The notes beneath the pieces were generated by a model. That model did no database searches, was not told the DNA's origin, and saw nothing but the letters and a program-made list of their open reading frames with translations. From NCBI RefSeq assembly GCF_025751575.1, contig NZ_JAOWLA010000010.1:62001-126000 (forward strand): a stretch of 64,000 bases of DNA. Direction: 5' to 3'. Shown one piece after another: positions 1 through 64,000 of this stretch. The position numbers and the translations under genes are program-made. Position 1 is the stretch's first letter; each line of letters opens with the position of its first letter. The stretch comes from Albidovulum sediminicola. Lineage in GTDB: Bacteria > Pseudomonadota > Alphaproteobacteria > Rhodobacterales > Rhodobacteraceae.

Positions 1-7
1 CTCTCAT
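1..7 (-). CDS. possible start of a divergent gene (two codons only)
   Basis: On the minus strand an ATG at positions 7-5 is preceded, about 7 bases upstream, by GGGAG, a good ribosome binding site. Only ATG-AGA and one more base lie inside the window, so the product cannot be identified. A gene starting here would be divergent from the malic enzyme and would share the roughly 145-base intergenic region with it. Confidence 0.3.
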
Positions 8-120
8 CGTATGCTCCCGCCGAGGGGACACTCTGCTTTTGTGGCCCCCAAGTGCCATTGTAGCAGAAACTTGTAGGCGTCAGGAGAGCGGCGTGGTAAG
101 TGCAGGCCGAAGCGGCGATG

Positions 121-140
121 CTAGTTTAACGTTAAACTAG
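121..140. promoter_or_regulatory. perfect 20-bp palindrome upstream of the malic enzyme, probable operator
   Basis: CTAGTTTAACGTTAAACTAG is a perfect 20-bp inverted repeat centred on CG. It ends 13 bases before the malic enzyme start and only a few bases before its Shine-Dalgarno sequence (GGGAG). It is strikingly AT-rich for this genome. A palindrome with a central CG is typical of LacI/GalR-family operators, and alphaproteobacteria control central carbon genes through a LacI-type regulator (CceR/PckR). The assignment to such a regulator is inference; the position suggests repression of maeB by blocking transcription. Confidence 0.55.
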
Positions 141-153
141 ATAGGGAGACATC

Positions 154-2433
154 ATGGAAGAGGCCCGTCACGACAGCGCCCGGCAGGCTGCGCTCGACTA
201 CCACGAATTCCCCAAGCCCGGGAAACTCGAGATCCGGCCGACCAAACCGATGGCAAACGGCCGTGACCTGTCGCGCGCCTATTCCCCCGGCGTCGCCGAG
301 GCCTGTCTTGAGATCAAGGCGGAACCCGCGACTGCTAGCCGCTATACCGCGCGCGGCAACCTGGTCGCGGTGGTCACGAACGGAACGGCGGTCCTTGGCC
401 TTGGAAACATCGGCGCGCTGGCCTCCAAGCCGGTGATGGAGGGCAAGGCGGTGCTCTTCAAGAAGTTCGCCAACATCGACTGCTTCGACATCGAAGTGAA
501 CGAAAGCGATCCGGAAAAACTGGCCGACATCGTCTGCGCGCTGGAGCCGACCTTCGGCGCGATCAACCTTGAGGACATCAAGGCGCCGGATTGTTTTATC
601 GTTGAACGACTTTGCCGGGAACGCATGGGCATTCCGGTCTTTCACGACGATCAGCATGGCACCGCGATCGTGGTGGGGGCGGCCGCAACCAACGCGCTGC
701 ATGTCGCGGGCAAGCGGTTCGAGGATATCAAGATCGTTTCGACCGGCGGCGGCGCGGCGGGCATCGCCTGCCTCGACATGCTGCTGAAGCTGGGCGCGAA
801 GCGGGAAAACGTCTGGCTCTGCGACCTCGCGGGCCTGGTCCATGAGGGCCGGGAAGAACAGATGACCCCGCAGAAGGCCGGATACGCGCAGGGGACCGCG
901 CCCGCGACACTGGACGAAGTGATCGAGGGCGCGGACCTGTTCCTTGGCCTATCGGGGCCCGGCGTCCTCACCCCCGAGATGGTGAAGAAGATGGCGCCGC
1001 GTCCGATCGTCTTCGCGCTGGCCAACCCCACGCCGGAGATCCTGCCGGACGAGGTGCGCGGCGTCGCCCCGGACGCGATCATCGCGACCGGCCGCAGCGA
1101 TTTCCCGAATCAGGTCAACAACGTCCTGTGTTTCCCCTTCATCTTCCGCGGCGCGCTGGATGTTGGCGCGACAACGATCAATGACGAGATGGAACTGGCT
1201 TGCGTTTCGGGCATCGCCGCCCTCGCCCGCGCCACGACGAGCGCCGAGGCCGCAGCGGCCTATCGCGGCGAAAAGCTGAGCTTCGGGGCGGATTACCTGA
1301 TCCCCAAGCCCTTCGACCCGCGGTTGATCGGCGTCGTCGCGCTGGCAGTTGCCAAGGCCGCCATGGAGACCGGCGTCGCAACGCGCCCCATCGCGGATCT
1401 TGACGCCTACAAGCAGAAGCTCGACGGCTCGGTCTTCCGCTCTGCCCTCATCATGCGGCCCGTGTTCGAGGCGGCGCGCGGCGCCACGCGCAAGATCATC
1501 TTCTCCGAGGGCGAGGACGAACGCGTCCTGCGCTGCGCCAACGCGATGCTGGAGGAGATGACCGACAGCCCGATCCTGATCGGCCGCCCCGAAGTGATAG
1601 AACGGCGCTGCGAACGCGCGGGCCTGCCGATCCGGCCCGGCCGCGATTTCGAGATCATCAACCCCGAACACGATCCCCGCTATCGCGATTACTGGGGAAC
1701 CTACCATCAGCTGATGGAACGCCGGGGCGTGACGCCCGACATCGCGCGCGCCGTGGTGCGCACCAACACCACCGCAATCGCCGCGATCGCGGTACACAGG
1801 GGCGATGCCGACAGCATGATCTGCGGCACCTTCGGGCAATACCTCTGGCACCTCAATTACGTCTCGCAGCTGCTGGCGCGCGATGGGCTCAGCCCGCATG
1901 GCGCGCTGTCGCTGATGATCCAGGAAGACGGGCCGCTGTTCATTGCCGACACGCATGTGAATGCGGTGCCCACGCCCGAGCAGATCGCCACCACGATCTG
2001 CGGGGCGGCGCGTCATGCGCGCCGGTTCGGCCTGGTGCCGAAGGTGGCGCTCTGCTCGCATTCCAACTTCGGCAACCTGGAGACCGATTCCGGCGCCCGG
2101 ATGCGCGCGGCGATGGAGATCCTGGACGCCAAGGGCGTGGATTTCGCCTATGAGGGCGAGATGTCGGCGGATAACGCGCTTGATCCCGAACTCAGGGCGC
2201 GGGTGTTTCCCAACTCACGGCTCGACGGGCCGGCCAATATCCTGGTCTTCGCCTACACGGACGCCGCCAGCACCGCACGCAACATGCTCAAGCTGCGCGC
2301 CGGCGGGCTTGAGGTCGGGCCGATCCTGATGGGGATGGGGAACAAGGCCCATATCGTGACGCCATCGATCTCGGCGCGGGGCCTTCTGAACATGTCCGCG
2401 ATCGCGGGCACGCCGGTTTCGCATTACGGCTGA
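154..2433 (+). CDS. maeB: NADP-dependent malic enzyme with phosphotransacetylase-like C-terminal domain
   Basis: The enzyme oxidatively decarboxylates malate to pyruvate, making NADPH in the cytoplasm. The 759-residue protein has the two-part layout of MaeB. Residues 1 to about 420 are the malic enzyme domain, with FHDDQHGTA from about residue 163 and a nucleotide-binding GGGAAG segment. Residues from about 430 to the end resemble phosphate acetyltransferase (start [10 protein letters not shown], end with MGMGNKAHI). In this family the C-terminal part is thought to be regulatory, binding acetyl-CoA, rather than catalytic. The ATG is preceded by GGGAG. A perfect palindrome sits directly upstream. 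It is convergent with the cold-shock gene, separated by a stem-loop. Confidence 0.95.
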
Positions 2434-2453
2434 GGGAGGGCTAGCGCCCTCCC
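2434..2453. terminator. stem-loop between convergent maeB and cold-shock gene
   Basis: GGGAGGGC and GCCCTCCC form an 8-bp stem with a TAGC loop immediately after the maeB stop codon. Neither strand has a T run after it, so it is a terminator-like hairpin, perhaps Rho-assisted, and could serve both converging transcripts. Confidence 0.4.
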
Positions 2454-2466
2454 CGTCGCCTTGGCC

Positions 2467-2673
2467 TCAGGCCAGGGCGATGTTGATCGCGCTCTCGCGG
2501 CCGTCACGGCCGGCCTGAACGTCGTAGGTGACCTTCTGGCCGTCCTTCAGCTCGCGGATGCCCGCGCGCTCAAGAGCGGTGATGTGGACGAACACGTCCT
2601 TGTTTCCGCCTTCGGGGGCGATGAAGCCGTAACCCTTGGTGGCGTTGAACCATTTCACGGAGCCGGTGGCCAT
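2467..2673 (-). CDS. cold-shock domain protein (CspA family)
   Basis: A 68-residue single cold-shock domain that binds single-stranded RNA or DNA and melts RNA secondary structure. The RNP1-like motif KGYGFI and RNP2-like motif VFVHI are both present, preceded by the typical GSVKWFN start. The ATG at 2673 is chosen over an upstream in-frame start because AGGAG lies 9 bases before it and the family starts with M-x-x-G-x-VKWFN. Rhodobacteraceae carry several such genes; whether this copy is cold-inducible cannot be told from the sequence. Confidence 0.93.
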
Positions 2674-2853
2674 CGTGCGTTCTCCTGTCAAATCCCGCCC
2701 GCGATATGCGGCGGTCCGGCGCAGTCAGTGCAAGATCGAGACTGGGCCGAAGACGGAGACAGTGGTCGATAGAGGTAACGTCGCGGCGCGCACCATAGGC
2801 GAATCTGCCGGAAAACGCAATAAACTCCGCATGACGGGCGTTGGCCCTGCAAC

Positions 2854-2939
2854 TGGTACCCGCGGCCGGACTCGAACCGGCATGACCCTTCGGTCTAGGG
2901 ATTTTAAGTCCCCTGTGTCTACCATTCCACCACGCGGGC
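2854..2939 (-). tRNA. tRNA-Leu (anticodon TAA)
   Basis: On the minus strand the sequence folds into a class II tRNA: acceptor arm GCCCGCG/CGCGGGT, D-arm TGGTGGAATGGTAGACAC, anticodon stem GGGGA/TCCCT around loop CTTAAAA (anticodon TAA), a long variable arm, T-arm GGTTCGAGTCC and an encoded CCA end. The long variable arm and TAA anticodon identify leucine (UUA/UUG codons). The first acceptor pair is a G-T wobble. Confidence 0.95.
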
Positions 2940-2984
2940 CAAGGGCCGTGGCGAACATAGCCGAATGCGCGGCCCGGGCAAGGG

Positions 2985-3455
2985 TCACAGACCGCGTTCC
3001 TTCACCGCCTCCATCACCACATAGGTCGAGGTCGAGGCGACATGGGGAAGGGACGATATCCGCTCCCCCAGGACGCGGCGGTAGTCGGCGATATCTCCGG
3101 TACGCACCTTGAGCAGGTAGTCGAAGCTTGATGCCATCATGTGGCATTCCTCAATCTCGGCCACGCCCTGCACGGCGCGGTTGAAGGCTTGCAGCGCGCT
3201 TTCGCGGGTATCGGACAGGCGCACCTCGACGAAGGCGACATTGGCCAGGCCAAGGCGTATCGGGTTCAGAACCGCGCGATACCCGGCGATCACGCCAGTC
3301 TCCTCAAGCCGTTTGACCCGTGCCTGCGTCGGCGTCTTCGACAGCCCGATGCGGCGCGCAAGCTCGGTCACGGGCATTCGCCCGTCCGACGAAAGCTCCC
3401 GCAGAATCGCGGCGTCGTAGCGGTCGATCTCGGAAAGTTCGTTTGGCATATTCAT
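2985..3455 (-). CDS. putR: Lrp/AsnC-family regulator of proline catabolism (PutR-like)
   Basis: A 156-residue Lrp/AsnC protein: an N-terminal winged helix-turn-helix ([19 protein letters not shown], then [15 protein letters not shown]) and a C-terminal ligand-binding and oligomerisation domain. It is divergent from putA with about 97 bases between the starts. In alphaproteobacteria the Lrp-type PutR activates putA in the presence of proline, so the neighbour supports this role. Start choice is uncertain: ATG at 3455 or 3449 fits the usual Lrp length, but no strong ribosome binding site is visible; an upstream ATG would overlap the putA promoter region. Confidence 0.85.
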
Positions 3456-3552
3456 TGGATCAATAATAGTCACTTCGCCTATGTTTGGCAATTCTTTGGG
3501 AAGATTGCCCTTCATACAAGCGATATTATGGTTCAAACGTCAGGAGGGAACC

Positions 3553-6500
3553 ATGGACGCGATCTGGCACGACATTGAAACCGGCTCTCTGGCCCCGGAA
3601 GGCCCGCTTCTCGAACGCCTGATCGCCCAGGCCGCGCTTTCGGCGGAGGACCGGGCGCGCATCACCGCCAAGGGCGCAGATCTGGTCACCCGCATCCGCG
3701 CCGACGTCCGGCCCGGCCTGATGGAGGTCTTCCTGGCCGAATACGGACTTTCGACCGAAGAGGGCATCGCCCTGATGTGTCTGGCCGAAGCGCTGCTGCG
3801 GGTGCCCGACGCGGAAACGATGGACGCCCTGATCGAGGACAAGATCGCGCCCTCCGACTGGGGCAAGCACTTGGGGCAGTCGGCCTCGCCGCTGGTCAAC
3901 GCCTCGACCTGGGCGCTCCTCCTGACCGGCAAGGTGCTGGAGGAGAAGGAGCCGGGCGTCGTCGGCCACCTGCGCAACGCGGTCCGCCGCCTGGGTGAAC
4001 CGGTCATCCGCAAGGCCGTGTCCCGCGCAATGAAAGAAATGGGCAAGCAGTTCGTCCTGGGCGAGACGATCCGCTCGGCCATGGAACGCGCCGCCGACAT
4101 GGAAGCCCAGGGCTATACTTACTCCTACGACATGCTGGGCGAAGCGGCGAAGACCGCCGACGACGCCAGCCGCTATGCGACGGCCTATTCGCGCGCGATC
4201 TCCGCGATCGCCTCGGCCTGCCGGTCCGACGACATCCGGGTCAACCCCGGCATTTCGGTCAAGCTCTCGGCGCTGCACCCCCGCTACGAGATCGCGCAAG
4301 AGGCGCGCGTGATGGCCGAGCTCGTGCCCGTGGTCCGCGACCTGGCGCGGCAGGCCGCGAAGGCGCGCATGGGCTTCAACATCGACGCGGAAGAGGCGGA
4401 GCGCCTGACCCTGTCGCTGAAGGTGATCGAGGCGGTTCTGTCCGATCCGGAACTGGAGGGCTGGCACGGTTTCGGCGTGGTCGTCCAGGGCTACGGGCGG
4501 CGCGCGGGCCTTGCCATCGACTGGCTCCACGCGCTTTCCGCGAAGCTTGACCGCAAGATCATGATCCGCCTGGTCAAGGGCGCCTATTGGGACGCGGAGG
4601 TCAAGCGCGCCCAGGTCATGGGCCTGACCGATTTCCCGGTCTTCACCCGCAAAGAGGCGACCGATGTGTCCTACATCGCCAACGCCCGCAAGCTTCTGGC
4701 GCTGACGGATCGCATCTATCCGCAGTTCGCGACCCACAACGCCCATACCGTTGCCGCAATCCTCGACATGGCGGCCGACAAGTCGGTGTTCGAGTTCCAG
4801 CGCCTTCACGGCATGGGCGAGCGGCTGCACGACATCGTTCACCGTGACGAGGGCACGCGCTGCCGCATCTACGCCCCCGTCGGCGCGCATCGCGACCTGC
4901 TGGCCTATCTGGTGCGGCGCCTACTGGAAAACGGCGCCAACTCCTCCTTCGTGCACCAGATCGTCGATCTGGAGGTCGCGCCAGAGGTCGTCGCCGCCGA
5001 TCCCTTCGACGCGGTCCAGGCGATGCTGCCCGATGTCGCGAACCGGGTGATCCGCAAGGGCCCGGCACTCTTCGCGCCGGAGCGGCGCAACTCCGAAGGG
5101 TTCGACCTGACCGATGCGCCGACGCTCCGGCATATCGACGCGGCGCGTGACGAACATGCGACGACCGACTTCACCGGCCAGCCCATGATCGCGGGGAAGG
5201 TCAAGGGGCTGACGGCGCGCGTCGTGCAGAACCCGGCGACCGGGGCCCGCGTGGGCCGCGTGACCGATGCGGCGGCCGAGGATGTCGAGACCGCGCTGGC
5301 CGCCGCGCGCCCCTGGGCCGCCCCGGTCGAGGAGCGGGCCAAGATCCTGAATCGCGCCGCCGACCTTTACGAGGAAAACTTCGGCCCGATCTTCGCGCTG
5401 CTGGCGCGCGAGGCCGGGAAGTCGCTGGCTGACGCGGTCGCTGAACTGCGCGAGGCGGTGGACTTCCTGCGCTACTACGCAGCCCGCGCGCAAGGCATCA
5501 CCGCCGCCCCCGCCGGCGTCTTCGCCTGCATCAGCCCCTGGAACTTCCCGCTGGCGATCTTCACCGGCCAGATCGCTGCCGGGCTTGCCACCGGAAATGC
5601 CGTCCTGGCGAAACCCGCCGAGCAGACCCCGCTGATCGCGAGCTTCGCGGTCGGCCTCATGCTGAAGGCCGGGGTTCCCGCCTCTGCCCTGCAACTCCTG
5701 CCGGGCGACGGGGCGACGGTCGGGGCACGGCTGACCTCCGACCCGCGGGTCAACGGCGTCTGCTTCACCGGTTCGACCGAAACCGCGCTGATCATCCGCC
5801 GCGCCATGGCCAAGCACCTGGCCCCCGGTGCACCGCTGATCGCGGAAACCGGCGGTCTGAACGCGATGATCGTCGATTCCACGGCGCTGCCCGAACAGGC
5901 GGTGCGCGACGTGATCGCCTCGTCCTTCCAGTCCGCGGGCCAGCGCTGCTCGGCGCTCCGCTGCCTCTATGTGCAGGAGGACATCGCCCCCCATTTCACC
6001 GAGATGCTCTTCGGCGCGATGGAGGAACTGACGCTTGGCGACCCTTGGGCGCTGTCGACCGATGTCGGCCCCGTGATCGACGCCGAGGCCGAGGCAGGCA
6101 TCCGCGCCCACATTGAAAAGGCCCGCAAGGAAGGGCGGATGCTGCGTCAGCTCTCGACGCCGCGGGGCGGGCATTTCATCGCGCCGACGGTGGTCAAGGT
6201 CCGGGGCATCGCCGACCTTGGCCGTGAGATCTTCGGCCCCGTGCTGCATCTGGCCACCTACCGGGCGGAGGACCTGCCCAAGGTCATCGCGGATATCAAC
6301 GCGACCGGCTACGGCCTGACCTTCGGCCTCCACACCCGCATCGACAACCGTGTGCAAGAAGTGTGCGAGGCGCTCCACGTCGGCAACATCTACGTCAACC
6401 GCAACCAGATCGGCGCCGTCGTGGGCAGCCAGCCCTTCGGTGGCGAGGGTCTTTCGGGCACGGGCCCCAAGGCGGGCGGGCCGGAATACCTGTCCCGCTT

Positions 6501-6993
6501 CACCCGGCCCGAACCCGCCCCGGCATCGGCGGGCACGAAGGCCAAGGCCAATCCGGACGCCGTTCGCGCAGCACTTTCCAAGGCCGGAACCGGCGCCCAG
6601 ATCACCAAGATCGACCTGCCCGGCCCGACCGGCGAATCGAACCAGCTGACGCTCGCCCCCCGTGCGCCTTTCCTCTGCCTCGGCCCCGGCGCCGCGGCGA
6701 AGACACAGGCCGAGACCGTGCAGGCGCTAGGTGGTCTGGCCGTGCCGGTCGAGGGCCTCCTTGCGCCGGCCGAACTGACGGCGCTGTCGGGCTTTGCCGG
6801 GGCGCTCTGGTGGGGGGATGAGGATCAGGGCCGCGCCTACGCGCAGGCGCTGGCGGCGCGCAGCGGGGCGATCCTGCCCCTGATCACGGCCATGCCGGAT
6901 CTCGGCCATGTGGTGCTGGAACGTCATGTCTGTGTCGATACCACCGCCTCGGGCGGGAACGCGGCGCTGCTGGCCGAGGCCGGTGCCGCCTGA
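3553..6993 (+). CDS. putA: bifunctional proline dehydrogenase / L-glutamate gamma-semialdehyde dehydrogenase
   Basis: Converts proline to glutamate in two steps, with FAD and then NAD. The 1146-residue protein has an N-terminal proline dehydrogenase barrel (roughly residues 80-450, with VKGAYWDAEVKRAQ), then an aldehyde dehydrogenase domain (roughly 520-980) with the catalytic Cys at about 799 in SAGQRCSALR. A further ALDH-like C-terminal segment follows. There is no N-terminal ribbon-helix-helix DNA-binding domain, so it is not the trifunctional self-regulating type. This fits control by the divergent Lrp regulator. The ATG is chosen because AGGAGGGA lies just upstream; a longer upstream reading frame lacks such a site. 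Confidence 0.96.
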   Translation: MDAIWHDIETGSLAPEGPLLERLIAQAALSAEDRARITAKGADLVTRIRADVRPGLMEVFLAEYGLSTEEGIALMCLAEALLRVPDAETMDALIEDKIAPSDWGKHLGQSASPLVNASTWALLLTGKVLEEKEPGVVGHLRNAVRRLGEPVIRKAVSRAMKEMGKQFVLGETIRSAMERAADMEAQGYTYSYDMLGEAAKTADDASRYATAYSRAISAIASACRSDDIRVNPGISVKLSALHPRYEIAQEARVMAELVPVVRDLARQAAKARMGFNIDAEEAERLTLSLKVIEAVLSDPELEGWHGFGVVVQGYGRRAGLAIDWLHALSAKLDRKIMIRLVKGAYWDAEVKRAQVMGLTDFPVFTRKEATDVSYIANARKLLALTDRIYPQFATHNAHTVAAILDMAADKSVFEFQRLHGMGERLHDIVHRDEGTRCRIYAPVGAHRDLLAYLVRRLLENGANSSFVHQIVDLEVAPEVVAADPFDAVQAMLPDVANRVIRKGPALFAPERRNSEGFDLTDAPTLRHIDAARDEHATTDFTGQPMIAGKVKGLTARVVQNPATGARVGRVTDAAAEDVETALAAARPWAAPVEERAKILNRAADLYEENFGPIFALLAREAGKSLADAVAELREAVDFLRYYAARAQGITAAPAGVFACISPWNFPLAIFTGQIAAGLATGNAVLAKPAEQTPLIASFAVGLMLKAGVPASALQLLPGDGATVGARLTSDPRVNGVCFTGSTETALIIRRAMAKHLAPGAPLIAETGGLNAMIVDSTALPEQAVRDVIASSFQSAGQRCSALRCLYVQEDIAPHFTEMLFGAMEELTLGDPWALSTDVGPVIDAEAEAGIRAHIEKARKEGRMLRQLSTPRGGHFIAPTVVKVRGIADLGREIFGPVLHLATYRAEDLPKVIADINATGYGLTFGLHTRIDNRVQEVCEALHVGNIYVNRNQIGAVVGSQPFGGEGLSGTGPKAGGPEYLSRFTRPEPAPASAGTKAKANPDAVRAALSKAGTGAQITKIDLPGPTGESNQLTLAPRAPFLCLGPGAAAKTQAETVQALGGLAVPVEGLLAPAELTALSGFAGALWWGDEDQGRAYAQALAARSGAILPLITAMPDLGHVVLERHVCVDTTASGGNAALLAEAGAA

Positions 6994-7032
6994 CCCCTTG
7001 ACGACGGGACGCGGATCGGAAAGCGTCGGGCG

Positions 7033-7776
7033 ATGTTCCCGATCCGCGACCACAATCCATCCGGTTCAACGCCCTGGGTAACCTGGGCGTTAATCGCTGC
7101 GAACATCCTGGTGTTCCTGGTCGAGTTGGGCTACCTCGGCTCCCCCCGGGCGCAGGCGGCGTTCCTGCGGGACTGGGCGCTGTTCCCCGCCGCCGTTACG
7201 CAGCGCGGCGAATACGCCGGCATCGTGACCTCGATGTTCCTGCACGCGGGGCTCATGCATCTGGCGGGCAATATGCTGTTCCTATGGATCTTCGGCGACA
7301 ATCTTGAGGACGCGTTGGGCCACATGGGGTTCCTGTTCGTCTACCTCGCCTCGGGCGTAGCCGCGGCGCTGGCGCAGATCGCGGCCGATCCGATGTCGAC
7401 GATCCCGACCGTGGGCGCATCCGGCGCGATCGGCGGGGTCATGGGGGGATATGTGCTGCTGTTTCCCCGTGCGCGGGTCGACGTTCTGCTGATCTTCGTG
7501 ATCTTCTTCCGCGTGATCGCGGTGCCCGCCTGGCTGATGCTGGGCCTGTGGTTCGCGATCCAGGTCGTTTCGGGTCTTGGCACGCCGTCGGATGTCGGCG
7601 GGGTCGCCTATTGGGCGCATGTCGGCGGCTTCGCCATGGGGCTTATCCTGACCCTGCCCGCCTGGTTCAAGCGCGGCGCGGCAGGTTACTGGGAACGGAC
7701 ACAGGGCCGTCCCCCGCATCCGGAGGCCGAATATACCCACACACGCATCCCGCGCGTGAAGCGGCGCAAGTGGTAG
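7033..7776 (+). CDS. rhomboid-family intramembrane serine protease
   Basis: A 247-residue membrane protein with about six to seven hydrophobic segments. The rhomboid hallmarks are present: the GASGAIGG motif with catalytic Ser at residue 130, the catalytic His at residue 196 in AHVGGF, and the loop pattern HAGLMHLAGNM around residues 72-82 with the oxyanion His/Asn. It cleaves transmembrane substrates in the inner membrane; the substrate is unknown. It lies 39 bases after putA, but no functional link is apparent, and is convergent with the phosphatase gene. Confidence 0.92.
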   Translation: MFPIRDHNPSGSTPWVTWALIAANILVFLVELGYLGSPRAQAAFLRDWALFPAAVTQRGEYAGIVTSMFLHAGLMHLAGNMLFLWIFGDNLEDALGHMGFLFVYLASGVAAALAQIAADPMSTIPTVGASGAIGGVMGGYVLLFPRARVDVLLIFVIFFRVIAVPAWLMLGLWFAIQVVSGLGTPSDVGGVAYWAHVGGFAMGLILTLPAWFKRGAAGYWERTQGRPPHPEAEYTHTRIPRVKRRKW

Positions 7777-7800
7777 GAACCGCGGCGGCGGCCCAGCCCG

Positions 7801-8592
7801 TCAGGCCGGGGCGCGCAGGATACCGGCGAACTGTTCGTAAAGCTGGCCATTGGCCGCGATGACGGAGCCGCTGTCGAGGATATCCTGATCCTCGCGCACA
7901 CCCGAAACAAAGCCGCCTGCCTCGCGCACCAGAACCAGCCCGGCCGCCACGTCCCAGGCGTTGAGCTCACGTTCCCAGTATCCGTCGTAGCGCCCCGCCG
8001 CCACATAGGCGATGTCGAGCGATGCCGAACCCCAACGCCGCACGCCCGCGCAGGCGGGCATCAGGCGCGCAAGATCGCGCATCGTGGCGGGCAGCGTCCG
8101 TTTCGCGCCGAAGGGGATACCGGTGGCGAACACGGCCTCGGCCATGACCCGGCGGCCCGAGACGCGGATGCGGCTGTCATTCATCCAGGCGCCCGCGCCC
8201 TTCTCGGCCCAGAACAGCTCGTCCTTGGCCGGATCGAAGATCACGCCCGAAACGATCTCGCCCTTGTGTTCGAGCGCGATGGAGACCGACCAGTGCGGCA
8301 GTCCGTGCAGGAAGTTCGTGGTCCCGTCCAGCGGATCGACAATCCAGCGCCGGGTCGGGTCCTGGCCGTCGGCCGCGCCGGTTTCCTCGCCCAGCCAGCC
8401 ATAGCTTGGCCGCGCGGCCATCAGTTCGTCGCGAATGATCTTTTCCGACGCGATATCGGCGCGGCTCACGAAGTCGCCCGCGCCCTTGGACGAGACCTGA
8501 AGGTTCTCGACCTCGCGGAAGTCCTTCACGAGACTGCGGCCCGCCTTGCGCGCGGCCTTGATCATCACGTTGAGATTGGCACTGCCCTGCAT
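7801..8592 (-). CDS. inositol monophosphatase family protein (SuhB-like)
   Basis: A 263-residue Mg-dependent phosphatase of the IMPase/FIG superfamily. The metal-binding motifs are intact: EETGA around residue 70, the WIVDPLDGTTNF block around residue 84 and the C-terminal WERELNAWDVAAG block. Likely substrates are inositol-1-phosphate or related sugar phosphates; SuhB homologues also associate with transcription complexes in other bacteria. The ATG at 8592 has AGGAGAA upstream and begins MQGSANLNVM, matching the usual family start, so the longer in-frame extension was dropped. Confidence 0.92.
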   Translation of the reverse strand: MQGSANLNVMIKAARKAGRSLVKDFREVENLQVSSKGAGDFVSRADIASEKIIRDELMAARPSYGWLGEETGAADGQDPTRRWIVDPLDGTTNFLHGLPHWSVSIALEHKGEIVSGVIFDPAKDELFWAEKGAGAWMNDSRIRVSGRRVMAEAVFATGIPFGAKRTLPATMRDLARLMPACAGVRRWGSASLDIAYVAAGRYDGYWERELNAWDVAAGLVLVREAGGFVSGVREDQDILDSGSVIAANGQLYEQFAGILRAPA

Positions 8593-8701
8593 CGCTGGCT
8601 TCTCCTGGATCAGCGCTTGCCTATACGCGGCCCCCGCGCCCTTGTGAAGGGCGCGAGGGGGGAAAATTTCCGATTGCCGGCCGCATCGCGGGGGCCGGGA
8701 C

Positions 8702-10228
8702 TCAGCCACCCCCGGCTTCTGCCTCGCGAAAGAAATCCTCGGGGCTTTCGACCTCGTCGAGCCGCCGTCCAGCGATCCGCCAGAACCGGGTCCCGACCGC
8801 GCGCACGAAGGCCCGGTCATGCGAAACGATGAGCGCGGCCGCCGCGTCGCGCGCAATCTCCTCCTCCAGCGCCTCCTGACCCTCGATGTCGAGGTGGTTT
8901 GTCGGCTCGTCCAGCACGTAAAGGTTCGGCCGTTCGAGCCGCAGGATCAGCATGGCAAGCCGCGCCTTCTGCCCACCCGAAAGGCTCCGCGCAGGCGCCG
9001 CCTGTCGGGCCATGGCGATGCCCGCGCCCGCCAGCGCCGACCGGATCGCCTGATCCCCCAGGTCGAAGCGCGCCGACAGGATCTCATGCGGGGTCCGGTT
9101 GGCGTCGAATTGCCCAAGGTCTTGGTCGGAGATCCCGGCCCGGACCGAGGCCGCGGCGCGGACACCCTCACCCGCGCCCGACAGGGCCGCGCGAACGGCC
9201 GCCATCATCCGGCTCTTGCCCGCCCCGTTCGGACCGAGCAGGACAACGCGATCACCCGGCACGATCCATTTCTGCCCGGTACGGAAAAGGATCCGTCCGT
9301 CCGGTGCCGCGATCGCCGCATCCTCGAAGGCCAGAAGGGCGCGGGCATGGCTCGCGCTGCCCTCCAGACGGATCGCCCCGGCGGCGCCCTCGCGATGCGC
9401 GGGGCGCGCCTCAGCCTCGATCCGCGCCGCCCGCTCGGTCAGTTGCCGCGTCTTGACCTTCAGAAGGTCACTGCCCGAATTGATGCCGATGTTCTTGAGC
9501 TTCGCGGCCTGCCGGCGCAGGTGCTGCGCCTCCTGCATACGGTTCTGGTAGGCGCGGGCATCGGCCTCGTCGGCCCCCTCCAACGCGGCGCGGGCGGCGG
9601 AATAGGGCAGCGCGAAGTCCCGGCTGGCGACTTCGCGCAGGAAGACCGTGCGCGCCGTGGCCGTGTCGAGAAAGGCGCGGTCATGGCTGACGGCCAACAC
9701 CGCGACCGATCGTGGCAGGGCCGCCAACCAGCGCGTCAGGACCCCAATCCGCGCAAGATCCAGGTGGTTGGTGGGTTCGTCCAGAAGGTAGACATCGGGT
9801 TCGGTGACGGCGGCGCAGGCCAGAAGCGCGGTCCGCTGCCATCCCCCCGACAGCGCCGCGAGCGGACGGTCACGCAACTCCGGCGGAACCGCCAAGTCGT
9901 CAAGCGCCACATCGACACGCCACCCGTCGTAATCGCGCGCCTCGGCCGGAAGGGCGCCCAGCGCCGCCGCCCGCATCGTCAGCGGCAGGAGCGGCCCTGG
10001 AACCTCTTGCGCGACCAGGGCGACGCAGGCGCCGCGGGCGCGCGTCACGCTGCCCTGCGACGGATCGACCTGCCCCGCGAGCACCCGCAGGAGAGAGGAC
10101 TTGCCCCGCCCGTTCGCGGCGACGAGGCCCACGCGGTCGCCGGGCTGAAGGGTCAGGGAAAGGCCGGTGAAAAGCGTCTCGCCCAAGGTCAGGCCAAGAC
10201 CGGAAACGGATAGAAGGCTCATGTTCAT
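8702..10228 (-). CDS. ABC-F family ATPase (two ABC domains, no membrane part)
   Basis: A protein of about 508 residues with two ATP-binding cassettes and no membrane spans. Both cassettes have the LSGG signature and a Walker B (YLLDEPTNHLD and YVLDEPTNHLD). The P-loops are slightly unusual: ANGRGKSS in the first and GPNGAGKSR in the second, where Arg replaces the usual Ser/Thr after GKS. A basic, Gln/Lys-rich linker joins them. ABC-F proteins act on the ribosome, easing stalled translation or giving antibiotic resistance. The start is uncertain between ATGs at 10228 and 10222; no strong ribosome binding site is seen. A possible leader peptide lies upstream. Confidence 0.9.
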   Translation of the reverse strand: MNMSLLSVSGLGLTLGETLFTGLSLTLQPGDRVGLVAANGRGKSSLLRVLAGQVDPSQGSVTRARGACVALVAQEVPGPLLPLTMRAAALGALPAEARDYDGWRVDVALDDLAVPPELRDRPLAALSGGWQRTALLACAAVTEPDVYLLDEPTNHLDLARIGVLTRWLAALPRSVAVLAVSHDRAFLDTATARTVFLREVASRDFALPYSAARAALEGADEADARAYQNRMQEAQHLRRQAAKLKNIGINSGSDLLKVKTRQLTERAARIEAEARPAHREGAAGAIRLEGSASHARALLAFEDAAIAAPDGRILFRTGQKWIVPGDRVVLLGPNGAGKSRMMAAVRAALSGAGEGVRAAASVRAGISDQDLGQFDANRTPHEILSARFDLGDQAIRSALAGAGIAMARQAAPARSLSGGQKARLAMLILRLERPNLYVLDEPTNHLDIEGQEALEEEIARDAAAALIVSHDRAFVRAVGTRFWRIAGRRLDEVESPEDFFREAEAGGG

Positions 10229-10312
10229 ATCGTCCGCCAGGGGATGCAGGTGCATCCGGGTCAACATCGGGTCGATGCCGGGGCATCGGCCCAAGGGGCA
10301 GACGAGGTTCGT

Positions 10313-10396
10313 TTAGCTCTCCGCGCCGCCCCGCATCACGCCATGCGGGGCAAGGACAGGACCGTGGGTCAATCGCCGCGTCACGCGGTAAGTCAT
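10313..10396 (-). CDS. possible 27-residue leader peptide upstream of the ABC-F gene
   Basis: An ATG preceded by GGGAGG at good spacing opens a 28-codon frame: MTYRVTRRLTHGPVLAPHG followed by VMRGGAES and TAA. It ends 84 bases before the ABC-F start on the same strand. A hairpin (10329-10350) overlaps its 3' part. Genes for ABC-F proteins are often controlled by ribosome stalling on a short upstream frame, so this arrangement fits attenuation. That function is inference; the frame could also be a free small protein or chance. Confidence 0.4.
   Translation of the reverse strand: MTYRVTRRLTHGPVLAPHGVMRGGAES
10329..10350 (-). promoter_or_regulatory. hairpin in the leader of the ABC-F gene
   Basis: CCCCGCAT and ATGCGGGG pair in an 8-bp stem around a 6-base loop. 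It lies inside the last third of the short upstream frame, where a moving or stalled ribosome would open or preserve it. No T run follows, so it would act, if at all, as a regulatory rather than an intrinsic terminator hairpin. Confidence 0.35.
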
Positions 10397-10451
10397 CGCG
10401 GCCTCCCATTGCAGTTGCCTGCAGGAAGCCTAGCCACGGTGAGGGCGCCGG

Positions 10452-11870
10452 TCAAACATTACCCTGCCCGCGGAAGGTGACGAAGCGCAGCATCGCCAGC
10501 CAGCCGAGGGCGGCGATCGGCAGGCTGCCCAGGAAGATCGCCCGGGCAACGCCACCGGCCTCCGCCGCACTGGCCGAAGCGTCGAAACCCGCAGCATTCG
10601 CGAAGATCCCCATGGTCGAGGCCCCGAGCGCGTAGCCAAGCCGTCCGATGGTCGGCAGGGCGGCGGTCAGGCGGTCACCGTCCCCGGCCACGGCAAGCCG
10701 CCCGGCCCTTCGGACGATGAAGGTCCAGGCCATGCCATAGCCGACCCCCTCGGCCGCGGCGCAAACGGCGATGAGCCACAGCGGCCCCGCGGCGACCGCG
10801 TAGCAAAGCCCTGCCACGCTGGACAGGATCAGCGTCATGCCGACAAAGATGAACACCGGGTCGCGGCGCGGGGGCTGGCCCGAGACCACGACCGCCGACA
10901 ACGTCCAGCCAATCGAGATGATCGCGACGATATACCCCGCGACCAGCGGCTCTGTCCCGTGGATCAGATCCATCAGGAGCGGCCCGTAAGCCGCAAGCCC
11001 CATCGTCGCGATATTCATCGCGAGGATCATCACCAGCGCCGCACCGGTCGGATGGCGCAGGTCAAAGGCCCGGTGCGGCCAGAGCCGATCCGCACCGCTT
11101 CGTCCGTCGAGCCAGGCAAAAAGCGCAAGCGCCGCGACACCGAGCGCAAGCGAGATCGCCATGAACACGACGGACCCCGCGATGCCCGCATAGGCGACAC
11201 CGAGCACCGCGCCACACAGAAGCGCGAGCCGCCGGACGGGGAGTTGCGCGGCGCCAGCAGTGCCCTCTGGCGCCGCCCCCTTGCCGATCCCGAACCGGAA
11301 CCAAAGCGCCAGAAGCGCGGCCTGCACCGCGAAGGCGACAAACCCGAGCCGCCAGCTGCCATAGGTCACGAAGACCCCACCGACCAGCGGCCCGGCAAAG
11401 GCCGAGGCGCCCCAGGCCACCGACATCGCCGCGAAGGCGCGCGGCATCATCCGTTCGGGAAAGATCCGCGTCACCGCGACGAAGGAAAGCGACACCAGCC
11501 CCCCGCCACCCAGCCCCTGCGCCACACGCCCGGCCAGCAGGACCGGCATCGACGGCGCCGCCGCGCTCAACATGCAGCCGGAGGCGAACAGGAGCGCCGC
11601 CGCGATCATCGGCGCCCGGATCCCGAAGCGCAGCGCGACAAGCCCTGTCGCGGCGCCCGCGACGATGGAGCCGGTATCGTAAAGCGCGAAATTCCAGGCC
11701 ACGATCCGGTCGCCGCCAATCTCGGCCACGATCGCGGGCATCATCGTCGTCACCACCAGCGCATCGGCGGCATGGAGCCAGACGCCAAGGCAGCAGAGTA
11801 GCACCGAGGCCGCGTAGCGCCCGCGCAAAACCTCGGCCCAGGTTACATAGTCGCTTTCGGCTGACTGCAT
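10452..11870 (-). CDS. major facilitator superfamily transporter (drug-efflux-like)
   Basis: A 472-residue, highly hydrophobic protein with about 12-14 membrane segments. The N-terminal half has typical exporter features: an acidic residue in the first membrane region (ADALVVTTMMPAIV), the loop pattern RFGIRAP between helices 2 and 3, and GRVAQGLGGGGLVSLS resembling the drug-H+ antiporter motif. The substrate is not identifiable. It starts 12 bases after the end of the molybdoenzyme gene on the same strand, so the two probably form an operon; whether the transporter handles the enzyme's substrate or product is open. Confidence 0.85.
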   Translation of the reverse strand: MQSAESDYVTWAEVLRGRYAASVLLCCLGVWLHAADALVVTTMMPAIVAEIGGDRIVAWNFALYDTGSIVAGAATGLVALRFGIRAPMIAAALLFASGCMLSAAAPSMPVLLAGRVAQGLGGGGLVSLSFVAVTRIFPERMMPRAFAAMSVAWGASAFAGPLVGGVFVTYGSWRLGFVAFAVQAALLALWFRFGIGKGAAPEGTAGAAQLPVRRLALLCGAVLGVAYAGIAGSVVFMAISLALGVAALALFAWLDGRSGADRLWPHRAFDLRHPTGAALVMILAMNIATMGLAAYGPLLMDLIHGTEPLVAGYIVAIISIGWTLSAVVVSGQPPRRDPVFIFVGMTLILSSVAGLCYAVAAGPLWLIAVCAAAEGVGYGMAWTFIVRRAGRLAVAGDGDRLTAALPTIGRLGYALGASTMGIFANAAGFDASASAAEAGGVARAIFLGSLPIAALGWLAMLRFVTFRGQGNV

Positions 11871-11882
11871 CCGCCCCCCGCT

Positions 11883-14117
11883 TCAGACCGGACGAAGATC
11901 GACCAAGGTCGTCTGCGCCGTCGGCCCCTGCGCGATCGGAGAGGTCCCGATGTCGCGCGTCAGGACATTCGGATTGCCTTGGGTGTCGCGCCCCTGCCCG
12001 TCGGGACGGTACCAGGCGCCGGTGGGCAGGATCAGCACGCCGGGCATCACGTCCGGGGTAAGCCGCGCGCGGCCAAGGCAGGCGCCGCGGTCGTTGAAGA
12101 CCTCCACCAGTGCGCCGTCCTCGATGTCACGGGCAGCGGCCTCCTCCGGGTGCAGTGCGACCGGCATCGGCCGGGCGCCGGGTTCGTCCGCCAGCGCCGC
12201 CTCAAGCTGCGAATGCAGCTTGTCGGCGGGTTGCGGCGACAGCAGGTGCAGACGGAACCGGTCGCGCGCACCCAACCATTCTGTCGGCGCGATCCAGACG
12301 GCGTGGCCGGGACACGCCGCATAGCCCATCGCCGCGATGGTCCCCGAGAAGAGCTCGATCCGGCCGGAGGGGGTGCGCAAGCGATGCGCCTCGGGATCGC
12401 GGCGGAAGGCATCGAACGCACTTTCGGCGGGCTGGGGCGCGGCGTCGATCCGCGACCAGTTCCGCGCCTTCAACTCTTCATACTCTGGCACCTCGACGCC
12501 GCTCGCCGCGCTTTTGATGCGAAAATCGTCATAAAGCCGCGCGATCCAAGCCCCCGCGCCCAGCCCTTCGGTGAACGCCGCCTCTGCCCCCAGCCGGGCC
12601 GCCAGCCCGCTGAAGATCGCGAAATCGTCGCGCGCCTCGCCCTGGGGATCGATCAGGCGCGGCATATGAAAAAGGTAGGGGTCGCCGTTTTCGCGCCCGT
12701 AGTCTTCACGCTCGAACGGGGTGGTCGCCGGAAAGACGATATCGGCCCGGCGCGCGGTTGCGGTCCACCAGGGCTCGTTCACGATCACGCAATCGGGCCG
12801 GTCCCAGGCCTTTTCCAGCCGCCGCAGGTCCTGGTGGTGATGATAGGGGTTCCCGCCCGCCCAGTAGACAAGCCGGATGTCGGGATAGGTCCGCTCCTCG
12901 CCGTTGTAGGCATAGGGCATGCCGGGGTTCAGCAGCATGTCGGCGATGCGCGCGACGGGGATGGTGACGCCGACAGGGTTGTCGCCTTGGGGCAGGGCAC
13001 CGCCCGTCAATTGCCGCAGCGGCCCGGTGCCACCGCTGTCGGTGGTGCCGTAGCCCTCGCCCAGGCCGCCGCCGGGCAAGCCGATCTGCCCCAGCATCGC
13101 CGCCAGCGTCGCCGCCGCCCAGTAGGGTTGTTCGCCGTTTTCCGCCCGCTGCACCGACCAGGCGAGCGCGATCATCGTGCGCGTCGTCGCCATCCGCTCG
13201 GCAAGCGCCGCGATCTCTTCCGCCGCGACACCGGAAATCGCGGCGGCCCAGGCGGCATCCTTCGCAACCCCGTCCGTCGCGCCCAGAAGGTAGGCGCGGA
13301 ACCGGTCATAGCCGACCGTGCAGCGCGCGAGGAAATCCCGATCCACGCGGCCCGTCCGCTCCAGCTCATGCGCGAGGCCGAGGATCAGGGCGGTGTCGGT
13401 CCCGGGGATGATGGGCAGCCAGCGCGCGAAGTCCGGGCTGTCGCCCCGCTGCGGGCTGATGCTGATCAGGGTGCCGCCCTTGGCGCCAAAGGCGCGCAAA
13501 TGTCCGGCCGTCCGGTGCGCCCCGGTGCCGCCGGCAATGGTCTGCGTGTTCTTGGTGTTGATCCCGCCGAAGGCCACCAGCGTCTGGGTATGCGCGACGA
13601 TCCGCGACCAGCGCTCCTGCGCGCCGTGGCGGTACTCGATCTCGGTCATGCCGAAGATATGCGGCAACATCACTTCTGCCGCGGCAAGGGAATAGGTGCC
13701 CTTCTGCGCGACATAACCGCCGATGCAGTTCAGGAAGCGGTGCAACTGGCCTTGCGCGTGATGAAACCGCCCCGCGCTCGACCAGCCATAAGAGCCGCCG
13801 AAGATCGCACCGTTGCCGTGGACACGGCGGATGCGGCCGATCTCCTGCGCCGCGATGTCGAGCGCCTCGTCCCAGGGCATCTCGACGAAGTCGTCGCGCC
13901 CGGCGCCGCGCGCGCGGTCGCCCCTGAGCCATCCCTTCCGGACCGAGGGACGCGCCACCCGGTCCGCATGGTGGACGGCATTCGGCAGGATGCGCGCGAT
14001 GGGCGAAGGGTCGGGGTCCTCCTCGAACGGGTCGGCGCGCAGGATGCGCCCGTCTTCGGTGAAGATGCGCGTCGCCCCCCAATGGGTCGAGGTCACCCGT
14101 CCCTGATCGCCCGCCAT
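11883..14117 (-). CDS. molybdopterin oxidoreductase of the DMSO/biotin sulfoxide reductase type (BisC-like)
   Basis: A 744-residue bis-MGD molybdoenzyme. GGSYGWSSAGRFHHAQ near residue 105 supplies the Ser ligand to molybdenum that marks the DMSO/TMAO/biotin-sulfoxide reductase group. There is no N-terminal Cys cluster motif for a 4Fe-4S centre and no Tat signal peptide, so it should be cytoplasmic, like BisC, rather than periplasmic like DorA or TorA. Probable role: reduction of biotin sulfoxide, methionine sulfoxide or a similar S- or N-oxide. The ATG at 14117 follows GGGAGG and was preferred to an upstream in-frame start. An MFS gene follows 12 bases downstream. Confidence 0.88.
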   Translation of the reverse strand: MAGDQGRVTSTHWGATRIFTEDGRILRADPFEEDPDPSPIARILPNAVHHADRVARPSVRKGWLRGDRARGAGRDDFVEMPWDEALDIAAQEIGRIRRVHGNGAIFGGSYGWSSAGRFHHAQGQLHRFLNCIGGYVAQKGTYSLAAAEVMLPHIFGMTEIEYRHGAQERWSRIVAHTQTLVAFGGINTKNTQTIAGGTGAHRTAGHLRAFGAKGGTLISISPQRGDSPDFARWLPIIPGTDTALILGLAHELERTGRVDRDFLARCTVGYDRFRAYLLGATDGVAKDAAWAAAISGVAAEEIAALAERMATTRTMIALAWSVQRAENGEQPYWAAATLAAMLGQIGLPGGGLGEGYGTTDSGGTGPLRQLTGGALPQGDNPVGVTIPVARIADMLLNPGMPYAYNGEERTYPDIRLVYWAGGNPYHHHQDLRRLEKAWDRPDCVIVNEPWWTATARRADIVFPATTPFEREDYGRENGDPYLFHMPRLIDPQGEARDDFAIFSGLAARLGAEAAFTEGLGAGAWIARLYDDFRIKSAASGVEVPEYEELKARNWSRIDAAPQPAESAFDAFRRDPEAHRLRTPSGRIELFSGTIAAMGYAACPGHAVWIAPTEWLGARDRFRLHLLSPQPADKLHSQLEAALADEPGARPMPVALHPEEAAARDIEDGALVEVFNDRGACLGRARLTPDVMPGVLILPTGAWYRPDGQGRDTQGNPNVLTRDIGTSPIAQGPTAQTTLVDLRPV

Positions 14118-14174
14118 GCTGCCCTCCCATATCGCGCGGGTCAGGTTCCTCTGACCGCGCGGCGGGGTCAAGCG

Positions 14175-15080
14175 TCAGGCGCGCTGAAGCTTCACGGCCT
14201 CCGTCCGCGCCAGCCGAAGGAAATGCGCCATGTAGGGGCGCGTCGCATCCTCTTCCCGCGTTGCGGCATACATGCGCTTGACCACGCCCTGTTCGGTCAG
14301 CCGCCGCGTGACGTAGTCGTCCTGGCGCTTCACGTCGCGCAGCACCCAGTCCGGCAGCACCGCCACCCCGCGATCGGAGGCGACCAGCATCAGGATCACC
14401 GCCGTCAGTTCCACCTGCCGCAGCCCCAGCGGCTCGACCCGTGCGGGGGTCAGCAGGGTGGAAAACACATCCAGCCGGCTGCGGTCCACGGGATAGGTGA
14501 TCAGGACCTGGTCGCGCAGATCCTCGGCCTCGATCCACGCCTTCGCGGCCAGCGGGTTCGAGGCCGACGCCACCAGCGTCGGCGAATAGTCGAAAAGCGG
14601 GTTGAAGACCGCGCCCCCCGGCCCGTCCGGGTCGGACGAAATAACAAGGTCGACCTCCTCCCGCATGAGGGCGGGCAACGCGTCGAAGGCAAGACCCGCG
14701 CGGATGTCCACGTCGATATCGGGCCAAGCGTGGCGGAATTTTTCCAGCACGGGGAAAAGCCAGTCGAAACAGGCGTGGCATTCCATCGCGATGTGGAGCC
14801 GCCCGGAGCGGCCCGCGCGCAGCGCCCGGAAGTCCTCGGTCAGCGCCTCAAGCTCGGGCAGAATGCGCTCGGCCGCCCGCAGCAGCCGCATCCCCGCCGC
14901 CGAGAGCCTGAGCGGCTTCGTGCGGCGCACGAAAAGCTCCACACCCGCCTGGTCCTCCAGCCCCTTCATCTGATGCGAAAGCGCCGATTGGGTGATGTTG
15001 AGCGTCTCGGCCGCGCGGGCAAGACCGCCCGCGTCATGGATCGCCTTGATCGTCCGCAGATGGCGCAGCTCCAGATGCAT
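14175..15080 (-). CDS. metR: LysR-family regulator of methionine biosynthesis (MetR-like)
   Basis: A 301-residue LysR-type protein with an N-terminal winged helix (AAETLNITQSALSHQMKGLE) and a periplasmic-binding-like effector domain. Stretches such as QSALSHQ, LFVRRTKPLRLS, MECHACFDWLFPVLEKF and YPVDRSRLDVF match MetR closely; MetR senses homocysteine. It is divergent from metF, its expected target, with 92 bases between the start codons. An inverted repeat in that gap is the likely binding site. Confidence 0.92.
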   Translation of the reverse strand: MHLELRHLRTIKAIHDAGGLARAAETLNITQSALSHQMKGLEDQAGVELFVRRTKPLRLSAAGMRLLRAAERILPELEALTEDFRALRAGRSGRLHIAMECHACFDWLFPVLEKFRHAWPDIDVDIRAGLAFDALPALMREEVDLVISSDPDGPGGAVFNPLFDYSPTLVASASNPLAAKAWIEAEDLRDQVLITYPVDRSRLDVFSTLLTPARVEPLGLRQVELTAVILMLVASDRGVAVLPDWVLRDVKRQDDYVTRRLTEQGVVKRMYAATREEDATRPYMAHFLRLARTEAVKLQRA

Positions 15081-15092
15081 CTTGTTGTGTGA

Positions 15093-15109
15093 CTCATATT
15101 AATGATGAG
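15093..15109. promoter_or_regulatory. inverted repeat in the metR-metF intergenic region
   Basis: CTCAT-N7-ATGAG forms a perfect 5-bp-arm inverted repeat in an AT-rich stretch between the two divergent starts. Spacing and position fit a LysR-type operator shared by both genes. It does not match the enterobacterial MetR consensus TGAA-N5-TTCA, so assignment to MetR is inference. Confidence 0.4.
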
Positions 15110-15172
15110 AATTATGAATTTGTCTCACATCGCAAAACCCGGCACAAGAGGGGCAAGCAACATGAGGTTCCC

Positions 15173-16036
15173 ATGACACTCCGCATCTCCTTCGAATTCT
15201 TCCCCCCGCAGACGCTGGACGCCTCATTCCGGCTTTGGGATGCCGCGCAGAACCTGGCACCGCTGCGTCCGAACTTCGTCTCGGTGACCTATGGCGCCGG
15301 GGGCACCACCCGCAAGCTGACGCATGAGGCCGTCGGCGCGATCGGCCAGAATTTCGGCCTGAACGTCGCCGCGCATCTGACCTGCATCGAGGCCTCGAAG
15401 GCCGAAACGCTTGAGATTGCCGCCGAATACGCGGCGGCTGGCGTGACCGAGATCGTGGCCCTGCGCGGCGACCCGCCCAAGGGCGAAGGCGCCTTCCGCC
15501 CCCACCCCGAAGGGTTCCGCGACACCGTGGAACTGGTCGAGGCACTGGCCGACACTGGCAAGTTCAACATCCGCGTCGGCGCCTATCCCGAACGGCACCC
15601 CGAAGCGGCGGACGCCGCCGCAGACATCGACTGGCTGAAGCGCAAGATCGACGCCGGTGCGACCTCCGCCATCACCCAGTTCTTCTTCGAGGTCGAAACC
15701 TTCCTGCGCTTCCGCGACGCCTGCGAAAAGGCCGGGATCGACGCCCCGATCATTCCGGGCATCCTGCCGATCCACTCCTGGGAAGGCGTCAAGCGCTTTG
15801 CCCAGCGCTGCGGCACCGCCATTCCAGTCTGGCTGGACGAGGCCTACGCCCACGCCATCCGGGACGGGCACGAAGCGCTGCTCTCCACCGCGATCGCGGC
15901 GGAACTTTGCGACGACCTGATCGGCGCCGGGGTCGAGGACCTGCACTTCTATACCCTGAACCGCCCGCAACTGACCCGCGATGTCTGCTGCGCGCTGGGA
16001 ATTGCGCCCGAAGTCTCCCTGCAGAACGTGGCCTGA
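15173..16036 (+). CDS. metF: 5,10-methylenetetrahydrofolate reductase
   Basis: An FAD enzyme that reduces methylenetetrahydrofolate to 5-methyltetrahydrofolate, the methyl donor for methionine synthesis. The 287-residue barrel has the family opening ISFEFFPPQ, VSVTYGAGG, the ALRGDPP loop and the TSAITQFFFE segment. The ATG at 15173 gives this conserved start with GAGG upstream; a longer in-frame extension is not conserved in character. It is divergent from metR and followed by a strong intrinsic terminator, so it is probably monocistronic. Confidence 0.96.
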   Translation: MTLRISFEFFPPQTLDASFRLWDAAQNLAPLRPNFVSVTYGAGGTTRKLTHEAVGAIGQNFGLNVAAHLTCIEASKAETLEIAAEYAAAGVTEIVALRGDPPKGEGAFRPHPEGFRDTVELVEALADTGKFNIRVGAYPERHPEAADAAADIDWLKRKIDAGATSAITQFFFEVETFLRFRDACEKAGIDAPIIPGILPIHSWEGVKRFAQRCGTAIPVWLDEAYAHAIRDGHEALLSTAIAAELCDDLIGAGVEDLHFYTLNRPQLTRDVCCALGIAPEVSLQNVA

Positions 16037-16053
16037 GGCTCCGTCACTGCGCT

Positions 16054-16084
16054 GACCCCGAAGCCTCGGCTTCGGGGTCTTTTT
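16054..16084 (+). terminator. intrinsic terminator after metF
   Basis: GACCCCGAAGC and its complement form an 11-bp stem with a CTCG loop, followed by TCTTTTT. It lies 18 bases after the metF stop codon and separates it from the convergent DUF2235 gene. Confidence 0.92.
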
Positions 16085-16102
16085 GTGCCCTGACGGTGCG
16101 GA

Positions 16103-17182
16103 TCAAACCTCATGCATCAGGCGGGCCAGATCCCCGCGCGCGCCCCGCGCAACGCTGCGTACACTGGGGTGAAGTGCCTCGGACGGGTCGCGGCCGATCT
16201 CGCGTTTCGCGCGCAGCAGGAACGCCTTGCCCCAACCGGTCCAGGACCCGACCGACGGCGCCTTGACGTCCGTGGGAAAATCGCCCCGCCAATCGATCGG
16301 CAATACCAGCCCGCGCGCCTCTGCCTTTTCCAGCATCCAGACCAGCGGGATGTTGGTCAGCGGTCGCGCGGATTGGTACTCCCCGACCTGGCCACCAATG
16401 TCACCATGGGTCCCCCTGAACCAGACCTGTTCGACCTGGCCGGGCGCGGCACCTGCGGTCGTATCCCACAAGAGCGGATCGTAGGCCGCGCGCGTCTCAT
16501 CGAGCGCGAGCGCGTGGTAACCATGCCGGATATGAGGGCCCAGCGCGTGGCTGTGAAACTCATGCTGGGGTTCGGTCCAGCTCCAGAGGAACGGCAGCCT
16601 GAGACCCAGCGCCTTGACGGTATCGAAAACGCCGATCATCTCGATCGAGACCTTCTCGTGGCAGGTCTTGCGGACGAAGATATCGCGGGCGGCGGACCGG
16701 TCGGCCCGGCGATAATAGCGATAGGCCAGTTGCACGTTACGCTCGATCGCGCAGTCGGCGCGCAAGAGCCCGACCGCGTCGATGATGCCGGCAAGCGAGC
16801 GGACCGCGAAGGCCCCGCGCGAGAATCCGAACAGAAACACCCGGTCGCCCGGGCGGTAGCGCGTCGCAAGCCAGCCGTAGGCGCGCTGGATCTGCCGGTT
16901 GATACCCTTGCCCATGGCGACATCGCGCGCGTCGCGCCAACTGCGCCACTGCACGCCGGGCTCGTAATAAAGCGACACGCGGGCCGACTGCGGTACGGCA
17001 CGCAATGTGCGGTAGATCCGGCCGATATTGGTTTCCTGCCCGAAATCGAGCGAGGACATCGTGCCGTCGATCAGGATGACATGGTCGGTGGGACCGCGGC
17101 CACGCGCGGGCGCCCTCACTTCGACCGCGGCCCGGCGGCCGAGCCTGAGCAAGCCCCAAAGCCTGCGCGCAACATCGCGCAT
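16103..17182 (-). CDS. DUF2235 alpha/beta hydrolase (Tle1-type phospholipase fold)
   Basis: A 359-residue protein with the DUF2235 / T6SS phospholipase Tle1-like catalytic domain. The nucleophile Ser121 sits in GFSRGAF, Asp187 in GVFDTVKALG, and His259 in WFRGTHGDIGG, which together make a plausible Ser-Asp-His triad. The early VILIDGTMSS strand is also typical. There is no signal peptide. No VgrG, PAAR or immunity gene lies nearby, so a type VI effector role is not supported here; a lone cytoplasmic lipase or esterase is as likely. The ATG at 17182 follows AAAGGAGA, better than upstream alternatives. Confidence 0.85.
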   Translation of the reverse strand: MRDVARRLWGLLRLGRRAAVEVRAPARGRGPTDHVILIDGTMSSLDFGQETNIGRIYRTLRAVPQSARVSLYYEPGVQWRSWRDARDVAMGKGINRQIQRAYGWLATRYRPGDRVFLFGFSRGAFAVRSLAGIIDAVGLLRADCAIERNVQLAYRYYRRADRSAARDIFVRKTCHEKVSIEMIGVFDTVKALGLRLPFLWSWTEPQHEFHSHALGPHIRHGYHALALDETRAAYDPLLWDTTAGAAPGQVEQVWFRGTHGDIGGQVGEYQSARPLTNIPLVWMLEKAEARGLVLPIDWRGDFPTDVKAPSVGSWTGWGKAFLLRAKREIGRDPSEALHPSVRSVARGARGDLARLMHEV

Positions 17183-17315
17183 GGTCCTGCCGTCTCCTTT
17201 CCCGGCTACCCCCCTGGGGACCATCATCACCGTCCGCAGCCCATCCGTCCAGCAAAGATCCCGTGACGTTTCCGTGTCGTGTTCGCGAGCGCAACAATGC
17301 TGGGAATTCATGAAC

Positions 17316-17347
17316 AAAACCCCCACGGGGCGGGCCTCGTGCGGGGG
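17316..17347 (-). terminator. probable terminator behind the decarboxylase pseudogene
   Basis: On the minus strand CCCCCGCACG pairs with CGTGGGGG (one bulge) and is followed by TTTTGTT. It lies 23 bases after the end of the decarboxylase remnant and would end its transcript. Confidence 0.55.
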
Positions 17348-17369
17348 CTCGGACCCGGCAGAGGCCCGG

Positions 17370-18223
17370 TCACTGCGCGAGCGACATCACCGTGGCAATC
17401 GACAGGTCGCCAAAACCGTTGAACCGCGTGTTGGTCGCGGTCGAATAGGCACCCATTCCGGCGAAGATCAGGTCGTCGCCTTCCTCCATATCGTCCGGCA
17501 GGGGAAGGTCCCCCGGCAGACGGTCGACCGAGTCGCAGGTCGGACCGAAGACGACGTGGTCGCGGGGCGCGCCGCACCGCGGCTCACCGCGCCCCGGCTC
17601 GCAGACCAGCGCCGGCGGGTTACCCTCGAACGTTTCCTGCGCCACGCGCCCGATCAGCGCGAAGATCGCGTCAAGCTGCGGGCGCTCGGCCTGACGGCGG
17701 TGCGAAGGGAAGCCGCCGCCGACATTCAGCCGTCGGGCGCTGACGCCCGAGACCCGGCAGATCTCTGCCGCCGCGCGCAGATAGGCGTCCCAGGCCATCG
17801 GATCGGTACATTGCGTGCCGGGGTGGAAGGTGAGCGCAGGGACGAAGCCCCATGCCGGGCGCGGATCGGGTCGTCGTAGTGCATCGCGGCACCGGGAGCG
17901 AGGCCTGCAACCATCTCGATCTCGGCGGGGGAGGCCACGTCGAACCCCTTGACGCCTGCGGCGACGAGGTTCTGGATCACCATCTCCTCCGGGTTCGACG
18001 TCACCACATAGGTGACCATCCCCGGAAATCCGCCGACAAAGCGCCAGGCGGTCGCCTGAAGAACCGTGGGCGAAAAGAACATCACCGGCGCGTCCGGCCG
18101 TTGCGTGCGCAGAAATTCGGACGATTCACCCAGATCGTCGAGGAAAGCCCCATCGGCGTTCTCCTGCCAACAAGGCGCAGCCACCTCATACCCCGACACC
18201 ACGGTTGTAAAGCGCTTACGCAT
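17370..18223 (-). pseudogene. decayed ornithine/diaminopimelate-type PLP decarboxylase (fold III)
   Basis: Two reading frames together give most of an ornithine-decarboxylase-family protein. The first covers PVMFFSPTVLQATAWRF to AAMHYDDPIRA; the second continues with FVPALTFHPGTQCTDPMAW to the end. Between them roughly 70 residues expected in the family are absent and the frame changes, at about 17849-17865. A second block of about 50 residues, including the usual NDGIYGG region, is missing in frame after CEPGR (about 17565-17592). The PLP-binding lysine, normally in YAVKANP or YAVKSNP, is Thr here (YVVTSNP). The rest is well conserved, so the loss looks recent. The start at 18223 is approximate. 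A divergent Lrp regulator follows. Confidence 0.85.
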
Positions 18224-18345
18224 TTGACCAAACCAGGTAAGGTGCGTATGAGCAGCCCTTTTTCCTGAACGTGCGCCGCGACATGGGCGCATTCCGACCG
18301 ATCTGAAGAGTGTATTCGTCAAAATTTCCTGTTAAAATGACGGAA

Positions 18346-18357
18346 TATGAAGTCATA
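18346..18357. promoter_or_regulatory. short inverted repeat upstream of the Lrp-type gene
   Basis: TATGA-AG-TCATA is a 5+5 inverted repeat 16 bases before the preferred start of the Lrp regulator, in an AT-rich gap shared with the divergent decarboxylase remnant. Autoregulation by the Lrp protein is possible but unproven. If the upstream ATG at 18337 is the true start, this site lies inside the gene. Confidence 0.25.
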
Positions 18358-18372
18358 ACGCCGGTGCCCGCC

Positions 18373-18804
18373 ATGGATGAACTCGACAAGACCATTCTGT
18401 CCCAACTGGGCGCGGATGCCCGCATCTCGGTGGCGACGCTGGCGCGCAAACTGAAGGTTGCAAGGTCGACCGTCCAGGCACGCCTTGAGCGGTTGGAGAG
18501 CACTGGCGTCATCGCGGGCTACACCGTCAAGCTGGGCGAGGCCGCCCGCCAGGATCGCATCCGCGCGACGATCCTTCTCAACATCGAGCCGCGCGCACAG
18601 GCGGCGGTTCTGTCGCGGCTCAAGACCATCCCGGAGGTCGAGCGGGCCCATACGACCTCGGGCCGGGTCGATCTGCTGCTACATGTCGCCGCCGCCTCGA
18701 CCACGATCCTCGACAATGTCCTGGATCAGATCGGCGCGCTGACCGGGGTGAAAAGCTCCGAAAGCCTCATTCACCTGTCGACCAAGATCGACCGCGCGGC
18801 GTAA
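18373..18804 (+). CDS. Lrp/AsnC-family transcriptional regulator
   Basis: About 143 residues from MDELDKTILSQL: a winged helix (LARKLKVARSTVQARLERLE) followed by a C-terminal RAM/ligand domain ending with HLSTKID. An earlier ATG at 18337 would add 12 residues; neither has a strong ribosome binding site, and the chosen start matches the usual family N-terminus. It is divergent from the decarboxylase remnant, which was perhaps once its target, so an amino acid or polyamine effector is plausible. Its 3' end overlaps the convergent LysR gene by 34 bases. Confidence 0.8.
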   Translation: MDELDKTILSQLGADARISVATLARKLKVARSTVQARLERLESTGVIAGYTVKLGEAARQDRIRATILLNIEPRAQAAVLSRLKTIPEVERAHTTSGRVDLLLHVAAASTTILDNVLDQIGALTGVKSSESLIHLSTKIDRAA

Positions 18805-19682
18805 TCCGCCATCCGGTCGATGAGCCAGGCGCGGAAGGCCCGCGCGGGGCGGCGCAGCGTGCCCGCGTCGGGATAGACGAGGTGGTAGAACTCCAGCCCC
18901 GGCACCGCGACACCCGGCAGGCAGGGGACAAGACCTTGGGCCGCCATGATCGGGTCGCTCGCCGGCGCGCGGGCAAGCGCCACCCCCGCCCCCTGCCCCG
19001 CCAGCGCCGCCGCCATGACCGTGGAATCGACCATCCGGAACCGCGCCCCTGCCCCAAGGATGCGCAGCGTCTCAAAGACATGCGGCCATCCCGCGCGATG
19101 GGTCGCGACCTCAAGCAGCGGGTGGGACAACAGATCGGCGGGCGTGCGGATCGTTGCCGCGATCTCTGGCCGGGCGACGGGATAAAGTGTCTCCCCGATC
19201 AGCCGGTCATGCGCGGGGCCGAAGGCCGACGGCGCGCCGAAGATGATCTTCAGATCGCTGAAGGCATGGATGAAATCGCCCACCGCGTTTCCCGTCGTCA
19301 GCATGAGCGCGATATCGGGGTGGCGGGTCGTGAAATCGGTGTAGAGCGGCGCCAAGACCCCTTGCGCGAAGATATGGACCGCCTGGACATAAAGCCGCTC
19401 TTCCCGCGCGCGGCCGAAAAGGCCCGCAGTCGAGGTTTCCAGCGACACCAGCGACGCCTGAACGGAGGGCAGATAGGCGCGACCCGCCTCTGTCAGGCGC
19501 ACGGCATGGGCGTGGCGGATGAAAAGCGCGGTGCCCAGGTGCGTCTCCAGCGCCTTGACCTGCTGGCTGACGGCCGGGGCCGACATGTTCAACTCCGCCG
19601 CCGCACGGGCAAAGCTTTCGGTGCGCGCCGCGGCCTCGAAGACACGGAGCCAGTTGAGCGAGGGGATGCGGGTACGTTCCAT
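18771..19682 (-). CDS. LysR-family regulator (GcvA-like subgroup), probable regulator of the adjacent dioxygenase operon
   Basis: A 303-residue LysR-type protein. The start MERTRIPSLNWLRVFEAAAR and helix LNMSAPAVSQQVKALE are typical of the GcvA/TrpI-like group, and a type 2 periplasmic-binding effector domain follows. The ATG at 19682 is taken from the family start; upstream in-frame codons run through the intergenic operator. It is divergent from the PhyH dioxygenase and HD oxygenase genes with 103 bases between starts. A perfect T-N11-A palindrome lies just before its own start, so it very likely regulates both itself and the oxygenase pair. The effector is unknown; a phosphonate is a good candidate. 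Confidence 0.88.
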   Translation of the reverse strand: MERTRIPSLNWLRVFEAAARTESFARAAAELNMSAPAVSQQVKALETHLGTALFIRHAHAVRLTEAGRAYLPSVQASLVSLETSTAGLFGRAREERLYVQAVHIFAQGVLAPLYTDFTTRHPDIALMLTTGNAVGDFIHAFSDLKIIFGAPSAFGPAHDRLIGETLYPVARPEIAATIRTPADLLSHPLLEVATHRAGWPHVFETLRILGAGARFRMVDSTVMAAALAGQGAGVALARAPASDPIMAAQGLVPCLPGVAVPGLEFYHLVYPDAGTLRRPARAFRAWLIDRMADYAARSILVDR

Positions 19683-19691
19683 GCGCAAGGA

Positions 19692-19704
19692 TAAGCTCAG
19701 CTTA
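19692..19704. promoter_or_regulatory. LysR-type operator (perfect T-N11-A palindrome)
   Basis: TAAGCT-C-AGCTTA is a perfect inverted repeat with the T-N11-A layout of LysR-family binding sites. It lies 9 bases upstream of the LysR start and 81 bases upstream of the divergent dioxygenase start. The position suits autorepression and activation of the oxygenase operon. Confidence 0.65.
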
Positions 19705-19785
19705 ACCTGACCGACAAGAGATACCGCTCTGAGCCGCGCCCGTCCCGGCGTAGCTTTCCCCCAGCGCGACGAACGGGAGGGACGC

Positions 19786-20670
19786 ATGAACATACCGCTA
19801 TCCGGCGGCCGGCTCGGCAAGGCGGCGGTCGAACGCTACTGGGAGGACGGCTATCTGCACCCCATCCGGGCCATCAGCCCGGCGCAGGCGGCCCAGTGGC
19901 GCGCCGAGTTGGAGGAGATCGAGCGGGACTGGCTCGATGCCGGGCTGCCCCTGCCGCTCAACACCTACAAGCGCGTCAACGCGAATTGCGTGATGCCGCT
20001 GGCCCACCGGATCGCCACCCACCCCGGCATTCTCGACGTGGTCGAGGGGGTGCTGGGCCCGGACCTGCTGATCTACGGGGTCGAGTTCTTCATCAAGGAG
20101 CCGCACACACGCCACAAGGTCTCCATGCACCAGGATCTGACCTACTGGGGGCTTGGCGCCATCGACGGCATGGTGACGATGTGGCTGGCGCTTTCGCCCG
20201 CCACATGCGCCTCGGGCTGCATGGAGTTCGTGGCCGGGTCCCACCGCAACCCGATCCTACCGCATGAGGACACTTTTGCCGAGGACAACCTGCTGAGCCG
20301 CGGGCAGGAGGTCAGGGTCGATGTCGCCCCCGAGGACCGGGTGCCGATCGAGTTGATGCCGGGGGAGTTGAGCCTGCACCACGGGCTGACGATCCACGGG
20401 TCGGGCCCCAACACCACCGACGACCGCCGCATCGGCGCCGTGGTGCGCTACCTGCGCCCCGAGGTCGCGCAAGAGGTCGGCGACCGGGACTACGCCATGC
20501 TGGCGCGCGGCGCGGACAGGGTCGGGAACTTCACCCTTTATGCCCCGCCGGTGTCGAATTTCAGCCCCGAAAGCCTTGCGCTTTACGAGGAAATCCGCTC
20601 CGCTCAGGGCAAGTTCCTGATGCGGGGCACCAAGAACGACAAGGGACTTTACGCGGAGGAACGCGCATGA
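19786..20670 (+). CDS. PhyH-family 2-oxoglutarate dioxygenase (TmpA/PhnY-like)
   Basis: A 294-residue Fe(II)/2-oxoglutarate dioxygenase. Candidate iron ligands are His115 and Asp117 (SMHQDLTYWG) and His204 (LTIHGSGPN), with Arg214 or Arg215 positioned to bind 2-oxoglutarate. The next gene, overlapping by 4 bases, encodes an HD-domain diiron oxygenase. A PhyH dioxygenase paired with this type of HD protein is the signature of oxidative phosphonate catabolism. PhnY hydroxylates 2-aminoethylphosphonate and TmpA hydroxylates its trimethylated analogue at the carbon next to phosphorus. Which substrate applies here cannot be decided by eye. A LysR regulator is divergent. Confidence 0.8.
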   Translation: MNIPLSGGRLGKAAVERYWEDGYLHPIRAISPAQAAQWRAELEEIERDWLDAGLPLPLNTYKRVNANCVMPLAHRIATHPGILDVVEGVLGPDLLIYGVEFFIKEPHTRHKVSMHQDLTYWGLGAIDGMVTMWLALSPATCASGCMEFVAGSHRNPILPHEDTFAEDNLLSRGQEVRVDVAPEDRVPIELMPGELSLHHGLTIHGSGPNTTDDRRIGAVVRYLRPEVAQEVGDRDYAMLARGADRVGNFTLYAPPVSNFSPESLALYEEIRSAQGKFLMRGTKNDKGLYAEERA

Positions 20671-21284
20671 AGACGGTCAACTTCACCCAGATGAAGGACG
20701 GTACCAAGGAAGAGTACGAATTCCTGACGGCGCATGAGATCGACCATACGAAACATACCGCCGACCGGTTGCTGAGCGCTCTCGTCGAGTTGGACAAGAG
20801 CCTGTCGGGCTACAAGATCACCCGGCTTGGCCATTCGGTCCAGTCCGCCACGCGGGCCTGGCGCGACGGGGCGGACATCGACTGGGTGGTCTCGGCGCTG
20901 CTCCACGACATCGGCGACATCTACGCGCCCTACAACCACGACGAGTACGCGGCCACGATCCTCAAGCCCTTCGTGCGCGAACAATGCACCTGGTGCGTGC
21001 AGACGCATGGCGATTTCCAGATGCTCTATTACGGGCACCACCTGGAGGGCTTCGACCAGAACAAGCGCGAACGCCACCGGGGGAACCCCTATTTCGACGA
21101 CTGCGCGGAGTTCTGCGAGCGTTGGGACCAGGCGAGCTTCGATCCCGACTACGAGGATCTGCCGATCGAGTTCTTCGCCCCCATGGTGCGGGAGGTTTTC
21201 GACCGCAAACCCTATGACCCATCGGTCATTCGGCGTGGCGAGCGGGTCCCCCTGACGGATGCGGCGGTCGCGGCAACGCGCTGA
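20667..21284 (+). CDS. HD-domain diiron oxygenase (TmpB/PhnZ-like)
   Basis: A 205-residue HD-domain protein that would usually be labelled a phosphohydrolase. Histidines and aspartates suited to a dinuclear iron site are His56, the His80-Asp81 pair in LLHDIGD, His91, His114 in QTHGDF, and an Asp near 154. LGHSVQSATRAWRDGAD and LLHDIGD-x-x-APYNH resemble PhnZ and TmpB, mixed-valent diiron oxygenases that split the C-P bond of an alpha-hydroxyphosphonate. They release phosphate and leave glycine (PhnZ) or glycine betaine (TmpB). The ATG overlaps the stop of the dioxygenase gene (ATGA), so the two are translationally coupled. The assignment rests on context plus motifs. Confidence 0.8.
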   Translation: MKTVNFTQMKDGTKEEYEFLTAHEIDHTKHTADRLLSALVELDKSLSGYKITRLGHSVQSATRAWRDGADIDWVVSALLHDIGDIYAPYNHDEYAATILKPFVREQCTWCVQTHGDFQMLYYGHHLEGFDQNKRERHRGNPYFDDCAEFCERWDQASFDPDYEDLPIEFFAPMVREVFDRKPYDPSVIRRGERVPLTDAAVAATR

Positions 21285-21362
21285 GCCCGGCGCCAGTCCG
21301 CGTATCCGACCTTACGTTTCAGGCGCTGATCCGTTTCGACTGCGGGCGGGAATTCCGCTTCA

Positions 21363-22556
21363 ATGCTGATCGACGCGCTCATCCTCGCTGCTGGCCTCGG
21401 CACCGCCGGGCTGCTCCTTTGGCCCCGCCTCGCGCGGGCCCGGCTTTGGGGTGCGACAGTGACGCCGCTGGCGTCCATCATCGGGTCAGGGTTTCTCGTG
21501 CTCGGGCCGGTGCTGGAACACAGCTACGGGGTCTACGCACCCTTCGTGATGGCGCTGCTTTGCCTGGCGGCCTATGCCTTCGGCGGCGCGATCCGCTTCA
21601 ACATCACCCGCCGCATGGACGGCAAGGGCCACCGCAGCGCGGCCGAGGAGCGGCTGGAAACGCTCGCCTCCTGGGCGCTGGCCTTCGCCTATGTGATCTC
21701 GGTCGCCTATTACCTGAACCTGTTCGGCGCCTTCGCGGTCAGCCTGACACCCTTCGCGAGCGCCCTTGGGGGCCGGATCGTCACCACGGCGGTCTTCGGC
21801 GTCATCCTTGCCACCGGCTGGCTGCACGGGTTCCGGGCGCTGGAGCGGATGGAGCAGATCTCCGTCGGCATCAAGCTGGCCATCATCGCCGCCATGCTTG
21901 CCGGGCTCGCCTTCTACTTCGGCGGGAAGCTTTCGGACGGCGGCCTTGTCTTCGACCCGCCGACGCTGACCGGCTGGCCTGCCGTCCAACTGGCCTTCGG
22001 CCTGATCGTCACGGTCCAGGGGTTCGAGACCGCGCGGTATCTGGGCGCCGAATATGACGCGCCGACGCGGCGGCAAGCGATGCGCATCGCGCAATGGCTC
22101 TCGACCGCGATCTATCTCGCCTATATCGGGCTGATCGCCTATCTCTTCACCCCGGACGAGGCGCAGCTTTCGGAAACCGCGATCATCGACATGATGCGGA
22201 TCGTGGCGCCTGTGCTACCGGGGCTCCTGGTCGCGGCGGCGCTGGCGGCGCAGTTTTCGGCAGCCGTTGCCGATACCGGTGGCGCCGGCGGATTGGTCAG
22301 CGAACTGACCCGTGGTCGTATCCCGACGCGCAGCGCCTATCTGGTGCTTGTCGCCGCAGGGCTGGCGCTGACCTGGGCCGCCGATATCTTCGCGATCATT
22401 GCCTACGCCTCGCGCGCCTTCGCGCTTTACTATGCGATCCAGGCCTTGATCGCCGCCGCCGGGGCGCGCGAAACGTCCCGCCCGCAGGCCCTTGCCTATG
22501 CCGCGCTGGCGGGGCTCGGTGCCATGATGGCGATCTTCGGAACCTCGGCCGAATAG
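21363..22556 (+). CDS. APC-superfamily-like membrane permease
   Basis: A 397-residue protein with about ten or eleven hydrophobic segments. The start [35 protein letters not shown] resembles the first helices of amino acid/polyamine/organocation permeases, with a G-S-G break in the helix. The family placement is tentative. It lies 78 bases after the HD oxygenase on the same strand and could be a transporter co-transcribed with the oxygenase pair, or an unrelated gene before valS. No substrate can be assigned. Confidence 0.7.
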
Positions 22557-22621
22557 CCGCCCCTTCCCCTTCGCCCGCCCATTCGCTAAGGGAAACCCGA
22601 GCGAATGACGGGACGAACGAC

Positions 22622-25600
22622 ATGCCGATGGAAAAGACCTTCAACGCCGCCGAGGCCGAAACCCGCCTTTACGAGGCCTGGGAAAGCGCGGGCGCCTTCA
22701 AGGCCGGCGCCAATGCCTCGCGCGAGGATACCTTCTGCATCATGATCCCGCCGCCGAACGTGACCGGCTCGCTCCACATGGGCCACGCGTTCAACAACAC
22801 GCTTCAGGACATTCTCGTCCGCTGGCACCGGATGCGCGGCTTCGACACGCTCTGGCAGCCGGGGCAGGACCACGCCGGCATCGCGACCCAGATGGTCGTG
22901 GAACGCGAGCTGGCCAAGGACAAGTCCAACCAGACCCGCCGCGAGATGGGGCGTGAGGCGTTTCTTGCCAAGGTCTGGGAATGGAAGGGCAAGTCCGGCG
23001 ACACCATCATCAACCAGCTGAAGCGCCTCGGCGCCTCCTGCGACTGGTCGAGGAACGCGTTCACCATGTCTGGCGCCCCCGGCGCGCCCGCGGGCGAAGA
23101 GGGCAACTTCCACGACGCGGTGATCAAGGTCTTCGTCGACCTCTACAACAAGGGCTACATCTACCGCGGCAAGCGGCTGGTGAACTGGGACCCGCATTTC
23201 GAGACCGCGATTTCTGACCTCGAGGTCGAGCAGGTCGAGGTGCAGGGCCACATGTGGCACTTCAAGTACCCGCTCGCGGGCGGCCAGACCTACGAATACG
23301 TCGAGAAGGACGAGGACGGCAACGTCACGTTCCGCGAAACGCGCGACTACATCTCCATCGCGACGACCCGGCCCGAAACCATGCTGGGCGACGGCGCGGT
23401 TGCGGTTCACCCCTCGGATGAGCGTTACGCGCCAATCGTCGGGAAGCTTTGCGAGATTCCGGTCGGCCCCAAGGAACACCGCCGCCTGATCCCGATCATT
23501 ACCGACGAATACCCCGACCCGACCTTCGGCTCCGGCGCGGTCAAGATCACCGGCGCGCATGACTTCAACGACTACGGCGTGGCCAAGCGCGGCAATATCC
23601 CGTGCTACCGGCTGATGGACACCAAGGCACAGATGCGCGCCGACGGTGCGCCTTACGCCGAGGCTGCTGCCATTGCAATGTCAGTAGCCAAGGGCGAACG
23701 GCAACTTTCCGAGGCCGAGGTGGACGCCATCAACCTCGTCCCCGACGACCTGCGCGGCCTTGACCGGTATGAGGCCCGCCGCCGCGTGATCGACCAGATC
23801 ACGTCCGAGGGGCTGGCCGTCACCCTCCTGCAAAAGTCGATCGACAAGGAAACCGGCGCCGAACACCTGGAGCGCGTGCCCTTCGTCGAGCAGAACAGGA
23901 TGATGCAGCCGCATGGCGACCGCTCGAAAGTGGTCATCGAACCGATGCTGACCGACCAGTGGTTCGTGGACACTGCAAAGATCGTCGAACCCGCGCTTGA
24001 CGCGGTGCGCAAGGGCATGGCCGCGCATGAGGCCGGAACCTTCGACGAAAACGCCGGCTACACCCGCATCCTGCCCGAACGCGACGCCAAGACCTATTTC
24101 CACTGGCTGGAAAACATCGAGCCCTGGTGCATCTCGCGGCAGCTTTGGTGGGGGCATCAGATCCCGGTTTGGTATGGACCGCAACCGAATATACAGAAGA
24201 CTTCCTTGACGGACGTTCTCCAGAACGGCGTGATGTTCTGCGCTGCGACAGAACGCGACGCCGAGAGAATGGCTGAGGAGTTCTACCGCAAGCACATGCC
24301 TTGGGGACCGGGTACTGTGACCTCAACAGACGTCGAATTTCTGAGGGCGGGGGAAAAGATTAACGGACTAAGCCAAGACCACATGCTGGTGTCGGGTTCC
24401 TACAAGGAAACCGACGTGCTTATAGTGCGCGACCCCGATGTCCTCGACACCTGGTTCTCCTCCGGTCTCTGGCCCATCGGCACGCTCGGCTGGCCCGAGG
24501 ACACCGAGGAACTGAGGAAATACTTCCCGACCGACGTCCTCGTCACCGGCTTCGACATCATTTTCTTCTGGGTCGCCCGGATGATGATGATGCAATTGGC
24601 GGTCGTCGATCAGGTCCCCTTCCACACCGTCTATGTCCACGCCCTCGTCCGCGACGAGAAGGGCAAGAAGATGTCGAAGTCGCTCGGCAACGTCCTCGAC
24701 CCGCTCGACCTCATCGCCGAATACGGCGCGGATGCGGTGCGCTTTACGCTCACCGCCATGGCCGCCATGGGACGCGACCTGAAGCTCTCGAAGGACCGCA
24801 TCGCCGGTTACCGGAACTTCACCACGAAGCTCTGGAACGCCACCCGCTTTGCCGAGATGAACGGCGCGCTGCGCCGCGACATCGGCACCGCCGAGCTGCC
24901 GCAGGCCACCCATACCGTGAACCGCTGGATCATCGGAGAGGTGGCCCGCGCCCGCCTGGCCGTGGACGAGGCGCTCTCTGCCTATCGCTTCAACGACGCG
25001 GCCAACACGCTTTACGCCTTCGTCTGGGGCAAGGTCTGCGACTGGTATGTCGAGTTCGCCAAACCGCTCATGGACGGCGACCAGGCGGCCGAAACCCGCG
25101 CCACCATGGCCTGGGTCTTGGACCAGTGCTACGTCCTCCTCCATCCCTTCATGCCCTTCATCACCGAGGAGCTTTGGGGCCAGACGGGTGAGCGTGCCAA
25201 GATGCTGGTCCATGCCGACTGGCCCGCTTACGGCGCGGAGTTGATCGACGCGGACGCAGACCGGGAAATGAACTGGGTCATCGGCCTGATCGAGGAGATT
25301 CGCTCCGCCCGGATGCAGATGCATGTCCCGGCGGGCCTGAAGCTGCCCATCGTCATGACCGCGATGGACGACAAGGGCCGCGCCGCCTGGGCGGGCAATG
25401 AACCGATGATCGCCCGCCTCGCACGGCTTGACAGCATGACCGAGGGCACCGCCCCCAAGGGCGCGATCACCGTCGCGGTCGAAGGTGGCAGCTTCGCGAT
25501 CCCGCTGGAGGGCGTCATCGACATCGCCGAGGAAAAGGCGCGACTGTCGAAGACGCTGGAGAAGCTGGCCAAGGATCTGGGCGGCCTGCGCGGGCGGCTC

Positions 25601-25729
25601 TCGAACCCCAAGTTCGTGGACAGCGCCCCCGAGGAGATCGTCGAGGAAACCCGCGAGAAACTCGCTCTGGGCGAGGAGGAGGCCAGCAAGCTCAAGGCCG
25701 CTCTTGCCCGCCTGTCCGAGGTCGGCTGA
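22622..25729 (+). CDS. valS: valyl-tRNA synthetase
   Basis: Charges tRNA-Val. The 1035-residue class Ia synthetase has the HIGH-type motif in [14 protein letters not shown] near residue 50, a CP1 editing domain, KKMSKS in the second half of the fold, an anticodon-binding domain and a C-terminal coiled-coil arm. The ATG at 22622 (or 22628) gives the usual start; the long in-frame extension into the permease gene is not real. Between [11 protein letters not shown] and DPDVLDTWF, about residues 518-602, there are some 50 more residues than in typical relatives, with lower GC and different codon choice from the rest of the gene. Confidence 0.96.
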
Positions 25730-25731
25730 GC

Positions 25732-25780
25732 CTTCTTCATTGCCCAAATACCCTCGGGGGTCCGGGGGTGAAGCCCCCGG
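25732..25780 (+). repeat. GC-rich extragenic repeat, copy 1
   Basis: The stretch CTTCTTCATTGC followed by CAAATACCC, CGGGGGTCCGGGGGTG and CCCCCGG recurs almost exactly at 62340-62389, in the same orientation. Its 3' half folds into a hairpin (CCGGGGG / CCCCCGG). Similar CAAATAC-CCCGGGGG elements are common between genes in Rhodobacteraceae. Here it lies just behind valS and could help end or protect the transcript. Confidence 0.8.
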
Positions 25781-25831
25781 AACCTTGCGGCGAGCCCCTC
25801 TGCTTCCCATCTTGGAAGCAGGAGGTTTCCC

Positions 25832-26167
25832 ATGTCTGACTGGCTTAACCGGATTGCCGAGCGCCGCATGCTCAAAGCGAACGCGGAAGGGACGCTTGAT
25901 CACCTCGCTGGGTCCGGCCAGCCGCTTCCTGAGCGCCCGGGCGACGCATTCGTCGATGCCGGCACCGCGCTTGGCTTTCGGCGGATGGCCGAAGAAGGCG
26001 CCCTGCCCGAGGAAGTGGTCCTGAAGCAGGAACTGGCCGCCGCCAAGGCAGGCTACGCGGCGGCGACATCCGAGGATGAACGGCATGTCGCGATGAAGCG
26101 GATCGCCACGCTCGAACTGAAGATCGCCGTGGCCGAGGAGGCGCGCCGCAAGTTCATGCGCGATTGA
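25832..26167 (+). CDS. DUF1992 (DnaJ-homologue-subfamily-C-like) small protein
   Basis: A 111-residue cytoplasmic protein with the DUF1992 pattern: an N-terminal LNRIAERRMLKANAEGTLDHL, then GSGQPLPE, then a charged helical C-terminus (ELKIAVAEEARRKFMRD). The function of this family in bacteria is unknown; the related eukaryotic domain occurs in DNAJC28-type proteins, but there is no J domain here. The ATG has an excellent GCAGGAGG site upstream. It sits between valS and the aminotransferase gene. Confidence 0.85.
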   Translation: MSDWLNRIAERRMLKANAEGTLDHLAGSGQPLPERPGDAFVDAGTALGFRRMAEEGALPEEVVLKQELAAAKAGYAAATSEDERHVAMKRIATLELKIAVAEEARRKFMRD

Positions 26168-26207
26168 GCGCTTGCCGAGGGCCGTGGATTCGGCTTTCAC
26201 TCGCGCC

Positions 26208-27323
26208 ATGACTGGCCCACGCTACACCCCGCTTGTCGCGGCGCTGCCCGCGACCGTTCCCTTCATCGGACCCGAGACGCAGGAGCGTGCCCGGGGCCGT
26301 CCCTTTGCCGCACGCCTTGGCGCGAATGAAAACGTCTTTGGCCCCTCACCGCGCGCGATTGAGGCCATGGCGCAAGCCGCGCGCGAAGTCTGGATGTATG
26401 GCGACCCGGAAAATCACGACCTGCGCCACGCGCTCGCCGCGCACCACGGCGTCGGCGCGGACAATGTCGTCGTGGGCGAAGGGATCGACGGGCTTCTGGG
26501 TTACCTCGTGCGCATGCTGATCGCGCCGGGCGATGCCGTCGCGACCTCGGAGGGGGCCTATCCCACCTTCAACTTCCATGTGGCGGGATTCGGCGGCGTG
26601 CTGCACAAGGTTCCCTACAAGGGCGACCACGAAGACCCCGACGCGCTGATCACCCGCGCGGCGGAGACCGGAGCGAAGCTGATCTATCTGGCCAATCCCG
26701 ACAATCCGATGGGGTCCTGGCATGATGCCGCCACCATCGCCCGCATGATCAAGGCGGTGCCCGAGGGCGCACTATTGGTGCTGGACGAGGCCTATGTCGA
26801 CCTCGCCCCCGCCGGCACCGCGCCGGCGATCACCCCCGAGGACCCGCGCGTGATCCGGATGCGAACCTTCTCCAAGGGATACGGAATGGCTGGCGCGCGG
26901 GTCGGCTATGCCATCGGGTCGGCGCCCCTGATCGAGGGCTTCAACAAGATCCGCAACCATTTCGGCATGAGCCGTATCGCCCAGGCCGGGGCCCTTGCAG
27001 CGCTGGCCGACCAGGCCTGGCTGGCCGAGGTCCAGACCCGTGTCGCCGAAGCCCGTGACAGGATCGCGGCGATCGTGCGGGCGAACGGGCTTGCCCCCCT
27101 GCCCTCGGCCACCAATTTCGTGACCATCGACTGCGGTGGCGACGGGGCATTCGCGCGCCGGGTTCTCGCAGAGCTGATCGCGCGGGACATCTTCGTGCGC
27201 ATGCCCTTCGTCGCCCCCCATGACCGCTGCATCCGCGTGAGCGCCGGTCGGGCAGAGGACCTTGCGGCCTTCGAGGCCGCCTTGCCCGCCGCCCTTGACG
27301 CCGCCCGCCGCAGCGCGGGCTGA
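26208..27323 (+). CDS. PLP-dependent aminotransferase, histidinol-phosphate aminotransferase-like
   Basis: A 371-residue fold-type I aminotransferase. The PLP lysine lies in TFSKGYGMAG, the ANPDNPMGSWH loop and LDEAYVDL match the HisC group, and ARVGYAIG follows. The N-terminal GANENVFGPSP corresponds to the LSSNENPLGPSP signature of HisC-like enzymes. It could be a true histidinol-phosphate aminotransferase, an aromatic aminotransferase or a paralogue; no other his gene is nearby, so the biosynthetic role is not supported by context. The ATG at 26208 is preferred to an upstream TTG. Confidence 0.85.
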   Translation: MTGPRYTPLVAALPATVPFIGPETQERARGRPFAARLGANENVFGPSPRAIEAMAQAAREVWMYGDPENHDLRHALAAHHGVGADNVVVGEGIDGLLGYLVRMLIAPGDAVATSEGAYPTFNFHVAGFGGVLHKVPYKGDHEDPDALITRAAETGAKLIYLANPDNPMGSWHDAATIARMIKAVPEGALLVLDEAYVDLAPAGTAPAITPEDPRVIRMRTFSKGYGMAGARVGYAIGSAPLIEGFNKIRNHFGMSRIAQAGALAALADQAWLAEVQTRVAEARDRIAAIVRANGLAPLPSATNFVTIDCGGDGAFARRVLAELIARDIFVRMPFVAPHDRCIRVSAGRAEDLAAFEAALPAALDAARRSAG

Positions 27324-27327
27324 GGGA

Positions 27328-28019
27328 TCAGTTGCAGCCTTTCGGCCGGTCCAGGCTTTCAGGTCCAAGATAGGGACCGAGCGGGCGCGACACCAACCGG
27401 CCGTCCGTGAGTTGGGTTGCCATTACACGCGACCATCCGGCATCGGCCGTGACGACCACCCAGCGTCCACCGCAGCGGAAGGCGCCCCCTTGAATGAACG
27501 CATCCCCGTTGCGGTGGTTGGTCAGCCCCCGCGCCGCGGCGACAGGGACCAGTTTCCCGTCTTCCAGGCGAACGATCTTCAGGACCATGGCGAGGTGTGG
27601 GGTTTCGACATAGGCGATCTCGGCCTGCCCGTCGCCGTCCAGATCGGCGATCCCGGCTGGGGCAAGCCAGCGATGTGTCCGCCCGATGAAGGGCGTCGCG
27701 GCGATCAGTCCGGCCTCACCGTAGACCGACAGGCGCGCGCCGCGGGCAAGATCGGTTTCGACGACGATCACCTCTGGCGCGCCGTCGCCGTCCAGGTCGG
27801 CAAGCCTTGGGGCGGTGTCCTCAAACACGCGCGTCTCGGGCAAGGTGACGCGCAACCGTTCCCCGGTCGTGCGAAGCTCAAGCGCGCCCCATTCGATCTT
27901 GTCCCCCAATGCGCCATGGTCGTAGCGCGCCGTGGGGGCCTCATAGCTCGCCTCGACGATCTCAGCCGAAGCGGCCGCTGCGGCGCCTGCCAGGACAAGG
28001 GCAAACGCCGCCGCGCGCA

Positions 28020-28020
<1 letters not shown>
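27328..28020 (-). CDS. exported FG-GAP/VCBS-repeat protein
   Basis: A 230-residue protein with a signal peptide (MRAAAFALVLAGAAAAASA). Two DLDGDG repeats, at ADLDGDGAPEVIVVE and ADLDGDGQAEIAYVE, are calcium-binding FG-GAP/VCBS motifs of a beta-propeller-like fold, so the protein should be periplasmic. Two Cys near the C-terminus could form a disulfide. Its start overlaps the stop of the ferredoxin gene by one base (TGATG), so the two are probably co-translated. The role is unknown. Confidence 0.8.
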
Positions 28021-28439
<419 letters not shown>

Positions 28440-28456
28440 TCATGGCCAAAATGAAG

Positions 28457-28480
28457 CGGGCGCCCCTGCCAGGGCGCCCG
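28457..28480 (-). terminator. strong hairpin behind the Do-like protease gene
   Basis: CGGGCGCCC and GGGCGCCCG make a perfect 9-bp stem with a 6-base loop, 22 bases after the protease stop codon on the minus strand. The following CTTCATTTTGG is only weakly T-rich. Confidence 0.6.
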
Positions 28481-28501
28481 GGTGTATCGTCTGACAAGCC
28501 C

Positions 28502-29962
28502 TCAATCGACGGAGAGCGCCACGAAGCGCGGATCGCCGGAGCGTCGAATCAGCAGAAGAAGCGACTTGCGGCCCGCCTCCTTCGCCTCCTCGATCCGGGA
28601 TTCGAGGTCGGACAGGCTTTCAACCGCCTGCTGGCCCGCCTCGGTGATCACGTCGCCGGAGCGCAGGCCCTTGCCATAAGCCTCGCTGGTCTCGTCGATA
28701 CCGGTGACGACGAGGCCAGTGCTGCCCTCGGGCAGCCCGAGGTCAACGGCCAGTTGCGGCGTCATCTGCGTCAGCGTCAGGCCCAGGAGGTCCTTTTCAA
28801 CCGGCTCGGGTGCGTTCTCAGGCGCCGCAGGGACTTCGCCGCCCTCAGCCTCGGCGGCCTCGCGCCGGCCCAGCGTGACCAAGAGCGTCTCATTCTTGCC
28901 GTCACGCAGGACGACCACGCGTACGGCCTTGCCGACATCGGCCTCGGCCACGCGGCGCACCAGTTCGCGCGTGTCGGCGACTTCGAGCCCGTCGAAGCTG
29001 ACGATCAGGTCGCCCGGCTGCATGCCTGCGTCCTTGGCCGGACCATCGGGCACGTCGCTGACCAGTGCGCCCTTGGCATGGGCAAGGCCCATCGCCTCGG
29101 CCACGTCGGGGGTCACGTCCTGAATGCGCACGCCAAGCCAGCCGCGCCGGGTTTCACCGAATTCGCGCAGCTGATCGACGACGCGCGACACCACGTTCGC
29201 GGCCATCGAGAACCCGATCCCGATGGAACCGCCATTGGGGCTGAGGATCGCGGTGTTCACCCCGATCACCTGCCCGTCCATGTTGAACAGCGGCCCGCCC
29301 GAGTTCCCACGGTTGATCGCGGCGTCGGTCTGGATGAAGTCGTCGTAGGTGCCGCTCAGCTCACGGTTGCGGGCCGAGACGATCCCGGCCGAGACCGAAA
29401 ACCCCTGCCCCAGCGGGTTGCCCATCGCCATGACCCAATCGCCCACGCGCATCAGGTTGGAATCGCCGAAGCTCACGAAGGGCAGCGGCGCGTCGCTTTC
29501 GACTTTCAGCAGCGCGATGTCGGTCTTGGGGTCGGTTCCGACCAGCTGCGCGTCCAAGCGCTTGCCGTTGAAGAATTCGATCTCGATCTCGTCCGCGCCC
29601 TCGATCACATGGTTGTTGGTGACGATGTAGCCATCCTCGGAAATCACGAAGCCCGAGCCCAGCGCGTTGGATCGGCGCGGCCCGTTGGGGCCAGGCGCGT
29701 TGAAGTCTTTGAAGAAGTCCTCAAACGGGGAACCTTCCGGCACGAGCGGGCTGCCCTCGGTCGGCGCGGCGACGACGGTCGAGGTGGTGATGTTCACGAC
29801 CGCAGGGCTGACCTTTTCGGCCAGGTCGGCGAAGCTGTCAGGGGCCGCCCGGGCGCTTGCCTGGACGGCCAGCGCCAGCGCCAGCAACAGGCCTGTGGCC
29901 AATGCCCAGAAAAACCGCAGGTTCAGCGACGCATCGGCCTGCGCGGCTGCAACTCTATTCAC
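28502..29962 (-). CDS. Do/DegP-type periplasmic serine protease with two PDZ domains
   Basis: A 486-residue HtrA-family protease and chaperone for misfolded envelope proteins. An N-terminal hydrophobic segment (FFWALATGLLLALALAV) exports or anchors it. The trypsin-like domain has His118 (TNNHVIEGAD), Asp148 (KTDIALLKV) and Ser221 (NRGNSGGPL). Two PDZ domains follow, split by a Glu/Pro-rich linker. The start is taken as GTG at 29962 because GGGAG lies upstream at good spacing and it gives a short signal region; no suitable ATG exists. It is the last gene of the rpiA-gor-hflKC run, which supports a shared role in membrane and envelope quality control. Confidence 0.92.
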   Translation of the reverse strand: MNRVAAAQADASLNLRFFWALATGLLLALALAVQASARAAPDSFADLAEKVSPAVVNITTSTVVAAPTEGSPLVPEGSPFEDFFKDFNAPGPNGPRRSNALGSGFVISEDGYIVTNNHVIEGADEIEIEFFNGKRLDAQLVGTDPKTDIALLKVESDAPLPFVSFGDSNLMRVGDWVMAMGNPLGQGFSVSAGIVSARNRELSGTYDDFIQTDAAINRGNSGGPLFNMDGQVIGVNTAILSPNGGSIGIGFSMAANVVSRVVDQLREFGETRRGWLGVRIQDVTPDVAEAMGLAHAKGALVSDVPDGPAKDAGMQPGDLIVSFDGLEVADTRELVRRVAEADVGKAVRVVVLRDGKNETLLVTLGRREAAEAEGGEVPAAPENAPEPVEKDLLGLTLTQMTPQLAVDLGLPEGSTGLVVTGIDETSEAYGKGLRSGDVITEAGQQAVESLSDLESRIEEAKEAGRKSLLLLIRRSGDPRFVALSVD

Positions 29963-30102
29963 CCCAGATCTCACTCCCGTTACCCCTTGTCGTTTGCGGC
30001 AGCGCTGCGGGCCGCCTTCATGCGTTCTAAAAGGTAGGCATGTCCCCGCCGGAATCAAACCCACACCGTCCGCGTCACACAAGCGTGATTGGCGCCACTG
30101 TT

Positions 30103-30306
30103 TCAGGCCCCAAGGTGACGGGCAAGCCAAATGAGCGCAAGACCAAGGGCCATGGCCGCGATCCCGATGGTGCGGCGGGTCTCGGCAGGCAGGCGGCGCA
30201 GAAGGTCCAGCACCTCCTCGATGCGCGAAGGGGCCAGCGCAAAGGCCAGCCCCTCCAGCAGTAGAACCAGACCGAAGCCAAGAATCAGGAGAGCAAAGCC
30301 CCCCAT
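30103..30306 (-). CDS. DUF2065 small inner-membrane protein
   Basis: A 67-residue protein with two hydrophobic segments (ALLILGFGLVLLLEGLAFAL and IGIAAMALGLALIWLA) around a short loop with LPAETRRTIG. This is the DUF2065 (YjeT-like) pattern. Such genes commonly follow hflC, as here, with 3 bases between them. Function unknown; a link to the HflKC complex is suggested only by gene order. Confidence 0.85.
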   Translation of the reverse strand: MGGFALLILGFGLVLLLEGLAFALAPSRIEEVLDLLRRLPAETRRTIGIAAMALGLALIWLARHLGA

Positions 30307-30309
30307 CGC

Positions 30310-31179
30310 CTATCGCCTCTGATCGGACTTGAGGTAGTTGAAGAACTCGCTGTCCGGCGCCATGACCATCGTCGAGTTCCCGCCCAGAAGCGAGGCGCGA
30401 TATGCCGCGAGCGAGCGGTAGAAGTCGAAGAACTCCGGGTCCGCGCCATAGGCTTCGGCAAAGACCGCGTTGCGCCGCGCGTCGGCCTCACCGCGGATGA
30501 TTTCCGACTGGCGTTGGGCGTCAGAGACCAGTTCCACCTTGGTGCGGTCGGCCTGGGCGCGCAGGCGCTGCGCAGCTTCCTTGCCGCGTGCAACCTCGTC
30601 GGCAGCTTCGCGTTCGCGCTCTGCGCGCATCCGCGCAAAGGTCGCGTCAAGGTTCTGCACCGGCAGATCGGTGCGCTTGAGGCGCACGTCGATGACTTCC
30701 ACCCCGAGGGTGGAGGCTTCGTTGCGAGAGGCGTCCCGGATGCGCGCGGCCAGGGCGGCGCGGTCAGCCGAGAGGATTTCGGACGAGGTCACACCACCCA
30801 GAACCTCGCGCGTCTGGGCGCGGAGGATGGTGTCAATGCGGTTCTCTGCCAACGTCAGACCGGAGGCGCCAACGGCCTGGCGGAAGCGCTGCACGTCGGT
30901 GATCCGAAAACGAGCGAAGGCATCCACCACCAGCCGGCGGTCATCGAGCGGCGTGACCTCCAGCGGCTCGACATCAAGGCCAAGGATGCGGTCGTCATAG
31001 CGCACGACTTCCTGGACCATCGGGATCTTGAAGTACAAGCCGGGCTCTTCGCGCACAGCCTTGATCTGGCCGAACTGAAGGACCAGCGCCTTTTCCTTTT
31101 CATCGACGATGAAGACGGAAGAAAGCGCCCCAGCGATTATGAAGACGAGGACGGGAAGGATAAGAGCTGCGCGGTTCAT
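30310..31179 (-). CDS. hflC: HflC, SPFH-domain regulator of FtsH protease
   Basis: A 289-residue protein with one N-terminal membrane anchor (ALILPVLVFIIAGALSSVFIV), an SPFH/prohibitin domain facing the periplasm and a long helical region rich in Glu/Arg/Ala. With HflK it forms a large membrane cage around FtsH and modulates its proteolysis. The ATG overlaps the hflK stop by one base (TGATG), so the two are coupled at translation as expected for a fixed-ratio complex. Confidence 0.95.
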   Translation of the reverse strand: MNRAALILPVLVFIIAGALSSVFIVDEKEKALVLQFGQIKAVREEPGLYFKIPMVQEVVRYDDRILGLDVEPLEVTPLDDRRLVVDAFARFRITDVQRFRQAVGASGLTLAENRIDTILRAQTREVLGGVTSSEILSADRAALAARIRDASRNEASTLGVEVIDVRLKRTDLPVQNLDATFARMRAEREREAADEVARGKEAAQRLRAQADRTKVELVSDAQRQSEIIRGEADARRNAVFAEAYGADPEFFDFYRSLAAYRASLLGGNSTMVMAPDSEFFNYLKSDQRR

Positions 31180-32312
31180 CAGTTGCCCTCCGCAGCCGGC
31201 TTGCGGCCCAGTTCGTTGAGCGGCAGGTAGGGCACCACGCCCTGGCCGCTCTGGTTTTCGTCGATGATGACCTTGTCGACGCGACCCATCACTTCTTCCA
31301 TGGTTTCAAGATAAAGACGCTTGCGCGTGACCTCTGGCGCCTTTTCATATTCGGCCAGAACGGCGGAGAAGCGGCTCGCCTCGCCCTCGGCCTCGTTCAC
31401 GACCTGGGCGCGATAGGCCTCGGCCTCTTCGAGAAGCTGCGCGGCCTGACCGCGCGCACCCGCGACAACGGTGTTGGCGTAGGCGTCGGCCTCTTTCTGA
31501 AGACGGTCGCGTTCCTGTTCGGCGGACTGCACGTTCTTGAATGCCTCGATCACCTCGCGCGGGGGGTCGGCGCGGTCGAAGTTCACGCGCACCACGTTGA
31601 GGCCGGAGTCATAGCCGTCTAGCGTGGTCTGGATCAGGTCCTTCAGCCGTTCCGCGATGGCGCCGCGGTCGCGGTTCAGGATCGGCGCCAGTTGCGACTG
31701 CGCGATGATCTCGCGCATGGAAGACTCTGCCACGGCGTTGATCGTCAGTTGCGGGTCGCGCAGGTTGAACAGGTATTTCTCGGGGTCGGAGATGTTCCAG
31801 ACCACCTGGAAGTCGATGTCGACGATGTTTTCATCACCCGTCAGCATCAGCCCGCTGTCATCCTTGCCGCCGCGGCCGACGCCGATATCCTCGGTCCGTT
31901 CGGTCGACAGTTGCACCTTTTCGGGAATGACGATCGGCCAGGGGGCAAAGTTCAGCCCCGGCTCGCCGATACAGGGAGAGTTGCACTTGCCCAGGAACAG
32001 CTCGACCGAGCGTTCTTCGGGCTTCACCGTATAGAAGCTTTCGTAGGACCAAAGCGCCAGCGCCGCCAAGGCCGCCAGGGCGAAGGTGCTGCGCGGCAGG
32101 CCCGGGTGGTCGCCGCCCCCGCCTGTCCCCCGGCCCGATCCGCCCTTGCCGCCCATCAGCACGCGCAGACGCTCGGAGCCCTTGCGCATGATGTCGTCAA
32201 TCTCGGGGATCTGCGCCCCCCCGACCGGGCGCCGGGGTCCGCGGGTCGGACGATCCCCGTCATCCCCGTCGCCAGATCCGCCACCCCCCCAGGGGCCTCC
32301 GCTTCCACTCAT
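31179..32312 (-). CDS. hflK: HflK, SPFH-domain regulator of FtsH protease
   Basis: A 377-residue partner of HflC. The N-terminal tail is Gly/Asp-rich (GGPWGGGGSGDGDDGDRP), as in most HflK proteins, followed by one membrane segment (FALAALAALALWSY) near residue 80, the SPFH domain starting VKPEERSVELFLGK, and coiled-coil helices with AYRAQVVNEAEGEASRF. The gene is 68 bases behind gor on the same strand and couples directly to hflC. Confidence 0.95.
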   Translation of the reverse strand: MSGSGGPWGGGGSGDGDDGDRPTRGPRRPVGGAQIPEIDDIMRKGSERLRVLMGGKGGSGRGTGGGGDHPGLPRSTFALAALAALALWSYESFYTVKPEERSVELFLGKCNSPCIGEPGLNFAPWPIVIPEKVQLSTERTEDIGVGRGGKDDSGLMLTGDENIVDIDFQVVWNISDPEKYLFNLRDPQLTINAVAESSMREIIAQSQLAPILNRDRGAIAERLKDLIQTTLDGYDSGLNVVRVNFDRADPPREVIEAFKNVQSAEQERDRLQKEADAYANTVVAGARGQAAQLLEEAEAYRAQVVNEAEGEASRFSAVLAEYEKAPEVTRKRLYLETMEEVMGRVDKVIIDENQSGQGVVPYLPLNELGRKPAAEGN

Positions 32313-32380
32313 CTATGCCTACCCTCTATTCTTGCGATTTCGTGCATCTTGCATCCCAACTGGGACTTCTGACAGGAAAA

Positions 32381-33739
32381 TCAAGCCGTCCTGACCGGTT
32401 TGCGCAATGTTACCAGTTCCTCGGCCATCACCGGATGCACGGCGACGGTGCGGTCGAAATCCTCTTTCGTGGCGCCCATCTTTATGGCGACGGCGGCCAA
32501 CTGGATCATCTCTCCGGCGACGGGCGCGACGATGTGGCAGCCCAGAACCCGGCGCGTGTCGGCGCAGACGATCAGCTTCATCATCACCCGGTCCGCGCGC
32601 CCGGCAAAGGCCGTCTGCATCGCGCGGAACGAGGTCGCATAGACTTCGATCGGGCCGTTGTCGCGGGCTTCCTCTTCGGTCAGGCCGACGGTCCCGAACT
32701 CCGGCTGGGTAAAAACGGCAGAGGCGACAAGCTCGTGATCGGGCTTCGTCGGCTTGGCGCCGAAGACGGTGTCGGCGAAGGCGTGGCCTTCCCGGATCGC
32801 GACCGGCGTCAGGTTGACGCGATCCGTCACGTCGCCCACGGCATAGATCGACGGCACGGAGGTCTGGCTCCACGCGTCCACGACCACCTCTCCCCGGCGG
32901 CCAAGCTTGACGCCCGCCTCCGCAAGGCCAAGACCCGCGGTACTGGGGCCGCGCCCGGTTGCGTAGAGGACCTTTTCGAAGACCCGTTCGCGCCCGTCGG
33001 TGGACTTGACCCAGGTGCCGTCCGGATCGTTGCGCATCTCGATCACGTCGGTGCCGACATGCAGGTTCACGCCGGACTCGCGCATAAGCTCCGCGATATG
33101 GCCGCGCGCCTCGCCGTCGAAGCCCCGCAGGATCTGCTCGCCACGATAGAACTGCGTGACCTCGACCCCCATCCCGTTCAGGATGCAGGCGAATTCACAG
33201 GCGATGAAACCGCCGCCGACGATCAGGATCGATTTTGGCAGCCGATCCAGCTTGAACACGTCGTTTGAGGTCATCACCCCGGCGGCCCGCGCGGGCTCGG
33301 GGACAGCAGGGAAGCCGCCCGTCGCGATCAGGATATGCTTTGCGGTGAAGCGCGCGCCACCGGCAAGGCGCACGGTATGGGCATCCTCCAGCACGGCGCG
33401 GTCGTCGTGAATGGTGACGCCCGCGTTCACCAGACCCCTTCGGTAGACCGCCTCAAGCCGGTCAAGCTCGGCATCGAGCTTGGCACGGAAGGACGGCCAA
33501 TCGAACCCGCCGTTGGAGACATCCCAGCCATAGGCGCGCGCGTCCTCCATCTGACCGGCGAAGGACGAGGCGAAGACCATCAGTTTCTTCGGCACGCAGC
33601 CCCGGATGACGCAGGTGCCGCCCATCCGGTATTCCTCGGCGATTGCGACCTTCGCCCCGTATTCGCTCGACGCGACGCGCGCCGCGCGCACCCCGCCGGA
33701 GCCGCCACCAATGACGAACAGGTCGTAGTCGAATGCCAT
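32381..33739 (-). CDS. gor: glutathione-disulfide reductase
   Basis: An FAD enzyme that reduces oxidised glutathione with NADPH in the cytoplasm. The 452-residue protein has the FAD motif GGGSGG, the redox-active disulfide Cys43-Cys48 in GGTCVIRGCVPKK, the pyridine-nucleotide motif VGGGFIACEFA and the C-terminal catalytic His in AVHPVMAEE. The last motif differs slightly from the usual HPTSSEE, but the His and Glu are kept. It follows rpiA by 6 bases, so both are likely in one transcript; both serve NADPH and redox supply. Confidence 0.94.
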   Translation of the reverse strand: MAFDYDLFVIGGGSGGVRAARVASSEYGAKVAIAEEYRMGGTCVIRGCVPKKLMVFASSFAGQMEDARAYGWDVSNGGFDWPSFRAKLDAELDRLEAVYRRGLVNAGVTIHDDRAVLEDAHTVRLAGGARFTAKHILIATGGFPAVPEPARAAGVMTSNDVFKLDRLPKSILIVGGGFIACEFACILNGMGVEVTQFYRGEQILRGFDGEARGHIAELMRESGVNLHVGTDVIEMRNDPDGTWVKSTDGRERVFEKVLYATGRGPSTAGLGLAEAGVKLGRRGEVVVDAWSQTSVPSIYAVGDVTDRVNLTPVAIREGHAFADTVFGAKPTKPDHELVASAVFTQPEFGTVGLTEEEARDNGPIEVYATSFRAMQTAFAGRADRVMMKLIVCADTRRVLGCHIVAPVAGEMIQLAAVAIKMGATKEDFDRTVAVHPVMAEELVTLRKPVRTA

Positions 33740-33745
33740 AAGCCC

Positions 33746-34534
33746 TCAGTCTCCGATGTTGGAGAAGATGTTCGTGGTGTCCCCAACCGGAAGTTCCATC
33801 ACTTTGACAGACAGGTCGTGGATATCGCGCACCTCGACCCGGCCATCGGAATGTCCGATCACCACCCTGTCACAGATATCTACGAAGAGCCCGCTTTCAA
33901 CCACACCGGGTACCTGATTGAGCATAAGGGCCAGTTGGCGCGGGTCGCCGATGCGCCCAAGGTGCAGGTCAAGGATCAGGTTGCCCTCGTCCGTGCGGAA
34001 GGGCGCGGCCCCGCTCATGCGGACGGTCGTGCGCCGGCCCATGACGTCGAAGGCGCCCAGCAGTTCCTCGACCAGGCCGCGAGTGACTTCTGCACCGAAG
34101 GGAATGACCTCGATCGGCAGGGGGAAGGCGCCCAGATGCGCGACTTCCTTGGCCGAGTCCGCAATGACCACCATCTGGTCCGAGGCGGTGGCCACGATCT
34201 TTTCCTGCAACAGCGCCCCGCCGCCACCCTTGATCAGGTTCATCTCGGCGTCGAACTCATCCGCGCCGTCGATGGTCAGGTCGAGCCACTTGGCCTCATC
34301 GAGGGTGATCACGGTGATGCCCACTTCGCGCGCAAGCGCCGCGGTACGGCTGGAAGTCGGCACGGCGACGATGCGCAGCCCCTCCTCGCGCACGCGTTCC
34401 CCCAGGCGCCGGACCATCCAGGCGGCGGTGGAGCCGGTGCCAAGCCCGACCTTCATGCCGTCTTCGACGAATTCGACCGCCTTGCGGGCCGCGTTTGCCT
34501 TGGCCTGATCGATGGGAGACAGGGTATCGGACAT
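33746..34534 (-). CDS. rpiA: ribose-5-phosphate isomerase A
   Basis: Interconverts ribose-5-phosphate and ribulose-5-phosphate. The 262-residue protein has GLGTGSTAAW near residue 30, the DGADEFD catalytic loop and the KGGGGALLQEK segment of the RpiA family. The ATG at 34534 has AGGAGA upstream and is much better than the longer in-frame extension. It is the first gene of a run on the minus strand that continues with gor, hflK and hflC. Confidence 0.96.
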   Translation of the reverse strand: MSDTLSPIDQAKANAARKAVEFVEDGMKVGLGTGSTAAWMVRRLGERVREEGLRIVAVPTSSRTAALAREVGITVITLDEAKWLDLTIDGADEFDAEMNLIKGGGGALLQEKIVATASDQMVVIADSAKEVAHLGAFPLPIEVIPFGAEVTRGLVEELLGAFDVMGRRTTVRMSGAAPFRTDEGNLILDLHLGRIGDPRQLALMLNQVPGVVESGLFVDICDRVVIGHSDGRVEVRDIHDLSVKVMELPVGDTTNIFSNIGD

Positions 34535-34664
34535 GGTGGCATTCTCCTGGAACGTGTCGCGGGCCTTATAGAAAATGTCGGCGCCGGGTGCGAGCGGCAA
34601 TTGCCGCCCGCCGGGCCGGAAGCCCGGGAATCCGCGCTGCCGCCCCTTCCCGATGTTGTCGGCC

Positions 34665-35051
34665 TCAGCCGTCCGCTTCCCGCAGGCATAGCGCAGACAG
34701 CTTGTTGCCGTCGGGATCACGCAGGTAGCAGGCATAGAAATGCGCGCCATAGGGCCTGACACCCGGCGCGCCCTCGTCGCTTCCCCCCTGCGCCAGGCCC
34801 GCGCGATGGAAGGCATCGACCGCGGCCCGGTCGGGCGCCTCGAACGCGGGCATGGAGCCGTTCCCGACCGTGGCGGGGCGCCCGTCAAAGGGTCGCGTCA
34901 CCCAAAAGCGCATGGCTTCGCCGGGGCGGCGATAGCCGATCTCCTCCTCCCGCTCCGCGCCCTTCTCGAATCCGAGCGTCGGCATGACCGCGTCATAGAA
35001 ACGCCGCGCCCGGTCCAGATCGTTGGTCCCGACTGTCAGGTAGTGAAACAT
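34665..35051 (-). CDS. VOC-family (glyoxalase/dioxygenase fold) protein
   Basis: A 128-residue protein with the vicinal oxygen chelate fold: FHYLTVGTNDLDRARRFYDA at the start and AHFYACYLRDPDGNKLSA at the end, the usual two beta-alpha-beta halves. Metal ligands would include His3 and a C-terminal Glu/Asp, but the reaction cannot be told; such proteins include lactoylglutathione lyases and resistance proteins. The ATG at 35051 has GGAG six bases upstream. It is divergent from purA. Confidence 0.85.
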   Translation of the reverse strand: MFHYLTVGTNDLDRARRFYDAVMPTLGFEKGAEREEEIGYRRPGEAMRFWVTRPFDGRPATVGNGSMPAFEAPDRAAVDAFHRAGLAQGGSDEGAPGVRPYGAHFYACYLRDPDGNKLSALCLREADG

Positions 35052-35148
35052 GATCTCCAGAAGCCCTCCTGCCGCCATTTTGCTGTTTCGCCCGGCGGTC
35101 GCCGCCGCTATAGGACGCGGGGTTTGACTTAGTTGCAAGGACAGGATC

Positions 35149-36447
35149 ATGGCCAACGTGGTTGTCGTGGGCGCCCAGTGGGGTGACGAGGGCAAGGGCA
35201 AGATCGTCGATTGGCTGTCGGAACGCGCCGACGTGATCGCACGCTTCCAGGGCGGCCACAACGCAGGCCATACGCTTGTCATCAACGGCAAGGTCTACAA
35301 GCTGAACGCGCTGCCCTCGGGCGTGGTGCGGGGCGGCAAGCTGTCGGTCATCGGCAATGGCGTGGTTCTGGACCCCTGGCACCTGGTCAAGGAAATCGCC
35401 TCGATCCGCGAACAGGGGGTGGAGATCACTCCCGACACCCTGATGATCGCGGAAAACACGCCCCTGATCCTGCCCTACCACGGCGAGCTTGACCGCGCGC
35501 GCGAGGCGCAGGCGACCGGGTCGAAGGCCAAGATCGGCACCACCGGCCGCGGCATTGGCCCCTGCTACGAGGACAAGGTCGGCCGCCGCGTGATCCGGGT
35601 CGCGGACCTGGCGGACGCCGCGACGCTGGAGCTTCGGATCGAGCGCGCGCTTGTTCATCACAACGCGCTGCGTGCGGGCCTCGGCCTTGAGCCGATCGAC
35701 GCCGCCGCGCTTCTGGCGCAGCTGAACGAGATCGCGCCCGAGATCCTGAAATATGCAGCCCCCGTCTGGAAGGTGATGAACGAGGCCCGCCGCGCGGGCA
35801 AGCGCATCCTCTTCGAGGGCGCGCAGGGCTCGCTTCTGGACATCGACTTCGGCACCTACCCGTTCGTCACCTCCTCGAACGTGATCGCGGGCCAGGCGGC
35901 GACCGGCGTGGGCCTGGGCCCCAACGCGATCGACTTCGTCCTGGGCATCGTCAAGGCCTATACCACCCGCGTCGGCGAAGGCCCCTTCCCGACCGAGTTG
36001 CATGACGCCGATGGCGAGCGGCTGGGCACGCGCGGGCATGAATTCGGCACGGTCACGGGGCGCAAGCGCCGCTGCGGCTGGTTCGATGCCGCGCTCGTGC
36101 GCCAGACCTGCGCGATCTCCGGCATCAACGGCATCGCGCTGACCAAGCTCGACGTTCTGGACGGCTTCGACACGCTCAAGATCTGCGTCGGTTACGACCT
36201 CGACGGCCAGCGGCTGGACTATCTTCCGACGGCCGCCGACCAGCAAGCGCGCTGCGTGCCCATCTATGAAGAGATCGAGGGCTGGCAGGAAAGCACTGAG
36301 GGCGCCCGCAGCTGGGCTGAGCTTCCGGCCGCCGCGATCAAGTATGTCCGGCGGATCGAGGAATTGATCCAGTGCCCGGTGGCCATGCTCTCCACCAGCC
36401 CGGAGCGCGACGACACCATCCTGGTGACCGACCCGTTCGAGGACTGA
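35149..36447 (+). CDS. purA: adenylosuccinate synthetase
   Basis: Joins IMP and aspartate using GTP, the first committed step to AMP. The 432-residue enzyme has the P-loop-like [11 protein letters not shown] at the start, GGHNAGHT with catalytic residues, [13 protein letters not shown] and [20 protein letters not shown], all diagnostic for PurA. The ATG is preceded by AGGA. The DUF2842 gene begins 4 bases after the stop. Confidence 0.97.
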
Positions 36448-36451
36448 GCCG

Positions 36452-36685
36452 ATGCTGTCCTACCGTGCGCGCCGCAGGTTGTCGCTTTTGATCCTGCTCG
36501 TCGGGCTGCCGCTTTACATCGTGGTAGCGGTGACGCTCGCCAACTGGCTCGACGCGCGCTTCGGACGGCTTCCGATCTGGGCCGAAGTCGCGCTTTACGT
36601 TGGCCTCGGCTTCCTCTGGGCGCTGCCGTTCCGCTCGATCTTCCGCGGCGTCGGCAAGGATGACCCGGACGCGCCGAAGGACTGA
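36452..36685 (+). CDS. DUF2842 small membrane protein
   Basis: A 77-residue protein with two membrane segments (LSLLILLVGLPLYIVVAVTL and WAEVALYVGLGFLWALPF) and an acidic C-terminus. This is the DUF2842 family, frequent in Rhodobacteraceae behind purA. It starts 4 bases after the purA stop, with its GAGGAC ribosome binding site inside purA, so it is co-transcribed. Function unknown. Confidence 0.85.
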   Translation: MLSYRARRRLSLLILLVGLPLYIVVAVTLANWLDARFGRLPIWAEVALYVGLGFLWALPFRSIFRGVGKDDPDAPKD

Positions 36686-36726
36686 CCCCCACGGGCGGGT
36701 ACCTTAGACTGGCCCCATAGGTTCAC

Positions 36727-38616
36727 TCAGCGCGCGCTCCGCTGCGCCTCGCCCAGGAAGCGCGAGGCGTCGGAGATCATGAACTGCCCCCGGCGCACCT
36801 TCTGGATCTTTCCCTGACGCAAGAGCATCCCAAAGGACCGCAACCCGTCCTCGCGGCTGAAATCGGGCGTGTCCGCCACGGCCGCGACCTTGCGCAGAAG
36901 CTGCGGGCGCGAGAAATGCGGCGTCCCTTCGATGGCCGCGGTATAGGCCGCCGCGGCCTCCAGAAGCTCAGAAAGGCCCGTTGCGCCCAGCATTTCGGCA
37001 AACTCGGCGAAGCTTCCGGCATCGTTGGGCTGCACTTGGCGGCGCGGCACCACAAATTCGTCTTCCTGAAGAATGCGGGTCGGCATTTCCGACCGCCGAC
37101 GGGGCCGGTCCGGCTCCTCCGGCGGCGGCGCTTTCTGCACCTTCTGCTCCGAGATCAGGACGAGCGGCTCGGGCTCGGCGCGCGCGGCAGGCTCCGGCTT
37201 GGCCATTTCCGATGCCAGGTCCCCTGCAGCTTCGGCGGCAATGCCCTTGCCCGAGGGGATCTCTGCCCCGGCCGCAGGTGTTGCGGGCGGCTCGTCGGCA
37301 GTTTCGGGCGCGCTCGTCGCTGACAGGGCCGCCGCATCGGCCTCTTTCTGCGCGCCTGCGGATTGGCTCGCGCGGGACTTCGGGCGCACCACGCGCGACA
37401 GATCTTCGCGGTAGCGATCCATCTGGGTATCTTCCTCGGCCTTCTCCGCATCTTCCTCGTAGTCCTCACCGGCCTTCAAGCGGCGGTCGGCCACGGTCGC
37501 GGCAACCGCCGCCTTGAGGTGCGAGATCGCCGAAAACTTGCGCTTGTTCTCCGGCCCCTCAAGCTTGCTGCGAGCCTCACTCATCAGGCGTGCGACCGCC
37601 GCCTCGTCGTCGGCGGGGGTCTTTTCGAGGATAGAGCGTGCGGGCTGGGCGTCTTCGGCCTGACCTTCCGGCGCGCGATCTTCTTGCGGCGTCCGGCTTT
37701 CCTCCGTCACCTTGCGCAGAAGGTCCTCGTCGATCTTCGGGGCCGGACGGGGCGTCGCCGGGGGGCGCGGCCCGCCCCGCAGATAGGGTGCTTCGGCCTC
37801 GTAGGCGCGCAGGCGCGCTGCGAGGTTGGGAAGCGTCGTCCGGTCGGAAGGCTCCTCACGCTCCACCACGACGCGCTCGGGCGCGGACGGGGTGGCAGGC
37901 GCAGGTGAGGATTCCGCTGCGGCCTCGCCGATCACCTCTTCGGCATCGGCCTCTTCGCGCTCGACGGGCGCGTCCTCCTCCGCCTGGCTTTCGCCCTCCA
38001 GTTCAAATCCGAAATCCGCAGCTGGCGCCGAGGACTCGTAACCATCCCGGCTTTCGGACCAATCGTCCCGAGCGGCCGCTGCCTCGGCTTCCGCTTCCGC
38101 CTCAGCCTCGGCAAGCGCAGCGCGCAGGCGCCTGATCCGCTCCGCCGGAGTTTCTGCGGGGGTTTCCCGGCTGGCCTCGACCGGAGCCGGCACCGCTTCA
38201 GGCTCCGGTTCCGCCTCGGATTCCAGTTCCACCTCGGGCTCCGGTTCCACCTCGGGTTCCGGTTCGGGGGCGGCGTCGGGCTCCGGCGCGGCCTGCATCA
38301 CTGCGGCCTCCGCCTCTGGCGCGGACTCTTCCTGCGGCAGCGCCTCAGGCTCGGGCTGCGCGGCGCGCAGGGTGATGCCGTCGGCATCGACCCGCGCCTC
38401 GACGGGCCCCCGCAACTGGCGCTCGGCGATCCGGTGGAGCATCTCGGTATCGGGGGTGGGCGGCTCGGCGCCGAAATAACGATCCTGAGAGGCGAGATCG
38501 CGGAAATATTCCGCAATCGCCCGCATCGTGCCAAACGGCTCCTCAAACCCCTCCAGCGTGCAGGAGAAGGTTCCGTAGGAAACCGTAAGGATCTTGTTAG
38601 CACCGACCATGGACAT
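36727..38616 (-). CDS. 629-residue acidic, Pro/Glu-rich protein of unknown function
   Basis: Three parts are visible. Residues 1 to about 75 form a compact, conserved-looking domain ([20 protein letters not shown]). Residues from about 80 to 500 are low-complexity: long acidic Glu/Pro/Ala runs with alternating EPEPE units, then segments rich in Lys, Arg and Glu. About 110 C-terminal residues again look folded ([40 protein letters not shown]). No signal peptide or membrane span is present. I do not recognise a named family; homologues in this group are sometimes mislabelled as chemotaxis proteins because of the acidic linker. The start is ATG at 38616 or 38610. It is divergent from thiN. Confidence 0.75.
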
Positions 38617-38751
38617 TCTCTACCAACACAAAACGCGCTTGGAGCATACTCGCCAACTACTCATCCCCTAGAATGATGACATATAGGAGAAAGGAAGGAT
38701 TCTTTCAGGCCTGAACGGCCATTCTTCGCCTCAATCGTCATCAATGCGGCC

Positions 38752-39462
38752 ATGACACCAATATTGCCTCATTTCTCGCAACCCGTGACGCTCCTCGGAG
38801 GGGGCGAAGTGGACCGCGAGGCCTTCGCGGAAGCCCTGCTGCTCGCGCCTCAAATCGTAGCGGCGGATGGTGGCGCCAATGTGGCGCGAGCCTTCGGACA
38901 GCGGCCCGAATGGGTGATTGGCGACCTCGACAGCGCCGACCGGCAGAACATCGCCGACCTTGACCCCTCCCGTGTGCTGTTTGTCGCCGAACAGGAAACG
39001 ACGGACTTCGAAAAATGCCTGATGCGGGTCCGGGCGCCCTTCCTCCTGGGGTTGGGGTTCACGGGACTGCGATTCGATCATTCGCTGGCGGCCTGCAACG
39101 CGCTTGTCCGGCATCCCGGCCAAGCCTGCCTCCTGGTCGGGCGCGATGACGTCATCTTCCACGCGCCGCCGCGCCTCTCGCTCGACCTCGTTCCCGGTAC
39201 GCGGGTCTCGCTGTTCCCGATGACGGAGATCACCGGCCGCTCGGAGGGTCTGCGCTGGCCCATCGCGGGTCTCACGCTGGCGCCGGGGGGACGCATCGGC
39301 ACCTCGAACGAGGCCATGGGCCGGGTGACGATGGCGTTCGACACGGACGGGATGCTGGTGATCCTGCCGCGCGCTGCACTCAGAGCGGCGATTGCGGCGC
39401 TGCGACCGGGGTTCGACGCGCAAGCCGTTCCTGCCGCGCAAGCTGGCGTTCGCGGAAGATGA
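38752..39462 (+). CDS. thiN: thiamine pyrophosphokinase
   Basis: Makes thiamine diphosphate from thiamine and ATP. The 236-residue protein has AADGGANVA, VIGDLDSAD and QETTDFEKCL, the nucleotide- and metal-binding motifs of the family, and a C-terminal beta-rich thiamine-binding domain (GTRVSLFPM, GTSNEA). It is on the opposite strand to the preceding large gene, and its last 83 bases overlap the convergent EamA transporter gene tail to tail. Confidence 0.92.
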   Translation: MTPILPHFSQPVTLLGGGEVDREAFAEALLLAPQIVAADGGANVARAFGQRPEWVIGDLDSADRQNIADLDPSRVLFVAEQETTDFEKCLMRVRAPFLLGLGFTGLRFDHSLAACNALVRHPGQACLLVGRDDVIFHAPPRLSLDLVPGTRVSLFPMTEITGRSEGLRWPIAGLTLAPGGRIGTSNEAMGRVTMAFDTDGMLVILPRAALRAAIAALRPGFDAQAVPAAQAGVRGR

Positions 39463-40336
39463 CGTAGAGGCCGGAACCCACCACCACCGCGATCCCCGCC
39501 CAGGTAAGCCCGCCCGGAAAGTCGCCGAAAACCGCATAACCGAAGAGCGTTGCGGTCACGATCTCAAGATAGTGCAGCGGCGCGAGGGTCGAAGACGGCG
39601 CGAAGGTCAACGCATAGGTCATCGCCATGTGGCTCACCGACGCGGCCAGCCCGACACAGATGAGCCAGAGCCAGACGATGCCCTGCGGCATCGTGACGGT
39701 CAGCGATGCTTCACCGAGCGTCGTGCCAAGGGCCAGAAGCGGCAGGCAGGCCAGCGCCGCGACCAGAGCGGTTTGGAACTGCATTGTCACCGGGTGCTGG
39801 ATGCGCGAAAGCCGCCGCGTCACCAGCATGTAAAGCGCGAAGGACACCGCCGTCCCAAGCGGGAACAGCGCCGCCGCGCCGAACGCGGCAAACGAGGGCT
39901 GGATGACCATCAGCGATCCGCCGAACCCCACCGCGCAGGCGATCAGGCGGCGCGGGCCCACCTGCTCGGCGAAGACGAGCCGCCCGATCAGCAAGATGAC
40001 GAAGGGCTCGACGAAGGCGATCGCCAGCGCATCGGCAATCGGCATGACCCTAAGCGCGGCGACGAAACAGTAGGTGGACAGGATCAGCATCGCCGCGCGG
40101 ATGGCGGTCAGCCGCAGCGCCAGCGGCGTCAGCCTCAGCGAAAGCCCAAGCGCCTTGACCACCGGGTACATCAGGACCGCCTGAACAATAAAGCGCGCCA
40201 CTGCGATGACCCCGACCGATACGGTTGCGGCCGCCAGCTTGGCGGCCACGTCAATCAGCGGCGCGATGACGCAAAACGCGATCATCAGCGCGACACCGGG
40301 CAGGATGCGATCACTGGGGGTCATGGCAAGGCTCAT
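39380..40336 (-). CDS. EamA/DMT-family transporter
   Basis: A 318-residue protein with about ten membrane segments in two EamA repeats, the pattern of the drug/metabolite transporter superfamily. The substrate is unknown; relatives export amino acids, riboflavin or other metabolites. An in-frame ATG at 40324 is an alternative start; neither has a strong ribosome binding site. The Arg-rich C-terminal tail (FRERQLARQERLARR) is encoded by the stretch that overlaps thiN on the other strand. Confidence 0.85.
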   Translation of the reverse strand: MSLAMTPSDRILPGVALMIAFCVIAPLIDVAAKLAAATVSVGVIAVARFIVQAVLMYPVVKALGLSLRLTPLALRLTAIRAAMLILSTYCFVAALRVMPIADALAIAFVEPFVILLIGRLVFAEQVGPRRLIACAVGFGGSLMVIQPSFAAFGAAALFPLGTAVSFALYMLVTRRLSRIQHPVTMQFQTALVAALACLPLLALGTTLGEASLTVTMPQGIVWLWLICVGLAASVSHMAMTYALTFAPSSTLAPLHYLEIVTATLFGYAVFGDFPGGLTWAGIAVVVGSGLYVIFRERQLARQERLARRTPVAAPQSPL

Positions 40337-40420
40337 GCCGCTTGCGCTATCAACGCCGACGGGCGCGCGCCATCCTGAAAACGACCTGAGCCCGGAATTT
40401 GTCGATGAACGCCCAGCGCC

Positions 40421-41104
40421 TCAGGACCCGCATGTCTCGGCCTCGCGAGCGAGGGCCACATTCCACTGCGCGCGCAGCGCCTCGCCCCGCCCGGCAAAAC
40501 CGCCCCCCGGCAGCACGCAATCCTCGATCCGGTCAAGGCGGAAATGCCGGAAGTCCTCACGCAACTCGCACCACCCCGCGAGGATCACCGCATCGACATA
40601 GTAGATGAGCGCGATCGGCAGGACCGCGCGGTGGGTCAGTTGACCCGCCCCGTCACGATAGGCGATGGCAAGCCGCCGCTCTTCCCGGATGGCGCGGCGC
40701 AAAAGCGCGGGCTCGGTGCGCGCGGGTGGCATCGCGTGCCAGCCCGAGGCCCCGACATCGGCCCGCTTGCGGGCAGGCTGCGCCGCCTCGATCTTCGCCG
40801 CGACGGACTGCGCGGCCGCGACAAGCCCCTTGTCCCCCGTGCGCGGCAGCAGCGCCAGGCCGACGATGATCGCCTCGATCTCTTCCGGCGTGAAGTTCAG
40901 CGGCGGCAGATCGAAGCCCGGCCGCAGCACGTAGCCAAGGCCCGCCGCCCCGTCGATCGGCACCCCCATCGCTTGAAGGCCCGCGATGTCGCGATAGATC
41001 GTGCGGCGCGAGGCGCCGAGGCGCTCGGCGATTTCGGCGGCCGTCAGCGCCCGCCGGTGGGCACGGAAAAGCGCAATGAGTTCAAGCATGCGGATCGGCT
41101 TCAT
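40421..41104 (-). CDS. helix-turn-helix / WYL-domain transcriptional regulator (YafY-like)
   Basis: A 227-residue regulator: an N-terminal HTH_11 domain (AEIAERLGASRRTIYRDIAGLQ) and a C-terminal WYL domain (RLAIAYRDGAGQLTHRAVLPIAL, HFRLDRIEDCVL). The effector is unknown; WYL domains often sense nucleic acids or small ligands. The start is ATG at 41104, since the codon before it is TTG and the family starts near MxRxxRMLELIALF. It is divergent from the CutA1-fold gene, with 86 bases between, and is the likely regulator of that gene. Confidence 0.88.
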   Translation of the reverse strand: MKPIRMLELIALFRAHRRALTAAEIAERLGASRRTIYRDIAGLQAMGVPIDGAAGLGYVLRPGFDLPPLNFTPEEIEAIIVGLALLPRTGDKGLVAAAQSVAAKIEAAQPARKRADVGASGWHAMPPARTEPALLRRAIREERRLAIAYRDGAGQLTHRAVLPIALIYYVDAVILAGWCELREDFRHFRLDRIEDCVLPGGGFAGRGEALRAQWNVALAREAETCGS

Positions 41105-41190
41105 CAACTTATCCCGGCGATTCCCTACTGACAGCTAGATGGCAGCAGGATCGTGCCAAGAGGCGGGCGAGGCAAGATGGGAGGCACGCG

Positions 41191-41628
41191 ATGCTGGCAG
41201 CGTTCGAGACAACCTCGGTCGCGATGGTCAAGGCGGTTCAGATCGAGGTTCAGGCACCGGAAGCCGATGCGCGGCGGATCCTGGCCGCCGTTGCCGCGAT
41301 CGACCCGCTGGCGATGACCCCGGCCTACGACAACAACGCCCTTCTGACCGGCCCCGGGATCGAACGCTACCGCCCGCGCCAAGGCGCCGTCGCGGGCGTG
41401 GAGGAAGAGGTGAGGGAAAGACCCGGCGTGGTGCGTGTCATTTTTGAACTCACCTCGGGCCAGGACACCCTCGCCGAGGTGATCGAGACGATCTTCCAGG
41501 CCCACTGCTACCAGGAGCCGGTCATTCGGCTAAGCGAAATCCTGACCGCACGGTCCAAGGGGCGCGACGACCGCGACAATCCGAACCGCTGGTGGAACAC
41601 CACCGGCGACTGGAAGCGCGGATCATGA
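41191..41628 (+). CDS. CutA1/NIF3-insert-fold protein ('structural toxin RtxA'-like)
   Basis: A 145-residue soluble protein. YDNNALLTGPGIERYRP, then VEEEVRERPGVVRVIFEL, then AEVIETIFQAHCYQEPVI is the pattern of a small family often named after a misassigned RtxA link; the fold resembles CutA1 and the middle domain of NIF3. A true RTX toxin is hundreds of residues longer, so no toxin role is implied. GGGAGG precedes the ATG. Its stop overlaps the EamA start by 4 bases, so the two are co-translated. The C-terminal tail (NPNRWWNTTGDWKRGS) is unusual. Confidence 0.75.
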   Translation: MLAAFETTSVAMVKAVQIEVQAPEADARRILAAVAAIDPLAMTPAYDNNALLTGPGIERYRPRQGAVAGVEEEVRERPGVVRVIFELTSGQDTLAEVIETIFQAHCYQEPVIRLSEILTARSKGRDDRDNPNRWWNTTGDWKRGS

Positions 41629-42488
41629 CGCGGCACCGCGCGGGCGTGCTTCTGGTCCTGGCCTCGACGCTGCCCTTCGCGTTGGCCGGGATCTTCACGC
41701 GGGCGATCACGACCGACATATGGACGATCCTTGCCTGGCGGGGCCTGATCGGGGGCGGACTGGTCCTGGTCTACGCGCTGTGGCGCGAGGGTGCGCGGCC
41801 GATGCGCGCGCGGGGTTGGCTGCTCGCCTGTGTCTCGGGCGCGGCAAGCGTGGCATTCCTGTCAGCGTTCCGGCTGACCTCGGTCGCCAATGTGTCGCTG
41901 ATCTATGCGACGGCGCCCTTCGCTGCCGCCGCGCTCGACTGGGTGACAAGCCGGGAGCCCATCAGGGCAAGGGTGATGCGGGCGGCCTTGATGTCCTGCC
42001 TCGGCGTGGCGCTGGTCGTCACGGGCGGGCTCGGTCAGGGACGGGTCGCGGGCGACCTGCTTGCGCTCGTGATGACGGCCCTCATGGCGGCCACGACGAT
42101 CCTGATCCGACGCTCCGGCGATGTGCCCGTGCTGCGCGCCATGGCGGCAGCCGCCATTCCGCTGACGCTTGCCGGGGTTGCGTTCGGCAATCCGCTGGCG
42201 GTCTCGTTGCCGGACGTCGCCTTGCTGGCGGGCTTCGGCGCCTCCTTCGCGCTGGCGACCATCCTGCTGACCGAAGGCGCGCGGCGCATTCCCCCGGCCG
42301 AGGCCGCCTTCCTTGGCGGGGCGGAGGTGCCCGTGGCCATCGCGCTCGCCGCGCTCCTTCTGGCCGAATGGCCGCCGCTCCTGACCTGGGGCGGCGGGGC
42401 CATCGTTCTGGCCGCCGTCCTGATGCACAGCCACGCCGGCATGGTCGAAGAGCGCGCGGCCCGGACGCTTAGCAGTTCGGGACGTTGA
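41625..42488 (+). CDS. EamA/DMT-family transporter
   Basis: A 287-residue protein with about ten membrane segments in two repeats, a drug/metabolite-type exporter of unknown substrate. The ATG overlaps the stop codon of the CutA1-fold gene (ATGA), so translation is coupled; the in-frame extension upstream is therefore not used. The divergent WYL regulator may control both. Its last 20 bases overlap the end of the convergent serine deaminase gene. Confidence 0.88.
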   Translation: MTRHRAGVLLVLASTLPFALAGIFTRAITTDIWTILAWRGLIGGGLVLVYALWREGARPMRARGWLLACVSGAASVAFLSAFRLTSVANVSLIYATAPFAAAALDWVTSREPIRARVMRAALMSCLGVALVVTGGLGQGRVAGDLLALVMTALMAATTILIRRSGDVPVLRAMAAAAIPLTLAGVAFGNPLAVSLPDVALLAGFGASFALATILLTEGARRIPPAEAAFLGGAEVPVAIALAALLLAEWPPLLTWGGGAIVLAAVLMHSHAGMVEERAARTLSSSGR

Positions 42489-43845
42489 CGGCCAAGCCGC
42501 CAAGCGAGGTTTCCTTGTACTTCTCGTGCATGTCGCGGCCGGTCTGCCACATCGTCTCGATGGCGGCGTCCAGCGGCACGAGGTGCTGGCCATCCCCGCG
42601 CAGCGCGAGCGACGCAGCGCTGACCGCCTTGATCGCGCCAAGCCCGTTGCGTTCGATGCAGGGCACCTGAACCAAGCCCTTCACCGGGTCGCAGGTCATG
42701 CCAAGATGGTGTTCCAGCGCGATTTCCGCCGCGTTTTCAACCTGTTCAGGTGTGCCACCCATGACCGCGCAAAGCCCCGCCGCCGCCATGGCCGCGGCCG
42801 AGCCGACCTCCGCCTGGCAGCCGCATTCGGCCCCGGAGATCGAGGCGTTGTGCTTGCAGATCCCCCCGATCGCGGCGGCGGTCAGCAGGAAATCCCCGAC
42901 CCTGGAGGCGCTGGCGCCCGGCACATGATCAAGCCAGTAGCGGATCACCGCCGGCAGCACCCCCGCCGCGCCGTTGGTGGGGGCGGTCACGACCTGCCCG
43001 CCGGCGGCGTTTTCCTCGTTCACCGCCATGGCGTAGACGCTCATCCAGTCGTTGATCGTGTGCGGCGCGGTCAGGTTCATGCCGCGTTCGGCCAGAAGCG
43101 CCTCATGGATGCCCTTGGCGCGGCGGCGGACCTTGAGGCCGCCGGGCAGGATGCCGTCGGTGACAAGGCCACGCTCGATGCAGTCGTTCATCACCTGCCA
43201 GAGCCGCGCCATGCCGTCCTCAAGTTCCTTCGCGGACCGGAAATGCAGCTCGTTGGCGCGCTTCATCTGGGCGATGGACTTGCCCGACGCTTTCGCCATG
43301 TCCAGCATTTCCGCCGCGTTCTGGAACGGATAGGGGCAGCCGGAGGGTTTGGCCGCCACGGCCCCGGCATTCTCGCTTTCAGCCTCGGTCAGCACGAAAC
43401 CGCCACCGATGGAGTAATAGGTCTCCTGCAGGATCACGTCGCCCTGGGCGTCGGTCGCCATCAGGATCATGCCGTTGGCGTGCCCGGGCAGCGAGGGGCC
43501 ATAGTCGAAAACCAGGTCGTTCGCGGGATCGAAGCGCAGCGCCGGCAGGCCCGGGGGGGTCACCGTGCCGGTCTGCGCGATCGCGGCCAGCGCCGCCTCG
43601 GCCTTTTCGTGGTCGTAGCTTTCGGGCAGGAACCCTGCCAGCCCCAGGATCGTCGCCCGATCCGTCGCATGCCCCTTGCCGGTGAAGGCGAGCGAGCCGT
43701 GCAGCGAGGCCCTCAGCCCGGCGGGATGGAAGGGCGACCCGCGCAGCAACTCAAGGAACCGCGCCCCGGCGACCATCGGCCCCATCGTGTGAGAGGACGA
43801 AGGCCCCACACCCACCTTGAACATGTCGAAGACAGACAGAAACAT
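42469..43845 (-). CDS. sdaA: L-serine ammonia-lyase, iron-sulfur dependent, single chain
   Basis: Deaminates L-serine to pyruvate and ammonia with a 4Fe-4S cluster. The 458-residue enzyme joins the alpha and beta domains in one chain, beginning [22 protein letters not shown]. Cluster cysteines are in [18 protein letters not shown] and [23 protein letters not shown] and [13 protein letters not shown] are also typical. AAAGGA precedes the ATG. The GST gene lies 12 bases upstream on the same strand, so the two may be one operon. Confidence 0.95.
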
Positions 43846-43857
43846 CGGGCGGTCCTT

Positions 43858-44550
43858 TCAGGTCGCGCTGCCCTCTGGCGGGCAGGCATAAGACGGTTGA
43901 GTGAAGATCGTGGTGCCAAGCCCTTCCATCCGGGCGGCCTCGGCAGCAGATGGCCGCGCCTCGGTCGCGGCGGCGATGGCGCGCAGCGCGGGGTAACGCG
44001 CCAGGTCGAGCCATCCGGCCATCTCGACCGGATAAAGCGCGATCCAGCGCAGGAGCCCGCAGACATAAAGCGTCAGGACCGATGGCGTGTCGGGCGAAAA
44101 CCACGCCGGGCGGGTGGCGGCCATGGCCTCCAGAAGGCCGAGATGGCCCGCGATCCGATCCCGCGTGGCTGCGCGGAAGGCCGCGACATCTGCGCCCTGC
44201 CCTGCGTGACGCTCGGCATAGAAGAAAAGCCGCGCATCGGCATGCAGCGTGTTCGACACGAAGAACAGCCACTTCAGGAAATGACCGCGCTCAGGGTTTC
44301 CCGGCGCAGGCGCCAGTGCACCATGGCGCTCCGACAGCCACAGCAGGATCGCCCCGGTCTCGAACAGCGCGCCCTCGGGCGTCTCAAGCGCCGGAATGAG
44401 CCCGTTGGGATTGAGCCGCCGGTAGGCCGGGCCGTCCTGGGCCCGCACGCTCCGATCCACGAGCGCCGTCTCGAACGGCGCCCCGAGTTCCAGGAGCGCC
44501 AGCCGGACGATCAATGAGGCGTTGTCTGGCGCGTAGTGCAGGACATACAT
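43858..44550 (-). CDS. glutathione S-transferase family protein
   Basis: A 230-residue protein with an N-terminal thioredoxin-fold domain (YVLHYAPDNASLIVRLALLELG, then NPNGLIPALETPEG and ETGAILLWL) and an all-helical C-terminal domain. It would conjugate or bind glutathione in the cytoplasm; the class and substrate are unclear. It ends 12 bases before sdaA on the same strand and is divergent from secG. Confidence 0.9.
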   Translation of the reverse strand: MYVLHYAPDNASLIVRLALLELGAPFETALVDRSVRAQDGPAYRRLNPNGLIPALETPEGALFETGAILLWLSERHGALAPAPGNPERGHFLKWLFFVSNTLHADARLFFYAERHAGQGADVAAFRAATRDRIAGHLGLLEAMAATRPAWFSPDTPSVLTLYVCGLLRWIALYPVEMAGWLDLARYPALRAIAAATEARPSAAEAARMEGLGTTIFTQPSYACPPEGSAT

Positions 44551-44715
44551 GGCGGTCTCCTTCGTGCAAGCTTATCGCCGTAGCGCGTTCCGCGCAAAAG
44601 CGCGAAAGCGACGCTTCTTGCCGCGAAGGCGGTCAGTCCCCTCCGCATCCGGGCTTGCGCCCCGGTCCTCATGCGCCTAGATAGGCGCGTCAGCCCGAAA
44701 CGAGACCCGGTCCCG

Positions 44716-45093
44716 ATGGAAAATGTCATTCTTACCGTCCACCTGATCCTTGCGCTCATGCTTATCGGCGTGGTGCTGCTTCAGCGGTCGGAGGGTGGCG
44801 GACTGCTCTCGGGGGGTGGCGCGATGAGCGCGCGCGGCGCGGCGAACGCGCTGACCAAGCTGACCTGGGCGCTGGCGGTAGCCTTCATCGCCACCTCGAT
44901 CGCACTGACGCTGGTCGCGGCCCAGAAATCCGAGGGAATCTCCGTCGTCGATCAACCCGGCACGGAAGCGCCTGCCGAAGCGCCCGTGACCCCGATCGTC
45001 CCGACCGGCGACCTGCTTCCGCCCGCTTCGGCTGGCGATGGCCAGGCCCCTGCGGCAGACGATGCGCCGCTGGCACCGCCGCCGGCCAACTGA
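44716..45093 (+). CDS. secG: preprotein translocase subunit SecG
   Basis: A 125-residue inner-membrane subunit that speeds SecYEG-dependent export. Two membrane segments (ILTVHLILALMLIGVVLLQ and WALAVAFIATSIALTLVAA) flank the conserved SEGGGLLSGGGAMSARGAANAL loop. A long Pro/Ala-rich tail follows, common in alphaproteobacteria. The ATG at 44716 gives the normal start; the upstream in-frame part is not used. It precedes pyrG by 158 bases, an order often seen in this group. Confidence 0.93.
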   Translation: MENVILTVHLILALMLIGVVLLQRSEGGGLLSGGGAMSARGAANALTKLTWALAVAFIATSIALTLVAAQKSEGISVVDQPGTEAPAEAPVTPIVPTGDLLPPASAGDGQAPAADDAPLAPPPAN

Positions 45094-45251
45094 CCACTAC
45101 ATCTGATTTCAGCGCCCTGGCGCACCACTAGAGCTTGCGGTCCTGTTGCGGGCAGGCTGCGAATCTGATAAGGCTTGAATCCCGTGATGCCGAAGCTCGG
45201 ACGCTTTGGCAAATCCAAGAATCTTGAGGCATTCACGGGGGCATCCGAACC

Positions 45252-46895
45252 ATGGCGCGTTACGTTTTCATCACCGGCGGTGTGGTTTCCTCGCTTGGCA
45301 AGGGCCTCGCCTCGGCGGCGCTTGGCGCGCTGTTGCAGGCCCGCGGCTATTCCGTGCGGCTGCGCAAGCTTGACCCCTATCTGAACGTCGATCCCGGCAC
45401 GATGTCGCCCTTCGAACACGGCGAGGTCTTCGTGACCGACGACGGGGCGGAAACCGACCTCGACCTCGGCCATTACGAGCGTTTCACCGGGGTCCACGCA
45501 CGCAAGACCGATTCCATCTCCTCTGGCCGGATCTATTCCAACGTGCTGGAGAAGGAGCGCCGCGGCGACTACCTGGGCAAGACGATCCAGGTCATTCCCC
45601 ACGTCACCAACGAGATCAAGGACTTCCTCCGCATCGGCGAGGAGGAGGTCGACTTCATGCTGTGCGAGATCGGCGGCACCGTCGGCGACATCGAGGGCCT
45701 GCCCTTCTTCGAGGCCATCCGCCAGTTCATCCACGAACGCCCCCGCGGCCAGTCGATCCTGATGCACCTGACGCTTCTGCCCTACCTCGCGGCCAGTGGT
45801 GAGTTGAAGACCAAGCCGACCCAGCATTCGGTGAAGGAACTTCAATCGATCGGCCTGGCGCCCGACGTGCTGGTTTGCCGGTCTGAACACCCGATCCCGG
45901 ATCGCGAACGGGAAAAGATCGCGCTCTTCTGCAACGTCCGCAAGGACGCGGTCATCCCGGCCTATGACCTGAAGTCGATCTACGAGGCGCCCCTGGCCTA
46001 CCATCGGGTCGGCCTTGACCAGGCCGTGCTCGACGCCTTCGGCATCGCCCCCGCGCCCAGACCCAATATGGAACGCTGGGAAGACGTGATGGACCGGCTG
46101 GAGAACGCCGAGGGCGAGGTGCGCGTCGCGATCGTCGGCAAGTACACCCAGCTTGAGGATGCCTACAAATCCATCGCCGAGGCGCTGACCCATGGCGGCA
46201 TGGCCAACCGCGTCCGCGTCAAGGCGGAATGGATCGACGCGGAGATCTTCGAGCGCGAGGACCCGGCCCCGTATCTCGAACGCTTCCACGCGATCCTGGT
46301 CCCGGGCGGCTTCGGCGAACGCGGGACGGAAGGCAAGATCAAGGCCGCCCAGTTCGCCCGCGAAAAGAACATCCCCTACCTCGGCATCTGCCTTGGCATG
46401 CAGATGGCGGTGATCGAGGCGGCGCGGAACATGGCCGGCGTCGCCCGCGCCGGGTCCGAGGAATTCGACCACGAAAAGGGCGAAAAGCGGTTCGAGCCGG
46501 TCGTCTATCACCTGAAGGAATGGGTGCAGGGCAACCACACCGTCGCGCGCAAGGTCGATGACGACAAGGGCGGCACCATGCGGCTGGGCGCCTATACCGC
46601 GCATCTGAAGGACGGCTCCCGGGTGGAACAGGTTTACGGCGCCGCGGTCATCGAGGAGCGCCACCGCCATCGCTACGAGGTGGACGTGAAATACCGCGAC
46701 AAGCTGGAAAGCTGCGGTCTGATCTTTTCGGGGATGAGCCCCGACGGCCGGCTGCCTGAAATCGTGGAATGGAAGGACCACCCGTGGTTCATCGGCGTCC
46801 AGTTCCATCCGGAACTGAAGTCCAAGCCCTTCGCCCCCCATCCGCTTTTCGCCGATTTCATCCGTGCCGCGAAGGAGGTCGAACGGCTGGTGTGA
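45252..46895 (+). CDS. pyrG: CTP synthase
   Basis: Aminates UTP to CTP with glutamine and ATP. The 547-residue enzyme has the synthetase P-loop start [28 protein letters not shown], and a class I glutamine amidotransferase domain in the second half with the nucleophile Cys in [10 protein letters not shown] and the His/Glu pair in [11 protein letters not shown]. Length and motif order are normal. It follows secG and is followed by a gene-poor stretch of about 370 bases. Confidence 0.97.
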
Positions 46896-47266
46896 TCGGC
46901 CTGCCCGGGGATCAATCCGGACGGGACAGGAGGGTCGCGCCGCGCGCGCCCAAATCGAGCGCCACGGCGATCGGAGTGATTTGAAATTCGGCGCCTGAAA
47001 GGTGCTGAATCGCGCCCTGCCACGCTCCGTCTTCGCCCCGACGTCTCTTTGCGGGCGGAGTGTTGCATCGGGGTAACGGGAACGTACCATGAACGCGTGG
47101 CGTTTCCGGGACGAAAACATGTTGTTTCCACTTCGAAAATAAGCCCTCTAGGCCGCATCTTGCCGAAAGCGCCTGTTTGGAAGGCGCTTTTTCGCAGGCG
47201 ACCAAAATTTTGCCCAAATCCCCGCGCAACCTGAACTAAGATCACAACCTGACGCGGGGGCGCAGA
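46896..47266. other. 371-base gap behind pyrG with a possible small transcript
   Basis: No normal gene is visible. Features seen: a short inverted repeat AACGC-GTG-GCGTT at 47092-47104; a 17-codon frame MNAWRFRDENMLFPLRK at 47089-47142 with only a weak ribosome binding site; and an intrinsic-terminator-like hairpin at 47166-47192. A terminator this far from pyrG suggests either a long 3' untranslated region or an independent small RNA. A 105-codon frame on the minus strand has no ribosome binding site or recognisable domain. Confidence 0.4.
47166..47192 (+). terminator. hairpin with T run in the gap behind pyrG
   Basis: AAAGCGCC and GGCGCTTT form an 8-bp stem with a 9-base loop, ending in TTTTT. 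It could work on either strand because an A run precedes it. It lies 270 bases after the pyrG stop. Confidence 0.7.
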
Positions 47267-47479
47267 ATGTATCTGGGAATGCTGATCATTGGGTGGACGT
47301 TGGGGCTGGCCCTGGGGCTGGTCGCTACTCTTGTTTACGGCGCGTCGCTCTGGGTTGGTTTCCTCCTGTGGTCTTTCGGCGGCGCGGTGTTCACGGTGCT
47401 GGGGCTGGCAGGCCTCCATGTCGTATCCAAGGCCATGGCCAAGGACGGCGGCCACGCGGCGCGCGTCGGCTCCCGATAG
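47267..47479 (+). CDS. small hypothetical membrane protein
   Basis: A 70-residue protein with two membrane segments (MLIIGWTLGLALGLVATLVY and LWVGFLLWSFGGAVFTVLGLA) and a short polar tail. It has a plausible start (ATG, weak GGGGG-rich site) and ends 37 bases before the TerB-like gene. I do not recognise a family. Composition and codon use match the neighbours, which supports it being real. Confidence 0.6.
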   Translation: MYLGMLIIGWTLGLALGLVATLVYGASLWVGFLLWSFGGAVFTVLGLAGLHVVSKAMAKDGGHAARVGSR

Positions 47480-47493
47480 GGTCAAGACGCTTT

Positions 47494-47509
47494 TCCCGAA
47501 CGTTCGGGA
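47494..47509. promoter_or_regulatory. 16-bp perfect palindrome just before the TerB-like gene
   Basis: TCCCGAACGTTCGGGA is a perfect palindrome between the small membrane protein stop and the TerB-like start. It may be an operator or a short intercistronic hairpin; the binding protein is unknown. Confidence 0.4.
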
Positions 47510-47516
47510 TCGCTAT

Positions 47517-47963
47517 ATGCCGGACATGTTCGGAAAACTCCTTTCGGCGCTGATGGCGCCCTCTCCCTCGCTTCCCCCGGATGATGCGCGTCTGGCTCTC
47601 GCGGCGCTGCTGGTGCGGATTGCCCGCGCTGACGGCGTCTATACCCAGCTGGAGGCCACGCGGATCGACCGCGTGCTGACCGACCGTCACCAGCTTTCGC
47701 CTTTCGAGGCCGCAAGCCTTCGCCAAAGCGCCGAGGGTCTGGAGGTCGAGGCCCCTGATACCGTGCGCTTCACCCGTGCGCTGAAGGATGCCGTGCCGCA
47801 CGAAGCGCGCATCGCGCTTGTTGAATCGCTCTGGTCGGTGGCGCTTGCCGATGGCGAACGCGCCCCGGAAGAAGACGCCGTGATCCGGCTCGCCACCAAC
47901 CTTCTCGGCGTTTCCGACGCCGAAAGCGCCATGGCGCGCCAAAGAACGGAGACCCGCAGATGA
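47517..47963 (+). CDS. TerB-family (tellurite-resistance-like) protein
   Basis: A 148-residue all-helical cytoplasmic protein. LAALLVRIARADGVYTQLEATRIDRVL and ALVESLWSVALADGERAPEEDAVIRLATNLLG are the paired acidic helices of the TerB domain, which binds metal in the one studied case. No other ter gene is nearby, so a tellurite role is not supported. It overlaps the next gene by 4 bases (ATGA), so both are co-translated. Confidence 0.82.
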   Translation: MPDMFGKLLSALMAPSPSLPPDDARLALAALLVRIARADGVYTQLEATRIDRVLTDRHQLSPFEAASLRQSAEGLEVEAPDTVRFTRALKDAVPHEARIALVESLWSVALADGERAPEEDAVIRLATNLLGVSDAESAMARQRTETRR

Positions 47964-48709
47964 TCGCCATGCTGCCGATGTACGACTGGAACGAAGTCCG
48001 GGGCGCCACCGACCGCTACTGGATGCTGATCCGGGACGGTCTGCGCACGCGCGGAATCGACGCGCCAGAGGCACTGACACGCGACATGGACCTTTGGGAG
48101 GCCTGGGAAAGCCCCGATCTGCTGCTGGGGCAGACCTGCGGCTTTCCCTACCGGACGCGACTGCACGACCGCGTGGTTCTGGTAGCCACCCCCGACTACG
48201 CGCTGCCGGATGCGCCGGCGGGCTATTACTACTCTCAGATGGTCGCGCGCGCCGAAGAGACCGGCGCGCTCTCGGATTTGCTGACCCGCCGGCTTGCCAT
48301 CAACGGCACCGACAGCCAGTCGGGCTGGGCCGCACCGCTCAACTTCGCCGCCTCTCTGGGGGTCGAGGTCGGGGAAACGGTCACCACCGGCGCCCATCTG
48401 GAAAGCGCGCGCGTGGTGATCGAAGGTCGCGCGGATATCGCCGCGATCGATGCGGTGACCTGGCGGTTGCTGAGCGCCCACCGGCCCGAGATGGCCTCCG
48501 CGCTGCGGGTGCTGGGGCGCACCGCCCCCCCGACCCCGGGCCTGCCCTATATCACGGCGTCAGGCCGCGACGGCGCCGTGATCGCCCGCGCCATTGCCGA
48601 GGCCATCGAGGCGCTCTCGCCCGCCGATCGCGCCGCACTTGGCCTCACCGGCCTCGTCGCATTGGGCAAGGACGCCTACATGAGTGTTCCCGTGCCGCAG
48701 CGCAAATGA
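47960..48709 (+). CDS. PhnD-like solute-binding-fold protein without a signal peptide
   Basis: A 249-residue protein of the PhnD/SsuA/transferrin-like fold: LLLGQTCGFPYRTRLHDRVVLVATPDY, then SAINGTDSQSGWAAPLNF-type loops and ARVVIEGRADIAAIDAVTWRLL. Such proteins usually bind phosphonate, phosphite or similar anions in the periplasm, but this one starts MIAMLPMYDWNEVRGAT with no export signal. It is thus expected in the cytoplasm and could be a sensor or an enzyme. It is coupled to the TerB-like gene. The amino-acid-type ABC genes begin 118 bases later. Confidence 0.75.
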   Translation: MIAMLPMYDWNEVRGATDRYWMLIRDGLRTRGIDAPEALTRDMDLWEAWESPDLLLGQTCGFPYRTRLHDRVVLVATPDYALPDAPAGYYYSQMVARAEETGALSDLLTRRLAINGTDSQSGWAAPLNFAASLGVEVGETVTTGAHLESARVVIEGRADIAAIDAVTWRLLSAHRPEMASALRVLGRTAPPTPGLPYITASGRDGAVIARAIAEAIEALSPADRAALGLTGLVALGKDAYMSVPVPQRK

Positions 48710-48753
48710 CATTTTGCGCAGTTTTTCTATCCGGATTGAACAAGTTCATGCAA

Positions 48754-48773
48754 AACGCCCCACATCGGGCGTT
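48754..48773 (+). promoter_or_regulatory. hairpin upstream of the ABC transporter operon
   Basis: AACGCCC and GGGCGTT form a 7-bp stem with a 6-base loop, between the PhnD-like gene and the ABC ATPase gene. A TGAAC-AA-GTTCA inverted repeat lies just before it (48738-48749). One or both may belong to the operon's promoter or act as an attenuator; no T run follows the hairpin. Confidence 0.35.
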
Positions 48774-48827
48774 GCATGGCGCCGTTATTTTCGCACACTT
48801 GGGCGCCAACCAGGGGATAGGCGAACA

Positions 48828-49607
48828 GTGACAGAACAAGAAGCACCGGTCATCGAGATCAGGGACCTGCACAAATCCTACGGCCCGCTTGAAGTTCTCA
48901 AGGGCGTGTCGATCACCGCCCACAAGGGTGAGGTCATCTCACTCATCGGTTCCTCCGGATCGGGCAAATCCACGCTGCTGCGCTGCTGCAACCTGCTGGA
49001 GGACAGCCAGCAGGGCGACGTGATCTTCAAGGGCGAGTCCGTGCATTGGCGCGGACACGGTCTTGGACGTCACCCGGCCGACCGTGCGCAGGTCATCCGC
49101 ATCCGGACCAACCTGTCGATGGTCTTCCAGCAGTTCAACCTCTGGTCGCACATGACGATCCTGCAAAACGTGATGGAGGCGCCGGTGACGGTCCTGCACC
49201 GCGACCGGGCCGAGGTCGAGAAGGCCGCGCGCGTCTATCTGGAAAAGGTCGGCATCGGAGACAAGTGCGACGCCTACCCCGCCCAGCTTTCGGGCGGCCA
49301 GCAGCAGCGCGCCGCGATCGCGCGGGCGCTGTGCATGGAACCGACCGCACTACTGTTCGACGAGCCGACCTCGGCGCTCGATCCCGAACTGGAACAAGAA
49401 GTGGTCAAGGTCATCAAGGCACTGGCGGAAGAGGGGCGGACGATGCTGATCGTCACGCATGACATGCGTCTGGCCGCTGATGTATCAGACCATGTGGTGT
49501 TCCTGCACCGCGGCCTGATCGAGGAGGAAGGCGCCCCCGAGGAGCTGTTCGGCAACCCGAAGACCGAGCGTCTTAGGCAGTTCCTGAGCGCGACCTCCCC
49601 GGCCTGA
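48828..49607 (+). CDS. polar amino-acid-type ABC transporter, ATPase subunit
   Basis: A 259-residue ATPase of the HisP/GlnQ group. Walker A is GSSGSGKST, the signature LSGGQQQR, Walker B ALLFDEPTS, followed by the switch His in VTHDM. Insertions such as HWRGHGLGRHPADRAQ are seen in HisP/ArtP-like proteins. The start is GTG at 48828 with GGATAGG upstream; the family start VIEIRDLHKSYG follows closely. It is the first gene of the transporter set (ATPase, binding protein, two permeases). Confidence 0.92.
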   Translation: MTEQEAPVIEIRDLHKSYGPLEVLKGVSITAHKGEVISLIGSSGSGKSTLLRCCNLLEDSQQGDVIFKGESVHWRGHGLGRHPADRAQVIRIRTNLSMVFQQFNLWSHMTILQNVMEAPVTVLHRDRAEVEKAARVYLEKVGIGDKCDAYPAQLSGGQQQRAAIARALCMEPTALLFDEPTSALDPELEQEVVKVIKALAEEGRTMLIVTHDMRLAADVSDHVVFLHRGLIEEEGAPEELFGNPKTERLRQFLSATSPA

Positions 49608-49698
49608 CGCCCCGCGCAGGACCATTTGCCACGGCGCAAGCGCGGCCCGAAGCAAGAAGAATAACAAGACCAATCCGACAACCAACAAGGAGAAAACG

Positions 49699-50409
49699 AT
49701 GAAATACCTTCTGATCGCGGCGGCGGCCCTCGCCGCGGGTGCGGCACAGGCGCAGACCGTGCGCATGGGAACGGAGGGCGCCTACCCTCCGTACAACTAC
49801 ATCGACGACAACGGCCAGGTCGCTGGCTTCGAGCGCGAACTGGGCGACGAGCTTTGCAAGCGCGCCGAGCTGACCTGCGAATGGGTCACCAACGATTGGG
49901 ATTCGATCATCCCGAACCTCGTCTCGGGCAACTACGACACGATCATCGCGGGCATGTCGATCACCGACGAGCGTGATGAGGTCATCGACTTCACCCAGAG
50001 CTACACGCAGCCCGATCCCTCGGCCTATCTCGCCAAGGCGGGCGCCGAAGTCGATCTGACCGGGGGCGTGATCGCGGCGCAAACCGGCACGATCCAGGCC
50101 TCGTTCGTGGCGCAATCGGGCGCGAAGCTGCTGGAATTCGCCACGCCCGAGGAAACGGTCGGCGCCGTTCGCAACGGCGAAGCCGATGCCGTTCTGGCCG
50201 ACCGGGCCTACCTTGAGCCGATCGCGGCGGAAGATGCCGACCTCGACTTCGCGGGCGACTCGGTCCTGATCGGTGGCGGCGTGGGCATGGGCCTGCGCGA
50301 ATCCGACACCGAACTGAAGGAGAAGTTCAACGCCGCGATCCAGTCGATGAAGGATGACGGTTCGTTGAACGAACTGATCACCAAGTGGGAAATCGGCGAA
50401 ACCTTCTGA
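49699..50409 (+). CDS. polar amino-acid-type ABC transporter, periplasmic binding protein
   Basis: A 236-residue solute-binding protein of family 3. A signal peptide (MKYLLIAAAALAAGAAQA) is followed by the domain start RMGTEGAYPPYNYIDDNGQV. DTIIAGMSITDERDEVIDF is diagnostic. Relatives bind lysine, arginine, ornithine or histidine; given the downstream genes an amine-bearing substrate fits. A strong stem-loop follows the stop codon and should protect its transcript, matching the high copy number such proteins need. Confidence 0.92.
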   Translation: MKYLLIAAAALAAGAAQAQTVRMGTEGAYPPYNYIDDNGQVAGFERELGDELCKRAELTCEWVTNDWDSIIPNLVSGNYDTIIAGMSITDERDEVIDFTQSYTQPDPSAYLAKAGAEVDLTGGVIAAQTGTIQASFVAQSGAKLLEFATPEETVGAVRNGEADAVLADRAYLEPIAAEDADLDFAGDSVLIGGGVGMGLRESDTELKEKFNAAIQSMKDDGSLNELITKWEIGETF

Positions 50410-50420
50410 CCGGAAAAGGG

Positions 50421-50445
50421 AGGCGGGGTCGCTCAGACCCCGCCT
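50421..50445 (+). other. intercistronic stem-loop behind the binding-protein gene
   Basis: AGGCGGGGTC and GACCCCGCCT form a perfect 10-bp stem with a 5-base loop, 11 bases after the binding-protein stop and before the first permease gene. No T run follows, so it probably stabilises the upstream message or lowers permease expression rather than ending all transcription. Confidence 0.7.
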
Positions 50446-50454
50446 CGGACCCGC

Positions 50455-51339
50455 ATGTTTTCATACTGTTCGGAACCTGATGCGCTTTCCGGCCTGACGT
50501 GGCTGTCCTGCTACCTGACCACCGGCAAGCACACCTCGCTTTACCTGTCCTTCGGGACGGTGTTGACCCTTCTGGCGATCACGGCGCCTGTCGCGCTTGT
50601 CTTCGGCTTCGGCGGCGCCAGCGCGGCCCGGTCGCGCTTCGCGCCGCTGTCCTGGCTGGGCAAGGCCTATATCGGGATCGTGCGCGGAGTTCCGGACATC
50701 GCGTTCTTCCTGTTCTTCGTCATCGCGCTGGACCAGGGGTTCGAGTGGGTGCGCCACAAGATCAAATGCCCGGACTGGGACCAGCCGATCCGGCAGGGCA
50801 ACGATTTCGTCGTCTGCGCGGCGGCGAAACTGCCGCTGGGCGACGCCGCGCAATGGGTGCATGAGGTCTATGGCTTCCTCCTGGCGGTGCTGACCTTCTC
50901 CATCATCTTCGGCGCCTTTGCCGCGAACGTGCTTTACGGCGCCATGCAGGCGGTCCCGCGGGCGCAGATCGAGACCGCGGAGGCCTATGGCATGTCGCAC
51001 CGTCAGGCCTTCTGGCGCATCCTGGTGCCGCAGATGTGGGTCTACGCGCTGCCCGGCCTCTCGAATCTCTGGATGGTGCTGATCAAGGCGACGCCGCTGC
51101 TGTTCCTTCTGGGGGTCGAGGATATCGTCTACTGGGCGCGCGAGCTTGGCGGAACCAAGACGCCGAAGTTCACCGACTATCCCCATGGCGACTGGCGCAT
51201 GTGGTATTTCGCGGCGCTTCTGATCTTCTACCTTCTCTTCACCAAGGTCTCCGAGGTCGTGCTTGACCGGATCATGCGTCGCCTGACGCGCGGTCAGGCG
51301 ACCATGGCTGGTGAAGCGCAACGAAAGGCCGCCGCATGA
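50455..51339 (+). CDS. polar amino-acid-type ABC transporter, permease subunit 1 (HisQ-like)
   Basis: A 294-residue membrane protein with about five to six spans. The C-terminal EAYGMSHRQAFWRILVPQMWVYALPGLSN carries the EAA-type loop that docks the ATPase, and VRGVPDIAFFLFF is the usual HisQ/ArtQ start of the permease domain. An extra loop (about residues 95-130, with KIKCPDWDQPIRQGNDFVVC) holds two Cys and may form a disulfide outside the membrane. It overlaps the second permease gene by 4 bases. Confidence 0.9.
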   Translation: MFSYCSEPDALSGLTWLSCYLTTGKHTSLYLSFGTVLTLLAITAPVALVFGFGGASAARSRFAPLSWLGKAYIGIVRGVPDIAFFLFFVIALDQGFEWVRHKIKCPDWDQPIRQGNDFVVCAAAKLPLGDAAQWVHEVYGFLLAVLTFSIIFGAFAANVLYGAMQAVPRAQIETAEAYGMSHRQAFWRILVPQMWVYALPGLSNLWMVLIKATPLLFLLGVEDIVYWARELGGTKTPKFTDYPHGDWRMWYFAALLIFYLLFTKVSEVVLDRIMRRLTRGQATMAGEAQRKAAA

Positions 51340-52142
51340 GCTGCTGGGACACGGTCGCCGACTATGCGCTGCGCAGCGTGGGCATCGGCGAAAGGCTTCT
51401 TCCGAGGGCCGATTTCACCATCTGCCAGCAGATCACGCTGATCGGCTCGGGCATGATCTGGAACATCTATTTCGGCGTTCTGGCACTCTTGTCGGGGTTC
51501 TTCCTCGCAACCGCGCTCGCCATGGCCAAGGCCGCGCACTCGCCCCTGCTGCGCAAGCCGGCGGAGTGGTTCATCTTCGTTTTCCGCGGCTCGCCGCTTT
51601 TCATCCAGTTCTTCTTCGCCTACTTCCTGTTTCTGAGCCTCAAGGGCGTGTTTCCGGTCTTTTCGCCCCTGACGTCCGCTTGGGCGGGGGCGCTGGTGGT
51701 GCTGTTCTTCAACACCTCCGCCTACTCGGCCGAAATCTTCTACGGCGCAATGCAGTCCATCCCCAAGGGCGACATCGAGGCCGCGGACGCCTATGGCATG
51801 TCGGGCTGGCCACGTTTCCACCGGATCATCTGGCCGACCATGCTGCGGCTCGCCTGGCCCGCCTATACGAACGAGGCGATCTTCCTCTTCCACGCCACGG
51901 CGCTGGTGTTTTTCTCGGGCTTTCCGGCCACGCAACAGATGGGGGACGCGCTTTATTACGCGAACTATTTCGCGGACAAGACCTTCAACCCCTTCATCCC
52001 TTATCCGATCCTGGCCTGCTACTTCATCGCGCTGACCCTGACCGTCATCGGATTGTTCGGCACAGTGAACCGGCGATTGAACCGGCACCTGCCCCAAACC
52101 CAGCGCGGCAAAATTCGCTTGCGTCCGATGCTGGTCCGGTAG
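51336..52142 (+). CDS. polar amino-acid-type ABC transporter, permease subunit 2 (HisM-like)
   Basis: A 268-residue membrane protein with about five spans. FRGSPLFIQFFFAYFLF, then YSAEIFYGAMQSIPKGDIEAADAYGM (EAA loop) are typical of the HisM/ArtM type. The ATG overlaps the stop of permease 1, so the heterodimer subunits are translated together. After it lies a 183-base gap with two copies of the TTTGATCAAA-type operator, then the catabolic genes. Confidence 0.9.
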   Translation: MSCWDTVADYALRSVGIGERLLPRADFTICQQITLIGSGMIWNIYFGVLALLSGFFLATALAMAKAAHSPLLRKPAEWFIFVFRGSPLFIQFFFAYFLFLSLKGVFPVFSPLTSAWAGALVVLFFNTSAYSAEIFYGAMQSIPKGDIEAADAYGMSGWPRFHRIIWPTMLRLAWPAYTNEAIFLFHATALVFFSGFPATQQMGDALYYANYFADKTFNPFIPYPILACYFIALTLTVIGLFGTVNRRLNRHLPQTQRGKIRLRPMLVR

Positions 52143-52150
52143 TATCTCTT

Positions 52151-52162
52151 ATTTGATCAAAT
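52151..52162. promoter_or_regulatory. TTTGATCAAA-type operator, copy 1 (perfect palindrome)
   Basis: ATTTGATCAAAT is a perfect 12-bp palindrome 9 bases after the permease stop and 163 bases before the first glutamine-synthetase-like gene. Near-identical sites lie at 52227-52238 and 53702-53713. Confidence 0.6.
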
Positions 52163-52226
52163 TCTTCGGGTGAAGTTTCCGTGGCACAAATGGGCCATGG
52201 GCTGCCATGTCGGCCACCCGATCGCG

Positions 52227-52238
52227 ATTTGATCAGAT
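52227..52238. promoter_or_regulatory. TTTGATCAAA-type operator, copy 2
   Basis: ATTTGATCAGAT matches copy 1 at 11 of 12 positions and starts 76 bases downstream of it, about 88 bases before the start of the ligase gene. Two sites in one promoter region suggest cooperative binding of the same regulator. Confidence 0.55.
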
Positions 52239-52325
52239 AAACGGAAGGATAAAGACCGGGCCATTCCGCCCCCTGCCCTACGGGGCCAGTGCGGGGCGCT
52301 CCGAATGCCCAGGTCTCCCGGTGCG

Positions 52326-53663
52326 ATGATGAAGGACTGGCTCAGAAAACACCCGCAGGTGCGCACGATCCGTGTAGCCGCGGCAGACCTGAACGGACAA
52401 CCCCGCGGCAAGCGGATCCCCACCCGCTTCGCGGAAAAGATCACGGCGGAGGGAACGCGCTTTCCCTTCTCGGTTCTGAACCTCGACATCTGGGGTGAGG
52501 ACATCGAGGACAGCCCGCTTGTCTTCGACACCGGCGATGCAGATGGCGTCCTGAAGCCCACCGAGCGTGGCTACATGCCCATGCCCTGGCTGGAGGCGCC
52601 GACCGCGCTCCTGCCGATCTGGATGTACCGTGAGAACGGCAAACCCTACGAAGGCGACCCGCGCCATGCGCTGGCCCGTGTGGTCGACCGCTACAAGGCG
52701 CACGGCCTGACGCCCGTCGCGGCGATGGAGCTGGAATTCTTCCTGATCGACGACAGCGGCAAGACGCTCCAGGTGCCGCCGAGCCCGCGATCGGGCAAGC
52801 GGCGCAAGGCGGCGGAGATCATGTCGATCCGGGCGCTCGACGCCTTCGACACCTTCTTCACCGACCTCTATGACGCCTGTGAGGAGATGGACATTCCGGC
52901 CGACACCGCGATCTCGGAATCCGGGCTTGGCCAGTTCGAAATCAACCTGATGCACCAGGAAGACGCGCTGCGCGCGGCCGATGACGCCTGGCTTTTCAAG
53001 CTGCTGGTCAAGGGCCTGGCCCGCCGCCACGGCTTCGCGGCGAGCTTCATGGCCAAGCCCTATCCGGAATATTCCGGCAACGGGCTTCACACGCATTTCT
53101 CGGTCCTCGACCGGGACGGGCGCAACATCTTCTCGAACGGCGGACCGGAGGGATCGCCGAAGCTGCGCCAGGCGATTGCCGGCTGTCTGAACGCGATGTC
53201 GGATTCGACGCTGATCTTCGCCCCTCATGCCAACAGCTACGACCGCCTGGTGCCCGAGGCGCATGCGCCGAACGCGCTCTGCTGGGCCTATGAGAACCGC
53301 ACGGCAGCGATCCGCGTCCCCTCGGGCAATCCGGCCGCGCGCCGGATCGAACATCGCGTCGCGGGCGGGGACGTCAATCCCTACCTGATGCTGGCCGCGA
53401 TCCTGGGCGCGGGCCTCCTGGGGATCGAGCAGGAGCTGACGCCGCCCCCGCCGATCACGGGCAACGCCTACGCGATGGACCTGCCCCTGATCCACGACAA
53501 CTGGGCCGACGCCATCGACGCTTTCGAGAAAAGCACGATCATGCCGCAGATCTTTGCGCCGGAGCTGATCCGCAACCTCGTCATGACGAAGCGGCAGGAA
53601 ATGCACTACATGGCCGAACTGACGCCCGTCGAACAGACCGAGATCTACCTCGACACCGTGTAA
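52326..53663 (+). CDS. glutamine-synthetase-family ligase 1 (gamma-glutamyl-amine/polyamine type)
   Basis: About 445 residues with the glutamine synthetase fold. AADLNGQPRGKRIP in the N-terminal domain is the form seen in PuuA/GlnA3-like ligases. ELEFFLID, SESGLGQFEINL and NGLHTHFSV carry the metal and ATP ligands, and VAGGDVNPYLMLAA closes the domain. There is no adenylylation Tyr loop as in housekeeping GlnA. Likely reaction: ATP-dependent joining of glutamate to putrescine or another amine. The ATG is 52326 or 52329; the binding site is weak. It lies behind two copies of the operator. Confidence 0.88.
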   Translation: MMKDWLRKHPQVRTIRVAAADLNGQPRGKRIPTRFAEKITAEGTRFPFSVLNLDIWGEDIEDSPLVFDTGDADGVLKPTERGYMPMPWLEAPTALLPIWMYRENGKPYEGDPRHALARVVDRYKAHGLTPVAAMELEFFLIDDSGKTLQVPPSPRSGKRRKAAEIMSIRALDAFDTFFTDLYDACEEMDIPADTAISESGLGQFEINLMHQEDALRAADDAWLFKLLVKGLARRHGFAASFMAKPYPEYSGNGLHTHFSVLDRDGRNIFSNGGPEGSPKLRQAIAGCLNAMSDSTLIFAPHANSYDRLVPEAHAPNALCWAYENRTAAIRVPSGNPAARRIEHRVAGGDVNPYLMLAAILGAGLLGIEQELTPPPPITGNAYAMDLPLIHDNWADAIDAFEKSTIMPQIFAPELIRNLVMTKRQEMHYMAELTPVEQTEIYLDTV

Positions 53664-53701
53664 CCCGCACCGCCCCTTGCCAGGTGGCGGGGGGCGGCCT
53701 A

Positions 53702-53713
53702 GTTTGATCAAAG
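53702..53713. promoter_or_regulatory. TTTGATCAAA-type operator, copy 3
   Basis: GTTTGATCAAAG shares the 10-bp palindromic core TTTGATCAAA with copy 1. It lies 17 bases before the amidotransferase start, in the 66-base gap behind ligase 1, which suggests a second regulated promoter inside the cluster. Confidence 0.6.
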
Positions 53714-53729
53714 CCAACAAGAGACAGCC

Positions 53730-54410
53730 ATGCTGATCGGCATCCTCCAGACCGGACAGGCGCCCGACGTCCTCAGGACCGCAATGGGCGACTACCCAGA
53801 TATGTTCATGCGCCTGCTCGCCGACCGCGGGCTGACCTTCAAGACCTTCCATGTGGAGGGGATGGAGTTTCCCTCCGGCGTTCACGACTGCGATGGCTGG
53901 CTGATCACCGGGTCGCGCCACGGCGCCTATGAGGATCATCCCTTCATCAAGCCGCTGGAGGACTTCATCCGCAAGGCCTATGCCGAGCGGGTTCCCGTCG
54001 TCGGCATTTGCTTCGGCCACCAGATCATCGCCCAGGCCCTCGGCGGCAAGGTCGAGAAGTTCAAGGGCGGCTGGGCTGTCGGCCCGCAGGATTACGACTT
54101 CGGCGGCGAAACGGTGAAGCTGAACGCCTGGCACCAGGACCAGGTGGTCGAACGTCCCGCAGCGGCCGAACGGATCGGCACCAACGCCTTTTGCGAGAAC
54201 GCGGCGCTGCTTTACGACGACCGCGCCTATACGGTGCAGGCGCATCCCGAGTACGGCGATGACTTCATCGACGGGCTGATGCGCACCCGGGGCAAGGGCC
54301 TCGTGCCCGACCAGTTGATGGAGGAGGCGCGCGCCCGCTTCTCCGACCGTAACTCCTCGACCGCGATCGCCGACCGTATCGCGGATTTCTTCAAGCAAAC
54401 CCGTAACTGA
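53730..54410 (+). CDS. class I glutamine amidotransferase / gamma-glutamyl hydrolase-like protein
   Basis: A 226-residue GATase1 protein. The nucleophile Cys lies in VGICFGHQIIAQALGG, and the His-Glu pair in VQAHPEY. It is a free-standing amidotransferase of the GuaA-glutaminase-like type, not the peptidase C26 (PuuD) form. In this setting it could remove the gamma-glutamyl group from a catabolic intermediate such as gamma-glutamyl-GABA, which is inference. A copy of the operator precedes it; ligase 2 begins 14 bases after its stop. Confidence 0.87.
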   Translation: MLIGILQTGQAPDVLRTAMGDYPDMFMRLLADRGLTFKTFHVEGMEFPSGVHDCDGWLITGSRHGAYEDHPFIKPLEDFIRKAYAERVPVVGICFGHQIIAQALGGKVEKFKGGWAVGPQDYDFGGETVKLNAWHQDQVVERPAAAERIGTNAFCENAALLYDDRAYTVQAHPEYGDDFIDGLMRTRGKGLVPDQLMEEARARFSDRNSSTAIADRIADFFKQTRN

Positions 54411-54424
54411 AAAAGCGTGATCCC

Positions 54425-55783
54425 ATGTCCGACTGGACCGAAAAACTGCCCGAAGCAGCACGGGACTATATTGCCGGCCGCAGGCTGGACGAGGTCGAAT
54501 GCCTCGTCTCCGATCTTGCCGGCGTTGCCAAGGGCAAGGCCATGCCTGCCTCCAAGTTCGGCAAGCAGAAGTTCTTTCACCTTCCGAACTCGATCTTTGC
54601 CCAGACCATTACCGGCGACTACGCCGACATGCCCGATGAAAGCGAGTTCACGGAACCCGATATGGTGCTGGTGCCCGACTTCACCACCGCGACCGCGGTG
54701 CCCTGGACGGCCGACATCACCCTTCAAGTGATCCACGACGTGAACGACCAGAAGGGCGAACCCGTGAAGATGGCGCCGCGCAACGTGCTCAAGCGCATGG
54801 TGCAGCTTTACGCCGAGCAAGGCTGGCGTCCCATCGTCGCGCCGGAGATGGAGTTCTACATCGTCGCCCGCAACGTCGATCCGAACCAGCCGATCATCCC
54901 GCCGGTTGGCCGTTCAGGCCGCCGGGTGATGGCCAATCAGGCCTACTCCATGTCGGCCGTGGATGAATATGGCAAGGTCGTCGATGACATCTACGACTTC
55001 GCCGAAGCCCAGGGGCTTGAGATCGACGGCATCGTGCAGGAAGGCGGCGCGGGCCAGGTCGAACTGAACCTGAGCCACGGCGACCCGGTCGAACTGGCCG
55101 ACGAGGTTTTCTATTTCAAGCGTCTGATCCGCGAGGCCGCCTTGCGCCACGACTGCTTTGCCACTTTCATGGCGAAGCCGATCGAGGGCGAACCGGGCTC
55201 CGCCATGCACATCCACCAGTCGGTCGTCGATATGAAGACCGGCGCGAACATCTTCTGCGATGAGAACGGGCAGGAGACGCCCGAATTCTTCCACTTCATC
55301 GCGGGCATGCAGACCTATCTTCCGGCGGTCGTCGCGCTGATGGCGCCCTATGTGAACTCCTACCGCCGCTACGTGCCGGACTTTGCCGCGCCGATTAACC
55401 TGGAATGGGGCCGCGACAACCGCACCACGGGCCTGCGGGTGCCGATCTCGGAGCCGCACGCGCGGCGGCTGGAAAACCGGCTGCCCGGGATGGACTGCAA
55501 CCCCTACCTAGGCATGGTCGCCACCATGGTCTGCGGCTACCTGGGCCTTCGGGACAAGAAGATGCCCCGGCCCGAGAAGGTCGGGAACGCCTATATCGAC
55601 TCGGACGAATTGCCCACGAACCTTGGCGACGCGCTCGACCTCTTCTCGGAGTGCCAGCCGGTGCGCGACGTGCTCTCGCCTGAGTTCTGCGATATTTACG
55701 AGGCGGTCAAGCGCAACGAATACAAGGAGTTCCTGCAGGTCATCAGCCCTTGGGAACGCGAGCACCTGCTTTTGAACGTATGA
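54425..55783 (+). CDS. glutamine-synthetase-family ligase 2 (PuuA-like)
   Basis: A 452-residue glutamine-synthetase-fold ligase, clearly different from ligase 1. CLVSDLAGVAKGKAMPASKF marks the PuuA-like N-terminus; APEMEFYIV, QEGGAGQVELNLSHGD, AMHIHQSV and NRTTGLRVP supply the active site. PuuA joins glutamate to putrescine in the gamma-glutamyl putrescine pathway. Two ligases in one cluster may take different amines. Its stop overlaps the FAD oxidase start by 4 bases, a coupling that supports sequential action. Confidence 0.9.
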   Translation: MSDWTEKLPEAARDYIAGRRLDEVECLVSDLAGVAKGKAMPASKFGKQKFFHLPNSIFAQTITGDYADMPDESEFTEPDMVLVPDFTTATAVPWTADITLQVIHDVNDQKGEPVKMAPRNVLKRMVQLYAEQGWRPIVAPEMEFYIVARNVDPNQPIIPPVGRSGRRVMANQAYSMSAVDEYGKVVDDIYDFAEAQGLEIDGIVQEGGAGQVELNLSHGDPVELADEVFYFKRLIREAALRHDCFATFMAKPIEGEPGSAMHIHQSVVDMKTGANIFCDENGQETPEFFHFIAGMQTYLPAVVALMAPYVNSYRRYVPDFAAPINLEWGRDNRTTGLRVPISEPHARRLENRLPGMDCNPYLGMVATMVCGYLGLRDKKMPRPEKVGNAYIDSDELPTNLGDALDLFSECQPVRDVLSPEFCDIYEAVKRNEYKEFLQVISPWEREHLLLNV

Positions 55784-57081
55784 ATCTGCTCTTTGCCAAC
55801 GACCGCCGCGGGGAATACCCGCAGAGCTACTATGCCGCCACCGCAGCCCCGATCGAGCGCTTTGCCAAGCTCAGGGGTGAGGTGCAGGCCGATGTCTGCG
55901 TGGTGGGGGCGGGTTTCACCGGGCTTTCCGCAGCGCTGCACCTTGCGGAGGCGGGTCTTTCCGTCGTCGTGCTGGAGGCGCACCGCGTGGGCTTCGGCGC
56001 CTCTGGCCGCAACGGCGGGCAGGTCAGCAGCGGCCAGCGGTTGGAACAGGATGCGCTGGAGCGGATGTACGGGCTGGATACAGCCCGCAGCCTCTGGACC
56101 TTCGCGGAGGAGTCCAAGCAGCTGGTTCGCGACCTGATCGCGACGCATGACATGCCCTGCACCTTCAAGCCCGGCATCGCCCATGCCTGCTGGCACGACA
56201 GCGAGGTGCGCCATTCCCATGCCTATGCCGAGAAGCTCGCGCGCGATTACGGCTACGATCAGGTCGAAACGCTTGATGAGGAAGGGCTGGCCGCCCTTAT
56301 TCCCTCCGGCGTCTACAAGGGCGGCGACATCGACAGGGGCGCCGGCCATGTCCATCCACTGAACTTCACCATCGGCCTTGCGCGCGCGGCAGCTGCAAAG
56401 GGCGCGCGGATCTGTGAGGACAGCCTTGTCACCGCGGTCCGGCCCGGCCCCCGCCCCGTCGTTGAAACCGAGGGCGGTCGGGTCGTCTGCGGCCACGTCG
56501 TCCTGGCCTGCAACGGCTACCTCGGCGGGCTGGACGGCAAGGTCTCGGCGCGGGTCATGCCGATCAACAACTTCGTGATCGCGACGGAGCCGCTCGGCGA
56601 TCGCGCGGCCGAGGTCCTGGCTCAAGACGTGGCCGCGTGCGACACGAAATTCGTGGTCAACTACTGGCGCCTGTCAGACGACAAGCGGCTTTTGTTCGGG
56701 GGCGGGGAAAGCTATGGCTACCGCTTTCCCGATGTGATCCGGACCGTACGGCCGCCGATGCTCAAGGTTTACCCTGGGCTTGCGGATGTGCGGATCGACT
56801 ACGCCTGGGGCGGCACGCTCGCGATCACCATGAACCGCATGCCCTGCTTCCTTCGGCCCGCCGAAAACGTGCTTTCAGCCTCCGGCTATTCGGGCCACGG
56901 CGTCGCGATGGCGACGCTCGCGGGGAAGATCATGGCGGAGGCCATCGGCGGCCAGGCCGGGCGCTTCGACATCCTTTCGGACCTCAACCTGCCGCGCTTC
57001 CCCGGTGGGCCCTCGATGCGATGGCCGCTTCTGGTGCTTGCCATGACCTGGTTTTCCCTTCGCGACCGCCTCGGGATATGA
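55780..57081 (+). CDS. FAD-dependent amine oxidoreductase (gamma-glutamylputrescine oxidase, PuuB-like)
   Basis: A 433-residue DAO-family flavoprotein. The dinucleotide motif VVGAGFTGLSAALHLAEAG is near residue 40, GFGASGRNGGQ follows, and the C-terminal GGTLAITMNRMPCF and YSGHGVAMATLAGK are typical of PuuB and related amine oxidases. It would oxidise the free amine of a gamma-glutamyl amine to an aldehyde. The ATG overlaps the ligase 2 stop. A hairpin separates it from the convergent phaR. No aldehyde dehydrogenase for the next step is in this cluster. Confidence 0.9.
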   Translation: MNLLFANDRRGEYPQSYYAATAAPIERFAKLRGEVQADVCVVGAGFTGLSAALHLAEAGLSVVVLEAHRVGFGASGRNGGQVSSGQRLEQDALERMYGLDTARSLWTFAEESKQLVRDLIATHDMPCTFKPGIAHACWHDSEVRHSHAYAEKLARDYGYDQVETLDEEGLAALIPSGVYKGGDIDRGAGHVHPLNFTIGLARAAAAKGARICEDSLVTAVRPGPRPVVETEGGRVVCGHVVLACNGYLGGLDGKVSARVMPINNFVIATEPLGDRAAEVLAQDVAACDTKFVVNYWRLSDDKRLLFGGGESYGYRFPDVIRTVRPPMLKVYPGLADVRIDYAWGGTLAITMNRMPCFLRPAENVLSASGYSGHGVAMATLAGKIMAEAIGGQAGRFDILSDLNLPRFPGGPSMRWPLLVLAMTWFSLRDRLGI

Positions 57082-57083
57082 GA

Positions 57084-57103
57084 AAGGGCCCCGAGGGGCC
57101 CTT
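57084..57103. terminator. bidirectional hairpin between the FAD oxidase and phaR genes
   Basis: AAGGGCCC and GGGCCCTT pair around a CGAG loop between the two converging stop codons. T runs are short (TTG / TTTCT), so efficiency is uncertain, but the position suits termination on both strands. Confidence 0.65.
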
Positions 57104-57104
57104 G

Positions 57105-57674
57105 TCACAGCTTCGAGAGCTTGGCCTGCAACTCCGCCAACTGCTTCCGGATCGCGGCCAGATCGTCGTCGTCGCGCGACTTTCCCTTGGTCTTCGCGGG
57201 CTCTTCGGCCTCCCCGGCCTCGTCCCCGCCGCGGGTCCAACCGCTCATCATCGACTTCAGGAAGGCCTGCTGCTGGCGCTGCATCGCCTCAAACCCAGGC
57301 ATGGAGGCCATGGGATTCGGCAGATGGCTCATGTTCTCCATCAGCTTCGACTGCCCTTCACGCAGCATCTCGAACGAGGCGGCGAGGAACTGCGGAACGA
57401 CACTTTGGGCGCTCGTGGTGTAGCTGCGCACAAGATCGGTCAGCACATCCACCGGGAGCACGTTTTCGCCCCGGCTTTCGTGTTCAGCGATGATCTGCAA
57501 AAGGTATTGGCGCGTCAGGTCGTCGCCGGTCTTCAGATCGACAATCTGGACCTCTCGGCCGTCGCGGATGAATGTCGCGATATCCTCAAGCGTCACATAA
57601 TCGCTTGTCTCGGTATTGTAGAGCCGCCGGCTCGCGTAGCGCTTGATCAGCAGCGGCTTGGCATCTTCGGCCAT
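57105..57674 (-). CDS. phaR: polyhydroxyalkanoate synthesis repressor PhaR
   Basis: A 189-residue regulator. PLLIKRYASRRLYNTETSDYVTLEDI is the DNA-binding PHB/PHA accumulation domain, followed by a helical part and an acidic, Lys-rich tail. PhaR binds PHA granules and, when free, represses phaP and itself at TGC-rich sites. GGGAGG lies before the ATG at 57674; the upstream in-frame part is not used. TGC-rich palindromes lie upstream of it, and CTGC-N3-GCAG boxes lie at phaP and phaC. Confidence 0.95.
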   Translation of the reverse strand: MAEDAKPLLIKRYASRRLYNTETSDYVTLEDIATFIRDGREVQIVDLKTGDDLTRQYLLQIIAEHESRGENVLPVDVLTDLVRSYTTSAQSVVPQFLAASFEMLREGQSKLMENMSHLPNPMASMPGFEAMQRQQQAFLKSMMSGWTRGGDEAGEAEEPAKTKGKSRDDDDLAAIRKQLAELQAKLSKL

Positions 57675-57756
57675 GCAATCCTCCCAAGGGGTCGTTTTTT
57701 GGCGCTGCAGCAAGATTAAGCTGCGGCACGAAAAAAACAACATCCGAAAAACCCCG

Positions 57757-57769
57757 GGATGCTGCATCC
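57757..57769. promoter_or_regulatory. TGC-rich palindrome upstream of phaR
   Basis: GGATGC-T-GCATCC is a perfect inverted repeat 83 bases before the phaR start, close to the TGC-rich motif bound by PhaR. Autoregulation of phaR is known in relatives; the exact spacing differs from CTGC-N3-GCAG. Confidence 0.35.
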
Positions 57770-57771
57770 GC

Positions 57772-57799
57772 AAAGAAAAGCGGGCCCCGAGGGGCCCGC
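57772..57799 (-). terminator. intrinsic terminator behind the phasin gene
   Basis: On the minus strand GCGGGCCCC and GGGGCCCGC form a strong stem, followed by TTTTCTTT. It lies about 47 bases after the phasin stop and separates phaP from phaR. Confidence 0.85.
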
Positions 57800-57846
57800 C
57801 AGTGCGACCTTGCCGTTGGGGAGGATAACGGCCGTGGTCAGTCAGT

Positions 57847-58308
57847 TCACTTCGCAGCGGAGGTCGCGACGGTCGCGGCCTTCTTCGCGGCGGTCTGCAC
57901 GTCGGCGGTGGCCTTCTTCACGGCGGCGGTCGCCTCTTCGGAGAAGTCCTTGCCGGCGGCCAGCATCAGCTCGACGGTTTCGGTCTGGGCTTTCTTCGCA
58001 ACTTCGGCGAAAGCGGCCAGGTTTTCAGCGGCCAGTTCGGCGGTCGCCGAGGCGAAATCGCTGAAAGCCTTGCTGTAGTCGGCCGGCTCGGCCTTGGCTT
58101 TCGACAGCTCGCCGAACTTCGCGATAGCTTCCTTGGTCCACTTCGAGGAGATGTCGCTCGACTTCTCGGCGGCTTCGAGCGCAACCTTGGTCATCTTTTC
58201 GCTGAGGACAGCGGAGTTCTTGTAGGCATCTTTCAGGGCGGCGGTGTCAACCGGGAACGAGGAAACCATGTCCTGAAGGACTTTCGAGATATCTTGCTGC
58301 TTCGTCAT
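57847..58308 (-). CDS. phaP: phasin (polyhydroxyalkanoate granule-coating protein)
   Basis: A 153-residue helical, Ala/Lys-rich protein of the phasin family (AENLAAFAEVAKKAQTETVE, FSEEATAAVKKATADVQTAA). It coats PHA granules and sets their size and number. The ATG at 58308 has GGAG upstream; an upstream in-frame extension lacks support. The promoter region carries two CTGC-N3-GCAG boxes, so it should be repressed by PhaR until granules form. It lies between phaC and phaR on one strand. Confidence 0.93.
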   Translation of the reverse strand: MTKQQDISKVLQDMVSSFPVDTAALKDAYKNSAVLSEKMTKVALEAAEKSSDISSKWTKEAIAKFGELSKAKAEPADYSKAFSDFASATAELAAENLAAFAEVAKKAQTETVELMLAAGKDFSEEATAAVKKATADVQTAAKKAATVATSAAK

Positions 58309-58362
58309 GGTGGTCACTCCATTTGCGACGGGGGATGTCATTCGCTTCTGGAGCCTAGATAC

Positions 58363-58379
58363 ATGCTGCAGCGCAGCAT
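58363..58379. promoter_or_regulatory. PhaR box 1 at phaP
   Basis: ATGCTGC-AGC-GCAGCAT is a perfect 17-bp inverted repeat with the CTGC-N3-GCAG core reported for PhaR of Paracoccus. It lies 55 bases before the phaP start. Confidence 0.7.
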
Positions 58380-58394
58380 TTCAAGTAAAGATTG

Positions 58395-58405
58395 CTGCGC
58401 TGCAG
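58395..58405. promoter_or_regulatory. PhaR box 2 at phaP
   Basis: CTGC-GCT-GCAG has the same core and lies 29 bases beyond box 1, between phaC stop and phaP start. Two boxes in tandem fit tight repression of phaP. Confidence 0.65.
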
Positions 58406-58423
58406 AAAAAAATTTTGCGAAGC

Positions 58424-60220
58424 CTATGAAGCCGGAACCTCGCTCACATAGGTGCCGGGGGCCGGGGCAAGGACCTTGTGCTTCGAATCGCCCAAGGCAC
58501 GCGCCGGAACCATCCGGCCGGACCGCGCCGCAAGCCAGTCACGCCAGCGGGGCCACCAGCTGCCCTTGTGATAGCCAGCGCCCTCCTTCCACTCCTCGAC
58601 TGGGCGCATCGGCCCCTCGTTGGTGTAGTGGCCGTACTTGTCCTTGCCGGGCGGATTGACGATGCCGGCGATATGGCCGCTTTCGGACAGGATGAAGGTC
58701 TTGTCCCGTGAGCCGAACTGCCGGATGCCGTTGTAGGAGGACTTCCAGGGCGCGATGTGGTCGGTCTCACAGGCGATCGCGCAGACGGGAACCTTAACGT
58801 CCTTGACGGTCACGCGCTCCCCGTCGACATCGAACCCCGGCGCGATCAGGTGGTTCTGCTGGCAAAGCTGGCGCAGGTATTCCACGCACATCCGCCCCGG
58901 CAGGTTGGTTCCGTCGCCGTTCCAGTAAAGCAGGTCGAACGCGGGCGGCGCCTCGCCCAGCATGTAGCTGCGGATGGCGGGGGTGTAGATCAGATCGTTC
59001 GCACGCAGGAAAGAGAACGTCCGCGCCATGAAGAACTTGTCGAGATAGCCCTCTTTCGCGATCGTTTCCTCGATCCCGCCGACGAAGTCGTCATCGAGGA
59101 AAACCCCAATCTCTCCGGGTTCGGAAAAGTCGGTGAGCGTCGTGAAGAAGGTGGCGGAGTTCACCGACTTGTCGCCGCGCTTGTTCATCAGGCCCAGCGT
59201 CGCGGTCAGGGTCGTCCCGGCTATGCAGTAGCCCACCGCGTTGACCTTGGGCTCGCCGGTGATCTGCTTCACCTGCTCGATCGCGGCCAGGTAACCATCG
59301 CGCACATAATCATCCATGCCGACGTCGGCATAGCTCGCGTCAGGGTTCTTCCAGCTGACGACGAACAGCGTGAACCCCTGGTCGACGATCCACTTGATCA
59401 GCGAGTTCGCGGGCTTCAGGTCCAGGATGTAGAACTTGTTGATCCAGGGCGGGAAGACGATCAGCGGGGTCTTGTGCACCTTTTCCGTCGTCGGCGCATA
59501 CTGGATCAGTTCGAACATCCGGTTGCGGAAGACGACGCCGCCCTCGGATGTCCCGATGTTGGTGCCGACCGCGAAGGCGTCCTTGTCCGACAGCGTAACC
59601 AGAAGATCCCCGTGATTCGCCTCGACATCGCGCACGAGGTTTTCCAAGCCCTTCACCAGGCTGTCGCCCTCGGTCGCGACCGCGCGTTCGAGCGCGTCGG
59701 GGTTCGTGGCCAGAAAGTTCGTCGGCGCCATCATGTCGATAATCTGGTGCGTGAAGTATTCGATCCGCCGCTTGTCCGAAGGCGCGAGCCCTTCCAGCCC
59801 CTGCACGGCCTTCTCCATCGCCTCGACATTGGTCTCATACTGCCGCTTGACGAAGTTGAAATAGGGATTGGTTTGCCAAAGAGGATTGGCAAAGCGTCGA
59901 TCCTTCGGTCCTTGTCCGGCCTCCGGTGCCTCGGCCGCCTGGCCCGCGATCGCCTTCTGCATCTCGACGTAGTGTTCGAACGACTTGCCCCAGAATTCGG
60001 CCTGCTGCTCCAGAATCCGGGTGGGATTCGCCATCGCTTCGGCCCAGAATGCGCTTGCCGCCTTGCCGTAAAGCTCCTGGCCGGGCGCCTCCAGGGCGGG
60101 GGTTCGCATCCGTTTATGCTGCAATGCAGCAATAAGACGTTGCGTCAGGTCCTCTATTTTCGCAAGATTCGAAGTAAATTTCTCCAGGTTGCGCGAGGAT
60201 TCCGTAACTTCTGTTGTCAT
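58424..60220 (-). CDS. phaC: class I polyhydroxyalkanoate synthase
   Basis: Polymerises 3-hydroxyacyl-CoA (mainly 3-hydroxybutyryl-CoA) at the granule. The 598-residue protein has the alpha/beta-hydrolase domain with the nucleophile Cys332 in GYCIAGT, Asp in ETDHIAPW and His in SGHIAGIVNPP. The N-terminal FANPLWQTNPYFNFVKRQY is typical of class I enzymes. The ATG has AGGAGGAA upstream. A PhaR-like box lies inside the early coding region. It is divergent from phaZ and upstream of phaP. Confidence 0.96.
   Translation of the reverse strand: MTTEVTESSRNLEKFTSNLAKIEDLTQRLIAALQHKRMRTPALEAPGQELYGKAASAFWAEAMANPTRILEQQAEFWGKSFEHYVEMQKAIAGQAAEAPEAGQGPKDRRFANPLWQTNPYFNFVKRQYETNVEAMEKAVQGLEGLAPSDKRRIEYFTHQIIDMMAPTNFLATNPDALERAVATEGDSLVKGLENLVRDVEANHGDLLVTLSDKDAFAVGTNIGTSEGGVVFRNRMFELIQYAPTTEKVHKTPLIVFPPWINKFYILDLKPANSLIKWIVDQGFTLFVVSWKNPDASYADVGMDDYVRDGYLAAIEQVKQITGEPKVNAVGYCIAGTTLTATLGLMNKRGDKSVNSATFFTTLTDFSEPGEIGVFLDDDFVGGIEETIAKEGYLDKFFMARTFSFLRANDLIYTPAIRSYMLGEAPPAFDLLYWNGDGTNLPGRMCVEYLRQLCQQNHLIAPGFDVDGERVTVKDVKVPVCAIACETDHIAPWKSSYNGIRQFGSRDKTFILSESGHIAGIVNPPGKDKYGHYTNEGPMRPVEEWKEGAGYHKGSWWPRWRDWLAARSGRMVPARALGDSKHKVLAPAPGTYVSEVPAS
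60117..60131. promoter_or_regulatory. PhaR-like box inside the 5' part of phaC
   Basis: TGCTGCA-A-TGCAGCA is a perfect inverted repeat containing CTGC-AAT-GCAG. It lies about 90 bases inside phaC. Further TGC-rich half-sites (GCAGTGCAGCAT) lie at 60248-60259 in the phaC-phaZ gap. Binding by PhaR is inferred. Confidence 0.5.
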
Positions 60221-60324
60221 CCCTATCGCTTCCTCCTAATCTTTATCGCAGTGCAGCATAACGCCGCCGGAAAGAACGCGAAAGCAATGATATCCGCAGG
60301 GCCAGTCCCCGCAAAGGAGGTACG

Positions 60325-61584
60325 ATGAAGGGAATGGCCACCTACGACCTTATGGAAAGCATTCGCAACACGAACGAATGGCTCGGCGCGAGCGCGCGCG
60401 CGATGGCTTCCTACCCGGTCTGGGGGCTGGTACCTCATCCGATGTTCAAGGTCATGTCCGCCTGGGGCCGGATCACCGAACGTTCTTTCGCGCGCATGGT
60501 CATCAAACCCGACTGGGGCATCCGCACGATCGTCGGCCCCGACGGGCGCGACCACATCGTGGAGGTCGAGACGCTCGTCACCCGGGCTTTCGGCGACCTG
60601 ATCCATTTCCGCGTCCAAGGGCGCGCACCGATGAAGCGCCGCGTCCTTCTGGTCGCGCCGATGTCGGGCCATTACTCCACGCTCCTTCGCTCCACGGTCA
60701 AAAGCTTGCTTCCGGACTGTGAAGTCTATGTGACGGACTGGAAGAACGCCCGCGACATTCCCGTGTCCGAGGGTAAGTTCGACATCGAGGACTACACCCT
60801 CTACCTCGTGGATTTCATCCGCGTCCTCGGCCCCGACCTGAACATCGTCGCGGTCTGCCAGCCGGTGCCGCTGACGCTGGCGGCAACGGCCTATCTCGCC
60901 GGCGAAGACCCCGCCGCGCAGCCCAAGACGCTGACCCTGATCGGCGGCCCGATCGATCCCGATGCTGCCCCGACCGAGGTCACCGACTTCGGCCGCCGCG
61001 TGACGATGGGCCAGCTCGAACACATGGTCATCCAGCGCGTGGGCTTCAAATACGGCGGCGCCGGCCGTCTCGTCTATCCCGGGCTGATGCAGCTTGCGTC
61101 CTTCATCTCGATGAACATGGACCGCCACACCACCGCGTTTGGCGAACAGATCCTGCGCGCGGCCAAGGGCGAGGCATCGGAGCGCGACGCACACAACCGC
61201 TTCTATGACGAATACCTGTCGGTCATGGACATGACTGCGGAATTCTACCTCTCGACGGTGGAGCGGGTCTTCAAGAATCGGGAAATCGCCCGCAACGACT
61301 TCACCGTCGCGGGCAAGAAGGTCGATTTCGGCAAGATCACCGATGTCGCCGTCAAGATCGTCGAGGGCGAGAAGGACGACATCTCCGCCCCCGGCCAATG
61401 TCTTGCCGCGCTCGACCTGCTGACCGGGCTTGCCGATGAAAAGAAGGCCCAGCACCTCGAACCGGATGCCGGCCACTACGGCATCTTCGCCGGCAAGTCC
61501 TGGCGCGACAACATCCGGCCGCTGGTGCTTGACTTCATCGACACGAATTCGGCCACGCGCAAGGCGAGCGTCCGCGCGGTCTAA
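60325..61584 (+). CDS. phaZ: intracellular polyhydroxybutyrate depolymerase
   Basis: A 419-residue depolymerase that mobilises stored PHB in the cytoplasm. The nucleophile Cys178 lies in AVCQPVP, the Cys form of the lipase box found in PhaZ proteins of this class. AHLIP-type VAPMSGHY and VTDWKNARDIP are also diagnostic, and the C-terminal His is in EPDAGHYGIFAGKSWR. There is no signal peptide. AAGGAGG precedes the ATG. It is divergent from phaC and ends 4 bases into the convergent hydrolase gene. Confidence 0.95.
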   Translation: MKGMATYDLMESIRNTNEWLGASARAMASYPVWGLVPHPMFKVMSAWGRITERSFARMVIKPDWGIRTIVGPDGRDHIVEVETLVTRAFGDLIHFRVQGRAPMKRRVLLVAPMSGHYSTLLRSTVKSLLPDCEVYVTDWKNARDIPVSEGKFDIEDYTLYLVDFIRVLGPDLNIVAVCQPVPLTLAATAYLAGEDPAAQPKTLTLIGGPIDPDAAPTEVTDFGRRVTMGQLEHMVIQRVGFKYGGAGRLVYPGLMQLASFISMNMDRHTTAFGEQILRAAKGEASERDAHNRFYDEYLSVMDMTAEFYLSTVERVFKNREIARNDFTVAGKKVDFGKITDVAVKIVEGEKDDISAPGQCLAALDLLTGLADEKKAQHLEPDAGHYGIFAGKSWRDNIRPLVLDFIDTNSATRKASVRAV

Positions 61585-62327
61585 GCCGCGCGGTTGCCGA
61601 CCTTCAGTACGGTCGCCTCGATCAGTTTCAGGCAATCCGGCGTCGAAAACCGGTGATCCGCGCCCTTGACCAGGGTCAGGCGGATGTCGGGGCCCGCCAT
61701 ATGATCCAGAAGCCGCATGGCCAGGGCGACCGGAACATCCGCGTCCGCGGTGCCCTGCAACATCCGAACTGGCATGCCAAGGCCGAGCGGTCGATCGAAG
61801 ATCAACCGCGACCGCCCCTCCTCGATCAACCGCCGGGTAAAGATGTAGGGCTCGGGCGAATACTCCGACGGCCGCTCCAACCGCCCGTATTCCAGGACGC
61901 CCTGCCGCTCCACCTCGCTCAGCCCTGCCCACAGGGTTTCGGTGAAATCCGGCGCGGCGGCGATGGTCACAAGGCCCGCCACCTTCTCCGGATGCGCCCG
62001 CGCGACCAGAAGCGATATCCACCCCCCCATGGACGACCCCACCAGGATCTGCGGCCCCTCCGTCAGGCCAAGGATCGCCGCGCAGGCATCCTCGAACCAA
62101 TCGCCGATCGCCCCATCCAGGAAATCGCCCGATGACGCCCCATGCCCGGAATAGTCGAAACGCAGAAAGGCCCGCCCGCGCGCCTTGCACCACGCCTCCA
62201 GCGCCAGCGCCTTGGTGCCTTCCTTGTCGGACTTGAATCCGCCCAGGAAGACGACCCCCGGCCCCGCCCCCTCCAGCCGGTCATAGGCGATCCGCCGGCC
62301 CTGCCTTGTCTCAAGAAACTCGCTCAT
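61581..62327 (-). CDS. alpha/beta hydrolase family protein
   Basis: A 248-residue alpha/beta hydrolase. Ser nucleophile lies in VGSSMGGWIS, Asp in GTADADVP and His in GADHRFS; GGFKSDKEGTKA and YSGHGAS precede them. This resembles the palmitoyl-protein-thioesterase/ABHD10 group, but the substrate is unknown. The start at 62327 has a GGGGGGCGGA purine run upstream; the long in-frame extension opposite thrS is not real. The GC-rich extragenic repeat lies just upstream, in the gap shared with thrS. Confidence 0.85.
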   Translation of the reverse strand: MSEFLETRQGRRIAYDRLEGAGPGVVFLGGFKSDKEGTKALALEAWCKARGRAFLRFDYSGHGASSGDFLDGAIGDWFEDACAAILGLTEGPQILVGSSMGGWISLLVARAHPEKVAGLVTIAAAPDFTETLWAGLSEVERQGVLEYGRLERPSEYSPEPYIFTRRLIEEGRSRLIFDRPLGLGMPVRMLQGTADADVPVALAMRLLDHMAGPDIRLTLVKGADHRFSTPDCLKLIEATVLKVGNRAA

Positions 62328-62339
62328 TCCGCCCCCCCG

Positions 62340-62389
62340 CTTCTTCATTGCGACAAATACCCCCGGGGGTCCGGGGGTGGAACCCCCGG
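62340..62389 (+). repeat. GC-rich extragenic repeat, copy 2
   Basis: Nearly identical to 25732-25780: CTTCTTCATTGC, CAAATACCC, CGGGGGTCCGGGGGTG and CCCCCGG in the same order. Here it lies between two divergent starts (hydrolase and thrS), so it is not only a terminator. The 3' hairpin is kept, with paired changes in its loop. Confidence 0.8.
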
Positions 62390-62480
62390 CGATTGACTTC
62401 CCCGCCGCGATTGAGGAATAAGGCGCGACATCACCCGCAACCGGGCGTTCCGTGGGCGCCAAACCGACGAGGAGCCGGCC

Positions 62481-64000
62481 ATGAGCCAGATTTCCCTGAC
62501 CTTTCCCGATGGCAGCAAACGCGATTACGCCCGTGGCGTGACCGCCGCCGAAGTCGCGCAATCCATCGCCCCCTCGCTCGCCAAGGCCGCCATCTCGGCC
62601 AGCATCGACGGCAAGCACTGGGACCTGCAATGGCCGATCGAGGCCGACGCGCAGATCGCCATCCACACGATGAAGGACGACGCCCAGGCGCTCGAACTGA
62701 TCCGGCACGACTTCGCCCATGTGATGGCGCGCGCGGTCCAGAAGCTCTGGCCCGAGGTCAAGGTCACCATCGGCCCGGTGATCGAGAACGGCTGGTACTA
62801 CGACTTTGACCGGGACGCGCCCTTCACCCCCGAGGATCTGGGCGCGATCGAAAAGGAAATGCGCGCGATCATCAACGAACGCGACGCCGTCAAGACCGAG
62901 GTTTGGGAGCGGTCCCGCGCGATCGAGCACTACATTCGCAAGAACGAGCCCTTCAAGGTCGAGTTGATCGAGGCGATCCCCGGTGACGAACCGCTGCGCA
63001 TGTATTGGCACGGCCACTGGCAAGACCTCTGCCGCGGTCCGCACCTTCAACACACCGGCCAGCTTCCAGCCGACGCCTTCAAGCTGATGTCGGTCGCCGG
63101 GGCCTACTGGCGCGGCGACCACACCAAGAAGCAGCTTCAGCGCATCTACGGCGTCGCCTTCAAGAACCGCGACGACCTCAAGGCCTACCTCACCATGCTG
63201 GAAGAGGCCGCCAAACGCGACCACCGCAAGCTTGGCCGCGAAATGGAGCTCTTCCACCTGCAGGAAGAAGCCCCGGGCATGGTCTTCTGGCACCCGAACG
63301 GATGGACGGTCTACCGCACGCTCGAAGACTACATGCGCCGCCGCCTGCGCCGCGCGAACTACAAGGAAATCAAGACCCCGCAGGTCGTGGACCGCATCCT
63401 TTGGGAACGCTCAGGCCACTGGGAGGCCTACCGCGAGAACATGTTCATCGTCGAGGTGGACGAGGAAGGCGCGAAGGAAAAGCGGATCAACGCGCTCAAG
63501 CCGATGAACTGCCCCTGCCACGTTCAGGTCTACAACCAGGGTCTGAAGTCCTACCGCGACCTGCCGCTGCGCCTTGCGGAGTTCGGGTCGTGCCACCGCT
63601 ACGAATCCTCCGGGTCGATGCATGGGCTGATGCGCGTGCGCGGCTTCACCCAAGACGACGCCCATATTTTCTGCACAGAGGACCAGATCGAGCAGGAATG
63701 CGCGGACTTCATCGGGCTCCTCTCCTCCATCTACCAGGATCTGGGCTTCACCAAGTTCGACGTGAAGCTCTCCACGCGCCCCGACGTGCGCGTGGGCTCG
63801 GACGAGATCTGGGACAAGGCCGAGGCGGCGCTGGAGAACGCCGTGCGCAAGGTCACGAACGATTATGAGATCGACCCCGGCGAAGGCGCCTTCTACGGCC
63901 CGAAGCTCGACTTCAAGCTGACCGACGCGATCGGTCGCGAATGGCAGTGCGGCACCTTCCAGGCCGATTTCAACCTGCCGGTGCGCCTTGGTGCGGAATA
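62481..64000 (+). CDS. thrS: threonyl-tRNA synthetase (3' end beyond the window)
   Basis: Charges tRNA-Thr. About 506 residues are visible. The N-terminal TGS domain ([20 protein letters not shown]) and editing domain ([12 protein letters not shown], then [14 protein letters not shown]) lead into the class II catalytic core with motif 2-like [22 protein letters not shown] supplying a zinc ligand, and [11 protein letters not shown] near the edge. The ATG at 62481 is preceded by GAGGAG. The reading frame is open to the last base, so the anticodon-binding domain lies outside. Confidence 0.96.

Follow-up and report, generated by a model that had tools for sequence, protein, structure and literature searches.

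A PhyH-type hydroxylase and an HD-domain protein of an uncharacterised subgroup in Albidovulum sediminicola: a coupled pair that probably does not act on phosphonates

Two overlapping genes in a 64-kb window of the Albidovulum sediminicola genome (by window we mean the whole stretch of DNA analysed) probably encode a hydroxylase and diiron-oxygenase pair. The second protein belongs to an unstudied branch of the HD-domain enzymes that split phosphonates and inositol. Our preferred reading, to which we give a probability of about 0.4, is that the genes form a two-gene oxidative module in which the HD subgroup would cleave a C-C bond, and not a C-P bond, of a hydroxylated quaternary-amine or carnitine-like compound. 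A first-pass annotation had proposed oxidative C-P cleavage of 2-aminoethylphosphonate, its trimethyl form or a related phosphonate; the pair probably does not act on phosphonates, and we favour quaternary amines because of changed residues in the pocket of the HD protein and because of the gene company of its relatives. The part of a 2020 review used here lists MIOX, PhnZ and TmpB as HD-domain oxygenases, three in all (PMC8177086); a section of a later review, from 2023, extends the list by a variant of PhnZ and a fungal fusion, all of them for phosphonates (PMC10574752). The present subgroup is not described in the titles and abstracts found by a search of the open-licence literature, and it carries invariant pocket residues of its own. 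Knowing its substrate would enlarge a small enzyme class by one reaction and show whether such pairs belong in sequence-survey counts of phosphonate degraders.

Both genes lie on the forward strand, PhyH at 19786..20670 (294 aa) and HD at 20667..21284 (205 aa), with the 4-nt overlap first reported. The upstream product is a PhyH-family Fe(II)/2-oxoglutarate oxygenase (Pfam PhyH, 105.2 bits, cut-off 22, E 7.7e-30). The H-x-D...H site and 2-oxoglutarate arginine described by the annotation were borne out, since the metal residues H115, D117 and H204 and the 2-oxoglutarate Arg, R215, are invariant in 29/29 aligned relatives. For the predicted model of this protein (pLDDT 90.8) the nearest solved fold is the PhyH-type monooxygenase ThoJ (6zyl, E 1.2e-26, 32% identity), which is also the nearest solved relative by sequence (6zyk/6zyl, 9.7e-39), but identity between ThoJ and the window protein is just 30–32%. 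To our knowledge ThoJ is not part of any two-gene HD module. None of the curated NCBIfam models reached its cut-off with the PhyH protein: the model of methylphosphonate hydroxylase (PhnY type) gave 14.9 bits against 500, and TmpA was absent from the matches at E<=0.1. A halogenase reading (TIGR01762, 45.4 bits versus a cut-off of 226.3) was dropped because the Asp of H-x-D, which halogenases lack, is kept. Judging from its family, the enzyme would hydroxylate a small organic acid or a betaine at a C-H position.

The HD protein scores just below the cut-off of Pfam HD (21.1 bits versus 22, E 3.9e-4). The motifs LLHDIGD and QTHGDF, earlier taken for an HD core with extra histidines suited to a diiron centre, are present, and all six ligands of such a centre (H56, H80, D81, H91, H114 and D154) are invariant in 64/64 aligned relatives. 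This alignment (A2) holds 64 of the 157 HD proteins retained from 161 after four outside 180–240 aa had been dropped; a separate alignment left out 11 of 79 crude translations that held a stop, their start having been placed too far upstream. A Foldseek search of the PDB with the AlphaFold model (pLDDT 96.8) gave ten matches at E<=0.001, all of them PhnZ or TmpB, with 22–24% identity and TM to the query of 0.56–0.63. The nearest fold among the 50 of 144 matches listed is thus not a hydrolase, MIOX comes next after PhnZ/TmpB, and the hydrolases YqeK and YfbR are absent from those 50. When the family profile was run against the PDB, PhnZ (5e-13) and TmpB (4e-11) were again first, with weaker matches to Cas10 (0.04) and a dGTPase-like protein (0.046). 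Since fold and profile matches are both led by PhnZ and TmpB, we place the protein nearest to the HD oxygenases, at 22–24% identity. MIOX shares with it a weak Pfam match, a six-ligand HD site and the lack of a YxxE loop, but that match remains below cut-off (20.1 bits versus 25, E 5.1e-4), and MIOX lies at E 0.06 in Foldseek and at 0.79 in the profile search, behind the dGTPase-like protein. Because the six ligands are kept and the ten significant PDB matches are all PhnZ or TmpB, a diiron oxygenase of an uncharacterised subgroup is the likeliest reading of the sequence. The ligand set and fold suggest that the protein would bind two irons, and it may act, like MIOX, PhnZ and TmpB, as an oxygenase with a mixed-valent Fe(II)/Fe(III) centre.

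The same data bear on the alternative of a metal-dependent phosphohydrolase, in which the site of the HD protein would be dinuclear and the oxygenase genes nearby incidental. We consider this rather unlikely, as neither YqeK nor YfbR appears among the matches listed, the significant ones are all oxygenases, and HD genes are coupled to 2-oxoglutarate oxygenases of three families. It should be noted, however, that Arg53 is invariant in 64/64 relatives and stands exactly three residues ahead of the first metal His, where HD phosphohydrolases have an Arg, and that YqeK has the same six-ligand motif (both points from the consulted part of PMC8177086). One plasmid record also labels a relative as a phosphohydrolase; the other names given to annotated plasmid matches of the subgroup were only HD-domain protein, hypothetical and inositol oxygenase family protein.

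In PhnZ and TmpB, unlike MIOX, a YxxE loop places its Glu within hydrogen-bonding distance of the substrate amino group, according to the section of the 2020 review used here (PMC8177086). No such loop was found in any of the 64 relatives within the 14 residues searched before the first metal His, and the position aligned to its Glu is aromatic in 63/64 (Tyr in 43, Phe in 20, with Cys in the remaining one). The HDxGH histidine is replaced by Asp (D84) in 64/64, so that the motif reads HDxGD, and the Lys four residues past the last metal His is Gln (Q118), also in 64/64; the changed pocket positions of the window protein are therefore Y49, D84 and Q118. Three TmpB-like controls, the window genome's own among them, have YLGE, HDIGH and HVAAK. 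We presume that the His and Lys of PhnZ corresponding to D84 and Q118 bind the phosphonate, the residues having been matched to PhnZ by sequence alignment. An aromatic residue in place of the amine-binding Glu would suit a trimethylammonium group.

The comparison with PhnZ and TmpB, which the annotation itself had named as a test of its proposal, has two sides: the iron ligands proposed at first are all kept (6/6), while the substrate residues, YxxE, His and Lys, are lost, so that on the substrate side the test goes against the phosphonate proposal. PhnY/PhnZ (for AEP and methylphosphonate) resembles the window pair in its two-gene layout, and among solved structures PhnZ comes closest to the HD protein in both profile and fold, but the curated models missed that protein by far, Phn-HD scoring 29.3 bits (cut-off 214.6), PhnZ1 24.1 (300) and TmpB 29.7 (300). 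Likewise, TmpA/TmpB of the TMAEP pathway in Leisingera caerulea has overlapping genes for a 2-oxoglutarate hydroxylase and an HD oxygenase with the same fold and six metal ligands, whereas the window partner is PhyH and not a member of the TmpA/butyrobetaine-dioxygenase family. By the tests run, the window pair falls outside both families; what survives of the earlier comparison is the coupling of a 2-oxoglutarate-type hydroxylase gene with one for an HD protein on the oxygenase branch.

A true TmpA–TmpB pair is found on contig C11 of the window genome (G000; L111:6596-8346, reverse strand), where the genes overlap and both pass their cut-offs (TmpA 600.6 bits versus 400, TmpB 361.6 versus 300). 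The system proposed earlier is therefore present in the organism, at another site, and the window pair as a second TmpAB copy was rejected. A LysR-type match lies upstream of the pair on C11.

That the PhyH protein hydroxylates a phosphonate and the HD protein splits its C-P bond, with a pocket built differently from that of PhnZ and TmpB, is in our view quite improbable. The gene layout and fold would agree with it, and three HD relatives (L033, L144 and L232, of two origins) adjoin TmpA/butyrobetaine-dioxygenase-like enzymes, two of which were scored and match the TmpA model better than that of butyrobetaine dioxygenase (347.5 versus 266 bits in L033, 331.3 versus 300.4 in L232). However, these scores are below the cut-offs (400 for TmpA, 414.75 for butyrobetaine dioxygenase), and all three partners differ from the window genome's TmpA at the FNNRS stretch. 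The changed pocket, the genuine TmpAB elsewhere in the genome and the Pfam scan, which recognised no phosphonate gene among 13 neighbouring ORFs of the window, also speak against it. With curated models far below cut-off and the neighbours of relatives pointing to carnitine and quaternary amines, we set the phosphonate pathway and its C-P cleavage aside on pocket residues, family scores and gene context.

The carnitine link comes from 13 of 161 loci (not a frequency, since the 80 named loci were the best among 578) in which the HD gene is flanked by a BKACE-type gene on one side and a gene for carnitine dehydrogenase on the other; it makes the function of the HD protein directly testable. Gaps before the HD gene are 1–46 nt and those after it mostly –10 to +3 (117 in L092). 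By our operon rule these loci continue with genes for an acyl-CoA dehydrogenase (9), an ADP-forming-type CoA ligase (7) and an enoyl-CoA-hydratase-type protein (7). They are of the same kind as the caiX-cdhCAB-hocS operon of P. aeruginosa, which leads to glycine betaine and has a divergent AraC-family regulator, but no HD gene is named in the consulted part of that work (PMC5806209), and the window HD gene lies outside any such operon. In the one operon of this type that was scanned, L221, only the dehydrogenase passes a curated cut-off (595 bits, with 592 for carnitine 3-dehydrogenase); the hydratase is nearest to crotonobetainyl-CoA hydratase (316.1 versus 500), the BKACE-type gene reaches 228.6 versus 382, and the divergent regulator is nearest to GbdR (206.5 versus 480).

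The 13 HD proteins form one clade (SH-aLRT 95) in a quick tree of 157 loci with 65/155 weak inner branches; they are 68–77% identical to the window protein and include a member of the window's genus (L092 in genome G099). As the carnitine association is confined to one clade, it may reflect a single event. The mere presence of carnitine dehydrogenase is uninformative, because a match occurs in 160/196 genomes, and its co-occurrence with HD was discarded as evidence. The window genome has carnitine genes of its own on contig C44 (L269:4141-7245, forward strand), away from the window HD gene; there, a different gene of 212 aa fills the slot between the BKACE-type and dehydrogenase genes that belongs to HD in the 13 loci. 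The carnitine dehydrogenase is of a long form in L092 (486 aa) and L236 (477 aa) and measures 357–381 aa in the other 11 of the 13 loci. We take the long form to carry the thioesterase, and the idea that HD stands in for a missing betainyl-CoA thioesterase is weakened, since both long-form loci still have HD.

L033 has genes with the annotations choline-binding protein, choline dehydrogenase and aldehyde dehydrogenase. Rieske genes occur downstream of HD in L240 and, at a distance of 337 nt, in L067; the model closest to them is that of glycine betaine monooxygenase (153.7 and 99.7 bits against a cut-off of 670), and L241 shares the Rieske cluster of L240. A TMAO/DMSP-demethylase-like gene lies two places downstream of HD in L186, a taurine-dioxygenase-like gene adjoins it in L225 (232.7 versus 313), and an EutB-type gene near it in L244 is above cut-off. 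The 2-oxoglutarate oxygenases next to HD are thus of three families, PhyH (at least 37 loci), TmpA/butyrobetaine-dioxygenase-like and taurine-dioxygenase-like. Against the quaternary-amine reading stand Arg53 as a mark of hydrolases, the frequent occurrence of HD and PhyH apart from each other, the single carnitine clade, the lone dehydrogenase that reached its curated cut-off in the scanned carnitine operon, the 76 of 157 loci in the tree that are without any named neighbour, the location of the window genome's carnitine genes on another contig, and two ill-fitting neighbours, a class II aldolase (4 loci) and a sterol-desaturase-like protein (3 loci in the labelled set). A sterol-desaturase-type membrane gene lies directly 3' of HD in L032, L186, L192, L197 and L227, and in L032 and L197 it is followed by a gene annotated, in L032, as 3-methyl-2-oxobutanoate hydroxymethyltransferase.

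On the quaternary-amine reading, the most likely substrate would be a hydroxylated quaternary-amine or carnitine-like compound. By analogy with TmpB, the substrate hydroxyl would sit on one iron and O2 on the other, a C-H hydrogen would be abstracted and the neighbouring bond broken, so that the protein would split the bond adjacent to the hydroxyl. Gene context and pocket changes suggest glycine betaine or a similar acid as the product. The evidence behind this scheme lies in the fold, the ligands and the gene company. From (R)-1-hydroxy-2-trimethylaminoethylphosphonate, TmpB forms glycine betaine and phosphate, as stated in the section of the 2023 review used here (PMC10574752). In the boldest form of our proposal, the HD protein would be the carbon counterpart of TmpB, a mixed-valent diiron oxygenase that cleaves carnitine, or a hydroxy-betaine close to it, at a C-C bond; carnitine, in which CH2-COO replaces the phosphonate group of the TmpB substrate, would yield glycine betaine and a two-carbon acid. 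This specific version is unlikely as it stands; the two positions of the pocket presumed to bind the phosphonate are the very ones that have changed. PhyH would then act as an independent butyrobetaine-type hydroxylase, which a TmpA/butyrobetaine-dioxygenase-like enzyme would replace in other bacteria. If true, carnitine-like compounds could be turned into glycine betaine by a route that depends on oxygen and needs no CoA.

The subgroup occurs in 72/196 sampled genomes of the order (74 had matches, two of which were excluded as TmpB-type only), and in a sample of the phylum 59/398 genomes have a match at E<=1e-8; the neighbourhoods compared come from 40 of these matches with long flanks and from part of the others with short flanks only. 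PhyH was found at E<=1e-30 in 35/196 genomes, 34 of which also have the HD subgroup. A Fisher test, which ignores kinship and linkage, gave P = 7.7e-17 for this co-occurrence (both 34, PhyH only 1, HD only 38, neither 123) and, under the same limits, P = 1.2e-5 after removal of adjacent pairs (10/1/38/123). Of the 161 distinct HD loci, at least 37 have a PhyH gene immediately 5' of HD in the same orientation; this again is not a frequency, and it is a lower bound, as there are further pairs such as L090 and L099. Gaps range from –20 to +35 nt and are exactly –4 in 18/37. The pairing is thus more than chance, and it is not universal: many genomes have HD alone or PhyH alone.

Alternatively, the two proteins could belong to different routes, their genes only happening to share a location next to valS and being kept or lost independently. 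Where valS lies just downstream, HD is accompanied by PhyH in 17 loci and stands without it in 19, and PhyH occupies this site without HD in 5 of the 11 unpaired-PhyH regions examined (L256, L257, L261, L262 and L264). A LysR gene remains by PhyH where HD is absent, and 38/72 HD genomes are without PhyH at E<=1e-30. Such independence is not very probable, however, given the tight coupling of the genes, half of the 37 gaps or nearly so (18/37) being –4 nt, and given that 34/35 PhyH genomes hold an HD-subgroup gene; even where PhyH is unpaired, 10/11 genomes have one, which in eight belongs to a far clade with 43–44% identity. Across Roseobacter-type genomes the site upstream of valS holds PhyH and HD, HD alone or PhyH alone (the window, L256, L257, L261, L262, L264, L110 and others), and we regard it as a small swapping site.

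A gene for a LysR-type regulator (18771..19697, reverse strand; Pfam HTH_1 and LysR_substrate) is divergent from the PhyH gene and probably regulates the PhyH(-HD) unit; its kin, 60–67% identical, adjoin PhyH in L040, L257, L260 and L263, where the HD gene is not adjacent. Directly 3' of HD is an ORF of 397 aa (21363-22556, forward strand) without a Pfam family, hydrophobic and membrane-protein-like, which is followed by the valyl-tRNA synthetase gene (valS). A near relative, L176, has a 397-aa gene at the matching position. By Pfam, the 13 neighbouring ORFs comprise three regulators (two LysR, one AsnC-type), a transporter, a protease, a Tle1-like hydrolase, a two-piece decarboxylase, an aminotransferase, methylenetetrahydrofolate reductase, valyl-tRNA synthetase, a molybdopterin enzyme and the 397-aa ORF that lacks a family. 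The decarboxylase, of the pyridoxal-dependent ornithine/arginine type (17370-18322, reverse strand), is split into two pieces in different frames, with the C-terminal match at 17370-17798 and the N-terminal match at 17726-18322; relatives have a single gene of ~375 aa at this site, and in the window it is either a broken gene or a sequencing error. Next to it, at 16103-17326 (reverse strand), is the hydrolase with a Pfam T6SS_Tle1-like catalytic domain (4.7e-65), which recurs near the site in relatives (a cluster of 31) and is more reminiscent of a housekeeping neighbour than of a secretion-system component.
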